48,428 nucleotides of DNA from Bacillota bacterium (lineage in GTDB: Bacteria; Bacillota; Dehalobacteriia; UBA4068), in assembly GCA_024679955.1 (NCBI GenBank), contig JAILCQ010000002.1, positions 1 to 48,428 of the forward strand, read 5' to 3'. Each line of letters starts with the position of its first letter. The stretch's first letter is position 1. The position numbers and the translations under genes were made by a program. This document shows, piece after piece, positions 1 to 48,428 of this stretch. The notes under the pieces were generated by a model. The model was not told the DNA's origin. It did no database searches and was given only the letters and a program-made list of their open reading frames with translations.

Positions 1-2
1 AG

Positions 3-41
3 CGCGCAAGGCTTGCCGAATACGCTAAGGGCCTTGTGTAA
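3..41 (+). CDS. possible 3' end of a truncated gene at the left edge
   Basis: In this frame the first bases read RARLAEYAKGLV followed by TAA, which looks like an ordinary protein C-terminus. The other two plus frames give no comparable ending. Only 12 residues are visible, so the family cannot be named. The IS3-family element begins 30 bases further on, so it lies just downstream of this gene and does not interrupt the visible coding part. Confidence 0.3.
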   Translation, partial: RARLAEYAKGLV

Positions 42-71
42 TCCGCAAAATATGAAAAGGCGCGGACATAT

Positions 72-96
72 TGATATGTACCCTCTTTACTGGACA
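72..96 (+). repeat. left terminal inverted repeat of the IS
   Basis: This 25-base arm begins with TG and matches the reverse complement of 1525-1549 except at three internal positions. It overlaps the probable promoter region of orfA. Confidence 0.88.
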
Positions 97-119
97 ATCA
101 GTAAGGAGGGTATATTTTT

Positions 120-692
120 ATGCGTTACAGTTACGAGTTTAAGAGGAAATGTGTAGAACTGTACAGGGAAGGGAAGTGGCCCGAGACACCCGACGGAATA
201 AAGGCCCCGGATCGTTTCCATCGCAAGATCCGGTAATGGGTCCGCATGGAAGAAGCAAATGGTCCGGATGCTCTGAAACACAAAAATCAAAACAAGGAAT
301 GGAGACCTGAAGAACGATTAGAACTGGTATCCAAAGTACTTGCAGGGGCCTCCGTCACATCAGTGGCTATTGATGCAGGGATCAATAGCGGATTATTGTA
401 TCAATGGGTTCGCAAATATAAGAATGAGGGGTATAATGGTCTGGTAAGCTTGAAGAAAGGCCGAGCGCCAAAGGAGCCCACGATGAAGAAAGTCAACTAC
501 AACAATCCGCGAAAGCTCGAGGAATCCGAGTATGAAGAACTCGTACGGCTGAGAGCTGAGAATGCATACATCAAAGCAGAGATCGAAGTCATAAAAAAAG
601 AGATCGCCTTGAGAGAAGAAAAGGAAGCTGCGCGACTCAAGGCGAAAAAGCAGCGATCATCAAAGAATTCAGGGAGTCCGGATATCAACTGA
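120..692 (+). pseudogene. IS3-family OrfA (HTH protein) with an in-frame stop
   Basis: OrfA binds the element ends and is the N-terminal part of the OrfAB transposase. The natural start is the ATG at 120, behind a strong GGAGGG site at 105-110. The first 38 codons (MRYSYEFKRKCVELYREGKW...) are typical of an OrfA N-terminus. They end at a TAA at 234-236, and the same frame then continues without a break from WVRMEEANG to 692. The second part carries a helix-turn-helix (VTSVAIDAGINSGLLYQWVRKYK) and a C-terminal leucine-zipper-like coiled coil. One nonsense substitution, for example of a CAA or GAA codon, explains the break. A shortened protein could restart at ATG 246, but it would lack the first HTH helices and has no clear ribosome binding site. 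Confidence 0.85.
593..599 (+). other. programmed -1 frameshift site (A AAA AAA) in orfA
   Basis: Seven A residues sit in the 0-frame as A-AAA-AAA followed by G, the canonical slippery heptamer of IS3 elements. A -1 shift here enters the orfB frame, which is open from this point through the DDE domain. A second A5G run at 645-650 lies in the same overlap and is a weaker alternative. Confidence 0.6.
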
Positions 693-700
693 AACATCTT

Positions 701-1504
701 TTGAAGGCGATGGGTCTTTCGAGATCCACGTATTACTATGAGATCTCGAAAGAAGACGCTGTGGCCAAAAGAAACGAAGAGATGGCCGGCATGATCAGGG
801 AGATCTTCGAGCATAATAAGGGACGATACGGCGTCCGCAGAGTCCATCACGAGCTGATCAACAGAGGGTATAAGACAAACCATAAGAAGGTCCAGCGTCT
901 GATGCACCGCATGGGACTCAAGGGGAAACGGCCAAAGGAGAAGTACCATTCTTACCGGGGAGAAGTGGGAAAGGTTGCAGAAAACCTTATCAACAGAGAC
1001 TTCAGCACGACGAAGCCTTTCGAGAAATGGACGACAGACGTCTCTCAGTTCAGTTTCCCTTGGGGGAAATGCTATCTCTCTCCGATCCTGGACATGCACA
1101 CGAACGAGGTCATCTCTTACGATCTTTCAACAAGTCCAAACATGGAACAGATCAAAAGGATGCTTGAGAAAGGACTTGGCCGGTTTTCATCGCTCAAAGG
1201 CCTGATATTTCATTCTGACCAGGGCTGGCAGTATCAGCACGCCTATTTCAGGAATGTGATCAAAGAGAAAGGTATCGTACAGTCCATGTCCCGGAAAGGA
1301 AACTGCTATGATAACAGCATTATGGAGACCTTTTTCGGGAGGCTGAAGAACGAGATGTTCTATGGGTATGAGAAGGATTACCGGTCCTATGAGGAGTTCT
1401 CCGCAGCCATGGCCAATTACATTGACTACTACAACAATGAGCGCATTCAGGTAAAAACGAAGTGGATGCCACCCGTAAAGTACAGAATGGCATCCACCTG
1501 TTGA
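701..1504 (+). CDS. IS3-family transposase OrfB (DDE integrase domain)
   Basis: This is the catalytic half of the IS3 transposase, 267 aa from the ATG at 701. The frame is open further upstream to about 599 (EKAAIIKEFRESGYQLKHLL...), so the product is normally made as an OrfAB fusion by frameshifting. An N-terminal HTH_21-type segment (REIFEHNKGRYGVRRVHHEL) is followed by the rve core. The DDE triad is visible as D in WTTDVSQ, D in FHSDQGWQY and E in NSIMETFFGRLKNE. No strong ribosome binding site precedes 701, in keeping with expression by frameshift. The frame is intact, but the stop in orfA should block the fusion. Confidence 0.93.
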   Translation: MKAMGLSRSTYYYEISKEDAVAKRNEEMAGMIREIFEHNKGRYGVRRVHHELINRGYKTNHKKVQRLMHRMGLKGKRPKEKYHSYRGEVGKVAENLINRDFSTTKPFEKWTTDVSQFSFPWGKCYLSPILDMHTNEVISYDLSTSPNMEQIKRMLEKGLGRFSSLKGLIFHSDQGWQYQHAYFRNVIKEKGIVQSMSRKGNCYDNSIMETFFGRLKNEMFYGYEKDYRSYEEFSAAMANYIDYYNNERIQVKTKWMPPVKYRMASTC

Positions 1505-1524
1505 GCCTCGGTCATAAATCAATG

Positions 1525-1549
1525 TGTCCAGGAAACTGGGTACATATCA
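1525..1549 (-). repeat. right terminal inverted repeat of the IS
   Basis: The reverse complement reads TGATATGTACCC and onward and pairs with the left arm at 22 of 25 positions. It lies 20 bases after the orfB stop. Confidence 0.88.
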
Positions 1550-1619
1550 GTTGCTTGACCAACGGCGGAAACCGGTTTTTTGCAATTTTCTATACCCTGG
1601 TTTTACCCGGGATCGAGCT

Positions 1620-2309
1620 TTAGGCGGCCGCGCCGCGTTTTTTGTTTTTCCAGGCGCGGATGCTGCGATAGACCAGATAGAACAACAGGGAGTTCAAGCC
1701 GGCTTTCAGCAGATTGAAGGGGATCAAAGCCACCAAGAGCATGCCTTTTACCGTCTGATAGGCGGTAACCGCCGCTTCCGAATAGGCCCCCGCCGTATAA
1801 CCGCCGCTTAAACCGTCGAAAAAGATGCGGGCGGATTCGCCGATGGGCACGTCCATCAGCACCTTGGGCGTAAAAATAAAATTCAACGGTATCATGATCA
1901 ACGCCATGGCGATGCTCCCGCAAATCAAAGCGAGGATCAGGCCCTTATTGGTTTTCCTGCAAGCGGCGTAAATGGCATAGGCCACCGTCACCAAGGTACC
2001 GGAGGCGATCATATGCATCAAAAAGCCGATAGGTCCGTCATGGCCGAATAAAAAGGCCTGGATAAAGGAGGCCACGGTCAAAACGATCATGCCCGGTCCC
2101 CAACCCATGGTAAAGGCGGCAAACAGCACCGGCACATCCGCCATGTCATACTTCAGGAAAGGGGCCGACGGTATCAGGGGGAAGCATAAAAAAACCAATA
2201 CCGAAGATACGGCAATCAACATAGCCATACGCACCAATGTCAATGTACTGCGCTTTTGTCCTTTGCCTTGCCCGGCCATACTGCCCGGCTCCGACTGCAA
2301 CATATTCAT
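1620..2309 (-). CDS. ribU: riboflavin ECF transporter S component RibU
   Basis: RibU is the membrane substrate-binding subunit of an energy-coupling-factor importer for riboflavin; it works with EcfA, EcfA' and EcfT encoded elsewhere. The 229-aa protein has five to six hydrophobic segments. Its N-terminal region FLKYDMADVPVLFAAFTMGWGPG is the conserved S-component stretch of RibU. The start is the ATG at 2309, preceded by AAGGAG with a 9-base spacing; a longer frame would begin inside the riboswitch and is not used. The FMN aptamer and terminator just upstream fit the assignment and imply repression when FMN is plentiful. It follows tadA on the same strand but has its own promoter. Confidence 0.93.
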   Translation of the reverse strand: MNMLQSEPGSMAGQGKGQKRSTLTLVRMAMLIAVSSVLVFLCFPLIPSAPFLKYDMADVPVLFAAFTMGWGPGMIVLTVASFIQAFLFGHDGPIGFLMHMIASGTLVTVAYAIYAACRKTNKGLILALICGSIAMALIMIPLNFIFTPKVLMDVPIGESARIFFDGLSGGYTAGAYSEAAVTAYQTVKGMLLVALIPFNLLKAGLNSLLFYLVYRSIRAWKNKKRGAAA

Positions 2310-2340
2310 TATCCTACGCTCCTTTTTTGGCTGCTTCCAT

Positions 2341-2366
2341 AAAAAAACCTCATGCACGGCATGAGG
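2341..2366 (-). terminator. riboswitch-controlled intrinsic terminator before ribU
   Basis: On the minus strand CCTCATGC-CGT-GCATGAGG forms a perfect 8-bp stem with a 3-base loop, followed directly by seven T. It lies between the FMN aptamer and the ribU start, so it is the expected off-state terminator of the switch. Confidence 0.85.
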
Positions 2367-2394
2367 CGATGGCAAGCGAAAACGCGAAACGACA

Positions 2395-2531
2395 TCTTCT
2401 TCCATCCGGACTATACCGTCGGCTCAGGATTTGCACCTGATCGGCTCCCCCTTGTTCCAAGGAGAACGCTCGCGGGCTTGGCGGGAAAACCGCCTTACCG
2501 CCGGTGGGGAATCGCACCCCGCCCCGAAGAC
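2395..2531 (-). ncRNA. FMN riboswitch (RFN element)
   Basis: Read on the minus strand, the segment contains the conserved RFN pieces in order: GGGGCGGGGTGCGATTCCCC near 2520, ACCGGCGGTAA, then GATCAGGTGCAAATCCTGAG, GCCGACGGTATAGTCCGGATG and GAAGA. These are the hallmark sequences of the six-stem FMN aptamer. The terminator at 2341-2366 sits between it and ribU, so FMN binding should end transcription early. Confidence 0.95.
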
Positions 2532-2540
2532 AGCCATATT

Positions 2541-3050
2541 TTATTTGTCGAACCCATTATACGCCGGCGGCGCATATCTGTCAACGCTTTGCCTTTTTTG
2601 GCGAAAAAACTGTTTCAGTAACAGGGCGGCCCGTTCTTCTTCCAAACCGCCTTCCACGATCAGCCGGTGATTCAAAGCCGGATGCTCGCAAATGTTCATA
2701 ACGCTGCCGCAAGCGCCGCTTTTGGGATCCGGCGCGGCATAAACCAAACGGGCGACCCGCGCCTGTACCAAAGCCCCGGCGCACATGGGGCAAGGCTCCA
2801 AAGTGACGTACAGCGCCGCCCCCGGCAAGCGCCAGCCGCCCAAGCAGGCGCAGGCCTGACGGATGGCAATCATTTCCGCATGGAGCGTGGCGTCTTTCCC
2901 CGTTTCCTTGCGGTTATGTCCCCGGCCGATGATACGCCCGTCCTTCACCACCACCGCGCCGACGGGCACTTCGGCGATATCCGCCGCTGCCTGGGCTTCC
3001 AGAAGGGCCTCTTCCATAAAGCGGCAATCTTCCGCAGAAAAAGGCGCCAT
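2541..3050 (-). CDS. tadA: tRNA-specific adenosine deaminase TadA
   Basis: TadA converts the wobble adenosine 34 of tRNA-Arg(ACG) to inosine. The 169-aa protein has the zinc cytidine-deaminase fold, with the HAE motif at residues 57-59 (zinc ligand and catalytic Glu) and P-C-x-x-C at 86-90. Length and motifs are normal for the family. The ATG at 3050 overlaps the TAA of the upstream hydrolase by one base (TAATG), which indicates translational coupling and settles the start. The last codons also contain a consensus promoter for the riboswitch transcript. It is the last gene of the M50-trpS-scpAB group before ribU. Confidence 0.93.
   Translation of the reverse strand: MAPFSAEDCRFMEEALLEAQAAADIAEVPVGAVVVKDGRIIGRGHNRKETGKDATLHAEMIAIRQACACLGGWRLPGAALYVTLEPCPMCAGALVQARVARLVYAAPDPKSGACGSVMNICEHPALNHRLIVEGGLEEERAALLLKQFFRQKRQSVDRYAPPAYNGFDK
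2556..2584 (-). promoter_or_regulatory. sigma-A promoter for the FMN riboswitch/ribU transcript
   Basis: On the minus strand TTGACA is separated by 17 bases from TATAAT, a perfect consensus match. It lies inside the last codons of tadA. The start of transcription would fall near 2549, about 18 bases before the aptamer. Confidence 0.85.
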
Positions 3051-3604
3051 TATATCAACTCCGCGCCCAAACTGTCCCGCATATGGGCCAAACCCCAGCG
3101 CTGTCCCTCCGGGCTCAGCGCCGCGCAGGCGTCGGCCTTGACTTTGACTGTATAGCCCCGGTAATAGGCGTCGGTCACCGTGTGCAAAACGCAAATATCC
3201 GTGCAAACGCCGCATACCGTGATTTCATTCACGCCCCGTTGGCGCAGCATGGCGTCTAAAGGCGTATCGTGAAAAGCGGAATACCAGATCTTCGGCAAAT
3301 ACAGGGTCTGCCCGGCCTGAGAAGCCTGCAGATGCCGGAACCGTTTGCCGGTTTCTCCGTAGATCTCTTCTCCCCAGGTGCCGGCTAAATTATGGGCGGG
3401 GAACAGGGCGCGTTCCGGATGATACAGATCCGTTTCTTCGTGGCGGTCGTTGCAGACGACGACGAAGCCGCCGGCAGCCGCCGTTTCCTCCATCAGACGG
3501 CAAATGACCCCGTCCAATTGCCGGCCGGGCTCGCCGCAGGACAAAGCGCCCTTTTCGTCAATAAAATCGTTGCTGTAATCGATGATCAACAAAGCCTGGG
3601 ACAT
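3050..3604 (-). CDS. isochorismatase-family cysteine hydrolase, nicotinamidase-like
   Basis: This 184-aa protein has the cysteine hydrolase triad D9 (LIIDYSND), K105 (LYLPKIWYS) and C138 (CGVCTDICVLHT). D53, H55 and H71 match the metal-binding positions of nicotinamidases such as PncA, which deamidate nicotinamide to nicotinate. A nicotinate phosphoribosyltransferase, the next step of that salvage route, is encoded at 11075, but the two genes are not in one operon. The start follows AAGGAGG. Its stop overlaps the tadA start. Other isochorismatase-family amidases cannot be excluded, so no gene symbol is given. Confidence 0.85.
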   Translation of the reverse strand: MSQALLIIDYSNDFIDEKGALSCGEPGRQLDGVICRLMEETAAAGGFVVVCNDRHEETDLYHPERALFPAHNLAGTWGEEIYGETGKRFRHLQASQAGQTLYLPKIWYSAFHDTPLDAMLRQRGVNEITVCGVCTDICVLHTVTDAYYRGYTVKVKADACAALSPEGQRWGLAHMRDSLGAELI

Positions 3605-3622
3605 AGCAGCAGCCTCCTTTTT

Positions 3623-4186
3623 CTATAAAGTCAATTGTTCCGGTCCGTCGCCGCCCAAGCGGATCTCCTCACCGGCGTTTTGCGGATTTTCCGCCAGCTT
3701 GGGCAAATCGTCCAGGGACTCCAGTCCGAAAAAGCGCAGGAAGTCGTCGGTGGTGCCGTATAAAACGGCCCTGCCGGGGCCGGCCCGGCGACCCACTTCT
3801 TTGATCAGGCGTTTTTCCAGCAATTTGGCCATCACGCCGTCGGCGTCCACCTGACGGATGGCCGCCACGTCCGCCTTGGCAATGGGTTGGCGATAGGCGA
3901 CGATGGCCAGGGTCTCCATGGCGGCGGCGGACAATTGCTGCAGCTTGGGACGGTATAATTTTTCGATCAAGGGCGCCCATTGGGCGTCGCTGGTCAATTG
4001 CCATCCCCCCGCCACATGGCGCAAATGAAAGCCACGGTCCTCATATTCCTGGGACAATTGGCAAAGGACGGCCTGCACTTCATTTTTGGAATTGCCGGTG
4101 ATCTCCGCCAGTTTTTCCAGGGAAACCGGCTCGGCGGCCACAAACAGCAGGCATTCCACCCCTTGTTTCAGTTGTTGCAAATCCAT
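3623..4186 (-). CDS. scpB: segregation and condensation protein B (ScpB)
   Basis: ScpB is a winged-helix partner of the SMC-ScpA condensin complex that organises and segregates the chromosome. The 187-aa protein shows the family's two winged-helix domains, with the characteristic segment LSAAAMETLAIVAYRQPIAKADVAAIRQVDADGVMAKLLEKRLIKEVGR around residues 89-138. It follows scpA on the same strand with a 20-base gap, behind an AAAGGAG site. The scpA-scpB pairing is typical of Bacillota. Confidence 0.95.
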   Translation of the reverse strand: MDLQQLKQGVECLLFVAAEPVSLEKLAEITGNSKNEVQAVLCQLSQEYEDRGFHLRHVAGGWQLTSDAQWAPLIEKLYRPKLQQLSAAAMETLAIVAYRQPIAKADVAAIRQVDADGVMAKLLEKRLIKEVGRRAGPGRAVLYGTTDDFLRFFGLESLDDLPKLAENPQNAGEEIRLGGDGPEQLTL

Positions 4187-4206
4187 CTGCGGTCGCTCCT
4201 TTCCCG

Positions 4207-4959
4207 CTAATTGGCGATCGCCTGCAGCATGGCGGAGGAGGGATAAAAATAGATCTCTTCATACGGTTGGTTTTGGGCGATGATCAATTGTTTGTTGCGG
4301 GCCAGCTCCAACAAAGCCAAAAAGGTCACGATCAATTCGATGCGGCTGGCGTTGGGAGAAAAAATCTGGGAAAAAGCCGTGCCCTGGGGATTTTTTCGCA
4401 GCAACAAAGGCAATTCCGCCAGCTTGTCCTGAACGGTGATCCGTTCCCGGGGCACGTTGATAACGGATATATGCTCCTTGGCGGCTTTGGCCAACACTTT
4501 GGCAAAGGCCGCGGTAAGGTCGGACAGGGTTTTCCCGGCCACCGGGTTCTCTTCGCTGAACAGATTGACGTATAATTCTTCCTCATTGGGCCGGCTGTAA
4601 AGAAGGCTTTCCGCCTGACGGAACTGGCGCAGACCGGCGGCGGCTTCTTTAAAGCGCAGATATTCCAAAATATCTTTTACCAGCTCTTCCCTGGCGTCCA
4701 CATATTCCTCCGTTTCTTCCGCCGCCGCGGCCGGCGGCAAAAGCATACGGGCTTTGATCGACAGCAAAGTAGCGGCCATGACCAGAAAATCGGAAGTCAC
4801 GTCCAAATCCAATTCCTGCATGGCCTGCAGATAGGCCAGATATTCGGCGGTGATCTGCGCCACGGGGATGTCGTATATATCGATTTCGTTTTCTTTGATC
4901 AAATGCAAAAGCAGATCAAAGGGGCCTTCAAAAGCCTGGATCTTGACCTGATAGGTCAT
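4207..4959 (-). CDS. scpA: segregation and condensation protein A (ScpA)
   Basis: ScpA is the kleisin subunit that bridges the heads of the SMC dimer. The 250-aa protein begins YQVKIQAFEGPFDLLLHLIKENEIDIYDIPVAQITAEYL, the conserved kleisin N-terminus that contacts the SMC neck. It ends in a winged helix (IVTFLALLELARNKQLIIAQNQPYEEI) for the SMC cap. Its ATG overlaps the trpS stop by four bases (ATGA), so translation is probably coupled. The middle is a variable acidic linker, as usual. Confidence 0.95.
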   Translation of the reverse strand: MTYQVKIQAFEGPFDLLLHLIKENEIDIYDIPVAQITAEYLAYLQAMQELDLDVTSDFLVMAATLLSIKARMLLPPAAAAEETEEYVDAREELVKDILEYLRFKEAAAGLRQFRQAESLLYSRPNEEELYVNLFSEENPVAGKTLSDLTAAFAKVLAKAAKEHISVINVPRERITVQDKLAELPLLLRKNPQGTAFSQIFSPNASRIELIVTFLALLELARNKQLIIAQNQPYEEIYFYPSSAMLQAIAN

Positions 4960-5945
4960 ATACCGATCGCCTCTCGCACCATTTCCATGGTGATTTGCGC
5001 CTGCTGACGGGCGGCGTTATTGCCGTCTTCGATGATATCGTCCAGCAAGTCCGGCATGGTTTCCAGCTGCGCCCGTTTTTCCCGGATGGGATCCAGAAAA
5101 TCGTTGATTTTCTGGGTCAGCATTTTTTTGCATTGGCCGCAGCCGATGGAGCCCGCCTGACAGGCGGCGCAAATCTCCGGTTGTTCTTCCTGATTATAAA
5201 AGCCGTGGTAGGCGTATACCGCGCAAATATCCGGATGTCCCGGATCGGTTTTGCGGATACGCGCCGGATCGGTGATCATTTGCCAAACTTTATCCTTTAC
5301 TTCCTCTGCCGTAAAAGAAAGATTGATATAGTTGTTGTAGCTCTTGCTCATTTTCCGGTTATCCGTGCCGGGCAAAACTTTAATCTTCGCCAAAATCGCC
5401 TCCGGCTCGGGGAAGATTTCCACATTATACATATTGTTGAAACGGCGGGCCAATTCCCGGGTGAACTCGCAATGGGGCAGCTGATCCTCGCCTACCGGCA
5501 CGCCCACCGGCCGGTACATCAGAATATCCGCCGACATCAGCAACGGGTAGCCCAAAAAGCCGTAGGTGGCTATATCCTTACCCTGATCTTTGAATTGCCG
5601 CACCTGGCCTTTATAGGTAGGCACCCGTTCCAGCCAGGGCAAAGGCGTGATCATGGACATCAATAAATGCAATTCCGCATGCTCTTTGATATCGGACTGA
5701 TGGAAAATGTGGCATTTTTCGGGGTCCAAACCGGCGGAAATATAATCGATCACCACTTGCCGTTTGTTTTCCCTGAGTTTATCGGTTTGGTCAAATTGCG
5801 TGGTGATCGCATGCCAATCCGCGGTAAAAAAATAGGCGTCGTAATCCTCAGAAAGCCTGGCCCAATTCTCGATCACGCTGTAATGTCCCAAATGCAAGCG
5901 CCCGGTGGGCCGCATACCGCTTAGAATCCGTCCTTTTCCAGTCAT
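4956..5945 (-). CDS. trpS: tryptophanyl-tRNA synthetase
   Basis: TrpRS charges tRNA-Trp in the cytoplasm. The 329-aa protein is a normal length for bacterial class Ic enzymes. The HIGH-type motif is in RPTGRLHLGHYS near the N-terminus and the KMSKS loop is in DNRKMSKSYNN. Near residues 240-275 there is an extra cysteine group, C-x20-C-x6-C-x2-C with one more Cys in between, resembling the iron-sulfur cluster ligands known in the Thermotoga enzyme. No T-box leader is seen; only 43 bases separate it from the upstream protease gene, so it is probably transcribed from the promoter at 6732-6760. Confidence 0.96.
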   Translation of the reverse strand: MTGKGRILSGMRPTGRLHLGHYSVIENWARLSEDYDAYFFTADWHAITTQFDQTDKLRENKRQVVIDYISAGLDPEKCHIFHQSDIKEHAELHLLMSMITPLPWLERVPTYKGQVRQFKDQGKDIATYGFLGYPLLMSADILMYRPVGVPVGEDQLPHCEFTRELARRFNNMYNVEIFPEPEAILAKIKVLPGTDNRKMSKSYNNYINLSFTAEEVKDKVWQMITDPARIRKTDPGHPDICAVYAYHGFYNQEEQPEICAACQAGSIGCGQCKKMLTQKINDFLDPIREKRAQLETMPDLLDDIIEDGNNAARQQAQITMEMVREAIGI

Positions 5946-5988
5946 AACCCCTATCTCCTTTTTGCAATAAGTAAAATATGTAATAGAA

Positions 5989-6657
5989 TCATATACCGAA
6001 CAGCGAATAAATAGCTTGTATCAACCATTGGGCCGGCTTGCTGATGATCGTGCCCAATATATCTATACCGGGCAGCCCCAACAGGCTCAAAATCTCCGGC
6101 AGGAAGATCAGCAGCATCAGTATGCCGAAGCCGTACCGTTCCAAAGCCAGCTCCACATGGAGTTTGCTTTCCGGCAGCAGGCCGCCTAATATTTTGGAAC
6201 CGTCCAGGGGCGGGATGGGTATCAGATTGAATACCGCCAGCACCACGTTAATCATAACAAAATAGCTGAGAAAAACCAAGGCATAATAATAAAAACCGTT
6301 TGTTGCGGGGGCCAGATGCACGATCAAAGACATGATCCCGGCGCCCGCCAGGGCTTCCAGCAAATTCATGACCGGCCCCGCCGCTGAAACCGCCATCAGT
6401 TTTTTGCGGCGGTTTTCCCCCATCAGCCAGGGGTTCACCGGCACCGGCTTGGCCCAGCCGAAACCGGCCACGATCAAAAGCAAAGTACCCAGCACGTCCA
6501 GATGCCGCAAAGGATTCAGCGTCAAACGGCCGGCATCCCTGGCGGTGGGATCGCCGAAGGCATAGGCCACCCGGGCATGGGCATATTCATGGAAGGTCAG
6601 GGCGATAATGATCGCCGGTACCAAAAACAGCAATCTGCTCAAAGAAAAATCAAACAT
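5989..6657 (-). CDS. site-2 protease family zinc metalloprotease (M50)
   Basis: This is a 222-aa integral membrane protein with about five to six hydrophobic segments. The active site HExxH is in LTFHEYAHARVAYAFGDPTARDAGRLTLNPLRHLD, and the second metal-ligand motif is in NLIPIPPLDGSKIL. These are the signatures of compact YwhC/RseP-like M50 proteases, which cut transmembrane substrates. The substrate is unknown. It is the first gene of a group that continues into trpS, scpA and scpB, an order often seen in Clostridia. A GGAGCG site precedes the ATG. Confidence 0.92.
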   Translation of the reverse strand: MFDFSLSRLLFLVPAIIIALTFHEYAHARVAYAFGDPTARDAGRLTLNPLRHLDVLGTLLLIVAGFGWAKPVPVNPWLMGENRRKKLMAVSAAGPVMNLLEALAGAGIMSLIVHLAPATNGFYYYALVFLSYFVMINVVLAVFNLIPIPPLDGSKILGGLLPESKLHVELALERYGFGILMLLIFLPEILSLLGLPGIDILGTIISKPAQWLIQAIYSLFGI

Positions 6658-6731
6658 ACGACGCTCCTTTGTTCCGCAAGTGGCGCTTTGAACAGGATTT
6701 GCAGCGCCGGGCAGACGGTATCCATTATGTT

Positions 6732-6760
6732 ATTATATCAATCTTCCCTGCGTTTGGCAA
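6732..6760 (-). promoter_or_regulatory. sigma-A promoter of the M50-trpS-scpAB operon
   Basis: On the minus strand TTGCCA is followed after 17 bases by TATAAT. It lies about 75 bases before the protease start, with no other promoter in between. Confidence 0.7.
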
Positions 6761-6815
6761 TATTTACCCAGGGGTTTCTGCGCTTCCCGGCTGTTCGCCG
6801 CTTTGCCTGCTGCCG

Positions 6816-6860
6816 GAAAAACAAAGCAACGGCGCTTCTCTTTTCATAAAACGCCGTTGC
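6816..6860 (-). terminator. intrinsic terminator of the spoIIA operon
   Basis: The minus strand reads GCAACGGCG, a 17-base loop, CGCCGTTGC and then a T-rich run (TTTGTTTTT). The 9-bp stem is perfect and lies just downstream of sigF. Confidence 0.8.
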
Positions 6861-6869
6861 CTGCTATTT

Positions 6870-7646
6870 TTACGCATCCTCCTGTTTGGCGGCGATTTCC
6901 CGGCGCAGCTGCCGCAAGGCCTTTTTTTCCAAACGGGATATCTGCACCTGGGACACGCCCATTTCCCGGGCCACTTCAGCCTGGGTCCAATCCTGATAAT
7001 AGCGTCGCTTCAAAATATGGCTCCAACGGGGCGGCAAAGCGGCCAATAGCCGTTCCACATCCAGCTTTTCCAAAATGGCCTCATCTTCCGCCAAAGTCAT
7101 ATCCTTCAGGCGGGCCAGCAGATCGACGGCGGAACCGTCCGCATGCCGGTGGGGTTCATGCAGGGAGATCAAGGGCCGGGAAGCCTGTACGGCCAAAAGC
7201 ACCTGCTCCGGGGACAGATCCAGGGCAGCGGCGATCTGCGACAGGCTGGGCTCCTGCTGCAAGCTGGCATAAAGCGCCTTGCGGGTTTTTTCCACCGCCG
7301 CCGCCCGTTCTTTTAAGGTGCGGCTGACCGATATGGGGCCGTTATCCCGCAGGTAGCGGCGGATCTCCCCCAGGACCAAAGGCACGGCATAGGTAGAAAA
7401 GCATACCGGATACTGCAAATCGAATTGATCCACCGCCTTGATCAACCCCAAACATCCCACCTGGAACAAATCTTCCGCGTCCTGCCCCAAGCCGGCGTAA
7501 CGACGAACGACGCTGTGAACCAAACGCAGATTGGCCCGGATCAAAGTCTCTTTCGCATAAAAATCTCCGCTTTGCGCCAGGCGCAGCAGTTCGCGGGTTT
7601 TATCTTCGGGCAAAAGAGCGTCCTGTACGGTCTGAGCCCCGGTCAC
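6870..7646 (-). CDS. sigF: sporulation sigma factor F
   Basis: Sigma-F is the first forespore-specific RNA polymerase sigma factor. The 258-aa protein has region 2 (NLRLVHSVVRRYAGLGQDAEDLFQVGCLGLIKAVDQFDLQYPVCFSTYAVPLVLGEIRRYLRDN), then region 3, and a region 4 helix-turn-helix near the C-terminus (DWTQAEVAREMGVSQVQISRLEKKAL). It starts with GTG directly after the TAA of spoIIAB, using an AAGGA site inside the end of that gene, so translation is coupled. Activity should be held in check by SpoIIAB until SpoIIAA is dephosphorylated. The gene order AA-AB-sigF confirms that it is sigma-F and not the related sigma-G or sigma-B. Confidence 0.96.
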   Translation of the reverse strand: MTGAQTVQDALLPEDKTRELLRLAQSGDFYAKETLIRANLRLVHSVVRRYAGLGQDAEDLFQVGCLGLIKAVDQFDLQYPVCFSTYAVPLVLGEIRRYLRDNGPISVSRTLKERAAAVEKTRKALYASLQQEPSLSQIAAALDLSPEQVLLAVQASRPLISLHEPHRHADGSAVDLLARLKDMTLAEDEAILEKLDVERLLAALPPRWSHILKRRYYQDWTQAEVAREMGVSQVQISRLEKKALRQLRREIAAKQEDA

Positions 7647-8096
7647 TTACAAAAAATCCTTGTGCAAAACCACGGTGGCCCCGGCGCCGGGATAGGAGGT
7701 GACCTCCACCCCATCCGTAAATGCCTGCATAAAGGCAAAGCCCAGACCCATTCTTTCGCCGCTGCTGGAAAAGTTGGCCTTCATGGCCTGCTCCACGTCT
7801 TCGATGCCCACGCCGTCGTCATGCACGGATATGGACAGGCGCTGGGCGCTGGATATCAAGGTCATGGTGATCAAACCGTCCTCTTTGCCCTGATAGCCGT
7901 GGATAATGGCGTTGGACACCGCTTCGCTGACTGCCACTTTCAATTCGTCCAGCTCCGCCATGCTGATCTGCCGTTCCGCCGCCATGGCCGCCGCCGCCAG
8001 CCTGGCCAGGGAAACGTTTTCGCTGCGGCTGAAGAACTCCAGCTTGACAACATTGGGCACGGCAACGGGTCTTTTGCTATGTATCGTATCCTTCAT
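7647..8096 (-). CDS. spoIIAB: anti-sigma F factor / serine kinase SpoIIAB
   Basis: SpoIIAB binds and blocks sigma-F and phosphorylates SpoIIAA with ATP. The 149-aa protein is a GHKL-type ATPase. The N box is in ELDELKVAVSEAVSNAIIHGYQG, the G1 box is in DDGVGIEDVEQA and the G2 region is in SSGERMGLGFAFMQAFTDGVEV. Its ATG overlaps the spoIIAA stop by four bases. Size and position in the operon are standard. Confidence 0.97.
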   Translation of the reverse strand: MKDTIHSKRPVAVPNVVKLEFFSRSENVSLARLAAAAMAAERQISMAELDELKVAVSEAVSNAIIHGYQGKEDGLITMTLISSAQRLSISVHDDGVGIEDVEQAMKANFSSSGERMGLGFAFMQAFTDGVEVTSYPGAGATVVLHKDFL

Positions 8097-8449
8097 TCTC
8101 TTTCCTCCTTGGCAAAATGCCCGCCCACCGGCGGTTCCACTTCGATCAGGCGGTCCAATCCGGAAGCGGTCAGCAGGCGGTAAACCTGATCGTTGGCATG
8201 ACGGATGACGATGCGGCCGCCGTTCAAGGCCAATTCCCGATAACGGCCCATCAATACCCCCAGCCCGGAACTGTCGATAAAGCTGACCCGAGAAAAATCC
8301 AACATCAAACAGCGGCTGCGGCTTTTGGCCAAAGCGGTTTTTAATTTGTCTTTGAACGGACCGGCCGCGGACAAATCCAATTCGCCGCCTACGGCGACCA
8401 CCAACCAGTCCCGTCCCTGATAGTTTTTGTGTTCCGTTTTAAAATCCAT
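8093..8449 (-). CDS. spoIIAA: anti-sigma F factor antagonist SpoIIAA
   Basis: SpoIIAA is a STAS-domain protein that frees sigma-F by binding SpoIIAB once its serine has been dephosphorylated by SpoIIE. The 118-aa protein carries the conserved phosphorylation segment FIDSSGLGVLMGRYRE, with the target serine probably S60. The ATG at 8449 is chosen because GGAGG lies six bases before it; an upstream in-frame ATG would add 44 residues with no STAS similarity. A sigma-H-like promoter lies immediately upstream. Confidence 0.96.
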   Translation of the reverse strand: MDFKTEHKNYQGRDWLVVAVGGELDLSAAGPFKDKLKTALAKSRSRCLMLDFSRVSFIDSSGLGVLMGRYRELALNGGRIVIRHANDQVYRLLTASGLDRLIEVEPPVGGHFAKEERE

Positions 8450-8484
8450 AGCGTCCTCCCGGTTTTTCGCTTTTCCCTCCATGC

Positions 8485-8512
8485 ATTCTTGGCAATTATT
8501 TTTCTTTCCTGC
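8485..8512 (-). promoter_or_regulatory. sigma-H-type promoter of the spoIIA operon
   Basis: The minus strand shows GCAGGAAA, 13 bases, then CAAGAAT. This fits the sigma-H pattern (RnAGGAwww, 11-14 bases, nnGAAT). The spoIIA operon of Bacillus is transcribed by sigma-H, so the position and the match agree. No clear Spo0A box was found beside it. Confidence 0.7.
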
Positions 8513-8812
8513 CGCAAAAAAACAGAAATAATGGCAATCTATCACCGGTTTTGTCTTATTATTGCCAATTTTTCCCAACACAGTATCTGGTTTCTGCGCA
8601 TGTATTTGCCGAGGATAATCGGCGGCGGAATAAGCAAGCTAGTATAGACCGCCGCGGTCAAAACCGTTTCCGGCGGCGCCGGCCAAGGCCGGCCCTTTGG
8701 GCTGTATGCTTTTTGATACAAGCCCGGCCCGGGCCGGAACGGACAAAGGGCGGCGGCGCAGTACGGCGGCCCAACTGGCGGCAAAACAGAATCAAAAGAA
8801 AGGAGGAAAACT
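8513..8812. other. intergenic region between divergent spoIIA and spoIVB
   Basis: No gene is seen. The left part is AT-rich and belongs to the spoIIA promoter region. The right part is strongly GC-rich and contains a hairpin with arms GGGCTGTAT (8699-8707) and ATACAAGCCC (8716-8725), next to further GGCC-rich palindromes. A forespore promoter for spoIVB is expected here, but I could not identify one with confidence. Confidence 0.5.
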
Positions 8813-9892
8813 TTGCACAAGAAAAAAAATGCGATCCATCATTTCCGAACCTGCAAAATAGGCGCTTTTGTGATGGTTCTTGCCTTGCTGCTGGCCGGAT
8901 GGTCTTCACCGGCCCTGGCCGAGGACGGCGATTTGCCCCAGGTTTATGTGGGCGGCCAATCCATCGGCATCTTTTTGCACGACCAGGGCGTCACCGTGGT
9001 GGGCTTTGCCCCGGTCTATGCGGAAGACGGCCGGGAAAGCAATCCGGCGGCGGAGGCGGGGCTGCAGACCGGCGACTGTATCCTGGAGATCAACGGCGAA
9101 ACCGTGACCGGCCAACAGCAAATGACGGAAATCATCGGCCGCTGGACGGCGGGAGACCCACCCTTGAAATTACGGTACAGCCGTAACGGGGACAAAGAGA
9201 TCGCCTGGGTAACGCCGGCCCACTGCAGCCGCAGCCAATGCTGGCGCATCGGTTTGTATGTGCGGGACGACACCGCCGGCATCGGCACCCTGACCTTTTA
9301 CGAACCCAGCAGCGGCGTTTACGGCGCACTGGGCCATCAGGTCAGCAACGCCGGGGCGGAAGACGGCGGGGACGCTCTGGGGGCGATCGGCCGGGCGCCG
9401 ATCTCCGGCATCCGCATCGGCAAAGCCGGCTCTCCCGGCGAGAAAATGGGCGTATTCATTGCCGAGCCCACCGGCGACGTGCAGGAAAACACGGTATACG
9501 GCTTATTCGGCATTTTGTATCAAAAACCGCAGCCGCTTTACCGTACCCAAACCCTGCCTCTGGCCCAGGTGGATGAGGTGAAGACCGGCCCCGCCGAATT
9601 GCTGACGGTGATCGACGGCGAAAAAATCCAATCCTTCCAAGTTAATATTGCCAAAATCAACGCCAATTATAAGTCCAGCGGCAAAGGCATGGTCATCGAA
9701 ATCACCGACCGGGAATTGATACGCAAGACCGGTGGCATCATCCAGGGCATGTCCGGTTCGCCCATCGTGCAAAACGGCAAGCTGGCCGGGGCGGTAAGCC
9801 ATGTGTTCGTCAACGATCCTTTGCACGGTTACGCCTGCTTTGCCCAATGGATGTGGGAAAAAGCGGAACCTTTGGAAGCTGGGGCCGCATAA
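8813..9892 (+). CDS. spoIVB: SpoIVB serine peptidase (stage IV sporulation protein B)
   Basis: SpoIVB is secreted from the forespore and signals to the mother cell to activate pro-sigma-K processing. The 359-aa protein starts with TTG after a strong AAAGGAGG. It has an N-terminal signal/anchor segment (about residues 15-36), a PDZ domain (about 45-130) and an S55 peptidase domain. The catalytic residues align as H175 (GALGHQVSN), D299 (EITDREL) and S314 (GMSGSPIVQNGK). The direct neighbourhood with spo0A is conserved in spore formers. Confidence 0.96.
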   Translation: MHKKKNAIHHFRTCKIGAFVMVLALLLAGWSSPALAEDGDLPQVYVGGQSIGIFLHDQGVTVVGFAPVYAEDGRESNPAAEAGLQTGDCILEINGETVTGQQQMTEIIGRWTAGDPPLKLRYSRNGDKEIAWVTPAHCSRSQCWRIGLYVRDDTAGIGTLTFYEPSSGVYGALGHQVSNAGAEDGGDALGAIGRAPISGIRIGKAGSPGEKMGVFIAEPTGDVQENTVYGLFGILYQKPQPLYRTQTLPLAQVDEVKTGPAELLTVIDGEKIQSFQVNIAKINANYKSSGKGMVIEITDRELIRKTGGIIQGMSGSPIVQNGKLAGAVSHVFVNDPLHGYACFAQWMWEKAEPLEAGAA

Positions 9893-9899
9893 TAAACGC

Positions 9900-9930
9900 A
9901 GCCGGAGCCAAAACGGCTCCGGCTTTTTTT
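9900..9930 (+). terminator. intrinsic terminator after spoIVB
   Basis: AGCCGGAGCC, a short AAAA-containing loop and GGCTCCGGCT are followed by seven T. This separates spoIVB from spo0A transcription. Confidence 0.9.
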
Positions 9931-10027
9931 CGCGCAATTTTTTTTGACTGGCGATCCGTCATAATCCTTCATTTTTGGTGGAATTGTTACAAAACAATAG
10001 CGCTTTTCTTATGAATGGCTTCCCGAT

Positions 10028-10076
10028 TTCGACATCTTTCGAGCAAAAATGTCGAAAACCGCACATATTTGTCGCA
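10028..10076 (+). promoter_or_regulatory. cluster of three Spo0A-binding boxes upstream of spo0A
   Basis: Compared with the 0A box TTTGTCGAA, there is GATGTCGAA on the minus strand (10028-10036), AATGTCGAA on the plus strand (10048-10056) and TTTGTCGCA on the plus strand (10068-10076). All three keep the TGTCG core. Their spacing of about two helical turns suggests cooperative binding and autoregulation by phosphorylated Spo0A. Confidence 0.7.
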
Positions 10077-10107
10077 ATAAAAACGGGCTTACAGGCATGA
10101 TTCTGGA

Positions 10108-10132
10108 AGGATTTGCCATAGCCGCACCGAAA
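10108..10132 (+). promoter_or_regulatory. possible sigma-H promoter of spo0A
   Basis: AGGATTT is followed after 11 bases by ACCGAAA, one base away from the usual nnGAAT -10. It sits just downstream of the 0A boxes and about 45 bases before the spo0A start. In Bacillus spo0A has a sigma-H promoter in this position. Confidence 0.45.
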
Positions 10133-10182
10133 AACTAAGAATATAAGGCCTTACAAAAAATTTAACGGGAAGCGGGGTACAT

Positions 10183-10950
10183 ATGGAGAAAACCATAAAA
10201 ATAGTAATCGTAGACGATGATAAAATATTTTCTTCGGCTTTGGAAGAATATTTCTCCTCTTTAGATAATTATCAGGTATGCGCAAATGCGGAAAACGGGC
10301 AAAAGGGTCTGGAATACATCGAAAAATATCATCCGGACGTAGTTATTTTGGACTTGGTCATGCCGCATTTGGACGGCATAGGCGTTTTGGAAGCGTTGAA
10401 CGCCAATCCGCTGGCCGATATGCCGCATATCATATGCATCACCTCTTTTGCCCAGGCCAATTTGACCAAAAAAGCCATGGAACTGGGCGTGTCTTATTAC
10501 ATGATGAAGCCTTTCGATTTGGACACCCTGGAAAAACGGATACGGCAAATCACCCGCGTCAACGAAGCGGAAGTGATCACCGTGGGCAAAACCGCCAATC
10601 TGGAAGTGGAAGTCACCCGCATCATCCACCAGATGGGCGTCCCCGCCCATGTCAAAGGCTATCAATATCTGCGGGACGCCATACTGCTGGTCACCAAAGA
10701 AATCAATCTGATGGGGGCCGTGACCAAAGAGCTGTATCCGATGATCGCGGAAAAATACAACACCACCGCCTCCCGGGTGGAACGGGCCATCCGCCACGCC
10801 ATCGAGCTAGCCTGGGATCGGGGCAATGTGGAGATGATGAACCGCTATTTCGGCTACACCATCAACATCGAAAGAGGAAAACCCACCAACAGCGAGTTCA
10901 TCGCCATGATCGCCGACAAACTGCGCATGGGCGATAAAATGGTTATGTGA
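10183..10950 (+). CDS. spo0A: sporulation master regulator Spo0A
   Basis: Spo0A is the response regulator that commits cells to sporulation after phosphorylation. The 255-aa protein has an N-terminal receiver domain with acidic residues DDD at 11-13 and the phosphorylation site D57 ([13 protein letters not shown]); the K of the switch is in MMKPFD. The C-terminal effector domain (about 145-255) contains the Spo0A-specific helix-turn-helix region [28 protein letters not shown]. An AACGGGAAG site precedes the ATG. The upstream 0A boxes suggest autoregulation. Confidence 0.98.
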
Positions 10951-10986
10951 GCGCACGCCCTGCCGGGCAAAACGAACTTTTTTGCA

Positions 10987-11015
10987 TTGAATACAGCCGC
11001 TTTCTCTGCTATACT
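10987..11015 (+). promoter_or_regulatory. sigma-A promoter of pncB
   Basis: TTGAAT, 17 bases and TATACT lie about 60 bases before the pncB start. The -10 box is located within the loop of the hairpin at 10994-11037. Confidence 0.6.
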
Positions 11016-11037
11016 ATATTTCAGAAGAAAGCGGCTG
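10994..11037 (+). terminator. inverted repeat, probable terminator of spo0A
   Basis: CAGCCGCTTTCT and AGAAAGCGGCTG form a perfect 12-bp stem with a 20-base loop, followed by TTGATTTTTG. It can end spo0A transcription. Because the pncB -10 box is in its loop, it may also affect the pncB leader. Confidence 0.6.
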
Positions 11038-11074
11038 TTGATTTTTGTCAAAACAAGGAAGAAGGAACGTCGAT

Positions 11075-12526
11075 ATGGATAAAAGACATTTAAGCTTATT
11101 ATGCGATTATTACGAATTGACCATGGGAAACGGCTATTTTGCCCATAATCTGCATGAAAAAACCGCCTATTTTGATTTGTATTTCCGCCAAATACCGGAT
11201 GGAGGCGGCTATGCCATCACCGCCGGCTTGCAGCAGTTGATCGAATACATTGAAAACCTGCATTTTGATGAGGAAGATATCGCTTTTCTGCGTGGAAAGG
11301 GCATTTTCTCCGACGCTTTTTTGGATTATCTGGCAGATTTTCATTTCAGCGGCGACATTTACGCCATCCCCGAAGGCACGCCGGTTTTCCCCGGCGAGCC
11401 GCTGGTCATCGTCAAAGCCCCGGCGGCCCAGGCCCAATTGATCGAAACCTATTCCCTGCTTACCTTTAATCACCAGTCCCTGATCGCCACCAAGGCCAGC
11501 CGCATCGTCCGGGCGGCCCAAGGCCGTCCGGTGATGGAATTCGGCTCCCGGCGGGCCCAGGGCGCGGACGCCGCCATCATCGGCGCCAGAGCCGCCTATA
11601 TCGGCGGCTGCGCCGCCAGCGCCTGCACCCTGACGGACGCCATCTACGGCGTGCCGGCCAGCGGCACCATGGCCCATTCCTGGGTACAGACCTTTGAAAA
11701 CGAATACGAGGCCTTCAAGGCCTATTGCCAGGTTTATCCCCATAACGCCACATTATTGGTGGACACCTACAATACGCTGAAAAGCGGCGTGCCCAATGCC
11801 ATCCGCGTTTTCAAAGAAGTTTTGCTGCCCCAGGGCATCCAAAACTGCGCTATACGCCTGGATTCCGGCGATTTGGCCTTCCTTTCCCAGAGCGCCAGAA
11901 AAATGCTGGACGACGCCGGCCTGCCCTTCTGCAAAATCGTCGCCTCCAATGCCCTGGACGAATGGCTGATCCGCGACCTGCTGCAGCAAGGGGCGCAGAT
12001 CGACAGCTTCGGCGTGGGCGAAAAGCTGATCACCGCCCGCAGCGAACCGGTTTTCGGCTGCATCTACAAGCTGGTGGCCACGGAAAACGACGCCGGGGAG
12101 ATCGTTCCCAAAATCAAAATCTCCGAAAACGTCTCCAAAATCACCACGCCCCATTTCAAAAAAATCTATCGTCTGTTTGAAAAAGACAGTGGCAAAGCCA
12201 TCGCCGATCAGATCTGCTTGCATGATGAAACCATAGACGAAAGCCAACCGCTGGAAATCTTTGATCCGCTGGCCCCCTGGAAACGCAAAACCGTCAGCAA
12301 TTTCATTGCCAAAGAATTGCTGCAGCCGATCTTCATCAAAGGCCAAAAAGTATACCAACAGCCCGAACTGCCGCAGATCCAGGCCTATTGCCGGGAGCAA
12401 ATGGATACGCTTTGGGATGAGGTCAAGCGTTTTGAATATCCCCATCACTATTATGTGGATCTTTCGCAAAAGCTTTGGGATATCAAACAGACGCTGCTGT
12501 ATAAGAACAATCAACAGTCTCAATAA
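11075..12526 (+). CDS. pncB: nicotinate phosphoribosyltransferase
   Basis: The enzyme makes nicotinate mononucleotide from nicotinate and PRPP in NAD salvage. The 483-aa protein begins MDKRHLSLLCDYYELTMGNGYFAHN. It includes the family segments VMEFGSRRAQGADAAIIGARAAYIGGCAASA, TLLVDTYNTLKSGVPNAI and IRLDSGDLAFLSQSARKMLDDAGL. The length fits the long bacterial type with a C-terminal extension. The ATG at 11075 follows AAGGAACG; an upstream TTG would add 10 residues. A nicotinamidase-like gene at 3050 could supply its substrate. Confidence 0.95.
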   Translation: MDKRHLSLLCDYYELTMGNGYFAHNLHEKTAYFDLYFRQIPDGGGYAITAGLQQLIEYIENLHFDEEDIAFLRGKGIFSDAFLDYLADFHFSGDIYAIPEGTPVFPGEPLVIVKAPAAQAQLIETYSLLTFNHQSLIATKASRIVRAAQGRPVMEFGSRRAQGADAAIIGARAAYIGGCAASACTLTDAIYGVPASGTMAHSWVQTFENEYEAFKAYCQVYPHNATLLVDTYNTLKSGVPNAIRVFKEVLLPQGIQNCAIRLDSGDLAFLSQSARKMLDDAGLPFCKIVASNALDEWLIRDLLQQGAQIDSFGVGEKLITARSEPVFGCIYKLVATENDAGEIVPKIKISENVSKITTPHFKKIYRLFEKDSGKAIADQICLHDETIDESQPLEIFDPLAPWKRKTVSNFIAKELLQPIFIKGQKVYQQPELPQIQAYCREQMDTLWDEVKRFEYPHHYYVDLSQKLWDIKQTLLYKNNQQSQ

Positions 12527-12544
12527 ACAAAACCAGCGCACAGC

Positions 12545-12574
12545 AAACCGGCGGGGCCAAATCCCGCCGGTTTT
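12545..12574 (+). terminator. terminator after pncB
   Basis: AAACCGGCGGG and CCCGCCGGTTT form an 11-bp stem with a 7-base loop, extended by TTTTG. It lies 18 bases after the pncB stop. Confidence 0.75.
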
Positions 12575-12586
12575 GTGCTGGAACAG

Positions 12587-12653
12587 AAAAATACCGTTTT
12601 CCCAATAAAGCGAAAGGCCTGCCCTTGCTTTTTTATGGGAAAACGGTATTTTT
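12587..12653 (-). terminator. terminator of the selA/tRNA-Sec transcript (bidirectional)
   Basis: AAAAATACCGTTTTCCCA (12587-12604) and TGGGAAAACGGTATTTTT (12636-12653) are perfect 18-bp arms. Read on the minus strand, the second arm ends in a T run directly after the tRNA 3' end. In the plus direction it could also stop readthrough from pncB. Confidence 0.8.
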
Positions 12654-12654
12654 T

Positions 12655-12751
12655 TGGCGGGAACGTGTGGGGATCGAACCCACCCGAGACGGGCGTACCG
12701 CCCCGCGTCGGATTTGAAGTCCGCGTCAGCCACCAGGCCAAATCCGTCCCC
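12655..12751 (-). tRNA. selC: tRNA-Sec (anticodon UCA)
   Basis: The minus strand folds into a long tRNA of 97 nt including an encoded CCA. The anticodon arm is GGACT-TCA-AATCC, as in known selenocysteine tRNAs. There is a long variable arm (GGGCGGTACGCCC) and a T arm GTGGGTTCGATCCCCAC. The acceptor GGGGACG pairs with CGTTCCC. It decodes UGA as selenocysteine together with SelB, which is not in this window. It follows selA on the same strand. Confidence 0.95.
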
Positions 12752-12850
12752 ATACAGTATAGACCGCCGGCCAAACCCCGTATGCCGCCAAAGCGGCCCC
12801 CGAACAAGGGCTGCCGGGGATTTGGGTTTCGGCGGCAGGAAAACCGGCGG

Positions 12851-14239
12851 CTATTCCCCGGCGCGGCAAATGCGCCCCAGGGAAGCGGCCAAATCTTCCA
12901 TATCCCGATCGCTTAGCGTCCGGGGATCCACGATGAGCTTATCCTTTCGGATATAGGCGATGGCCGGCGGTTCGCCTTTGCGCAGGGCCCGGGCCAAAGC
13001 TTCGGCGCTGAAACGGTCGTGCCGGAGCAGCAAGGCCCAGCCGGACAAACGGACCTGGGGCAGGCTGCCGCCGCCCACTTCCGACTCGATCTGCTCTTCT
13101 TCCACGTTCAATCCGGGGCAATCCGCCAGCATTTGCCGCAGAGCCGCGCACTTTTGCCGCAATTGGGGCAAATCCGCGGCCAGCATAGCCAGCAAAGGGA
13201 TATCCTGCCAGCGTTCCTGCCGGTACAGCAGCAAAGTCGCGCCCAAAGCCGCCAAAGCCAGCTTGTCCGGGCGCAGCACCCGGTACAGCGGGTCTTCCTG
13301 GATCTTTCGCAGACAGGCTTTTTTGCCCAAAATGACGCCGGTCTGAGGGCCGCCCAGCAGCTTGTCGCCGCTGCAGGTGATCACATCCGCCGTTTTGGCC
13401 ATTTGCCGCAGCAAAGGTTCCTGCTCCGCCAACCAGGGCGCCGCTGGATACAGGCAACCGCTGCCCAAATCGGCCAGCACCGGTAAGCCCGTCTCCCGGC
13501 CCAGGGCTTGCAGCGCGGGCAAATCCACAGACTGCACAAAGCCCACCTGCTGAAAATTGCTCTGATGCACCCACAGCAACAGCGCCGTACGCTCGCCGAC
13601 GGCCCGGCGATAGTCCTCCGTATAGGTTTTGTTGGTACAGCCTACCTCCCGCAAAACCGCGCCGCTTTGGCCGATGATATCGGGCAGGCGAAAAGAACCG
13701 CCGATCTCCACCATCTGGCCGCGGGATAAAATCACTTCGCCGCCGCCCGCCAGAGCATGCAAAGCCAGCAATACCGCCGCGGCGTTATTGTTCACCAGGC
13801 AGGCGGCCTCCGCGCCGCTTAATTCGCAAAGCAGCTCCACGATCCCTTGCCCCCGCAGGCCCCGTTTGCCTTGCTCCAAATCCAGCTCCAGATCGCAATA
13901 TCCGGAGGCGCAGGTTTCTATAGCATCCAAGGCGGCCCGAGCCAGCGGCGCGCGGCCCATATTGGTATGCAAAGGCACGCCGGTGGCGTTCAGCACCCGG
14001 CGCAGAGGCGGGGTCATCTTTTTTTTATAAATACGCTGCGCTTCCGCCGCCGCCAGCGACAGCAAGGCCTGCCGGTCCCGGCTTTGTTCCCGGCCCTGCA
14101 GCAAGGCCTGGCGCAGCCCCTCCACCGCCTCCCGGCAGGCTTCGCTCAGCAAAGCCGGGTTGCAGTCGCCGCCCAATGCCTGCCGCGCCCGCTGCATCGT
14201 CCGATCCACGGCGGGCAGATTCTGTAAATATCTATCCAT
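12851..14239 (-). CDS. selA: L-seryl-tRNA(Sec) selenium transferase
   Basis: SelA is a PLP enzyme that converts Ser-tRNA(Sec) to selenocysteinyl-tRNA with selenophosphate. The 462-aa protein shows the N-terminal tRNA-binding region and the conserved LNATGVPLHTNMGRAPL segment. The PLP lysine motif is in VITCSGDKLLGGPQTGVILGKK. Its length is typical. The tRNA-Sec gene lies about 100 bases downstream and is the natural partner. It starts 12 bases after the stop of the small anchored protein gene, which suggests cotranscription from the serine dehydratase side. Confidence 0.97.
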   Translation of the reverse strand: MDRYLQNLPAVDRTMQRARQALGGDCNPALLSEACREAVEGLRQALLQGREQSRDRQALLSLAAAEAQRIYKKKMTPPLRRVLNATGVPLHTNMGRAPLARAALDAIETCASGYCDLELDLEQGKRGLRGQGIVELLCELSGAEAACLVNNNAAAVLLALHALAGGGEVILSRGQMVEIGGSFRLPDIIGQSGAVLREVGCTNKTYTEDYRRAVGERTALLLWVHQSNFQQVGFVQSVDLPALQALGRETGLPVLADLGSGCLYPAAPWLAEQEPLLRQMAKTADVITCSGDKLLGGPQTGVILGKKACLRKIQEDPLYRVLRPDKLALAALGATLLLYRQERWQDIPLLAMLAADLPQLRQKCAALRQMLADCPGLNVEEEQIESEVGGGSLPQVRLSGWALLLRHDRFSAEALARALRKGEPPAIAYIRKDKLIVDPRTLSDRDMEDLAASLGRICRAGE

Positions 14240-14251
14240 AACCGCCCAACC

Positions 14252-14662
14252 TTATTCCTGCGCATTCTCGCCCTGCAAATCCTCGATCTGCAGTTTGCCG
14301 TCGGGCAGATCCGCATAGGGATCCTCCCGCTCCATCGTACGCAGCAGATGGCCGAACAGGTACATATCCGCCGCTAAAACGTCGGGATAGGGATTCAGCA
14401 CCACGCCTTTGCCGTCGATCACCGTCACCTGCTCCGGATCGCTTTTGGGACGGAAGCGGCCGGATAAATGAATGGTATAGCCCAACCCCTGATAGACGCC
14501 GCTGTTGCCGTCGGCGCTTTGCTCGATCACTTGGGTATAGATCGGCTTTCTGTATTTGGCAAACACCCGGTTATAGTCGTTGATCACCAGGGTGCCCCAG
14601 GTGATCAGGGCAAAAAACAGCAAGCCAACTATGGACAGGAGAACGATTTTTCCTTTTTTCAT
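14252..14662 (-). CDS. small membrane-anchored protein of unknown function
   Basis: The 136-aa protein has one N-terminal transmembrane segment (about residues 6-28, IVLLSIVGLLFFALITWGTLVI), then an outside-facing domain of about 105 residues ending in an acidic tail. The middle reads as a small beta-rich domain (GVYQGLGYTIHLSGRF, then VTVIDGKGVVLNPYP). I do not recognise the family. A strong AGGAGG site precedes the ATG. It lies between the YibE/F gene and selA with short gaps, so it is probably part of that transcript. Confidence 0.8.
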   Translation of the reverse strand: MKKGKIVLLSIVGLLFFALITWGTLVINDYNRVFAKYRKPIYTQVIEQSADGNSGVYQGLGYTIHLSGRFRPKSDPEQVTVIDGKGVVLNPYPDVLAADMYLFGHLLRTMEREDPYADLPDGKLQIEDLQGENAQE

Positions 14663-14719
14663 AAAACCTCCTTCGGATAGCGCCGCAGCCCGGATGGGAA
14701 ACGGGCCGGCGGCGGTTTT

Positions 14720-15919
14720 CTAGGTATGGGAAACGGCTTTTTTATGGCAGTACAAAGCGACGCAAAACAAGGACGTCAGCGGTATGGTCAGCAAAATGCC
14801 GAAGCTGCCGGCTAAAGCCTGCAAGGCCGTGACGACGATCAATTCCAGGTTGAACAGTTCCAATAGGTTATCGTTATAGGCCGCCATCAGCAGGGTAAGG
14901 CATAGGCCGCTGCCGATATAGGCCAAAACCAAGGTATTGGCCATGGTGCCCATGATATCCCTGCCGATATTCAGGCCGGAAGCGACCAAACCCCTGGGCG
15001 TGATATCCGGTGCGTTCTGCTTCAACTCGTTCAAAGACGAAGCGATATCCATGGCCACGTCCATGATCGCGCCCATGGCGCCGATGATGATGGCGGCAAA
15101 GACGACGCCGTGCAAGTCGATGGGATGATCCGGGTTCAGCAATTGCAAATACAGCGTATCCTCGTCGATCATGCCCGTCAGGCGCAGGGCTTTGTCCATG
15201 ATCACCGTAAGCAAACCGGCGATGGCCACGCCGCCGAAACAACCTGCGCCGGCGGCAAAGCTTTTGGCGCAAGCGCCGTTGATCAGCAGCATGGTACTGA
15301 CGATCACAAACAGGCAGGTAACGATGGAGCCCGCGTAAATGTTCCTGCCGTTGAGCACGGAGGGTACGAACACTGAGAATACGGCCAGGCAGGTAAAGGT
15401 CAAAGCGATCAGCGTATGTAGCCCCTTCCAGCGGCCGAACAGCAACAGGCACAGGGCGAAAATCACCGTCAAAACGATCAAAACGTCGCTGCGCAAATAC
15501 TCCAGCATCGTCCATTCCGCGTCGGAGCTGCCGTCGGTATTGGGCGAGATCAGCACTTTATCGCCGGTGTTGATCTGCTGCAGCACCGGATAATAGTTGG
15601 GGTCGATGATCTGACAGGCCACCGCTTCCCCGCCTTTGTCCGGGCCGCTGAGGATTTTCGCCCGGAAATAGACATACTGTATGCTTTGCGCCGCATCAGT
15701 ACTGCCGGGCACATCGGTGGAACGAACGGCGATAATGGAACTGACCTGGGCTTTTACCGTGTCTTGACTGTATACCGCCTGCCGGTCGCTTTGAGGATGC
15801 GCCCACAGACTGCCGGCCCAAATATATATCGCCGAAAAGAGTATGGTCAAAACAAAAATCAACGCTTTTTTCTTGTCCAAAGGCTGTCTTTCTCTTTCTT
15901 TCTTGAAAATAGCTCCCAT
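14720..15919 (-). CDS. YibE/F-like multi-pass membrane protein
   Basis: The 399-aa protein has an N-terminal transmembrane segment and an extracytoplasmic beta-rich region (about 45-150, with GDKVLISPNTDGS). About seven more transmembrane helices follow. Segments such as GVVFAAIIIGAMGAIMDVAMDIASSLNELKQNAPDITPRGLVASGLNIGRDIMGTMANTLVLAYIG are typical of the YibE/F family, whose biochemical role is not established. The start at 15919 lies four bases after the stop of the serine dehydratase, without a strong ribosome site of its own. A longer in-frame start inside that gene is possible. Confidence 0.88.
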   Translation of the reverse strand: MGAIFKKERERQPLDKKKALIFVLTILFSAIYIWAGSLWAHPQSDRQAVYSQDTVKAQVSSIIAVRSTDVPGSTDAAQSIQYVYFRAKILSGPDKGGEAVACQIIDPNYYPVLQQINTGDKVLISPNTDGSSDAEWTMLEYLRSDVLIVLTVIFALCLLLFGRWKGLHTLIALTFTCLAVFSVFVPSVLNGRNIYAGSIVTCLFVIVSTMLLINGACAKSFAAGAGCFGGVAIAGLLTVIMDKALRLTGMIDEDTLYLQLLNPDHPIDLHGVVFAAIIIGAMGAIMDVAMDIASSLNELKQNAPDITPRGLVASGLNIGRDIMGTMANTLVLAYIGSGLCLTLLMAAYNDNLLELFNLELIVVTALQALAGSFGILLTIPLTSLFCVALYCHKKAVSHT

Positions 15920-15923
15920 AGAT

Positions 15924-17123
15924 TTATTCCGGCCGGTAATGCTTGGCCAGGCCTCCTTCTCCGGTTTCCCGGTATTTGCTGAACAGATCGCAGCCGGTTT
16001 CATACATGGTCTTCACCACGGTGTCAAAAGAAATCTTTCTGGCATAGGTGAGGAAATTGGCCAGAAGCAAGGCGTTCAGGGCCCGCATGGCCGCCACTGC
16101 ATTCCTTTCGATGCAGGGGATCTGCACCAAACCGGCTATGGGGTCGCAGGTCAGACCCAAATGATGTTCCAAAGCCGCTTCCGCGGCATATTCGATCTGC
16201 TCCCAATCCATGCCGTGCAAAGCGGCCAAGGCCGCCGCCGCCATAGAGCAGGCGCTGCCGATTTCCGCCTGGCAGCCGCATTCCGCGCCGCTGATGGAAG
16301 CGTTGCTTTTGATGATATTGCCCACCAGCCCCGCCGTGGCCAAAGCGTGCAGGATATCCTGATCCGTAAACCCCCGCTTGTCCTGCATATACAGGAGCAC
16401 GGCGGGCAATACGCCGCAGGAGCCGCAGGTAGGCGCGGTGACGATGCTGCCGCCGGCGGCGTTTTCTTCCGCCGCAGCAAAGGCGTAAGCGCATACCAGG
16501 CGGCATTCCCTGGTCTCGCTGGTTTCGTCCATATGCTTTTGCCGGTATAAAAAGCGGGCTTTGCGCAATACATGCAGGCCACCAGCCAATTCCCCTTCCG
16601 CGGCCAAACCGGCGTAAATCTCGTTTTTCATGGCCATCCAGATATCGGACAAAAACGTCCATATCTCCGGCCCTTCCATCTGTTCCACATATTGCCAGCA
16701 GGTCAGGGACTTGTCCAGGCAATAGTTTTTGATTTCCGAAAAATTGCCGTGGGGATAGACCTGAGGCGGCGCTTCCCATTCTTCCCCCTGCATGACGATT
16801 TTACCGCCGCCGACGCTTTCCACCCGCCGCTCGCCGCAGATCTCGCCGTTTTCCAGAGCCTGCAGAACCATGGTATTGGGATGAGCCACGGCGGTTTCGC
16901 TATCCCAAACGATTTGGCAAGCCTTGGGCGCGAAGGCAGTTTCGATGGCCTGATCGGTCAAATGCCCCCGGCCGGTTTTGGCCAAAGAGCCGTATAAAAC
17001 CGCCCGATAGGCATGGGCCTGGGGATAAAGCGTTTTGAAGATGCGGGCGGCCTTCTCCGGCCCCATGGTATGGGAGCTGGAAGGGCCCCTGCCGATACGG
17101 TACAGTTCTCTGAGAGATTCCAT
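15924..17123 (-). CDS. sdaA: L-serine dehydratase, single-chain iron-sulfur type
   Basis: The enzyme deaminates L-serine to pyruvate and ammonia with a [4Fe-4S] cluster. The 399-aa protein combines a beta-type domain at the N-terminus (RGPSSSHTMGPEKAA) with the alpha-type catalytic domain. Probable cluster cysteines are in APTCGSCGVLPA, SGAECGCQAEIGSACSM and GLTCDPIAGLVQIPC. It is the first gene of a minus-strand group running to selA. The link to serine-dependent Sec synthesis could be chance. Confidence 0.93.
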   Translation of the reverse strand: MESLRELYRIGRGPSSSHTMGPEKAARIFKTLYPQAHAYRAVLYGSLAKTGRGHLTDQAIETAFAPKACQIVWDSETAVAHPNTMVLQALENGEICGERRVESVGGGKIVMQGEEWEAPPQVYPHGNFSEIKNYCLDKSLTCWQYVEQMEGPEIWTFLSDIWMAMKNEIYAGLAAEGELAGGLHVLRKARFLYRQKHMDETSETRECRLVCAYAFAAAEENAAGGSIVTAPTCGSCGVLPAVLLYMQDKRGFTDQDILHALATAGLVGNIIKSNASISGAECGCQAEIGSACSMAAAALAALHGMDWEQIEYAAEAALEHHLGLTCDPIAGLVQIPCIERNAVAAMRALNALLLANFLTYARKISFDTVVKTMYETGCDLFSKYRETGEGGLAKHYRPE

Positions 17124-17165
17124 GCCTCCGCCTCCCTGTTTTTTACCGCGACCGCGCTATAGATT

Positions 17166-17193
17166 ATTATAACACAGCGGCGGCCATTTCCAA
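17166..17193 (-). promoter_or_regulatory. sigma-A promoter of the serine dehydratase operon
   Basis: The minus strand shows TTGGAA, 16 bases, TATAAT, about 45 bases before the sdaA start. Confidence 0.65.
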
Positions 17194-17252
17194 ATCTTTT
17201 TCCTTCTATTCGTTGGCGCCGGCACTATAAAACAAAAAATCCACCCGTAGTT

Positions 17253-17280
17253 TTGCATTGTTAGTGGAATGTGGTATAAT
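17253..17280 (+). promoter_or_regulatory. sigma-A promoter of the DUF2156-coaX-birA group
   Basis: TTGCAT, 16 bases and TATAAT precede the first plus-strand gene by about 60 bases. Together with the promoter at 17166-17193 it forms a divergent pair. Confidence 0.7.
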
Positions 17281-17342
17281 ATAGCGTACGGCAAATCCAT
17301 CTTTGCTTTTTACCATTTCTATACCTTCAACGGGAGTTATAT

Positions 17343-18233
17343 ATGAAATACAGACCCATTACCCTTGCGGATAAGTCTCTTTTTGATCAGTTTTTAGACG
17401 CGGGCAACCACTCGTTGATCACCTATAATTTCGCCAATCTCTATCTCTGGCGGCACTGGGACCGTTTCACCTGGCAAATACAAAACGACGCCCTGTGTAT
17501 CAAAAGCGAATATAACGGCAGGTCTATGACTCTGCCACCCATTTGCCAAGACCGGGAGAACCTGTTGGCGACCACGGAGGATTTGATACGCCAATACCGG
17601 GAAAACAGCCTGCCTTTTATTATGACCGAGGTTTCCCAGGATATGTGGGAATTCTTTGAACAGGCTTGGCCCGGGCGTTTCCGGGCGGAGGAACACCGCA
17701 GCGGCGCCAACTACATATACCGGCGGGAAGATTTGGCCAATTTAAAGGGCAAACATTACGATTCCAAACGCAATCATATCCACCGCTTTGAAAAAGAATA
17801 TCCCGATTATCAATTTGTTCCCTTATGCCGGGATTTGGTGGACCCCTGCAAACAAAGACAAAAAGCCTGGCGCTACAGCCATAACCCCGACAACGAACAG
17901 TTGATCCTGGAAGAACAGGGCATCATGGACGCTTTGGATCATTATCAGGAATTGGGCCTGAGCGGCGCTTGCCTATTGGTGAACGGTCAATTGGAAGGCT
18001 TTACCCTGGGCAACCGGCTGGACGGACAGACCTGGGCCGTGCATATCGAGAAAGGAAATATGCAGATCCATGGCTCGTACCAGATCATCAACCGGCTCTA
18101 TGCCAGGGATTATTGCCAGGACGCGGTTTTCATCAACCGGGCGGAGGACATGGGCGACCCCGGCTTGCGCAAATCCAAGCTGAGTTATCACCCCTGCCGG
18201 CTGGAAAACAAGTATCTGCTTACGCTAAAATAG
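17343..18233 (+). CDS. DUF2156 protein (phosphatidylglycerol lysyltransferase C-terminal domain-like)
   Basis: The 296-aa soluble protein resembles the stand-alone GNAT-like domain found at the C-terminus of MprF-type lysyltransferases (LPG synthase C). Recognisable parts are SLITYNFANLYLWRHWDRFTWQIQNDALCIKSEY at the start, NLKGKHYDSKRNHIHRFEKEYPDY in the middle and INRAEDMGDPGLRKSKLSYHPCRLENKYLLTLK at the end. It has no membrane segments, so it is not a full MprF. The substrate is unknown. It follows a GGGAG site and its own promoter. Confidence 0.88.
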   Translation: MKYRPITLADKSLFDQFLDAGNHSLITYNFANLYLWRHWDRFTWQIQNDALCIKSEYNGRSMTLPPICQDRENLLATTEDLIRQYRENSLPFIMTEVSQDMWEFFEQAWPGRFRAEEHRSGANYIYRREDLANLKGKHYDSKRNHIHRFEKEYPDYQFVPLCRDLVDPCKQRQKAWRYSHNPDNEQLILEEQGIMDALDHYQELGLSGACLLVNGQLEGFTLGNRLDGQTWAVHIEKGNMQIHGSYQIINRLYARDYCQDAVFINRAEDMGDPGLRKSKLSYHPCRLENKYLLTLK

Positions 18234-18323
18234 CCTGAAAAAGGCGGAATCCCCACAGAAACCGGCGGCGTCGTGCCCTGCCAGAAAAAACGGCGCCGGT
18301 AAAAGCACTTTTGAGACAAGCTT

Positions 18324-19217
18324 ATGACCAATCAACGCATCCCCCTTCGCTTCCGCTATGCCGCCGACCGGGATACGCCGGCGGTCATGGAACTATGGGC
18401 CAAGGATTTTGAAAGCTACGAGCCCTATTACAGCTGGTATTTTTCTTGCATATACCGGCCGGAGCGCACCTTGCTGGCTCTGACCGGCGACGGCCGTTTG
18501 GCCGCTTCCCTGCAAATCGCTCCCTATACCCTGTCTTTGCCTCAGGGGCCCCAGCCGGCGGCCTATCTGGTAGGCGTCATCACCGAGCCTTCCCTGCGGG
18601 GCCGGGGCGCAGCCATGCAGCTTTTGCAGTATAGCCTGGAACAGCTGCGGGAGCAGGGCTATACGGCCGCGCTGCTGTATACGGATATCCCCCGCTTTTA
18701 CCAGCCACTGGGCTTTCGCCATGCCTATGCCCTGCAGCGGGTCTCCCTGCCGGCGAGCCTGCAGGAAACGGCGGCCGGCTGGCAAAAAGCCGCCGTCAAT
18801 CCGGAAACCATCGGCCAATGCGACGCCATATACCGTCGCATGACCGCCCCCTGGCAGGGCTATATCCTCCGCAATGCCGAAAACTGGCGGACGCTGCTGG
18901 GTGAATTGCAATGCGATCAGGGCAGCGTATGGATACTGCCGCAGCAGGCTTATGTCTGGCTGTATCCGGAAAACGGCGGTTTGATCGTGCGGGAGATCGG
19001 CTATACGGATAGCATATCTTTGCAGTCGGCTTTGGCCTTGTGCGGCCGTTTGGTCTATGAAGGCGGCTTCCGCCATGGCCGCTGGCTGGCGCCGCTGACC
19101 GCGCCTTTGCCCCCGGGGGTGCAGGGGCAAACCGTGCCTTTTGTCATGGCCAAATCCTTGACCGGCGATCCCTATTTGCCCCCATCCGCCGCCAATTGGA
19201 TCAACGAATACACCTGA
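18324..19217 (+). CDS. GNAT-family N-acetyltransferase, Eis-like
   Basis: The 297-aa protein has an N-terminal GNAT domain with the acetyl-CoA loop VGVITEPSLRGRGAAMQLLQYSLEQL (about residues 85-110) and the helix IPRFYQPLGFRHAY. A second domain of about 140 residues follows, as in Eis-type acetyltransferases. The acceptor is unknown. The ribosome site before the ATG is weak. The gene lies 90 bases after the DUF2156 gene and just before the MtnA-like gene. Confidence 0.88.
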   Translation: MTNQRIPLRFRYAADRDTPAVMELWAKDFESYEPYYSWYFSCIYRPERTLLALTGDGRLAASLQIAPYTLSLPQGPQPAAYLVGVITEPSLRGRGAAMQLLQYSLEQLREQGYTAALLYTDIPRFYQPLGFRHAYALQRVSLPASLQETAAGWQKAAVNPETIGQCDAIYRRMTAPWQGYILRNAENWRTLLGELQCDQGSVWILPQQAYVWLYPENGGLIVREIGYTDSISLQSALALCGRLVYEGGFRHGRWLAPLTAPLPPGVQGQTVPFVMAKSLTGDPYLPPSAANWINEYT

Positions 19218-19254
19218 AATGGATTATGCATTATACGAAAAGGAGAAACCGATC

Positions 19255-20319
19255 ATGAAAGCGTATCGCCGCGGCGATGAAAATTTGGCTTTTTTGCTGC
19301 GCTATGAAAATGTGGCCTGGTATGAGGCGGGGGTTGTCCGCATCCTGGACCGGCGCATTTATCCGCTGAAAACAGAGTTCGTCGCCTGTCACAGCTATCA
19401 GGAGGTGGCCCAGGCCATCGCGGATATGGTGACCCAAAGCGCCGGCCCCTATTACGCCGCCGCCATGGGCATGGCCCTGGCCGCCTGGCAATGCCGGGAC
19501 GCCGCCGATCCGCTGGGCTTTTTGACCCAGGCCGCCTATACCTTGAGCCATGCCCGGCCCACCACGGCGGTAAGGATGGAAACCGTCACCCAAGGCTGCC
19601 TGCGGGCTGCGGAGCAGGCTCTGGCGGCAGGCCGGCCTCTGGATCAGGCGATTTTCGACTATTCTTTGGCCATGCTGGAGGCCCGCTACCGGCGCATTGC
19701 CCAAACCGCCGTGCATTTGGTGGATTTTTTCCCCAAAAAGGGCTTGATCATGACGCAATGCTTCGCCGAAACCATTGTCGGCGCTATGCTGCGGGAGGCG
19801 GATGAAAGGGGCTATGATATCGCCCTGATCTGTCCGGAGACCCGTCCCTATCTGCAAGGGGCCAGGTTGACCGCTTCCGTGGCCTGCGACCAGGGACATG
19901 AGGTAACGGTGATCACCGACAATATGCCCGGCTTCGCCCTGGGACAAAAGGATATCTCCCTGTTCACCTGCGCCGCCGACGCCATCACCATGGACGGCCA
20001 CGTGGTCAACAAGGTGGGCACTTTTCAAATCGCCATGCTGGCCCATTACTATCATGTACCTTGCTATGTCACCGGCGCGCCGGACCGGCAGCTGCCGGCC
20101 ATCGACAGCGTGACGATAGAAAACCGCGACCCGGAGCAGGTTTTGCACTTTATGGGACAAAGGACCGCCATGCCAGGCGTAAAAGGCTGGTATCCGGCTT
20201 TTGATATCACGCCGCCGGAGTTCATTACCGCCGTGGTCACCGACCAGGGCCCCTTTTCCCCGCTGCGGCTGGCCGAATATTTTGACCGCCGGGATGGGGA
20301 CGACGGCTTTTTGGTATAA
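19255..20319 (+). CDS. eIF2B/MtnA-like sugar phosphate isomerase homologue
   Basis: The 354-aa protein has the fold of methylthioribose-1-phosphate isomerase and ribose-1,5-bisphosphate isomerase. The N-terminal domain (VAWYEAGVVRILDRRIYP..., EVAQAIADM) is MtnA-like. The Rossmann-like half retains a Cys at 169 (LIMTQCFAETIV) and an Asp at 242 in CAADAITMDGHVVNKVGTFQIA, the positions of the MtnA catalytic pair. The usual RGAPAIG loop is replaced by AGPYYAAAMG. ATG 19255 is preferred over ATG 19219 because AAAGGAG lies at the right distance. No methionine salvage genes are nearby, so the substrate is open. Confidence 0.8.
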   Translation: MKAYRRGDENLAFLLRYENVAWYEAGVVRILDRRIYPLKTEFVACHSYQEVAQAIADMVTQSAGPYYAAAMGMALAAWQCRDAADPLGFLTQAAYTLSHARPTTAVRMETVTQGCLRAAEQALAAGRPLDQAIFDYSLAMLEARYRRIAQTAVHLVDFFPKKGLIMTQCFAETIVGAMLREADERGYDIALICPETRPYLQGARLTASVACDQGHEVTVITDNMPGFALGQKDISLFTCAADAITMDGHVVNKVGTFQIAMLAHYYHVPCYVTGAPDRQLPAIDSVTIENRDPEQVLHFMGQRTAMPGVKGWYPAFDITPPEFITAVVTDQGPFSPLRLAEYFDRRDGDDGFLV

Positions 20320-20342
20320 GAAAACAGAAAGGGGAATGCATC

Positions 20343-21107
20343 ATGCTGCTTACCATCGATTGCGGCAACACCAATATCGTTCTTGGCTTATATGAGGGGG
20401 ATACCTTGCGCAACAGTTGGCGTATATCCACCGTCAGCAGCAAAACCGAGGACGAATACTATGTGCTGTTTCAGAATATGTTGGCTGCCGGCGGCCTGGG
20501 CCTGAGCCATATCGACGGCTTTATCGTTTCCTCCGTGGTGCCCTCGGTTACCACCGCCCTACGCCGTTTCGCCGCCAAATATTTGACTTTTCCCGCCAGT
20601 TTTGTGGACGCCCATACCGAAACCGGCGTACCGATACGGATAGACAACCCGGCGGAAGTGGGGTCGGACCGCATCGTCAACGCTTTGGCCGGCCATCACA
20701 AATACGGCGGCTATCTGATCATCGTCGATTTCGGCACCGCCACCACCTTTGACGTGGTTTCTCCCCAGGGAGAATATTTGGGCGGCGCGATCTGCCCCGG
20801 CCTGGAGATCTCCGCCGGCGCTTTGTTTGCCAAAGCCGCCAAGCTGGCCAATATCACCATGGAAAAACCCGCCCATATCATCGGCAAAAACACCACGGAA
20901 TGCCTGCGTTCCGGTTTGCTGTACGGCTACGGCTGCCTGGTGGACGGGCTGATCGAAAAGATGACAAAAGAATTGTCCGCCAAACCTATGGTCATCGCCA
21001 CCGGCGGCCTGGGGCAACTGATCAGTGAATTCAGCGAAAAAATCGACGTGGTGGATCAACTGCTGACCCTGGAAGGCTTAAGGCTCCTGTGGGAAAAGGG
21101 CTGCTGA
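20343..21107 (+). CDS. coaX: type III pantothenate kinase
   Basis: CoaX phosphorylates pantothenate, the first step of CoA synthesis, and is insensitive to CoA feedback. The 254-aa protein has the ASKHA fold, with MLLTIDCGNTNIVLGLYEG at the N-terminus, IRIDNPAEVGSDRIVNALAGHHKYG in the middle, then IIVDFGTATTFDVV and GGAICPGLEIS. Length is standard. The spacing to birA, about 20 bases, is the common coaX-birA arrangement of Bacillota. Confidence 0.97.
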   Translation: MLLTIDCGNTNIVLGLYEGDTLRNSWRISTVSSKTEDEYYVLFQNMLAAGGLGLSHIDGFIVSSVVPSVTTALRRFAAKYLTFPASFVDAHTETGVPIRIDNPAEVGSDRIVNALAGHHKYGGYLIIVDFGTATTFDVVSPQGEYLGGAICPGLEISAGALFAKAAKLANITMEKPAHIIGKNTTECLRSGLLYGYGCLVDGLIEKMTKELSAKPMVIATGGLGQLISEFSEKIDVVDQLLTLEGLRLLWEKGC

Positions 21108-21127
21108 GCCAGAACAAGAGGTTGCTT

Positions 21128-22105
21128 ATGCGCGATACGATACTCCGGCTTTTAAAAACCCATGAGGAAATATCCGGCCAAGCCATCAGCGACCGGCTGC
21201 AGATCAGCCGCTCGGCGGTAGCCAAGCATATCGCGGCTTTGCGCAGCTACGGCTATGTCATCGAAGCGACGCCCGGCAAAGGCTATCGCCTGCTGTCCAG
21301 CGGCGATACGGTGCATCCGGCGGAGATCCGCGCCTTGCTCCCCGCCGGCCAGCCCTGGCAGATCCGCTATGAACCGGAAGTGCTTTCCACCAATGTGACC
21401 CTGCGTCAAATGGCGGAGCAGGGCGCGGCGGATCATACCGTGCTGCTGGCCGACCGGCAAACCGCCGGGCAGGGCCGCTTGTCCCGGGTCTGGTATTGCC
21501 AGCCCCAAACCGCCGTCATTCTCTCCCTGCTGCTGCGGCCGCCCATCGATCCTTATCTGGCCGGCACCATTACCCTGTTGACGGCGGTGGCGGTTTGCGA
21601 CGCTTTGCGCAGCCTGGGGGTGGAAGCCTATATCAAATGGCCCAACGACGTGCTGAGCGCCGGCGGCAAAAAGCTCTGCGGCATCAAATGCGAGATGCGC
21701 TGCAGCATGGATATTTGCCATTGGCTCATCGCCGGTTTCGGCATCAACGTCCGCAACAGGCAATTCCCCCAGCCGCTGCAGGATATCGCCGGCTCTCTAT
21801 ATACGGAAACGGGGCGGGACTTCCCCCGGGCTAACCTGGCCGCCGCCTGCCTGGACAGGCTGGAAGCCCATTATCAAACCCTGCTGCATCAGGGCTTCGA
21901 GCCCCTGCGCCGTCTGTGGCTGCAATACGCCGTCAGCATCGGCAAACCGGTAACCGCCGCCCTGCCCGACGGCCGCCGCCTGCGGGGCCTGGCCCTGGAT
22001 ATCGACGCCAACGGTTCCCTGCTGCTGCAGACGGAACAAGGCGTGCAAACCATCCACTGCGGCGATATTTTTCCGGAAGCGGCGGCGGATCACAGCCGCC
22101 GGTAA
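21128..22105 (+). CDS. birA: bifunctional biotin-protein ligase / biotin operon repressor BirA
   Basis: The 325-aa protein attaches biotin to carboxylases and represses biotin genes. An N-terminal winged helix (about residues 1-60, ISGQAISDRLQISRSAVAKHIAALRSYGYVIEATPGKGYRL) is followed by the ligase domain with GQGRLSRVWYC (the variant biotinyl-AMP loop) and IKWPNDVLSAGGKKLCGIKCE. A C-terminal SH3-like domain ends the protein. ATG 21128 is chosen over a GTG at 21089 that would overlap coaX. Its end overlaps the convergent ferritin-like gene by 16 bases. Confidence 0.95.
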   Translation: MRDTILRLLKTHEEISGQAISDRLQISRSAVAKHIAALRSYGYVIEATPGKGYRLLSSGDTVHPAEIRALLPAGQPWQIRYEPEVLSTNVTLRQMAEQGAADHTVLLADRQTAGQGRLSRVWYCQPQTAVILSLLLRPPIDPYLAGTITLLTAVAVCDALRSLGVEAYIKWPNDVLSAGGKKLCGIKCEMRCSMDICHWLIAGFGINVRNRQFPQPLQDIAGSLYTETGRDFPRANLAAACLDRLEAHYQTLLHQGFEPLRRLWLQYAVSIGKPVTAALPDGRRLRGLALDIDANGSLLLQTEQGVQTIHCGDIFPEAAADHSRR

Positions 22106-22491
22106 ATCGCCGCCAGGATGCGGGCATGCTCCTTTTGATCGCTGACGACGATTTCCAACAGATCCTTTTGCCGCAGGCATTTCACGTCGTCGATCCATTC
22201 CTCATAAAAATCGATGGCCGCCAGTTTATCGCAAATGGCTGTACGCAGCATATCCGGATAGTTTTTCGGCAAACTCAAAGAAACGGATGGGCTGGGACAG
22301 GCCCGGCCGGTCAGGTCCTCATATATGCCTTCCAGAAAATAGTAATGCCGGCGATCCTCCCGGCGGATGGCGCTGAGCAATTCCTTATCGTGCCGGTTGA
22401 CGGCCGCCTGGGCCATGATGCCCAAGGCGCGAACCGCCCGGCTTTGTATCAACATCCCCTGCCGCAAACGATCGGCCAATGTTCTTTCCAT
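22090..22491 (-). CDS. ferritin-like protein
   Basis: The 133-aa all-helical protein has repeated E/D...H patterns suited to a ferritin-like four-helix bundle: REDRRHYYFLEGIYEDLTG, then CDKLAAIDFYEEWIDDV and VSDQKEHARILAAIY. These may bind a di-metal centre. The specific family and substrate are unclear. It is convergent with birA and overlaps it by 16 bases. The ribosome site before the ATG is modest (GGGGG at about 9 bases). Confidence 0.7.
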   Translation of the reverse strand: MERTLADRLRQGMLIQSRAVRALGIMAQAAVNRHDKELLSAIRREDRRHYYFLEGIYEDLTGRACPSPSVSLSLPKNYPDMLRTAICDKLAAIDFYEEWIDDVKCLRQKDLLEIVVSDQKEHARILAAIYRRL

Positions 22492-22578
22492 AAATACGCA
22501 CCCCCGTTGCTATCTATATGCAGCGGGGGATTTGATTATTTGCCGTTTTTGGAGGTTACTGTGGTATATCCTAAAGAT

Positions 22579-23316
22579 TCATTCTGCATTGCTGTCAATT
22601 GTTTTATCTTTGTTTATTTCGTTCATGTATCCGGCTGTGATGATACCAGCAGGGAGCGCAACAATAGCAATTCCAAATAAAGACGATACCATAGTAACAA
22701 TTCTGCCTAAGGCTGATACCGGATATATATCTCCATATCCAACGGTTGTAAGGGAAACGGTTGCCCAATATATTGCATCAAAAAAACTGTTGAAAGATTC
22801 CGGCTCGACGTTAAAAACGATTAAAGCAGAAATAAGAATATAACCGCCAGCCAAAGCGCCAACCGCAATTAACGACTCTCTTGAAGATCGTAAGACATTT
22901 CCGATAATTTCAATACTCTTAGAATATCGCAGCGCCTTAAAAACACGTAAAACTCGCATTGCACGAATCATTCGAGAAATACGCAACAGTTTAAAACCAT
23001 TGCTGATAAAATGTAACGAAGGAAGTATTGATAACAAGTCAATAATCGCCATTGGCGAAACTGGATATTTAATAAATGATGCCAGCGTAGTATTTCCAAA
23101 CTTATAATCGGCGGTTATCCAACGCAGAATATAATCAATTATAAAAATCGAAACAGACACTCTATCTAATACATTGCATAAAGTGTTCTCTTCTTTGAAC
23201 ACAAGAGGAATAAGGCTAATCACAATTATTATGATCATTGAGAAATTATACACAGAGTTTAGCGTATCATGGTCATTGGACTTTTCAATGATTTCATATA
23301 TTCTTTTACGATTCAT
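22579..23316 (-). CDS. voltage-gated potassium channel, six-TM type
   Basis: The 245-aa protein follows the Kv plan. Helices S1-S3 are followed by an S4 with repeated arginines (LLRISRMIRAMRVLRVFKALRYSK), S5, a pore helix with the selectivity filter TTVGYGD, and S6. It lacks a large C-terminal ligand domain. AGGAGT precedes the ATG. The gene is clearly more AT-rich, with less GC-biased codon use, than the neighbours on both sides, which suggests it was acquired by transfer. Confidence 0.93.
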   Translation of the reverse strand: MNRKRIYEIIEKSNDHDTLNSVYNFSMIIIIVISLIPLVFKEENTLCNVLDRVSVSIFIIDYILRWITADYKFGNTTLASFIKYPVSPMAIIDLLSILPSLHFISNGFKLLRISRMIRAMRVLRVFKALRYSKSIEIIGNVLRSSRESLIAVGALAGGYILISALIVFNVEPESFNSFFDAIYWATVSLTTVGYGDIYPVSALGRIVTMVSSLFGIAIVALPAGIITAGYMNEINKDKTIDSNAE

Positions 23317-23369
23317 AGAATGCTTTACTCCTAGTACCCATTATGGATTATATTAATACCAAACGTCTG

Positions 23370-24176
23370 TTATTCCTTTAATTCTTCTGTTTTATAGACG
23401 TTATAGCCTTCATACCTATAACTGGCATCGATACCCTTCATATAGACCTCTCTGTCGTGAATCCGATCCGTGAGCGCCGGCTTCAGCAAGGCTTTGATCT
23501 CAATATCTTTGACCGGGCTGCGTTGCATGGCCAGCAAATAATCCTCTTTATCCACTTTGCTCCAGTCTATGACTTGCCCAAGTTCCTTTTTCAATATGGC
23601 GTCCAGCCATATGCGCATGCTGCGTCCATTGCCCTCCCGGAAGGGATGGGCGACGTTCATTTCCACATATTTTTCTATGATATGATCGAAGGTATCCTGG
23701 GGCATTTTCTCAATATGGTCCAATGCCGGCTTCAGGTACAGGACAGGCGCAAAACGGAAATTACCTTTGGCAATATTGACGCTGCGCATCTTACCGGCAA
23801 AATCGTAAATTTCGGAGAAAAGATAGCCATGGATCTGCGCCAAGCCTTTAAAAGTGCCGGTTTCAAAAGCATCGATCATTCCTGTATCAAATAATTCCAA
23901 TGCTTTTTTCTTGCTGATCCGCTCTTCTTCCCGTTCAAAGTAGGCGGTATCCTCTTTTATGGCTATCACATGATAAAGGCCTTGATCTTCCAGGATTTGC
24001 AGATTGCAACTACGGCACAGTTCCCGCAGTTTTTGCATAGCGGCAGGCGCGGGTTTACTGCGGCCATTCTCCCAGCGGTTGACCGTAGCAAAGCTGACCT
24101 GCAACAATCCGGCCAACTCCATCTGGGAAAGGCCCAGGCGGCAACGAATATCTTTTATCATTTGGGCGCAGTTCAT
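23370..24176 (-). CDS. HTH-Fic protein, class III-type adenylyltransferase
   Basis: Fic proteins usually transfer AMP from ATP to a hydroxyl of a target protein. The 268-aa protein joins an XRE-type helix-turn-helix (about residues 5-55, LGLSQMELAGLLQVSFATVNRWENGRSKP) to a Fic domain with the intact motif HPFREGNGR at 177-185. Near the C-terminus S252-x3-E256-G257 (SYRYEG) matches the inhibitory motif of class III Fic proteins such as that of Neisseria meningitidis, where it blocks ATP binding. ATG 24176 is used because GGAGG lies six bases before it; a TTG two codons upstream is less likely. An inverted repeat in the promoter suggests control by its own HTH domain. Confidence 0.92.
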   Translation of the reverse strand: MNCAQMIKDIRCRLGLSQMELAGLLQVSFATVNRWENGRSKPAPAAMQKLRELCRSCNLQILEDQGLYHVIAIKEDTAYFEREEERISKKKALELFDTGMIDAFETGTFKGLAQIHGYLFSEIYDFAGKMRSVNIAKGNFRFAPVLYLKPALDHIEKMPQDTFDHIIEKYVEMNVAHPFREGNGRSMRIWLDAILKKELGQVIDWSKVDKEDYLLAMQRSPVKDIEIKALLKPALTDRIHDREVYMKGIDASYRYEGYNVYKTEELKE

Positions 24177-24208
24177 GGCCAACCTCCGTTAGACAAAGCT
24201 TTCGGCAG

Positions 24209-24265
24209 ATAGTATAACATATTTTTTATAATCCGGCAATATGATGCGAATAAATGTTATACTAT
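24209..24265 (-). promoter_or_regulatory. promoter and palindromic operator of the HTH-Fic gene
   Basis: The minus strand shows TTGCCG (24234-24239), 17 bases, then TATACT (24211-24216). The -10 lies inside ATAGTATAACAT (24209-24220), which is repeated inverted and without mismatch as ATGTTATACTAT (24254-24265). The arms are 45 bp apart centre to centre and bracket the promoter. A repressor bound to both could close it; the HTH domain of the Fic protein is the obvious candidate. Confidence 0.65.
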
Positions 24266-24306
24266 TTGCCTGCGGCGGCAAGATTTCCCCGCCCGCAAAA
24301 GGGAGA

Positions 24307-24337
24307 AGCCGGGGCAGGCCCATGGTCTGCCCCGGCT
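24307..24337 (-). terminator. terminator of the aldehyde dehydrogenase gene
   Basis: AGCCGGGGCAG and CTGCCCCGGCT form an 11-bp stem with a 9-base loop. On the minus strand it is followed by TCTCCCTTTTG, a weak T run. Confidence 0.7.
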
Positions 24338-24385
24338 GCCGCTTATTGGGCGGCAAGAGATAGGAAAGCCAGCGCTATGCTATGC

Positions 24386-25885
24386 TTATTTTTCCGGATA
24401 GAACCCGGTGGCTTCTTCATCCAGATTGATGAAGATATTCTTCTGCTGGGTGTAGGCGTCCAGGATGCTCAAATCGGTTTCCCGGCCGATGCCGGACTGC
24501 TTATAGCCGCCGAAGGGCGCGCCGGCCGGGATCTGATTGTAGGTGTTGACCCACATACGGCCGGTCTCAATGGCGCGGGACACCCGGATGGCCTTGCTGA
24601 TATCGGTAGTCCAGACCGCGCCGCCCAGGCCGTAGACGGAATCGTTGGCCATGGCGATGACATCCTCCTCTGTCTTGAACTTGATGACGCAGGCCACGGG
24701 GCCGAAGATCTCTTCCTGGGCCACCCGCATATCATTGGTCACATTGGTGATCAGGGTGGGCTTCATGAAGCAGCCCTTGGCGTTTGGCCCTTCCGTAAAG
24801 CGAGCGCCGCCGCAAGCGATGGTGGCGCCTTCGGCCTTGGCGATATCCACATAGCTGAGGATCTTCTTCATCTGGTTCTCATCCACCTGGGCGCCCATCT
24901 GCGTGTCCATACTCATGGGATCGCCCACATTGACGCTTTCAAAAGCCTTGACGGCGGCCGCCACGAACTTGTCGTAGATGCCCTCCTGGACAAAAACGCG
25001 AGAACCGGCGCAGCAGACCTGCCCCTGGTTAAAGAGGATGCCGATCTGCAGGCCGTCGATGGCCTGCTCGAAACGGCAATCGTCGAAGTAGATATTGGCG
25101 CTTTTGCCGCCCAGTTCCAAGGTAGCGGGGATAAGCTTGTCGGCGGCGGCCTTGGCCACGTCCAGGCCGATCTCCGTGGAGCCGGTGAAGGCCAGCTTGC
25201 GGAAGCCGGGATGATCCAGCATGTACTGGCCGGCCCGGGAACCGCTGCCAGTGACCACGTTCAACACGCCCGCAGGCAGCAGGTCGCCGATGAGCTCGAC
25301 TAGACGCAGCACGCTCAGGGAGGTGGTGGAAGAGGGTTTGAAGACGATACAGTCGCCGGCGGCCAAAGCGGGAGCCAGCTTCCAGGCGGCCATCAGGAAG
25401 GGGAAGTTCCAGGGCACGATCTGCCCCACGACGCCGATGGGCTCCCGAAGGACGATGCTCAGGCTGCCGCCCTTAAAGCCAATGCTGTTCAGCATGGTGG
25501 CGGAGCCTCTCTGGGTGAGGACGGCTCCGGCGAAGTAACGGAAGTGTTCACAGGACCAGGGGATATCTACGATGGAGGTCTCCCGGATGGGCTTGCCGTT
25601 GTCCATGGACTCAATGGCAGCCAATTCCCCGGCATTTTCCTCGATGACGTCGGCGATTTTGTTCAGCAGCGCTGCCCGGTCGTTGGCTTTCCAATCTTTC
25701 CAGGCAGGGAAGGCGGCCCAAGCGGCTTTTACGGCGGAATCTACGTCCTCCTTGGTGGCCTGGGCGCATGCAGCCAGCTTTTCTCCGGTGGCGGGGTTGG
25801 TGGTAACGAAGGTTTTGCCGTCAGAGGCAGGGACCCATTTGCCGTTGATGAAAAGATCATACTTTTCCTTCAGTTGCACGCTCAT
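24386..25885 (-). CDS. NAD(P)-dependent aldehyde dehydrogenase
   Basis: The 499-aa protein is a full-length class I/II-type aldehyde dehydrogenase that oxidises an aldehyde to the acid. Visible motifs are the cofactor region GQIVPWNFPFLMAAWKLAPALAAG, FKPSSTTSLSVL and FTGSTEIG, the general base in ATLELGGKSANI, and the catalytic Cys in FNQGQVCCAGSRVFV around residue 300. The substrate cannot be told from sequence. It stands alone, with GAAAGGGG before the ATG and its own terminator. Confidence 0.95.
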   Translation of the reverse strand: MSVQLKEKYDLFINGKWVPASDGKTFVTTNPATGEKLAACAQATKEDVDSAVKAAWAAFPAWKDWKANDRAALLNKIADVIEENAGELAAIESMDNGKPIRETSIVDIPWSCEHFRYFAGAVLTQRGSATMLNSIGFKGGSLSIVLREPIGVVGQIVPWNFPFLMAAWKLAPALAAGDCIVFKPSSTTSLSVLRLVELIGDLLPAGVLNVVTGSGSRAGQYMLDHPGFRKLAFTGSTEIGLDVAKAAADKLIPATLELGGKSANIYFDDCRFEQAIDGLQIGILFNQGQVCCAGSRVFVQEGIYDKFVAAAVKAFESVNVGDPMSMDTQMGAQVDENQMKKILSYVDIAKAEGATIACGGARFTEGPNAKGCFMKPTLITNVTNDMRVAQEEIFGPVACVIKFKTEEDVIAMANDSVYGLGGAVWTTDISKAIRVSRAIETGRMWVNTYNQIPAGAPFGGYKQSGIGRETDLSILDAYTQQKNIFINLDEEATGFYPEK

Positions 25886-26167
25886 AATGATACCCCTTTC
25901 ATATTTAATTGTTCTATATCATAGCAAAGCCGTTGGCAACTGCGGCCCGCTCCGTTTTACACCACCGGTTTATTCCAGCGTTTACGCCTCTGTTTTCCTC
26001 CTCTATTCCAGTCCCCTGTTTTCCTCCTTCGTTTTCTATTCGATGCATTGAATTCAAATAATTTGATTTCTAATTAAACAATAACATTTTTCCACAAAAA
26101 TGTAAATAATATTTCCCTAAATTTAATAAACTATTTATTTTTTGAACAAAAATAGACTTATGCACAT
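25886..26167. other. AT-rich intergenic region upstream of the aldehyde dehydrogenase
   Basis: No gene is seen. The part from about 26040 to 26167 is strongly AT-rich. It contains a perfect inverted repeat ACATTTTT-CCAC-AAAAATGT at 26084-26103 that could be a regulator site. No convincing -35/-10 pair was found, though weak -10-like sequences are present near 25915. Confidence 0.5.
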
Positions 26168-26209
26168 AAAAACAGCCAGAGGTGGCCGTTTCCCGGCTGC
26201 CTCTGGCTG
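26168..26209 (-). terminator. terminator of the small Cys-rich gene
   Basis: The minus strand shows CAGCCAGAGG, a 17-base loop, CCTCTGGCTG and then TTTTT. Confidence 0.8.
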
Positions 26210-26227
26210 TTCGGTGTATCCGCTTCC

Positions 26228-26440
26228 TCACAACTGCGCCATAGGGTTCTTCATCCACTGCTTCAGACGCTCCCGGGCGTTGGGGCGGAACAAAGGATAT
26301 CCCTGCTCCGCGGTGCAGGCGTCCTGAGGCAACATAGTCTTGCGGTGATCGGCCTCGATCCCGCAGCAGGTCCCGCCGGCCAAATCGCAGCGGGGATGGT
26401 TGGGACATTGATACTGATAGCAGATATAGTCGGTGTGCAT
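26228..26440 (-). CDS. small cysteine-rich protein of unknown function
   Basis: The 70-aa protein begins MHTDYICYQYQCPNHPRCDLAGG and carries six cysteines plus several histidines, four of the cysteines in the first 25 residues (C7, C12, C18, C25) and one each at 26 and 42. A metal or iron-sulfur site is possible. Expression is well supported: AAGGAGG lies eight bases before the ATG, a TTGCGA-17-TATACT promoter lies upstream and a strong terminator follows. I do not recognise the family. Confidence 0.8.
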   Translation of the reverse strand: MHTDYICYQYQCPNHPRCDLAGGTCCGIEADHRKTMLPQDACTAEQGYPLFRPNARERLKQWMKNPMAQL

Positions 26441-26475
26441 AGGATCGCCTCCTTGGGAATGGGATGATTACAGAA

Positions 26476-26504
26476 AGTATATCCCTTTTTCCAGCCCTTC
26501 GCAA
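26476..26504 (-). promoter_or_regulatory. sigma-A promoter of the small Cys-rich gene
   Basis: The minus strand shows TTGCGA, 17 bases, TATACT, about 36 bases before the start codon. Confidence 0.7.
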
Positions 26505-26550
26505 GTTGACGACCGCTTTTTCCCGTAAAAACCGGCGGCCAAAGGGGATA

Positions 26551-26583
26551 AAAAACCACCCTTGCCTGCACAAGGATGGTTTT
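26551..26583 (-). terminator. terminator after the malic enzyme gene
   Basis: The minus strand shows AAACCATCCTTG, a short loop, CAAGGGTGGTTTTTT. It lies about 40 bases after the stop and ends the ABC importer-malic enzyme transcript. Confidence 0.85.
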
Positions 26584-26622
26584 GAGGCGAAAATCCTGAT
26601 GTTTGCTCCTAGGATACAGCGG

Positions 26623-27795
26623 TCATATCCTGGCGACGCCGCTTTTCCGGGCGGCTTCGGCCACCGCCCGGCTGACTGCCGGGCATACCCGTTTATCAAA
26701 AGCGGCGGGTAAGATATAATCTGGGGACAGTTCTTCTTCGCTGACCAGGCCGGCGATGGCATGGGCGGCGGCAATTTTCATTTCATCGTTGATATCCGAC
26801 GCCCGCACGTCCAAAGCGCCCCGGAATATGCCGGGGAAAGCCAAAACATTGTTGATCTGATTGGCAAAGTCGCTGCGGCCGGTGCCGACCACTGCGGCGC
26901 CGGCGGCTTTTGCCAGATCAGGCATGATTTCCGGCACCGGATTGGCCATGGCGAAGACGATAGGCCGCGGGGCCATGGAACGTATCATATCCTGGGTCAC
27001 CACCCCCGGCGCGGAAACGCCGATCAACACATCCGCGCCCTGTATGGCGTCGGCCAGAGTACCTTTTATATTGCGGCGGTTGGTGATTTGGGCCATGGCT
27101 TCCAGTTCTTCGTTTAATCCGGGGCGTCCCGGATAAATGACGCCGCCGATATCGCATAAGGTTACATCCTGCAGCCCCATGGCCTGCAGCAGGCGGATCA
27201 CCGCCAAACCGGCCGCGCCTGCGCCGCTGGTCACCACCCGGATATCCCGGATATCCCTGCCGGTGAGCTTCAAAGCGTTCAACATGGCGGCCAGCACGAT
27301 CACCGCCGTTCCATGCTGGTCGTCGTGGAAGATGGGGATATCGCAGCAGGCCTTCAGTTTTCTTTCTATTTCAAAACAGCGGGGAGCGGAAATATCCTCC
27401 AGATTCACGCCGCCAAAGCTGCCGGCCAGCAAAGAAACGGTGCGGACGATTTCGTCCACATCTTTGCTGCGGATGCACAGGGGGATGGCGTCTACGCCGC
27501 CGAATGCCTTGAACAGCACGCATTTGCCTTCCATGACCGGCATACCCGCCTCGGGACCGATATCGCCCAGGCCCAAAACGGCGGTGCCGTCGGTGACCAC
27601 CGCCACCGTATTCCAGCGCCGGGTCAGCTCATAGCTTAAATTGATATCCTTTTGTATTTCCAGGCACGGCTGCGCCACCCCGGGCGTATAAGCCATGGAC
27701 AAAGCTTCTTTTCCGTCTACGGAAGCCCTGGCTTTGATCTCCAGTTTGCCCCGCCATTGTCTATGCAGCTCCAATGCTTTTTGCTTGTAATCCAT
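26623..27795 (-). CDS. malic enzyme, short form
   Basis: The enzyme oxidatively decarboxylates malate to pyruvate. The 390-aa protein is the short bacterial form without a phosphotransacetylase domain. Motifs are SMAYTPGVAQPC (catalytic Tyr region), VMEGKCVLFKAFGGVDAIP (catalytic Lys), IFHDDQHGTAVIVLAA (metal ligands) and the nucleotide fold VVTSGAGAAGLAVIRLL. NAD or NADP use cannot be decided. It begins only 18 bases after the stop of the amino-acid ABC ATPase and has no promoter of its own that I can see, so it is probably cotranscribed with the importer. Confidence 0.95.
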   Translation of the reverse strand: MDYKQKALELHRQWRGKLEIKARASVDGKEALSMAYTPGVAQPCLEIQKDINLSYELTRRWNTVAVVTDGTAVLGLGDIGPEAGMPVMEGKCVLFKAFGGVDAIPLCIRSKDVDEIVRTVSLLAGSFGGVNLEDISAPRCFEIERKLKACCDIPIFHDDQHGTAVIVLAAMLNALKLTGRDIRDIRVVTSGAGAAGLAVIRLLQAMGLQDVTLCDIGGVIYPGRPGLNEELEAMAQITNRRNIKGTLADAIQGADVLIGVSAPGVVTQDMIRSMAPRPIVFAMANPVPEIMPDLAKAAGAAVVGTGRSDFANQINNVLAFPGIFRGALDVRASDINDEMKIAAAHAIAGLVSEEELSPDYILPAAFDKRVCPAVSRAVAEAARKSGVARI

Positions 27796-27813
27796 AGCGA
27801 CCTCCCGCTATTG

Positions 27814-28545
27814 TTATTTGCTTTCCCTTACTCTTTCCAAAAAGTCGATCGCCCGCTGGCACTGGGGATGGTTGAACAAAGCTTCCGGCGTCCCCTGCTC
27901 CAGGATCTTTCCTTCGTCCATGAACAGCACCCGTTGGGCCACCTCCCGGGCGAAGCCCATTTCATGGGTGACCAAAACCATGGTCATGCCGTCGGAGGCC
28001 AGATCCGCCATAACTTTTAACACTTCCCCCACCATTTCCGGATCCAGAGCCGAGGTGGGCTCGTCGAACAGCATGATGTCCGGCCCCATAGCCAAGGCCC
28101 GGGCAATGGCCACTCTTTGTTTTTGGCCGCCGGAAAGCTGGGCGGGATAGACGTTGGCCTTATCGGTGAGCCCAACCTTTGCCAAAAGGCTCATGGCCAG
28201 CTCTTCCGCTTCTTTGGCTTTCATTTTTTTTAATTTTACCGGCGCCAGCATGATATTGCCCAAAACGCTGTAATGGGGGAACAGATTGAACTGCTGGAAC
28301 ACCATGCCCATTTTTTGCCGCAAACGGTTGATATCGTGATGGGGATCGGTGATCTCTTCCCCTTCGATAAAGATCCGGCCGGAGGTGGGCGTTTCCAATA
28401 AATTCAGGCAACGGAGAAAAGTGCTTTTTCCCGAACCGGAGGGGCCGATGACCACCACTTGCTCCCCTTTGTGAATATGCTCGGTAACGCCGTTCAGCAC
28501 TTGCAGTTTGCCAAAGGTTTTGCACAGGTTCTCAACGTTTATCAC
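27814..28545 (-). CDS. polar amino acid ABC transporter, ATP-binding protein
   Basis: The 243-aa protein is the GlnQ/HisP-type ATPase that powers uptake. Walker A is GPSGSGKST, the signature is [17 protein letters not shown], Walker B is [23 protein letters not shown] and the switch histidine is in [14 protein letters not shown]. The GTG at 28545 is preferred: it lies 10 bases after GAGGAGG and overlaps the permease end by 14 bases, so translation is coupled. Confidence 0.94.
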
Positions 28546-29206
28546 TGGCCCGCAGCCTCCTCTCAAACATAGCCAACAGCCTGGTCAAAATCAGCACCAC
28601 CAGCAAATACAGCAGGGCGGCGGTAAACAAGGCCACCGGGCTATAGGTGGCGGAGCGTATGGTGTCCGCGGCCCGGGTCAAGTCCTTCAGCGCGATATAG
28701 CCGACGATAGCGGTTTCTTTAAACAAGGTGATCAATTCGTTGCCCAGGGGCGGCAAAGCGTTTTTGAAGGCCTGGGGCAAAACGATATAGCGCATATTCT
28801 GCACATAATTCAGGCCCAGAGAGCGGCCGGCTTCCGTTTGACCGTAATCCACCGCCAAAATGCCGCCGCGGATGATCTCCGCTACATAAGCGCCGCTGTT
28901 GATGCCGAAGGCAATGATCGCCGCCAGCACCTTGTTGTCCATGGCCACCAGAACAAAATACCACATGATCAGCAGCTGCACCACCATTGGCGTGCCGCGA
29001 ATGACGGTGAGGTAAATATCGGCGATCCATTGCAGCGGTTTTTTGCCGGATATTTTCATCAGACAGATCAACACGCCCAGAATGATACCGACGCATAAAG
29101 CGCCCAGGGTAATCTCCGCCGTTACGCCCAATCCTTTGAACAACTGCTTCCATCTGTCGGCATATATGAGGCTAAGGTAAATCTTATCATAAAACTGCGC
29201 AAACAC
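28532..29206 (-). CDS. polar amino acid ABC transporter, permease
   Basis: The 224-aa membrane protein belongs to the GlnP/HisM family, with about five transmembrane helices. The EAA-type coupling loop is in [35 protein letters not shown]. The GTG at 29206 lies seven bases after GGGGAGG and is a better start than an ATG eight codons upstream. It forms the channel with the ATPase gene that follows. Confidence 0.93.
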
Positions 29207-29246
29207 CGTCGGCCCTCCCCTCGAAAGCATCGGCCCTGTCTATTGC

Positions 29247-29286
29247 GGAAAACGGAGCAAAGTTGTTACGCTCCGCCCCGTTTTCC
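29247..29286 (-). repeat. inverted repeat between binding protein and permease genes
   Basis: Arms GGAAAACGG (29247-29255) and CCGTTTTCC (29278-29286), plus an inner GGAGC/GCTCC option, form a stable hairpin without a T run. Such hairpins often protect the mRNA of the highly expressed binding protein or reduce readthrough to the permease. Confidence 0.65.
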
Positions 29287-29305
29287 TTATGTACAAACAA
29301 AAGCT

Positions 29306-30070
29306 TTATTCCGCTTCCGCAGCCAGTTCGTATTTTTCCATCAATTGATCGATGGTTCCGTTTTCCTGCAGAACGGCCAAAGCGTCGTTCACTTTCTGCA
29401 GCAGGTCTTCGTTTTCTTTGGCGATGGCGATGGCGTAGCTTTCTTCCGTCAGCAATTCGTCCAGCATTTGCACATTGTCATTGCCGGCCACGAAGGCTTT
29501 GGCGGTTTGGTTATCCATGATCACCGCATCCAAACGGCCGTTGATCAAATCCTGCAAAGCGTCGGCGTTTTTATTGTATTGCTCCACGTTCAGGTTGCCG
29601 TATTCGCCGGAGGTGGCCGCCGTATCGGAGGTGGTGCCCAGCTGCACGCCTACGGTTTTGCCGTCCAGATCGGCCGCACCGGCAATGGCGCTGTCCTTCA
29701 TAACGATAATGGCCTGACCGGCGATATAGTATTTATCGCTGAAATTCACTTCTTTCAGACGGTCCGGTTCAATGGAAAGACCGGCAAGACCCATATCGGC
29801 TTTGCCTTCCTGCACGGCGATGATCACCGCGTCGAACAGCATATCTTCTACCCGGCCTTGGCAACCCAGCTGATCGCAAATCGCATAGAACAGATCCACG
29901 TCGAAACCGGTAGGTTCGCCGTTGTCGTCGATCATTTCAAAAGGCGGGAACTCCGCATTGGTGGCCATGACCAAAGTGACCGCGTCCTCATCCTCCGCCG
30001 CATTGCTGCAGGCGATCAGGGAGAAAGCCAGCATAACCAAAACGGCGACCAATAAGATTTTCTTCATCAT
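29306..30070 (-). CDS. polar amino acid ABC transporter, substrate-binding lipoprotein
   Basis: The 254-aa protein captures an amino acid outside the cell. It has a lipoprotein signal peptide ending in SLIAC (Cys at residue 21). A family-3 solute-binding fold follows, with MATNAEFPPFEMIDDNGEPTGFDVDLFYAI, GLSIEPDRLKEVNFSDKYYIAGQAIIV and GVQLGTTSDTAA. The specific amino acid is unknown. It is the first gene of the operon, behind a good promoter. Confidence 0.95.
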   Translation of the reverse strand: MMKKILLVAVLVMLAFSLIACSNAAEDEDAVTLVMATNAEFPPFEMIDDNGEPTGFDVDLFYAICDQLGCQGRVEDMLFDAVIIAVQEGKADMGLAGLSIEPDRLKEVNFSDKYYIAGQAIIVMKDSAIAGAADLDGKTVGVQLGTTSDTAATSGEYGNLNVEQYNKNADALQDLINGRLDAVIMDNQTAKAFVAGNDNVQMLDELLTEESYAIAIAKENEDLLQKVNDALAVLQENGTIDQLMEKYELAAEAE

Positions 30071-30139
30071 GCATCATCCTCTTTTCTTTTCTATTTCCTG
30101 AGATTGCCCGTTTCGTTTTCCGCGAAGGCAACCCAATTC

Positions 30140-30168
30140 AGTATACATGAACGGCCGTGCATATTCAA
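30140..30168 (-). promoter_or_regulatory. sigma-A promoter of the amino acid importer operon
   Basis: The minus strand shows TTGAAT, 17 bases, TATACT, about 70 bases before the binding-protein start. The spacer contains the palindrome ACGGCCGT, which could be an operator. Confidence 0.7.
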
Positions 30169-30321
30169 TACTTTGCTTAAAATTCCTGCACCGCAGCCAT
30201 ATAGCCGCCCCTGGCCAGGGCTTGCCGGGCCTCTTTGGCGGCAAACCGGCAAGCCTTTGTCCCGCCTTTTGCCGCCAGGGCTGAACGGCCCAGGCCCCCT
30301 TCTGCAGACAAAAAATTTTGA

Positions 30322-30350
30322 TTGACAAACCAATGTTTCTGGGATAAAAT
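30322..30350 (+). promoter_or_regulatory. sigma-A promoter of the tRNA-Val gene
   Basis: TTGACA, 17 bases and TAAAAT end ten bases before the tRNA 5' end, so the transcript begins close to the mature tRNA. Confidence 0.8.
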
Positions 30351-30359
30351 AATTCTGCT

Positions 30360-30434
30360 GGGCGCGTAGCTCAGGGGGAGAGCGCTTGACTCACATTCAA
30401 GAGGTCGCAGGTTCGAAACCCGCCGCGCCCACCA
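30360..30434 (+). tRNA. tRNA-Val (anticodon CAC)
   Basis: The 75-nt cloverleaf includes an encoded CCA. The acceptor GGGCGCG pairs with CGCGCCC. The D arm contains AGCTCAGGGGGAGAGC, the anticodon arm is CTTGA-CTCACAT-TCAAG and the T arm has GGTTCGAAACC. The anticodon CAC reads GUG valine codons. It is a single-gene transcript with its own promoter and terminator. Confidence 0.95.
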
Positions 30435-30472
30435 AAGCCCCGGTTATACACGGTATAGCCGGGGCTTTTTTT
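30435..30472 (+). terminator. terminator after tRNA-Val
   Basis: AAAGCCCCGGTTATAC and GTATAGCCGGGGCTTT pair over 16 bp with one G-U position and a 3-base loop, followed by seven T. Confidence 0.92.
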
Positions 30473-30528
30473 GCGTCCTTTTTCCGATCCCTTTTTCGTT
30501 TTTATGGACCCGGCGGCAAAGCGGCGGC

Positions 30529-31611
30529 CTAATGGCAAATGACCGTTTCCGTTTCCGCGTCGAACAAATGGATATGCGAGGCGTCGAAGGTCAAAGGGAT
30601 TTGCTGATCCGGATCATACTGGGCCAAACCGTTTACTTTTGCCACGATCTTTTCCCCGCAGCAATAAAGATGCAAATGGGTTTCGCCGCCCAAAGGCTCC
30701 GCCACTTCCAGCTTGGCCCGAATCACCCCTTGCGGATCCGGGCGGACGCCGTCGGGACGGATGCCCATAATGACCTGGCGGTTCAGATAGGGGGCCAGAA
30801 CCGTCTCCGCTTTGTCCAGGCGTATCCCCACATCCTGCAAGACCAGATAGTAGCCATAGGCGTCCTTTGCCAAAGTGGCGGGCAAAAAATTCATGGACGG
30901 CATGCCGATAAAGCTGGCCACAAACATATTGCAGGGGAAACGGTATACGTTTTGCGGCGTATCCGCCTGCTGTATCACCCCGTCCCGCATCACCACGATG
31001 CGGTCGCCCATGGTCATGGCCTCGGTTTGGTCATGGGTAACGTAAACAAAAGTGGAGTCGCTTCTTTTATGCAATTTAATGATCTCCGAGCGCATGGAGG
31101 TGCGCAGCTTGGCGTCTAAATTGGACAGGGGCTCGTCCAACAGGAATACGGCGGGGTCCCGCACCATGGCCCGGCCCAGGGCCACCCGCTGTCTTTGCCC
31201 GCCGGACATGGTTCTGGGCTTGCGCTTCAGGGCATGCTCTATGTCCAGCAGCTTGGCCACTTCCCGCACTTTGCGGTCGATCTCCGCCTTGGGTACCTTG
31301 CGGTTTTCCAGGGCGAAAGCCATGTTTTTATACACGGTCATATGAGGATACAGGGCATAATTCTGAAAGACCATGGCCACATCCCTTTCCTTGGGCGGAA
31401 GGTCGTTGACCAAACGGTCGCCGATGTACAATTCTCCGGCGGTTATTTCTTCCAAACCGGCGATCATCCGCAATACGGTAGACTTGCCGCAACCGGAAGG
31501 GCCCACCAAAACGATGAATTCCTTATCGGCGATATCTATGCTGAAATTGCTGACCGCTTCCGTTTCGCCGTTGTAGATTTTGCTGACGTTCTTGAAGCTG
31601 ATTTTGGCCAT
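30529..31611 (-). CDS. sugar-type ABC importer ATPase (MsmK/UgpC/MalK family)
   Basis: The 360-aa protein is a CUT1-family ATPase. Walker A is GPSGCGKST, the Q loop is VFQNYALYPHMTVYKNMAFAL, the signature is RTMSGGQRQRVALGRAM, Walker B is FLLDEPLSNLDAKLR and the switch histidine is in VYVTHDQTEAMTMGD. The C-terminal 120 residues form the OB/TOBE regulatory domain (VIMGIRPDGV..., LEVAEPLGGETHLHLYC). It is the last gene of the operon and should drive the MalF/MalG-like permeases encoded at 34694-36519. It is the only ATPase in the operon. Confidence 0.95.
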   Translation of the reverse strand: MAKISFKNVSKIYNGETEAVSNFSIDIADKEFIVLVGPSGCGKSTVLRMIAGLEEITAGELYIGDRLVNDLPPKERDVAMVFQNYALYPHMTVYKNMAFALENRKVPKAEIDRKVREVAKLLDIEHALKRKPRTMSGGQRQRVALGRAMVRDPAVFLLDEPLSNLDAKLRTSMRSEIIKLHKRSDSTFVYVTHDQTEAMTMGDRIVVMRDGVIQQADTPQNVYRFPCNMFVASFIGMPSMNFLPATLAKDAYGYYLVLQDVGIRLDKAETVLAPYLNRQVIMGIRPDGVRPDPQGVIRAKLEVAEPLGGETHLHLYCCGEKIVAKVNGLAQYDPDQQIPLTFDASHIHLFDAETETVICH

Positions 31612-31622
31612 CCTCTTTCTCC

Positions 31623-32732
31623 TTAATCATATTCCTTTCGGGCCGCCCGCCATTTTTGATACCGCCGCAGCAGCTTGACGTATTGCCTGATCAAGATATA
31701 GACGGCGCAGGCGGCGGGGAACAGCCCGCAGAAAAGCATAAGCAGAAAATAAAGCAAACGATAGGCGGCGCATACCCGGGCGGCGTTTTCCCAATAGGGC
31801 AAAGCTATCCCGTCCTTCGCCATCAATAAGCTTTGCCAATGGCGAAAGCTCTGCCAGATATGGCCGATGGCAAAGCGGGAGCTGTTTTCCACCGATATTT
31901 TGCCGACGCTGAAACCTTCTTCCGCCAGGGATAGGGCAAAACCGCCTACCGGATCCGGCGCAACCAATTCATAACAGCCGACGCCGGTATCTTCCGACGC
32001 CAGCAACGAATGATCCACAAAAATATAGCCCTGGTCTTCCTCCATGGCCATACGGCTCAAGGGATCGTCTTCCCTGGCCACCACGCCGGCGATCCAATAG
32101 GGCTTGCCCTCTATGGTCAAAGACAGGCCCGCCAATTCCACGCCGCCGAAAAGACGCCAAGCCAATTCCTCATCGAGAACCACCCGGTCCTTCATCAAGT
32201 CCTCGCCCCAAATATAGCTGCCATGGCGCAGGGTCAACGGGTGGAACAAAAAATAATCGCCGGAAATGCCGATGGCCACGGCGCTGGTCGAGGCTTTATC
32301 GCTGGATACGGTCAATTTGCCCATGGAGGAATAGGCGTCCGTCCACAGGGCGCCGTTTTCCGGAGCCGTCAACGAAGCCTCCTGCAATTTACCGTCCACA
32401 GTCCGGCGAAAAGCCTCCACATCGCTTTCCTTTACCTCGCCGTCCCGGGGGAAAAACAGGGATACCTGGGCGAACCTTTGCTCGCTATCCCCTTTCCAGC
32501 GCTGAGCGGCCTCTTGGCTGGGCAATAGGCCGCCGTAAACGGCATAGCGGGAATAGCATACCGCCATCAGCGCCAGGCATAGCAGGCAAAGCGCCCCCGC
32601 CGCAAGATGGCGGCGCGGGATGCTTTTCCAGGCTTTCCATGAATGGGAAGGCTTTTCTTCACCGTTCGCTCTTTTCTTTCCCAGCTTATGTATTTTTTTC
32701 CAAAAACTGCCGTCCAAGCTGATTTTGCCCAA
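31623..32732 (-). CDS. two-TM protein with a MacB-like periplasmic core domain
   Basis: The 369-aa protein has a basic N-terminus, one transmembrane segment (about residues 43-67, LAAGALCLLCLALMAVCYSRYAVYGG), a large outside domain of about 240 residues and one C-terminal transmembrane segment (YRLLYFLLMLFCGLFPAACAVYILI). The outside domain resembles the MacB core (AIGISGDYFLFHPLTLRHGSYIWGEDLMKDRVVLDEELAWRLFGG). MacB/FtsX permeases normally have four helices and an ATPase; both the extra helices and a dedicated ATPase are missing. It starts 16 bases after the adaptor gene, so the two probably form a complex. Confidence 0.75.
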   Translation of the reverse strand: MGKISLDGSFWKKIHKLGKKRANGEEKPSHSWKAWKSIPRRHLAAGALCLLCLALMAVCYSRYAVYGGLLPSQEAAQRWKGDSEQRFAQVSLFFPRDGEVKESDVEAFRRTVDGKLQEASLTAPENGALWTDAYSSMGKLTVSSDKASTSAVAIGISGDYFLFHPLTLRHGSYIWGEDLMKDRVVLDEELAWRLFGGVELAGLSLTIEGKPYWIAGVVAREDDPLSRMAMEEDQGYIFVDHSLLASEDTGVGCYELVAPDPVGGFALSLAEEGFSVGKISVENSSRFAIGHIWQSFRHWQSLLMAKDGIALPYWENAARVCAAYRLLYFLLMLFCGLFPAACAVYILIRQYVKLLRRYQKWRAARKEYD

Positions 32733-32748
32733 GCTGCAACCCGCTTTC

Positions 32749-34659
32749 TTAGTTTTCTACCAGGCGTACCCGCATCCCCGGTTCCAAAGGCTTATCGGAG
32801 GTAGTGATGATATATTCATAGCCCATCAAGCCGCCGCTGACTGCGGCGTTGATATCGTCTTTGGCCAGCACCTGCACATCCACCCGGGTGGCCACATAAC
32901 GATTGCCCAACGGACTGCTTTTGGCGGTCACGGTCAGGACAAAGTCGCCGTTGCTGTCGGAACGCAAAGCGCTGTTGGGCACGATCACGTCATAGGTGGC
33001 GCTCTTTTGCCCCACGCTGACGGTATACTGGCCGCCGCTTTCGATATCCTCGCCCTTCAGCGCGAAAACCAAAAGCTTATTGGTACCCGGTTTTTCCGGA
33101 TCACTCTTGATCTGCACCAGGGTGGCTTCGATCTTGTCGCCCCAATAGGTGTTGACCACTTCCCCTTTGTCGCCGACATGCACTTTTTTGCTCTGCTCGA
33201 CGCTCACCGGGAAACTGACGGAATAGCCGGTATCCGGCGCTTCGATCACCGCCAACGGTTCCTGGTATTCGCTGGTGGAGCCGGCGGTAACGTTTACAGC
33301 CTTGACGATGCCCGCCATGGGCGCGGTAACGGTGGAGCCCACGGCGTCCTTTTGCAAAGCTTCCAGCTCCTGCCTTTTCTTGCTGATATTGCTCTGCATA
33401 TTCTGCAGATCCAGCTTTTCCTTGGCAGAGGTTTTGCCGTCGTTCTTTTTGGCTTCCGCCAAATCCATGGTCAAATCGTCCAGGTTTTTTTGCATTTGCG
33501 CCACTTCGGCCAGGGCTTCCCGGTAAGCGGTCTGCTTATCGGTAAGCTTGGCCGCGTAATCCGTGGCTTTGGTATGCATGTTTTCCGCTTCTTTCAAAGC
33601 GATTTCCGCGCTTTTCAGCTTTTTCTTTACGATTTCATATTCCGAACTGTTATTGCTGGCCAACAAACCGTCATAATCGTCGTCCAAACGGGAAACTTCC
33701 AATTCCAAATCATCGATGCGGCTTTCGATGGCCGCATAGGCGCTTTGGGCGGCGATCATGGCGTTATCCTCGTTGATTTGATTGGCCAGACGTATCATTT
33801 CCTGCCGGTCCGCGTCGCTAGGCTCTTCCAGCATGGACAAATCCCGCAGGCGTTGCTGCAGATCCTCCACCACGGCAGACAGCTTTTCCGCGGCGGCGGC
33901 CAACTGATAGGCCTGCGAACCGCCGAATTGTCCGGAAGCGTAACGTTTCAGGGCGGAATAGGCCGATCTGTGCACCAATTCCACTTTATCATATTCGTCC
34001 CGAGCAGCGTCCAATTCTTTTTCTTTATCTTCCAGGGCCCTTTGGGCGGCCAGGATCTCGCTATCCGTCGCGCCGCCTTCCAGAGCGGCCAATTCGCCGG
34101 TCAGATCCTCCACCTGCCGGGTCAAACCGTCCACTTCCGCTTTGGCCGCCTCCACCCGGGCTTCCGCCTGCTGCATCTCCTCGTCGGTGATTTTATTCTT
34201 ATCCCGTTCCGCCTTGGCAGTCGCCAGGTCCTTTTCCGCCGATTGAATGGCATATTTTTCTTTGGCGTAATCGGAACCGCCGGCGTCGATCAGCGCCTTG
34301 CGGTACTCCAGATTCATATCGTCCAGGGCGTCCTGGGCTTGTTTCAATTCTTCGCTTTCCGTATCGCCCAGGACAAAAAGCACGTCGCCGAAAGCCACCT
34401 CATCCCCGACTTTGATCGCCACCGCCTCGATTTTGCGGCTTTGGCTCAAAGTCACGTCATAGGTTTGATTGGCGGTGACCGTGCCCGTGCCGCGGATCTT
34501 GGCGTTGACGGTACCGGATTGGGCATATTGCACCGCCACTTCCGGCAGAGAACGGTTTAACAGCGTATTGGAAAAAAAGGTCAGCAGCAGCATGATCAAC
34601 AAAAAAACGATGGCCGCGTTTTTTACCCAACCTCTGTGTAAGATTTTTTCTTCCGCCAT
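32749..34659 (-). CDS. HlyD/MacA-like membrane fusion (adaptor) protein with long coiled coil
   Basis: The 636-aa protein has an N-terminal transmembrane anchor (about 14-31) and a split lipoyl domain (residues about 45-100 and again near 440-480: VTAPMAGIVKAVNVTAGSTSEYQEPLAVI). Between the lipoyl halves lies a very long alpha-helical hairpin of about 330 residues rich in E, K, A and L. A beta-barrel and a membrane-proximal domain follow. MacA-type adaptors are usually nearer 370-400 aa, so the hairpin is much extended. It is encoded inside a sugar-type importer operon, next to the MacB-like gene and 34 bases after the MalG-like permease. Confidence 0.9.
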   Translation of the reverse strand: MAEEKILHRGWVKNAAIVFLLIMLLLTFFSNTLLNRSLPEVAVQYAQSGTVNAKIRGTGTVTANQTYDVTLSQSRKIEAVAIKVGDEVAFGDVLFVLGDTESEELKQAQDALDDMNLEYRKALIDAGGSDYAKEKYAIQSAEKDLATAKAERDKNKITDEEMQQAEARVEAAKAEVDGLTRQVEDLTGELAALEGGATDSEILAAQRALEDKEKELDAARDEYDKVELVHRSAYSALKRYASGQFGGSQAYQLAAAAEKLSAVVEDLQQRLRDLSMLEEPSDADRQEMIRLANQINEDNAMIAAQSAYAAIESRIDDLELEVSRLDDDYDGLLASNNSSEYEIVKKKLKSAEIALKEAENMHTKATDYAAKLTDKQTAYREALAEVAQMQKNLDDLTMDLAEAKKNDGKTSAKEKLDLQNMQSNISKKRQELEALQKDAVGSTVTAPMAGIVKAVNVTAGSTSEYQEPLAVIEAPDTGYSVSFPVSVEQSKKVHVGDKGEVVNTYWGDKIEATLVQIKSDPEKPGTNKLLVFALKGEDIESGGQYTVSVGQKSATYDVIVPNSALRSDSNGDFVLTVTAKSSPLGNRYVATRVDVQVLAKDDINAAVSGGLMGYEYIITTSDKPLEPGMRVRLVEN

Positions 34660-34693
34660 ATAAGCTTCCTCCTTGGGACGGTTTATTCCTGTT

Positions 34694-35575
34694 TCAGCCC
34701 TTTACCGAGCCGGAGTGGGTAATGCCCTCCACCAGATATTCCTCGCCATGGAGGAACAGCAGCAGGGACGGTATCATATATATGGTCGCCACCGCGAAGG
34801 CCAAGCCTACCTCCCCGGCGTTGATGGTGGAAAGATATACGGACAAGGGATATTTTTCGGTATCGGAAAGCAAAACCAGGGGCTGCTCCACCATATTCCA
34901 ATAATCGATGAACACCAATATGGCGATGGAATACAGAGCGCTGCGGCATTGGGGCAAACACACCCTGGTGAATATGCGCCATTCGCTGGCGCCGTCCAGC
35001 CGGGCCGCCTCAATCAGGGAAACCGGTATGCGCTTCATGAATTTGGTCAATAAAAACACCGAAAAGGGTGCGAAGCAGCCTGGCAAGATGATCGACCAAC
35101 GGCTGTCCAGCAGGCCGGTCCACCTGGCCACCAAATAGTTGGGCACCAGCATCACCTGATAGGGCATAAGCATCAAAATCACATAAAAGAAAAAGACAAA
35201 GGTGCGGAATTTGCCTTGGTAGCGGAAAAAGCTATAGGCGGCCAAAGCCGCGATCCCTACCTGCAGCAGGACGATGGGCACCACCAGGATCACCGAATTC
35301 CAGAATTTCAGCAGATAATCGGGGCTTTGCAGCAGCACCGTAAAATACTGGCCAAAGGTCACTTTGTCGGGAATGAACTTGAGATTCACCCGCTGGGAAA
35401 CAAAGCTGGAAGAATCGTTGAGGCTGGAAAAAATCGCCCCGTAATTGGCGGACAGCTCCGTTTGCGACATAAAGGAATTGGTGATGGTCAGCACCGTGGG
35501 CAACAAAAAGGCCACGGCGAAAACGGCGGCGATCAAGGTCAGCGCGCCTCGGGAAAAATAGCGTTTTTTGATCAT
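34694..35575 (-). CDS. carbohydrate ABC transporter permease, MalG-type
   Basis: The 293-aa protein has six transmembrane helices. The coupling loop is LIEAARLDGASEWRIFTRVCLPQCRSAL, the EAA motif that contacts the MsmK-type ATPase. Its ATG overlaps the stop of the MalF-type gene by four bases, which ties the pair together. The N-terminal outside loop is long, as in many CUT1 permeases. Confidence 0.94.
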   Translation of the reverse strand: MIKKRYFSRGALTLIAAVFAVAFLLPTVLTITNSFMSQTELSANYGAIFSSLNDSSSFVSQRVNLKFIPDKVTFGQYFTVLLQSPDYLLKFWNSVILVVPIVLLQVGIAALAAYSFFRYQGKFRTFVFFFYVILMLMPYQVMLVPNYLVARWTGLLDSRWSIILPGCFAPFSVFLLTKFMKRIPVSLIEAARLDGASEWRIFTRVCLPQCRSALYSIAILVFIDYWNMVEQPLVLLSDTEKYPLSVYLSTINAGEVGLAFAVATIYMIPSLLLFLHGEEYLVEGITHSGSVKG

Positions 35576-36519
35576 CCTTCCACATCCTTCCCAAAGCGAT
35601 CTTCGATATAAAACAGGATGGCGATAATAATTACCATGGCGATGGCCATCAGCACCGCCGCCGCCGACAATCGCTGATAATCCAAAGAAGCGAAAGCGTT
35701 GTTCATGAAATGCTGCAGCAAATATACGCCTTCATAGGGATAATCGCCGGTAAGCAAATAAATCTCTCGGAATACTTTAAACGAATTGATCAAGGAAAGA
35801 ATGGTGACGAACAGTATGGTGGGCGAAAGAAAATGCAGCTTGATGCGAACAAATTTGAACCAGGGCCCCGCCCCTTCTATATCCGCCATTTCCAGCAAGT
35901 CTCTGGGTATATTGCTCAATGCGGCCATAAACAGGATCATGTTATAGCCCAGATTCTTCCACAGGAACAGCAGGATGACCGCAACCTGGTCGTATTGGGA
36001 CTTGAACCAATCGATCTTATCCACGCCGAATACGGCCAGAAAATCATTGATCGCCCCGTTATAATTGAACAATACCTGCCAGATCAAAACCACGGAAGCC
36101 ACCGGCACCATCATGGGGCTGAGAAAAAAGGTGCGGAACTGGCTTTTCAGCGGGATACGGCACTCCAGAAGCGCCGCCAGACCCAAAGCCAAAATCACGG
36201 CCAAGGGCACGGCCACCGCGGAAAAACGGGCCGTATTGTAGGCGGCGGTGCGAAAAGCCGAATTGTGGATCAGATTGATAAAGTTGTCCAGAAAGACAAA
36301 ATCATGCTGATTGGGATTGTTGATCAGCGAATAATAGCAGATGACGAGAAAAGGCAGGACGAAAAAAACCGCCACGCCGATCAAGCTGGGCCATAAAAAC
36401 GCTTTGCTGATCCATTGATCTTTTTTATACGGATCCCATCGCCGCCATTTGCCGAATCGCCTGGCCAGGGATTTGCCTGCGGACGGTGTGACCGCGGGAA
36501 ATTTCACGTTTGCCGTCAC
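35572..36519 (-). CDS. carbohydrate ABC transporter permease, MalF-type
   Basis: The 315-aa protein has six transmembrane helices and a basic N-terminus. The coupling loop is DLLEMADIEGAGPWFKFVRIKLHFLSPTILFV. It pairs with the MalG-type permease encoded next. It begins 68 bases after the binding protein gene, within the same operon. Confidence 0.94.
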   Translation of the reverse strand: MTANVKFPAVTPSAGKSLARRFGKWRRWDPYKKDQWISKAFLWPSLIGVAVFFVLPFLVICYYSLINNPNQHDFVFLDNFINLIHNSAFRTAAYNTARFSAVAVPLAVILALGLAALLECRIPLKSQFRTFFLSPMMVPVASVVLIWQVLFNYNGAINDFLAVFGVDKIDWFKSQYDQVAVILLFLWKNLGYNMILFMAALSNIPRDLLEMADIEGAGPWFKFVRIKLHFLSPTILFVTILSLINSFKVFREIYLLTGDYPYEGVYLLQHFMNNAFASLDYQRLSAAAVLMAIAMVIIIAILFYIEDRFGKDVEG

Positions 36520-36587
36520 CTGCCTTTTATCAAAACGGCGCCGGGCTTCTCCGGCGACCGGCGCCGTTTGCTATGCCATTGTTTTGC

Positions 36588-38933
36588 TTATTTTTGCTCG
36601 TTTACGTAAATATTGACCCGGCTTTGAATAATGGTTGCCGTTTCCTGGGCGTTCTTTTGACCGGCGAAAAAGGGCGCCGCTTCTTCCTGAATGATTTTCA
36701 TCATGTTTTCATCATAGCCGGTGGTGGACTCCACGCTGTCGATCAACGCCATCAGCTGCGCCGCGTCTTCTTCCGTCATGGGATACGGTTCAAAATCCAT
36801 ATCGTCGAAGCCCATACTGTCGACGCTCACGGCGACCACATTGCCGTATTCATCGGCGGTTTCCGCTTTCATGGCCTCAGCTTTTTTCTTTTCCAGCAGG
36901 TTTTTGTTGCTGGGATAGCCCCACCAGGCATACTTTTTCTGATAATCCTCCGTAAACAGGGTGCGGATGAATTGCCATGCCCCTTCTTTATGCTGGCATT
37001 TGGCGGACATGGCCAGACCTGTGTTTACAATGGCCACGCTGCCGCTGCCCTGGGCGCAGGGATAACCGATATAGGTCATTTTGCCGCCGTAGAGTTGCTT
37101 ATACGTCTGATATTCCTGGAAATCGCCGAAGCTGACCTGGCTGAGCAAGACTTTACCGCTTTGGATCTTCTCATACACGTTTTCTTCGGCCTCGCTTTCC
37201 CAATCATAAGTTTCCGGGAAACGATTGGCCAGCTCCAGCAATTTGATAAAATCGGGGCTGTCAAAACGGCATTGGCCGCTTTGCCAATCCACATAATCCT
37301 CTATGTTCAGCATGCAGATGGCCGTCAAAAAGTCGCTTTTGCTCATATAATCCAGGGGTACGGCGCCTTCGGGCAGTTTATCCCAGGCGGCTGCGAATTC
37401 GTCCATGGTCCAGCCCATATCCTCGCCCACCGCGGCGGAAGGACCGATCAAAGTGGAAATGTAAAAACTGGGGAAGGCCTGATACAGTTTGCCGTCTATT
37501 TCCAGAGCTTTGGCAATGCTGGGCACCAAATCCTCCCGGCTCAGCTCTTCATCGGCGTCCAGATAGGCATATAAGTCTTCCAGCAGGCCTTTGGATATGT
37601 ACTTTTGCACCGATAGGCTGGAAACGTCCAGGATATCCGGGACATTGCCGCTAATGATCTCCGTATTCAGCTTGGTGATCCCGGCATTGTAATCCTCTTC
37701 GCTATTGTATTCCGAATAATCGACGATGTGGATGCGGTATTGATCGTTGTTCTTGTTAAAATTGATGACCGCATTGCGCAAATCGGAATCCAGCCACATT
37801 ACCGCCATGGTCAAATCCGTTTTTTCCACAATGGTGGAGGGATCCGCCTTGGTAAGGATGATCAATTCCTGTTGGCTTCCCGTGGATTCATCGCTGTAGC
37901 TATAATCGTATATATAATTGACGCAGACGATACGTCCGTCTTCCAAAACGGTGAGGTTTTCCAAACTATCGCTGTTGATATCCGAATCGATCCAGTTCAG
38001 CACCTTCTGTTCTTTCTCTTTGGCCAGATTGTAGCCGTACAGATTGGCGCCGTTCTGATAATAAAAATCATAATCGCCGCCGCCGGAAATCATATTATAG
38101 GCGGATAAGGGCATCGTAAAGCTTTTTCCCCAATCTTTCGCCGCCACGTCGATTTTTTTCATGACCTGGCCGGCGTCTTCATAACTAGCCGCCCCGACGC
38201 TGCCGTCGGACAGCCGGTATATGCCGTTTATCCAACCGGCCACAGAGAGGTCGAACAGCTTTTGACCGCTGCCGTCATAGACATAAACGGTGGTGTCGCT
38301 GCTGAGATACAGATTGCCGTCCTTGTCCGTGCATATATAGGAAATATAGAAATACTCTTCGTCATTTTCGGGCTGCAGCTCCGCTAGATCCACGGATAGT
38401 ATTTCCTTGCCCGTAGCGTCCAGCTTGCGCATATAGTTTACCGCGCCGTCATCGATCCAATTGGCGTCCGCGTCAATATGATACAGATAGCCGCTTTCAT
38501 TTATCCAAAGATTGCCTTCCGCATCCACGTGCAGATAATTGGGCGAAATATCCACATCCGAAGCGTTTCCCGGCAAAGAGGGGGTCTGATAATTGGGCAA
38601 GACTTCAAAACCGCTGCCGTCCGGGTTCATTTTGCATAACCGGTAGCCGTATGTATCATACATGCCCTCATAATATTCCGGGTCGCCAGGCTGCAAAGCG
38701 TCCGCCGGCTGATCCTGGCCGGTCACGCCGAGGGTAAGGAAATACAGCATGCCGTCATGATAGCAAAGGTTGCTGACGCTTCCCAAATCTTCGGGCAAAG
38801 GTATGTATTCGGCATTATAAATCAGGCTGCCGTCCGCCTGTCCTTGGCCGCCGCCGGAACCGCAGGCGCTTAATACCAGACAGCAACACAAAACGCAAAA
38901 CGTCAGGCATACTTGCAGCAATTTCTTTTTCAT
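36588..38933 (-). CDS. solute-binding lipoprotein with N-terminal beta-propeller-like region
   Basis: The 781-aa protein has a lipoprotein signal ending in LSAC. The first about 350 residues contain repeated strands with turns such as LCYHDGMLYFLTL, HVDAEGNLWINESGYLYHID, ICTDKDGNLYLSSDTTVYVYD and VLEDGRIVCVNYIYD, which look like blades of a beta-propeller. The remaining about 420 residues are a family-1 extracellular solute-binding domain (VIRNAVINFNKNN-like start, GNVPDILDVSSL, DGKLYQAFPSF, TGLAMSAKCQHKEGAWQFIRTLF). Typical binding proteins are 400-450 aa, so the propeller is an addition. ATG 38933 is chosen for GAGGGG at the right distance. It is the first gene of the six-gene operon. Confidence 0.9.
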   Translation of the reverse strand: MKKKLLQVCLTFCVLCCCLVLSACGSGGGQGQADGSLIYNAEYIPLPEDLGSVSNLCYHDGMLYFLTLGVTGQDQPADALQPGDPEYYEGMYDTYGYRLCKMNPDGSGFEVLPNYQTPSLPGNASDVDISPNYLHVDAEGNLWINESGYLYHIDADANWIDDGAVNYMRKLDATGKEILSVDLAELQPENDEEYFYISYICTDKDGNLYLSSDTTVYVYDGSGQKLFDLSVAGWINGIYRLSDGSVGAASYEDAGQVMKKIDVAAKDWGKSFTMPLSAYNMISGGGDYDFYYQNGANLYGYNLAKEKEQKVLNWIDSDINSDSLENLTVLEDGRIVCVNYIYDYSYSDESTGSQQELIILTKADPSTIVEKTDLTMAVMWLDSDLRNAVINFNKNNDQYRIHIVDYSEYNSEEDYNAGITKLNTEIISGNVPDILDVSSLSVQKYISKGLLEDLYAYLDADEELSREDLVPSIAKALEIDGKLYQAFPSFYISTLIGPSAAVGEDMGWTMDEFAAAWDKLPEGAVPLDYMSKSDFLTAICMLNIEDYVDWQSGQCRFDSPDFIKLLELANRFPETYDWESEAEENVYEKIQSGKVLLSQVSFGDFQEYQTYKQLYGGKMTYIGYPCAQGSGSVAIVNTGLAMSAKCQHKEGAWQFIRTLFTEDYQKKYAWWGYPSNKNLLEKKKAEAMKAETADEYGNVVAVSVDSMGFDDMDFEPYPMTEEDAAQLMALIDSVESTTGYDENMMKIIQEEAAPFFAGQKNAQETATIIQSRVNIYVNEQK

Positions 38934-39156
38934 TGTCATCCCCTCTTCTATATAGTACTTATTCTTAAGCATCGTATCCTATGTCCCTATGCCCCAGGCC
39001 GCAGGAAGCGGCAGAGCTTAGGCTCTGCATATGAGATGTTCGATCTGTCATTTTTGTTCCCCGGCAGGATGTTATCTTATAAAAAAGAGAAAAAAATTTT
39101 TTAAACGCAAAAACTCTTTACCAATGCAGGACTGCCCACGGAAGATATGCCGCAAC
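38934..39156. other. upstream region of the composite importer operon
   Basis: No gene is seen. A small perfect hairpin GCAGAGC-TTAG-GCTCTGC lies at 39011-39028 and an A/T-only stretch lies near 39085-39102. The operon promoter is expected here, but no strong -35/-10 pair was found; activation by the nearby response regulator is possible. Confidence 0.45.
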
Positions 39157-39189
39157 AAAAAAAGCGCCGGGGCACAAAAACCCCAACGC
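39157..39189 (-). terminator. terminator after the PNPOx-like gene
   Basis: The minus strand shows GCGTTGGGG, an 8-base loop, CCCCGGCGC and then seven T. Confidence 0.85.
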
Positions 39190-39204
39190 TTTTTATCCTT
39201 TCGG

Positions 39205-39675
39205 CTAATTATCGCTTTGCTTGCCGGTAAAGGAGGATGCGATCACCTTGAATACGCAAACGGAAGCCAAAGATTTCTCGGAGAAATCAAAGATCCGTCC
39301 GCATTGCCTTTGCATGATCTTGTTCAAGGCCATGGATTTTTCCACCGGATTTTCGATGAATTCCGCCTTGCCGAAGCCGATCACGCTTTGATAGGCATAA
39401 CTGCTGGCGCAGGCCTTGGAGCTGGGGACGAACCCCTTATCGATTTCCATTTCAAAGCATACCTGCGGGTTTTCCCGCAGGGCCGTGATCTTTTGGCCTT
39501 CAAAAGCGCTGTGGAAATAGAGGATCAACTGTCCCTGCGTATATTCGAAGCCGAAGTTCATAGGCACCAGATAGGGCTTTCCCTGGTAAATCATGGCCAA
39601 ACGGCAAATTTTGCATTCCTCCATCACCAGCAAAATATCATATTCTTCTTTGATTTGTTTATCTTTCCGGCGCAT
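39205..39675 (-). CDS. pyridoxamine 5'-phosphate oxidase-like (NimA-type) flavoprotein
   Basis: The 156-aa protein has the split-barrel fold of FMN-binding PNPOx-like proteins. Typical parts are ILLVMEECKICRLAMIYQGKPYLVPMNFGFEY at the N-terminus, LILYFHSAFEGQKITALRENPQVCFEMEID in the middle and YQSVIGFGKAEFIENPVEKSMALNKIMQRQCGR near the end. NimA relatives reduce nitroimidazoles, but many have no known substrate. GGGAG lies six bases before the ATG at 39675. It has its own promoter and terminator. Confidence 0.9.
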   Translation of the reverse strand: MRRKDKQIKEEYDILLVMEECKICRLAMIYQGKPYLVPMNFGFEYTQGQLILYFHSAFEGQKITALRENPQVCFEMEIDKGFVPSSKACASSYAYQSVIGFGKAEFIENPVEKSMALNKIMQRQCGRIFDFSEKSLASVCVFKVIASSFTGKQSDN

Positions 39676-39717
39676 AAGCATCTCCCTCTTACCGATTTTA
39701 TTACATTACCCCTCTAT

Positions 39718-39746
39718 AGTATATACTCTCGCCGCCGTTTTGGCAA
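39718..39746 (-). promoter_or_regulatory. sigma-A promoter of the PNPOx-like gene
   Basis: The minus strand shows TTGCCA, 17 bases, TATACT, about 43 bases before the start codon. Confidence 0.7.
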
Positions 39747-39782
39747 ATCGATGAAGGGCAAAAATCCGCCGGTCTACGGCCC

Positions 39783-39842
39783 GTTCGCGCCGCCGCCTGC
39801 GAAATGCCAACCGGCGCAGGAATTCCCCTGCCGGCGGCGAAC
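39783..39842. repeat. nested inverted repeats between divergent genes
   Basis: The outer arms are GTTCGC-GC-CGCCG (39783-39795) and CGGCGGCGAAC (39832-39842). The inner arms are CCTGCG (39796-39801) and CGCAGG (39815-39820). The segment is very GC-rich in an otherwise mixed region. It could be a structured RNA, a terminator-like element or a mobile repeat unit. Confidence 0.5.
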
Positions 39843-39899
39843 AAGATAGCGAAGGATTGTTCGTATACGATTTTTTATTATTACGGAGGATAGAATACT

Positions 39900-40121
39900 A
39901 TGAGCCCAAAAGAAACCCCATCCCTGTCGGAAGTATTGAATCCCACGGAACATAAAAGAAAGAATTGGTCCGCCTTCGTGGAATCCGACGTAGCCAATTT
40001 CTTTATCCAATTCGATCTGGAAAAAATGTCTCTGGACGACGGCTGCGGCAACAAAGCCAAGCTGACCCGGACCAAAGACAATGAGATCAAGGTGGAATAC
40101 ACTTCCTCCACCACGCTGTAA
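39900..40121 (+). CDS. 73-aa protein of unknown function
   Basis: The small soluble protein is polar, with a predicted helix-rich first half (SLSEVLNPTEHKRKNWSAFVESDVANFFIQFDLEKMSLDDG) and a beta-like end. I do not recognise the family. Coding is supported by GGAGG 11 bases before the ATG and by the absence of any better frame in the region. It stands alone between divergent and convergent minus-strand genes. Confidence 0.65.
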   Translation: MSPKETPSLSEVLNPTEHKRKNWSAFVESDVANFFIQFDLEKMSLDDGCGNKAKLTRTKDNEIKVEYTSSTTL

Positions 40122-40161
40122 AGGCTGCGGCGCAAATCCCAACCCAAAGACATAAGCGGAT

Positions 40162-40220
40162 AAAAAGGACATGGCAGGCGATCTCCGGTAAATCACGTTC
40201 CGGGACAGCCGGCCATGTCC
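40162..40220 (-). terminator. terminator of the two-component operon
   Basis: GGACATGGC (40167-40175) and GCCATGTCC (40212-40220) form the base of a hairpin. On the minus strand the stem is followed by TTTTTA, just downstream of the response regulator. Confidence 0.7.
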
Positions 40221-40264
40221 TGAATGTTTATACGGCAAAAACGGCAAGCATGAACCATTCCGCT

Positions 40265-41053
40265 TTACTCATCCTCTCGCAGTATGCTGGGGAGGATATA
40301 TTCTCCCCAGGAGTATTCGGACAAGAACTCGCCTTCAAACCGATCCCGCAGCTCCGGGTTTTTGTCCTGCCAGGCGTAATAGTCGCAGTCAAACATGGAA
40401 GTATCCACCATCTGCCCCCGGGTGGTCGATATCAGCAGATCCTCGATGGACGCTTTCTTCAAAGCGCGTTTCAGGCGGCCCATAGCATTGTAAAAAACGC
40501 CCATGTTGACATTGCTGTAAGCGCGTCCCTCCCAGATGGTGCTGTAGATCTCTTCGTTGCTGATCTCTTTGCCCCGCTTGGTCACCACCAAAGCGAGGAT
40601 CTCCTTGGCCTTGCCGCTAAGGGGTACCACGGCGCCGTCGCAAAGCACCGTGAAACGGCCGAAGGTCCGTATGTACAGCTTTTTTCTTTGGCGATGGGAG
40701 AGCAGCCGGATGCGCTCCATCACCATATTGAGGGTTTCCTTGCTATAGGGCTTGAGCACATAATAATCGCCGCCGATTTGATTGAAATCCCAGATATACT
40801 CGTCATAGGCGGAAACGAATACGATCAGGATATCGGGACGTATCCTCCGCAGCTCTTTCGCCAATTCGATGCCGTCCATCCCCGGCATGGCCACGTCCAG
40901 AAAGGCCAGCTCTACCGTGTATTCTCTGACGTAATCCAAAGCCTCCGCCGCCGACTCGAACTGTCCCACCAAATACAAATCCGAAATATCCTTACTGAGC
41001 CGCGCAAAACGTTTCAGCATCAGAGGCTCGTCATCTACAATGATCGCTCTCAT
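40265..41053 (-). CDS. response regulator, receiver plus SARP-like winged helix
   Basis: The 262-aa protein has an N-terminal receiver domain (IIVDDEP, phosphorylation site D53 in AFLDVAMPGMDGIEL, K in YVLKPYS). A winged-helix output domain follows (IRTFGRFTVLCDGAVVPLSGKAKEILALVVTKRGKEISNEEIYSTIW) with a short BTAD-like tail (FDCDYYAWQ...FEGEFLSEYSWGEYIL). This resembles SARP-type activators and not classic OmpR regulators. Its ATG overlaps the kinase stop by four bases. The targets are unknown; the transporter operon downstream is a candidate. Confidence 0.9.
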   Translation of the reverse strand: MRAIIVDDEPLMLKRFARLSKDISDLYLVGQFESAAEALDYVREYTVELAFLDVAMPGMDGIELAKELRRIRPDILIVFVSAYDEYIWDFNQIGGDYYVLKPYSKETLNMVMERIRLLSHRQRKKLYIRTFGRFTVLCDGAVVPLSGKAKEILALVVTKRGKEISNEEIYSTIWEGRAYSNVNMGVFYNAMGRLKRALKKASIEDLLISTTRGQMVDTSMFDCDYYAWQDKNPELRDRFEGEFLSEYSWGEYILPSILREDE

Positions 41054-42558
41054 GCGCCCACCCCCTTCGGAATATGAATCGTAACCTTTGTCCCGAGCTC
41101 TGGGACGCTGTTGATATCCACTTTTGCCTGCATCACTTTATCCAGCCTGAAAATGATGTTCTTTAAACCGGTGGAATCCTGTCTTCCGGCCTCCACACTT
41201 TTTTTTATGGCGGAAATATCGAAACCGACGCCGTCGTCCAAAACCTCCACGATCCAGGCCTCCGGCGTTTCTCCGCTGCGAACGGTAACGCTGCCGCCTT
41301 TTGCCCCCCGCTGATATATGCCGTGGCGGATGGCGTTTTCCACCAACGGCTGAACGCTCAGGGGCACAATGGAAAAATTCTTTACGGGAATATCGTAGAT
41401 AATATTCAGTTTGTCGCCGAAACGCATTTTTTCAATGTTGACATAGGATTTGATGTTTACGATCTCCTGTTCAAAAGGGATCGGCGAATCATTGGCCATG
41501 GCCCGAACGCAGCTTCGCAAGTGAACGGTGAAATCGCCCAACAGTTCCGAGGCATATTCGGGATCATCCAATAAGACCTCCTGTATGGAGCCTAAAGCAT
41601 TGTACAAAAAATGGGGCTGCATCTGGCTGGTGGAATTGCGGATACGGCTCATCTGCAAGGCGTTTTCCAGATCCCGCACTTCTTTTTCACGCCGCTGTTG
41701 CTCCGTCAGATCATATATGACGCAAAAAGCCATAACATCTCCGGATACGTTATCCTGATAGAGATGAAAAAGCTCTTTGCAAGGTTGCTCATCCCCGTTT
41801 TCTTTGACCACGGAAAAGGATACGGAGGCGCGTTTTTCGCCTTTTTCAAAACAGTTCAGCAAATATTCCCTGCCGCTGATCAACGCATACCGCTCTTTAT
41901 TTTCTACAATCTGATTCTCGCATACCCAGGCGTTCAAATCGCTATAGACGGTTTGCCCGGAGGCTGTCGAAAACTTCTTCGTTGCCGCCGTGTTCACCGA
42001 GGAATAGTACAGAGAGCGTTCCAAGACGATATCCTTGGTCAGGTTGATTTCGATATATCCCGCCGCGCTGGACAGGATGGCTTCCATATGGTTCTTTTCT
42101 TTTTGATACATGGAGGAAAGGGCTTCCGTATGCGCCTGTTCCTGCCGCAGCGTTTCATCCACATCCCGCACGCCCAGCAGAATATGCCGGCGGTCGCCTA
42201 CCTTGCCAAGGGTGGCGCGTACTTTGTGGTAGATCGGTTTGCCGTCTATCAGCAGCCGGTAGACAAAGGAATAGTATTTTTCCCTGTCCAGGGCGGCAAG
42301 CATTTTTTCCCTATCCAGCATTTTTAATACATATTCACAATCCTCCGGATGGACGGCTCTCGGAACATAAGAAGCTAACGATGCAAAAAAGTCGTCGCCG
42401 CCTTCCGCGATCTTATGCCGGCTATAGACGCCGCTTTCATAATAGCACTGATAGGCTGAGGTCTCTACATCGATATCGTAAATGCTCTCATAGTTTTCAA
42501 AAAGCGCATGGGTGATCGCCTCATACGACAATTCATTTTTGGGATTGTTCTTTTTCAT
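41050..42558 (-). CDS. soluble sensor histidine kinase, LytS/YesM-type core
   Basis: The 502-aa protein has no transmembrane segment, so it senses a cytoplasmic signal. Two PAS-like regions (about residues 25-140 and 155-290) precede a coiled linker. The phospho-accepting histidine is H316 in SQMQPHFLYNALGSIQEVL, the His_kinase motif of the LytS/YesM group. The ATPase part contains PLVENAIRHGI, EVLDDGVGFDI and GLKNIIFRLDKVM. It forms an overlapping pair with the response regulator gene. Confidence 0.92.
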   Translation of the reverse strand: MKKNNPKNELSYEAITHALFENYESIYDIDVETSAYQCYYESGVYSRHKIAEGGDDFFASLASYVPRAVHPEDCEYVLKMLDREKMLAALDREKYYSFVYRLLIDGKPIYHKVRATLGKVGDRRHILLGVRDVDETLRQEQAHTEALSSMYQKEKNHMEAILSSAAGYIEINLTKDIVLERSLYYSSVNTAATKKFSTASGQTVYSDLNAWVCENQIVENKERYALISGREYLLNCFEKGEKRASVSFSVVKENGDEQPCKELFHLYQDNVSGDVMAFCVIYDLTEQQRREKEVRDLENALQMSRIRNSTSQMQPHFLYNALGSIQEVLLDDPEYASELLGDFTVHLRSCVRAMANDSPIPFEQEIVNIKSYVNIEKMRFGDKLNIIYDIPVKNFSIVPLSVQPLVENAIRHGIYQRGAKGGSVTVRSGETPEAWIVEVLDDGVGFDISAIKKSVEAGRQDSTGLKNIIFRLDKVMQAKVDINSVPELGTKVTIHIPKGVGA

Positions 42559-43087
42559 AGATATAATTCCACCCGTTCTTAAATCAATTGATTCGCGGCA
42601 TCATAAAAGCATAGAGTATACGCATTTTCTGTCCAGGAAATCCCTACCGCCGGCATGTTATAGCGGACAACCTGAAAACATACGGCATATCCGGGAAAAC
42701 TGCAAACCGGTTGTTTTACGGTTTCCCTATTCTCGCAAACAGATGATCTATAATATCTGTTTATTTTATCATACAATTCCAATACTAACGCTTTACTTAT
42801 AAACGATCCTCTCCGTCCATTCTTTTTTCGTTCTTTCATATGCATAGCGGTATCAAAAACCAATTATACGGCGGCTGCATCACCCAGCCGCCGTATAATT
42901 GCCTCGTCAGCTTACTTTTATCGTACGCTTCCGGCGATTTCAACCGCAGCCGGCGACATCGCGACAAGCGCAAAACACAGTAAACAAATCTGCGGCATGG
43001 AAAATAAAAGAGGGAAAAACGATTTTCACACCGCAGATCTGCTCAATTTTTCAAGCTTTTAAGTAAAACTACACAAGTAAAAACCGC
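42559..43087. other. 528-bp intergenic region
   Basis: No gene is supported. A 94-codon frame on the minus strand (42579-42863) has no ribosome binding site and starts inside a terminator stem, so it was not accepted. The region contains the strong hairpin at 42861-42901 and, between about 42700 and 42800, AT-rich sequence where the kinase promoter is expected. The part 42902-43087 shows no clear feature. Confidence 0.5.
42861..42901 (-). terminator. 17-bp perfect hairpin, probable bidirectional terminator
   Basis: The arms CAATTATACGGCGGCTG and CAGCCGCCGTATAATTG pair without mismatch around a 7-base loop. On the minus strand GGTTTTTG follows. It probably ends the transcript of the membrane protein gene at 43088. 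Confidence 0.7.
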
Positions 43088-43846
43088 CTACTCTTCTTCC
43101 AGTTCCAGATCATCCGCATCCGCGCCGTCCGTCACCACGCCGGTGATATCGTCGCGCTTGGCGCAAAAGGCGCACAGGCGGGTACGGTTGGCCGCGATGG
43201 CCTGTTCCACGGTGCCGTAAGTCAATTGATCACTGTGGTTCAAAGCCTGGCAATCGTCATGGGTATGATAGACATGACCAAAGGGCGACCAATACACGTC
43301 GTCGGCAATGGCGTTGATGGCAGCCTGCTGCTGTTCCTCAGACACAGGGTTGAAATCATAGCTGGCCAAACCGCCGATCAGCAAAGCGATCACGGCCACC
43401 ACCGTGGCGATGGCTTTGGTCTTTTTGTCTGCTTCTTTACTGGTGAGCAGGATGATGATGAAGGGTAAAAAGGCTATCACGCAGGCGATCAGGCCCATAT
43501 TGTTCCACAGCCAGAACGTAAGCGGGTTCTTTTCCGATGCGGGGCGGATGTGGTTTGCTTTTTTCCAAAGCTGGGAGCCGATAATGACGCAGGCCAGATC
43601 CAGGATCAGCAGAACGATAAGCTGCGTCATCGACGGCATAAAGCTGAGACTCCATTTGCCCAGCGCCACCAACAGCGCCAAAACCTCAAAACCGACAGCC
43701 AGCAGCCAAAGGACAATCGCGCCTATGCGCAGTCCGGTAGCGTTACCCACCGGTGCGGCAGCTTGCGGCGGCTTTTTTTTCGAGCCGGCGGCGACGATTT
43801 CCCCGGTATCGGCCGAAACGATCTTTTTCTTTTTTTCTTCTGCCAT
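43088..43846 (-). CDS. membrane protein with C-terminal His/Cys motif
   Basis: The 252-aa protein has a lysine-rich N-terminus and four hydrophobic helices (about residues 38-165). The C-terminal domain contains GHVYHTHDDCQALNHSDQ followed by RLCAFCAKRDD. The spacing H-x3-C ... C-x2-C resembles a short metal-binding motif seen at the ends of various secreted or membrane proteins. The tail is acidic. I do not recognise the whole protein. It has a near-consensus promoter upstream. Confidence 0.85.
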   Translation of the reverse strand: MAEEKKKKIVSADTGEIVAAGSKKKPPQAAAPVGNATGLRIGAIVLWLLAVGFEVLALLVALGKWSLSFMPSMTQLIVLLILDLACVIIGSQLWKKANHIRPASEKNPLTFWLWNNMGLIACVIAFLPFIIILLTSKEADKKTKAIATVVAVIALLIGGLASYDFNPVSEEQQQAAINAIADDVYWSPFGHVYHTHDDCQALNHSDQLTYGTVEQAIAANRTRLCAFCAKRDDITGVVTDGADADDLELEEE

Positions 43847-43890
43847 AGTATTCGTCCCCTTTATGTTTTTTCTGCAAAAGTCACATAACT

Positions 43891-43919
43891 ATTATAATCG
43901 TTTTTTAATATCCTGACAA
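43891..43919 (-). promoter_or_regulatory. sigma-A promoter of the membrane protein gene
   Basis: The minus strand shows TTGTCA, 17 bases, TATAAT, about 45 bases before the start codon. Confidence 0.75.
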
Positions 43920-43970
43920 GGCATTCCGTTAAAAACCAACGGCCAAGAAACGGCATTTGCGGCAAAAAAA

Positions 43971-43999
43971 TTGACAGACCATGTTCCGCTTTGTATAAT
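43971..43999 (+). promoter_or_regulatory. sigma-A promoter of the DUF937 gene
   Basis: TTGACA, 17 bases and TATAAT form a perfect consensus promoter, 33 bases before the ATG. It is divergent from the promoter at 43891-43919. Confidence 0.85.
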
Positions 44000-44032
44000 G
44001 AAATCAAATATCTGTTTTAGGAGGTATCGTTC

Positions 44033-44554
44033 ATGGATATAACCGAAGTCATCAGCAAATTGCTGAGCGGAGACAGCATCGATAACATCAGCCAAAGAAC
44101 CGGCGCCGCGCAAGTCGACGTTAAGAAAGTTTTGGCTTCCGCCCTGCCCAATCTGCTAAGCGGCGTAGAGCAACAAACCAAAGACGACGATAAGGTGGAG
44201 GGCTTTGCCGGCGCTCTGGCGTCCCATTCCCAGGATGACGCTTCCGACCTGGCCGCCTTTTTGAACAACGTGGATCTGGAAGACGGCGGCAAAATCGTCG
44301 GCCATCTTCTGGGCGCCGGCCGTGAAGACGCCACCCAAAAAGCAGCCAACGCTTCCGGGCTCAATTTGGCCAACACCGGCAAGATCCTGGCCCTGGCCGC
44401 GCCGCTGCTCATGACTTTGCTGGGTCAGCAAACCAATCAGTCCCAGCAACAACAACCTACGCAGAATCCTTCCATGCTCAGCGGCCTGATGGGGAACCTT
44501 TTGGGCAATATGGATCTGGGCGGCTTGCTGCTGAAACTCCTGGGCATGAAATAA
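44033..44554 (+). CDS. DUF937 family protein
   Basis: The 173-aa protein matches the DUF937 pattern. An N-terminal helical part (ISKLLSGDSIDNISQRTGAAQVDVKKVLASALPNLLSGVEQQ) is followed by a repeat-like middle (LAAFLNNVDLEDGGKIVGHLLGAG) and the hydrophobic segment GKILALAAPLLMTLLGQQ. A Q-rich linker and a C-terminal glycine/leucine-rich tail (LSGLMGNLLGNMDLGGLLLKLLG) end the protein. The function of the family is unknown. AGGAGG lies eight bases before the ATG. Confidence 0.92.
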   Translation: MDITEVISKLLSGDSIDNISQRTGAAQVDVKKVLASALPNLLSGVEQQTKDDDKVEGFAGALASHSQDDASDLAAFLNNVDLEDGGKIVGHLLGAGREDATQKAANASGLNLANTGKILALAAPLLMTLLGQQTNQSQQQQPTQNPSMLSGLMGNLLGNMDLGGLLLKLLGMK

Positions 44555-44605
44555 GACATTGCCGGGTACAGTGGCAAATGTCACATCCTAATATATACGA
44601 AACAA

Positions 44606-44637
44606 CAGACGCCGCCGGGAACATCCGGCGGCGTCTG
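44606..44637 (+). terminator. hairpin after the DUF937 gene
   Basis: CAGACGCCGCCGG and CCGGCGGCGTCTG pair over 13 bp around a 6-base loop. No T run follows directly, so it is either a rho-independent terminator of weak type or an mRNA-stabilising hairpin. Confidence 0.6.
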
Positions 44638-44672
44638 ACCGTCTGTAAACCGATTATCTTTTTCTGAAAGGA

Positions 44673-44700
44673 TTGATAATCCGCAAAACAATGGTATACT
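44673..44700 (+). promoter_or_regulatory. sigma-A promoter of the lipoprotein gene
   Basis: TTGATA, 16 bases and TATACT lie about 66 bases before the start codon. Confidence 0.65.
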
Positions 44701-44765
44701 ATTTACCGTACATCCGCAATTGCGGATGCGGCAATCCCATTATTAAAAAAAGGAGCGTAGAAAAA

Positions 44766-45119
44766 ATGAAAAAAGCAAGCATCCTGACTATCGTTCTTGT
44801 CCTGGCCATCGTCTGCTCGCTTCTGGCCGCCTGCGCCACCACCGGCGACGACACGGCTGCCGGCGGCGACACGATCGTCGGCGATTGGGCGTCCGAATCG
44901 TTCAGCGGCGCCTACGTCTATACCTTTAATGAAGACGGCACCGGCAACTATGACGCAGCGGGCACGGACATGCCTTTCACCTACACCATCGACGACAGCA
45001 ACCTGTCCATCCTCTATGATGGAGATACGTTGCCCTTCGAGACCGTTTACACCATCGACGGCACGACCCTGACCATCAAGGACAGCCTGGACAACGACGT
45101 GATCTATCACAAGCAATAA
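44766..45119 (+). CDS. small lipoprotein with lipocalin-like beta domain
   Basis: The 117-aa protein has a lipoprotein signal (ILTIVLVLAIVCSLLAAC) with the lipidated cysteine near residue 21. A short linker is followed by a beta-strand-rich domain: IVGDWASES, YVYTFNEDGTGNYDAAGTDMPFTYTIDDSNLSILYDGDTL, then TVYTIDGTTLTIKDS. This fits the small lipocalin-like/DUF5640 proteins of Clostridia. AAAGGAG lies before the ATG at 44766; an upstream ATG lacks a site. The ligand is unknown. Confidence 0.88.
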   Translation: MKKASILTIVLVLAIVCSLLAACATTGDDTAAGGDTIVGDWASESFSGAYVYTFNEDGTGNYDAAGTDMPFTYTIDDSNLSILYDGDTLPFETVYTIDGTTLTIKDSLDNDVIYHKQ

Positions 45120-45156
45120 GCGGATAGAATCCATCGGCCCTATTGTGTATCCTTCA

Positions 45157-45194
45157 AAAAACCTCTTTTGTCCGGAAAGACAAAAGAGGTTTTT
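45157..45194 (+). terminator. strong bidirectional terminator
   Basis: AAAAACCTCTTTTGTC and GACAAAAGAGGTTTTT pair over 16 bp around a 6-base loop, with A run and T run on opposite sides. Confidence 0.88.
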
Positions 45195-45518
45195 GCTGTG
45201 CGGATTGCATTTTCCGTAGACAGAATGCCGCCCATGGAAAACCCGCCCCCAAAGACTTCCGCGATCTCCCTGCGTATCGCCAGATCATTCCTGCTTATGG
45301 CATTTTGATTGCGCCGTTTTCATCCCCCTGTTTTATTTTTTTGTTTTCTAAGCTATAATAGATGCAAGCTTTTGGGTAGTATTGTCCCCTTCTATGAAGT
45401 TCTGTACAGAAAGCTATGCCTCGGCCGCATGGAAAAATGGGGGCAGGAGTTCGCCCCGGCGGCGAAAACAACCGGCCGATAGTAAAACAGGAAGACGAAT
45501 AAAAGGAGATGATTTTGC
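45195..45518. other. upstream region of the VanW gene
   Basis: No gene is seen. A TATAAT lies at 45354-45359 with only a weak TTTTAT at the -35 position. From there a leader of about 155 bases would precede the VanW start; it contains a small GGGGC/GCCCC hairpin near 45434-45455. Confidence 0.45.
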
Positions 45519-46340
45519 ATGGAGCGACAGCCCGGCCAAACGCCAAAGCCCATCAAACGTTCCGCGCTTCGTTTGCGGACCGGAAAAGCATATTATACCG
45601 CAAAACGCTATTGGCAGTGGCTAAAGCTGAACAAGGCGCTGGCCAGCGAACGGCAGGCCGAATTGCTCCCCTATCGATACTTTTCCCATCAAACGCCTCT
45701 GCGCAGAAAACTGAAAAATGTAGATATGTGGATGCAGGACAATAAAGTCGTAAATCTGAAAATCGCCGCCGCCAAGGTGGATAAAATCCTGCTGCGGCCC
45801 GGCGAAGTGTTCAGCTATTGGCGGCTCATCGGCAAGCCGGCGAAAGCCAAGGGATATCTGCCCGGTATGGCATTGCGAAACGGCGCTTTCTTTGCCGAAA
45901 CCGGCGGCGGGCTGTGCCAGCTTTCCAATCTGATCTTTTGGATGACGCTGCACACGCCCTTGACCGTGACAGAGCGTCACCGGCACGGATACGATGTTTT
46001 TCCCGACGCCGATCGAACCCAGCCCTTTGGCAGCGGCGCGACCTGCTTTTACCCATACGGGGATTTGATGATCCATAACGACACGCAGGATACGTATCAG
46101 TTATGTATCCGCGTAGGCGAGGAATACTTATATGGGGAATGGCGGGTATCTGCCGAGCCGCGCCGCATCTATAAGATCGTGGAGAAAAACCATAGATTTC
46201 AATCTGAATACTGGGGCGGCTATACGCGGCATAATGAGCTGCATCAGCAATGCTTTGATTTGCATAAGAATCTGCTGTATGAAAAACCGATCATTCAAAA
46301 TTCGGCCATCACCATGTATTCGCCGCTGCTGCCCGATTGA
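45519..46340 (+). CDS. VanW family protein
   Basis: The 273-aa protein has the VanW domain with LRPGEVFSYWRLIGKPAKAKGYLPGMALRNG, then GGGLCQLSNLIFWMTLHTPLTVTERHRHGYDVFPDADRTQPFGSGATCFYPYGDL. These are the conserved stretches of the family, whose role is unknown although it was first noted near vancomycin resistance genes. No van genes are present here. There is no signal peptide, as in other stand-alone VanW proteins. AAAGGAG lies before the ATG. Confidence 0.93.
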   Translation: MERQPGQTPKPIKRSALRLRTGKAYYTAKRYWQWLKLNKALASERQAELLPYRYFSHQTPLRRKLKNVDMWMQDNKVVNLKIAAAKVDKILLRPGEVFSYWRLIGKPAKAKGYLPGMALRNGAFFAETGGGLCQLSNLIFWMTLHTPLTVTERHRHGYDVFPDADRTQPFGSGATCFYPYGDLMIHNDTQDTYQLCIRVGEEYLYGEWRVSAEPRRIYKIVEKNHRFQSEYWGGYTRHNELHQQCFDLHKNLLYEKPIIQNSAITMYSPLLPD

Positions 46341-46553
46341 TACCCGCGCAACGCCCGCCGTATCAGCCGGCGGTTTACGCCTGTCTTTATGGCACCGGCC
46401 AAATGAGCAGGCTCTCCGAAGACAAATTCCTTTTATTGCATAGGCCGATCGCCGAGGAAAGCGGCGGCAGCATGGCTATGGGCGGTATAGCGCTTTTCCT
46501 GGGGGCAAACGGCATGCGCTTTATTCATTTATTTTAGAAAGCGAGGTTTTATT

Positions 46554-46751
46554 ATGAAAAAGAAAAAGTACATTCCTTATGAGAAGCTCTCCAAAAAGAA
46601 ACAACGCGAATGGAACGCGGCAAAACGCGTTACCTGGGGCCCGCTGAATCCGGTAACACGGAAACCGGCCAATCCCAAAGCCTACGACCGGCAAAAGGCG
46701 CGCAGACGGCTATATGACGACCATGCTAGCGCGCCTTTTGTTTTTGTATAA
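46554..46751 (+). CDS. small basic protein of unknown function
   Basis: The 65-aa protein is strongly basic (KKKKYIPYEKLSKKKQREWNAAKR, then NPVTRKPANPKAYDRQKARRR) and may bind nucleic acid. Similar short proteins with a GPLNPVTRKP-type segment seem familiar from Clostridia, but no function is known to me. GCGAGG lies eight bases before the ATG. The terminator begins one base after the stop. Confidence 0.75.
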   Translation: MKKKKYIPYEKLSKKKQREWNAAKRVTWGPLNPVTRKPANPKAYDRQKARRRLYDDHASAPFVFV

Positions 46752-46796
46752 AAAAACCTCTTTTGCCATGCCTGACGAAAGAGGTTTTTGTTTTTT
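46752..46796 (+). terminator. terminator between convergent genes
   Basis: AAAAACCTCTTT and AAAGAGGTTTTT pair over 12 bp around a 14-base loop, followed by GTTTTTT. It works for the small basic gene and, with the A run on the left, probably also for the DMT exporter gene. The arms repeat the sequence of the terminator at 45157-45194. Confidence 0.85.
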
Positions 46797-46822
46797 ATCG
46801 TACGGCGCGCCGGTTCTTCGCC

Positions 46823-47734
46823 TTATGCCGTTTGCCGGTTCAAAAGCACTACCGCGGCCAGGATCAAAAGCATGCCCAGGCCGGAAAGAACGGTCAGCGG
46901 CTCGGCAAAGACCAGTATGCCCACAAGCGTGGCCACCATCGGTTCCACGGTGGCAAGTATCCCCGCTTTGCTGGCCTCCACCGTGCGCAGGCCCAGCGTA
47001 TACGTTTGAAAGGGGATCACCGCCGTGATCAGGGCGGTAAGGACGCAGATCAGCAGCAGGAGCGGCAAATTTTCCGCCCGGGCAAAGGTGGCCAGCATAT
47101 CCGCCGGCCGGCAAATCAGCAAGGAACCAACGCCGGCGAACAAAAAGGTATAGGCGGTCACCGTATAGGGAGAATAGCGGCGCAGCGCTACCGTGCCCAA
47201 AATGCTGTACAGTCCATAGCCCAGGCCGGAACCCAGGCCGATCAGCAATCCCCAAACCGTCACCCCTTCCCCGGATATACCGGAAACCAGGATGCAGCCC
47301 AGGAAGGCAAGAGCCAGAGCCAAAAGCTTCCGCCCGGTCAGTTTTTCCCGGAAGAACAGCACCGACATCAGCATGATCCAAATGGGCGAGGTATACAGAA
47401 GGATCGCCGCTGCGGAAAGCGACATCATGGAAATGGCCGTAAAATAGCAGACGGTGAAAAAAAGAATGCTGCCGAAGCCCAGGCCCAGGAAAAGCGGGAT
47501 ATCTTTTACGGACAGACGAAAACCGGCAGGCTCTTTCATCAGCAGCAGCAAGCAGAAAAACACCGCGGCCAGGGCGACGCGAATCGCCACCACCTGGATG
47601 GAACTGAAGCCGACGGCGTTGAGATAGCGGACGAATATACCCATGCTGCCCCAAAAGCAGCCGGCCAAAAGGATCAGCGCCGGGCCGATGTTTCTTTTGT
47701 TGTTCTCCGCCATATCGGTTCTCTCCCTGTACAT
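46823..47734 (-). CDS. EamA/RhaT-type DMT transporter
   Basis: The 303-aa protein has ten transmembrane helices in two EamA repeats, beginning GPALILLAGCFWGSMGIFVRYLN and, in the second half, GLLIGLGSGLGYGLYSILGTVALRRYSPYTVTAYTFLFAGVG. The end (KAGILATVEPMVATLVGILVFAEPLT) is the conserved last part of the fold. Such proteins export amino acids or other metabolites; the substrate is not predictable. It has its own TTGACA-17-TATCAT promoter. Confidence 0.95.
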   Translation of the reverse strand: MYRERTDMAENNKRNIGPALILLAGCFWGSMGIFVRYLNAVGFSSIQVVAIRVALAAVFFCLLLLMKEPAGFRLSVKDIPLFLGLGFGSILFFTVCYFTAISMMSLSAAAILLYTSPIWIMLMSVLFFREKLTGRKLLALALAFLGCILVSGISGEGVTVWGLLIGLGSGLGYGLYSILGTVALRRYSPYTVTAYTFLFAGVGSLLICRPADMLATFARAENLPLLLLICVLTALITAVIPFQTYTLGLRTVEASKAGILATVEPMVATLVGILVFAEPLTVLSGLGMLLILAAVVLLNRQTA

Positions 47735-47787
47735 GAAGGTCTATCTGCCATGGCTGCAGGCATGGCAAAGGGCTTTACGCGAACTGC

Positions 47788-47816
47788 ATGATAGCATATT
47801 GCCCGTTGTTTGTCAA
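47788..47816 (-). promoter_or_regulatory. sigma-A promoter of the DMT transporter gene
   Basis: The minus strand shows TTGACA, 17 bases, TATCAT, about 54 bases before the start codon. Confidence 0.75.
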
Positions 47817-47863
47817 ATGCCCATGGTTTTTCTCATTTTCATCCATTCTCATGTGTTTGCAGA

Positions 47864-47907
47864 CAAAAAGGCAGACGCTGTGGCTGATTTCGACGCGCCT
47901 GCCTTTT
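47864..47907 (-). terminator. terminator of the small membrane protein gene
   Basis: AAAAGGCAG (47866-47874) and CTGCCTTTT (47899-47907) form the stem. On the minus strand it ends in CTTTTTG. Confidence 0.7.
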
Positions 47908-47976
47908 CGCTTTTTATGTCCTCTATTCTATATCTTTCCCCAGGCATGCGCCGCGGCAAGAGGCATGGGGATACCT

Positions 47977-48174
47977 TTATTTGGATTTTTTGTGCAGGAA
48001 CAGCAAATATCCCATGACGGCAGCCACTGCCAAAGGAAAACCCAAGTCGTTTCCTGCAGAAAACTGATAAACGTTTCCGGTAATAAACGTGGAAAACAGG
48101 TATTCAAACAGATTCCAAAAAGCGATCACCAAAACCACAAACAGCGCAAAAGCAATATACTTGTTTTTCATCAT
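47977..48174 (-). CDS. small two-TM membrane protein
   Basis: The 65-aa protein has two hydrophobic segments (about residues 7-29, IAFALFVVLVIAFWNLFEYLF, and 45-60, GFPLAVAAVMGYLLFL) joined by a short polar loop, and a lysine-rich end. The family is unknown. GGAGG lies five to six bases before the ATG, and a TTGAAA-17-TATAAT promoter lies upstream. Confidence 0.8.
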   Translation of the reverse strand: MMKNKYIAFALFVVLVIAFWNLFEYLFSTFITGNVYQFSAGNDLGFPLAVAAVMGYLLFLHKKSK

Positions 48175-48212
48175 GGTAGCCTCCGTAAATTGCGATCGTC
48201 CTTTCCTTGCCT

Positions 48213-48241
48213 ATTATACAAAGAAGGCCGAAGCATTTCAA
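48213..48241 (-). promoter_or_regulatory. sigma-A promoter of the small membrane protein gene
   Basis: The minus strand shows TTGAAA, 17 bases, TATAAT, about 40 bases before the start codon. Confidence 0.75.
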
Positions 48242-48250
48242 GCGGCCTGT

Positions 48251-48285
48251 AAAAAAGCGGACAAACCCGTGCCGGCAAGGGTTTG
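48251..48285 (-). terminator. terminator of the gene entering from the right edge
   Basis: The minus strand shows CAAACCC, a 10-base loop, GGGTTTG, TCCGC and then six T. It follows the partial gene at 48342-48428. Confidence 0.65.
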
Positions 48286-48341
48286 CAAAACGGGCTTCCG
48301 GCAAAAGATGAAAGACACGCCTACGTTCATTTGCGTATCGC

Positions 48342-48428
48342 CTACCACGGGCGAAGCTCAAGCGGAATTTGCTTACCGACAGCACAATCCTGGAGCTGTC
48401 TCTCGAGGTGCTCCGCCTTATCATGTCT
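48342..48428 (-). CDS. 3' end of a gene truncated by the window edge
   Basis: The minus frame is open from the window end and reads RHDKAEHLERQLQDCAVGKQ and eight more residues to a TAG. The sequence looks like a real, partly helical C-terminus, and a terminator follows 56 bases later. Other frames over this stretch on either strand look like shadows. Too little is visible to name a family. Confidence 0.5.
   Translation of the reverse strand, partial: RHDKAEHLERQLQDCAVGKQIPLELRPW

What the first reader, a model, noticed from the sequence alone, without database searches (positions are those of the whole stretch)
24209..24265. Perfect 12-bp inverted repeat brackets the Fic promoter
Seen: ATAGTATAACAT covers the -10 box, and its exact inverted copy lies 45 bp away, centre to centre, just beyond the -35 box. 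Inference: the HTH domain of the Fic protein may bind both and repress its own gene, so promoter state and AMPylation state could be linked through oligomerisation.
Basis: partly seen in the sequence, partly recalled or inferred. Interest (0 to 1): 0.5.

Follow-up and report, generated by a model that had tools for sequence, protein, structure and literature searches.

The report
Split operator of an HTH-Fic enzyme
A bacterial gene for a protein-modifying Fic enzyme that carries its own DNA-binding domain lies behind two mirror-image DNA sites that its relatives keep, so the enzyme probably switches off its own gene, and the distance between the sites seems to depend on which enzyme is attached.

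Summary
The repeat is real and exact: on the minus strand ATAGTATAACAT-N33-ATGTTATACTAT, one arm over the -10 of the HTH-Fic gene, the other 14 bp upstream of the -35. Its core, TATAACAT-N33-ATGTTATA, occurs once in the genome. The window and L021 spacers share 12 of 33 bases. None of 113 distinct Fic upstream regions without this HTH has fewer than 3 mismatches at that spacing. HTH relatives support the reading: fusions to DUF3990 have the half-sites at N24 (3 of 4), and stand-alone HTHs have them abutting at N0 (12 of 59 with at most one mismatch, about 0 expected; 5 of 49 in the part not used to find the pattern). Best reading: an autorepressor operator whose spacing is set by the fused enzyme's oligomer. 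Closest precedent: CccR, footprinted at AGATAATCAT-N26-ATGATAATCT. Coupling to AMPylation state stays inference, with CbFic2 as precedent. No binding was tested.

The parts
24209..24220 (-). Proximal arm ATGTTATACTAT over the -10; conserved core ATGTTATA = 24220-24213
24254..24265 (-). Distal arm ATAGTATAACAT, 14 bp upstream of the -35; conserved core TATAACAT = 24261-24254
24221..24253 (.). 33-bp spacer between the arms, not conserved except near the -35
   Evidence: 12 of 33 identical to L021; alignment
24234..24239 (-). -35 hexamer TTGCCG
24211..24216 (-). -10 hexamer TATACT, inside the proximal arm
24183..24187 (-). Ribosome-binding site GGAGG
   Evidence: by eye
23370..24176 (-). HTH-Fic gene, 268 aa: N-terminal HTH_3 plus class III (NmFic-type) Fic
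24069..24092 (-). Predicted recognition helix, residues 29-36 (FATVNRWE)
   Evidence: third helix of the model H29-36; residues kept in all three homologues
23613..23648 (-). Fic motif H177-R188 (HPFREGNGRSMR)
23406..23423 (-). C-terminal inhibitory motif S252-G257 (SYRYEG), aligned to the S182..E186 motif of NmFic

Best explanation
The repeat is the operator of a self-repressing enzyme gene. Shown by sequence comparison: two TATAACAT half-sites face each other across the promoter, 40-41 bp apart centre to centre, in all three genes of this HTH-Fic type that I found, and the same half-site stands before other genes that carry this HTH. Inferred: one HTH of an HTH-Fic dimer or tetramer binds each half-site. 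The half-sites are about four helical turns apart, too far for the HTHs to touch, so the Fic oligomer bridges them, and the protein on the arm over the -10 blocks RNA polymerase. Less certain inference: since class III Fic oligomers are the AMPylation-inactive form and dilute monomers the active one (NmFic), the form that represses would also be the autoinhibited form, so one assembly step would silence enzyme and gene together.
For: Exact core pair at N33, N33 and N32 in 3 of 3 HTH-Fic promoters, in register with -35 and -10. Of 115 distinct Fic loci with at least 230 nt upstream, the two with the HTH match exactly and none of the 113 without it has fewer than 3 mismatches at N32-33. Unique in the genomes of the window and of L021. 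Same half-sites before HTH relatives: N24 in 3 of 4 HTH-DUF3990 genes (2 of 3 beyond the one in which I first saw it), N0 in 12 of 59 stand-alone HTH genes with at most 1 mismatch against about 0 expected. Recognition helix kept. CccR, a Fic-HTH protein, is a footprinted and reporter-tested precedent with the same layout. NmFic and EfFIC oligomer data from passages.
Against: No binding or expression data. Only three HTH-Fic genes are known to me. The proximal half-site overlaps the -10 and would be partly conserved anyway. 47 of 59 stand-alone HTH genes lack the palindrome at 1 mismatch; by source the hits are 7 of 10 from genomes (the set in which I saw the pattern), 5 of 40 from viral contigs, 0 of 9 from plasmids and phages. 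L285, an HTH-DUF3990 gene, lacks the N24 pair. Fusion does not always split the site: two HTH-helicase fusions have an imperfect N0 site. Searching viral contigs by DNA alone, 1 of 80 N0, 0 of 80 N24 and 0 of 80 N32-33 hits precede such an HTH gene. For the coupling: CccR's authors report independence of the two activities.
Confidence: 0.8

Rival explanations
1. The arms are bound by another regulator of the cell, such as a zinc-uptake (Zur) type repressor, not by the Fic protein itself.
For: The gamma-proteobacterial Zur box GAAATGTTATANTATAACATTTC contains the same 8-bp half-sites (PMC2706843, passages).
Against: The Zur box has them in the other order and 1 bp apart; ATGTTATA-N-TATAACAT does not occur within 3 mismatches at this promoter. 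The Bacillus-group Zur box differs (TAAATCGTAATNATTACGATTTA). The pair occurs once in the genome, unlike a regulon, and goes with the HTH, not with Fic genes in general.
Confidence: 0.08
2. Only the proximal arm matters: a simple operator over the -10, the distal arm being accidental or auxiliary.
For: Many stand-alone HTH relatives appear to use a single compact site near the -10. L105 has a further compact pair ATGTTATA-N5-TATAACAT over its -10.
Against: The distal core is exact in all three promoters, at N33, N33, N32, although it overlaps no promoter box and the spacer has drifted. N24 pairs recur in DUF3990 fusions.
Confidence: 0.08
3. Chance repeat, or the ends of a small mobile element.
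For: The window holds 10 other perfect 12-bp inverted repeats within 60 bp; the arms are AT-rich.
Against: 6 of 20,000 local shuffles; same core and spacing in two divergent homologues with different flanking genes by eye; no other exact copy in the genome; no flanking duplication seen by eye.
Confidence: 0.04

Closest known systems
CccR of Yersinia pseudotuberculosis (PMC9755527; passages seen)
   Same: One protein with Fic and HTH domains; two inward-facing half-sites split by a long spacer near -35 and -10; negative autoregulation and need for the dimer shown there by experiment.
   Different: CccR is a class II Fic with a C-terminal HTH; its half-site is AGATAATCAT and its spacer 26 bp. 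Here a class III Fic with an N-terminal Xre-type HTH, TATAACAT, 32-33 bp.
CbFic2 of Coxiella burnetii (PMC10628234; passages seen)
   Same: Fic enzyme with an HTH whose DNA binding drives dimerisation; the dimer is the deAMPylating form.
   Different: Class II, C-terminal winged HTH, DNA not a defined operator in the passages seen; no promoter repeat found there by the term search.
NmFic and EfFIC, class III Fic enzymes (PMC12894286, PMC6408439; passages seen)
   Same: Fic core: 58% and 65% identity in structural alignments, inhibitory glutamate, auto-AMPylated tyrosines and oligomer-interface glutamates aligned.
   Different: No HTH domain in the matched chains, which start at the Fic part.
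Stand-alone small Xre-type HTH proteins of this subfamily
   Same: HTH 35-48% identical to the window's in the seven such rows aligned plus L132; 12 of 59 have TATARCAT abutting ATGYTATA within 1 mismatch.
   Different: No enzyme domain; half-sites abut instead of being split. On plasmids three of eight annotated or fetched regions have a helicase, type ISP restriction-modification or methyltransferase gene next downstream.

Membership tests
CccR-like self-repressing Fic-HTH proteins | Fic and HTH domains in one polypeptide | tested here: met
   HTH_3 40.9 bits (cut-off 23), Fic 48.7 (24); order reversed relative to CccR
CccR-like self-repressing Fic-HTH proteins | Widely split inverted half-sites at its own -35/-10 | tested here: met
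   N33 here, N26 in CccR
CccR-like self-repressing Fic-HTH proteins | Binding and repression of its own promoter | not testable with these tools
   needs EMSA, footprint, reporter
CccR-like self-repressing Fic-HTH proteins | Class II Fic with C-terminal HTH | tested here: not met
   class III model NF046029 312 bits (cut-off 230); HTH at residues 7-57 (less two residues)
Class III Fic (NmFic type) | Fic motif and C-terminal inhibitory helix motif S-x-x-x-E | tested here: met
   HPFREGNGRSMR and SYRYEG aligned with NmFic
Class III Fic (NmFic type) | Concentration-dependent tetramer, auto-AMPylation | not testable with these tools
   interface glutamates and tyrosines aligned only
Zur operator | ATGTTATA-N-TATAACAT | tested here: not met
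   not at this promoter within 3 mismatches; box from PMC2706843
Type II toxin-antitoxin module | Separate antitoxin gene next to the Fic gene | tested here: not met
   neighbours on the same strand are a 499-aa aldehyde dehydrogenase-like gene and a 245-aa channel-like gene, by eye; no family search of them was run

The most novel reading that the evidence does not exclude
One HTH subfamily forms a modular operator code in which the fused enzyme is the ruler: half-sites abut for the bare HTH (N0) and are split by 24 bp for DUF3990 enzymes and by 32-33 bp for class III Fic enzymes. Operator occupancy then reports the enzyme's oligomeric state, so the same assembly step switches off both catalysis and transcription: a one-gene, toxin-antitoxin-like circuit without an antitoxin.
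Probability: 0.33. Interest if true: 0.8.

Novelty: new variant of a known kind. Interest (0 to 1): 0.55.

Why it matters
Class III Fic enzymes such as NmFic are inactive as oligomers and active when dilute, so what sets their concentration matters. Here the gene carries a conserved, testable operator that goes with the enzyme's own HTH. Comparison with stand-alone and DUF3990-fused relatives gives a quantitative prediction (spacer 0, 24, 32-33) that can be tested by moving domains or changing the spacer, and supplies a short DNA for asking directly whether DNA binding changes AMPylation.

Tried and rejected
Mirror-image promoter: the distal arm puts a TATACT on the + strand, but the scan finds no + strand promoter there; rejected. 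Mobile-element ends: rejected. Zur box: rejected on order and spacing. A regulon: rejected, the pair is unique in two genomes. In 295 relatives of L021's genome the loose pattern (N28-38) occurs in 24 genomes (25 sites); the reversed control occurs in 31 by my count of the rows, so outside HTH-Fic promoters it is at chance level. By printed lengths 11 of the 25 sites have N32 or N33, two of them the HTH-Fic promoters.

More full-length HTH-Fic genes were sought and not found in the class (43 genomes, E 1e-90), a phylum sample (398 genomes; besides the window 13 matched at E 1e-50, none before residue 42), relatives of L105's genome (295), an order sample of L021 (344, E 1e-109), plasmids (best 20 of 1576 records listed), phages and viral contigs. 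In the larger searches only up to 6-8 candidates per genome were scored, so these are not exhaustive. Of 303 genome contigs stretches, 80 loci were kept. Two Enterococcus plasmid hits reaching back to residues 28 and 49 are annotated as 606-nt Fic genes that start later; no HTH.

DNA-first scans of viral contigs were uninformative (80 readable loci each, of 94, at least 120 and 106 stretches). HTH-DUF3990 fusions were not found on plasmids or phages (hits cover the DUF3990 part only). The palindromes as letters were in no paper of the held library; searches for Fic with HTH gave CccR and CbFic2.

Rows dropped: one search removed duplicates and loci with under 230 nt upstream (128 loci matched, 115 kept). 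One search dropped L308, L351, L353 (duplicates) and L317 (short), leaving 81.

Full report
Observation. On the minus strand the region reads ATAGTATAACAT-N33-ATGTTATACTAT, then a leader and the Fic gene. The promoter is TTGCCG-17-TATACT. The gene starts, most likely, at ATG 24176 behind GGAGG. It encodes 268 aa with an N-terminal HTH_3 (40.9 bits, cut-off 23) and a Fic domain (48.7, cut-off 24), best described as class III NmFic-type (NF046029, 312 bits, cut-off 230). The upstream gene on the same strand (24386-25885, aldehyde dehydrogenase-like by eye) is followed by a hairpin (arms 24296-24320 and 24324-24348), so the Fic gene appears to have its own promoter.

Is it more than chance? By itself, modestly: 6 of 20,000 local shuffles hold a perfect 12-bp inverted repeat within 60 bp, but the window has 10 such repeats elsewhere. 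The telling test is conservation. A scan of species genomes found one other full-length gene (L021, 82% identical), and a search of 295 relatives of its genome a second (L105, 64%). Their promoters read TATAACAT-N33-ATGTTATA and TATAACAT-N32-ATGTTATA, with TTGAGC-17-TATAAT and TTGAAC-17-TATACT in register (hexamers by eye). In the alignment the two 8-bp blocks are invariant, while the 33-bp spacers of the window and L021 share 12 bases. Flanking genes differ by eye.

Control. Of 128 Fic loci with a match, 115 are distinct with at least 230 nt upstream. The two full-length ones match exactly. Of the 113 whose match lacks this HTH, none has fewer than 3 mismatches at N32-33; at any spacing from 0 to 40 the best is 1 mismatch in 1 of 113 and 2 in 8. 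The pair occurs once in the window's genome and once in that of L021.

Following the HTH. Two lone-Fic loci (L074 = L114; L108 = L290) carry, 1.3-1.5 kb upstream of the Fic match, a gene with a similar HTH fused to DUF3990 (Pfam DUF3990 96-108 bits in the four genes below; that DUF3990 is ADP-ribosyltransferase-like is recalled). The L074 promoter holds TATAACAT-N24-ATGTTATA. A search with the HTH alone in 225 relatives of L021's genome gave 16 genomes. Of four distinct HTH-DUF3990 genes, three have the pair at N24 with at most 1 mismatch (L074, L290, L296); L285 does not. Stand-alone HTH proteins (at most 100 aa) can have the half-sites abutting, TATARCAT|ATGYTATA. Among 59 such genes, 12 have this at N0 with at most 1 mismatch; shuffles give 0 to three decimals at N0, and no other spacing has more than 1 gene. 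By source: 7 of 10 from genomes, 5 of 40 from viral contigs, 0 of 9 from plasmids and phages. I saw the pattern first in the genome set, so the viral and plasmid/phage set, 5 of 49, is the independent part. Fifteen other genes (longer products) gave none at 1 mismatch and three at 2 at N0; two of those three are HTH-helicase fusions. So the half-site goes with the HTH, strongest in its closer relatives, and Fic and DUF3990 fusions have the two half-sites pulled apart to their own distances.

Limits. 47 of 59 stand-alone genes lack the palindrome at this stringency. By DNA alone in viral contigs, 1 of 80 N0 hits, 0 of 80 N24 hits and 0 of 80 N32-33 hits precede such a gene, so the motif means something only beside the HTH. 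The proximal half-site overlaps the -10 and would be partly conserved anyway. Three HTH-Fic genes are few; the searches were not exhaustive.

Mechanism. Shown by comparison: a conserved split operator that goes with the HTH. Inferred: binding, repression, bridging by the Fic oligomer. The half-sites face inward with centres 41, 41 and 40 bp apart, close to four helical turns, so two bound HTHs would lie on one face of the DNA but could not touch. CccR is the experimental model: half-sites split by 26 bp near -35 and -10, 3.3-fold higher promoter activity in the deletion mutant, dimer needed (PMC9755527, passages). For the coupling: NmFic is an inactive tetramer when concentrated and active when dilute (PMC6408439 and PMC12894286, passages). 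The residues changed in the NmFic mutants E102R and E156R, titled 'dimeric form', align with E172 and E226 here, and the auto-AMPylated Tyr183 and Tyr188 with Y253 and Y258 (my numbering, offset 3 from chain to published positions). These residues are also kept in lone Fic proteins, so they allow but do not prove the coupling. EfFIC's oligomeric state was left open by its authors, and its deAMPylation was not lowered by concentration. CbFic2 shows that DNA can drive a dimer and its deAMPylase mode (PMC10628234, passages). Its authors suggest CccR could be read that way; CccR's own authors concluded that the activities are independent.

Structure. AlphaFold2 with 32 aligned sequences, of which only two carry the HTH, gave mean pLDDT 87 and pTM 0.68: four helices and two strands before the Fic domain. 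The Fic part matches EfFIC and NmFic (65% and 58% identity). Placement of the HTH relative to Fic is not reliable and no complex was modelled.

Novelty. Self-repressing Fic-HTH proteins are known (CccR). New here, as far as the searches show: a class III Fic with an N-terminal Xre-type HTH and such an operator, the operator sequence, and the spacing series 0 / 24 / 32-33 within one HTH subfamily. The held library lacks most subscription journals.

Noticed in passing
L074:160-2076 (same locus as L114, L288); L108/L290: HTH-DUF3990 gene upstream of a lone class III Fic gene, with an uncharacterised 139-aa gene between them in L074; its own promoter has the half-sites at N24.
   Followed up: partly
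L105, just upstream of the gene: A third half-site: ATGTTATA-CTTTT-TATAACAT over and after the -10, besides the N32 pair.
   Followed up: no
L301, L302; L322, L325, L339 (viral contigs): The same HTH subfamily fused to helicase/ResIII domains (L301, L302) and to HsdM-type N6 methyltransferases (L322, L325, L339), by Pfam.
   Followed up: partly
L032, L053: A small gene for an excisionase-like DNA-binding protein (by eye) lies directly before a lone class III Fic gene.
   Followed up: no
G014:C20:2-247 (L006): A genome of the same family has the last 82 residues of an 83% identical Fic protein at a contig end, so its HTH and promoter cannot be seen.
   Followed up: no
window 12587-12653, 42861-42901, 45157-45194: Other long perfect inverted repeats of 16-18 bp in the window, perhaps terminators; AAAAACCTCTTT also recurs at 46752.
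   Followed up: no
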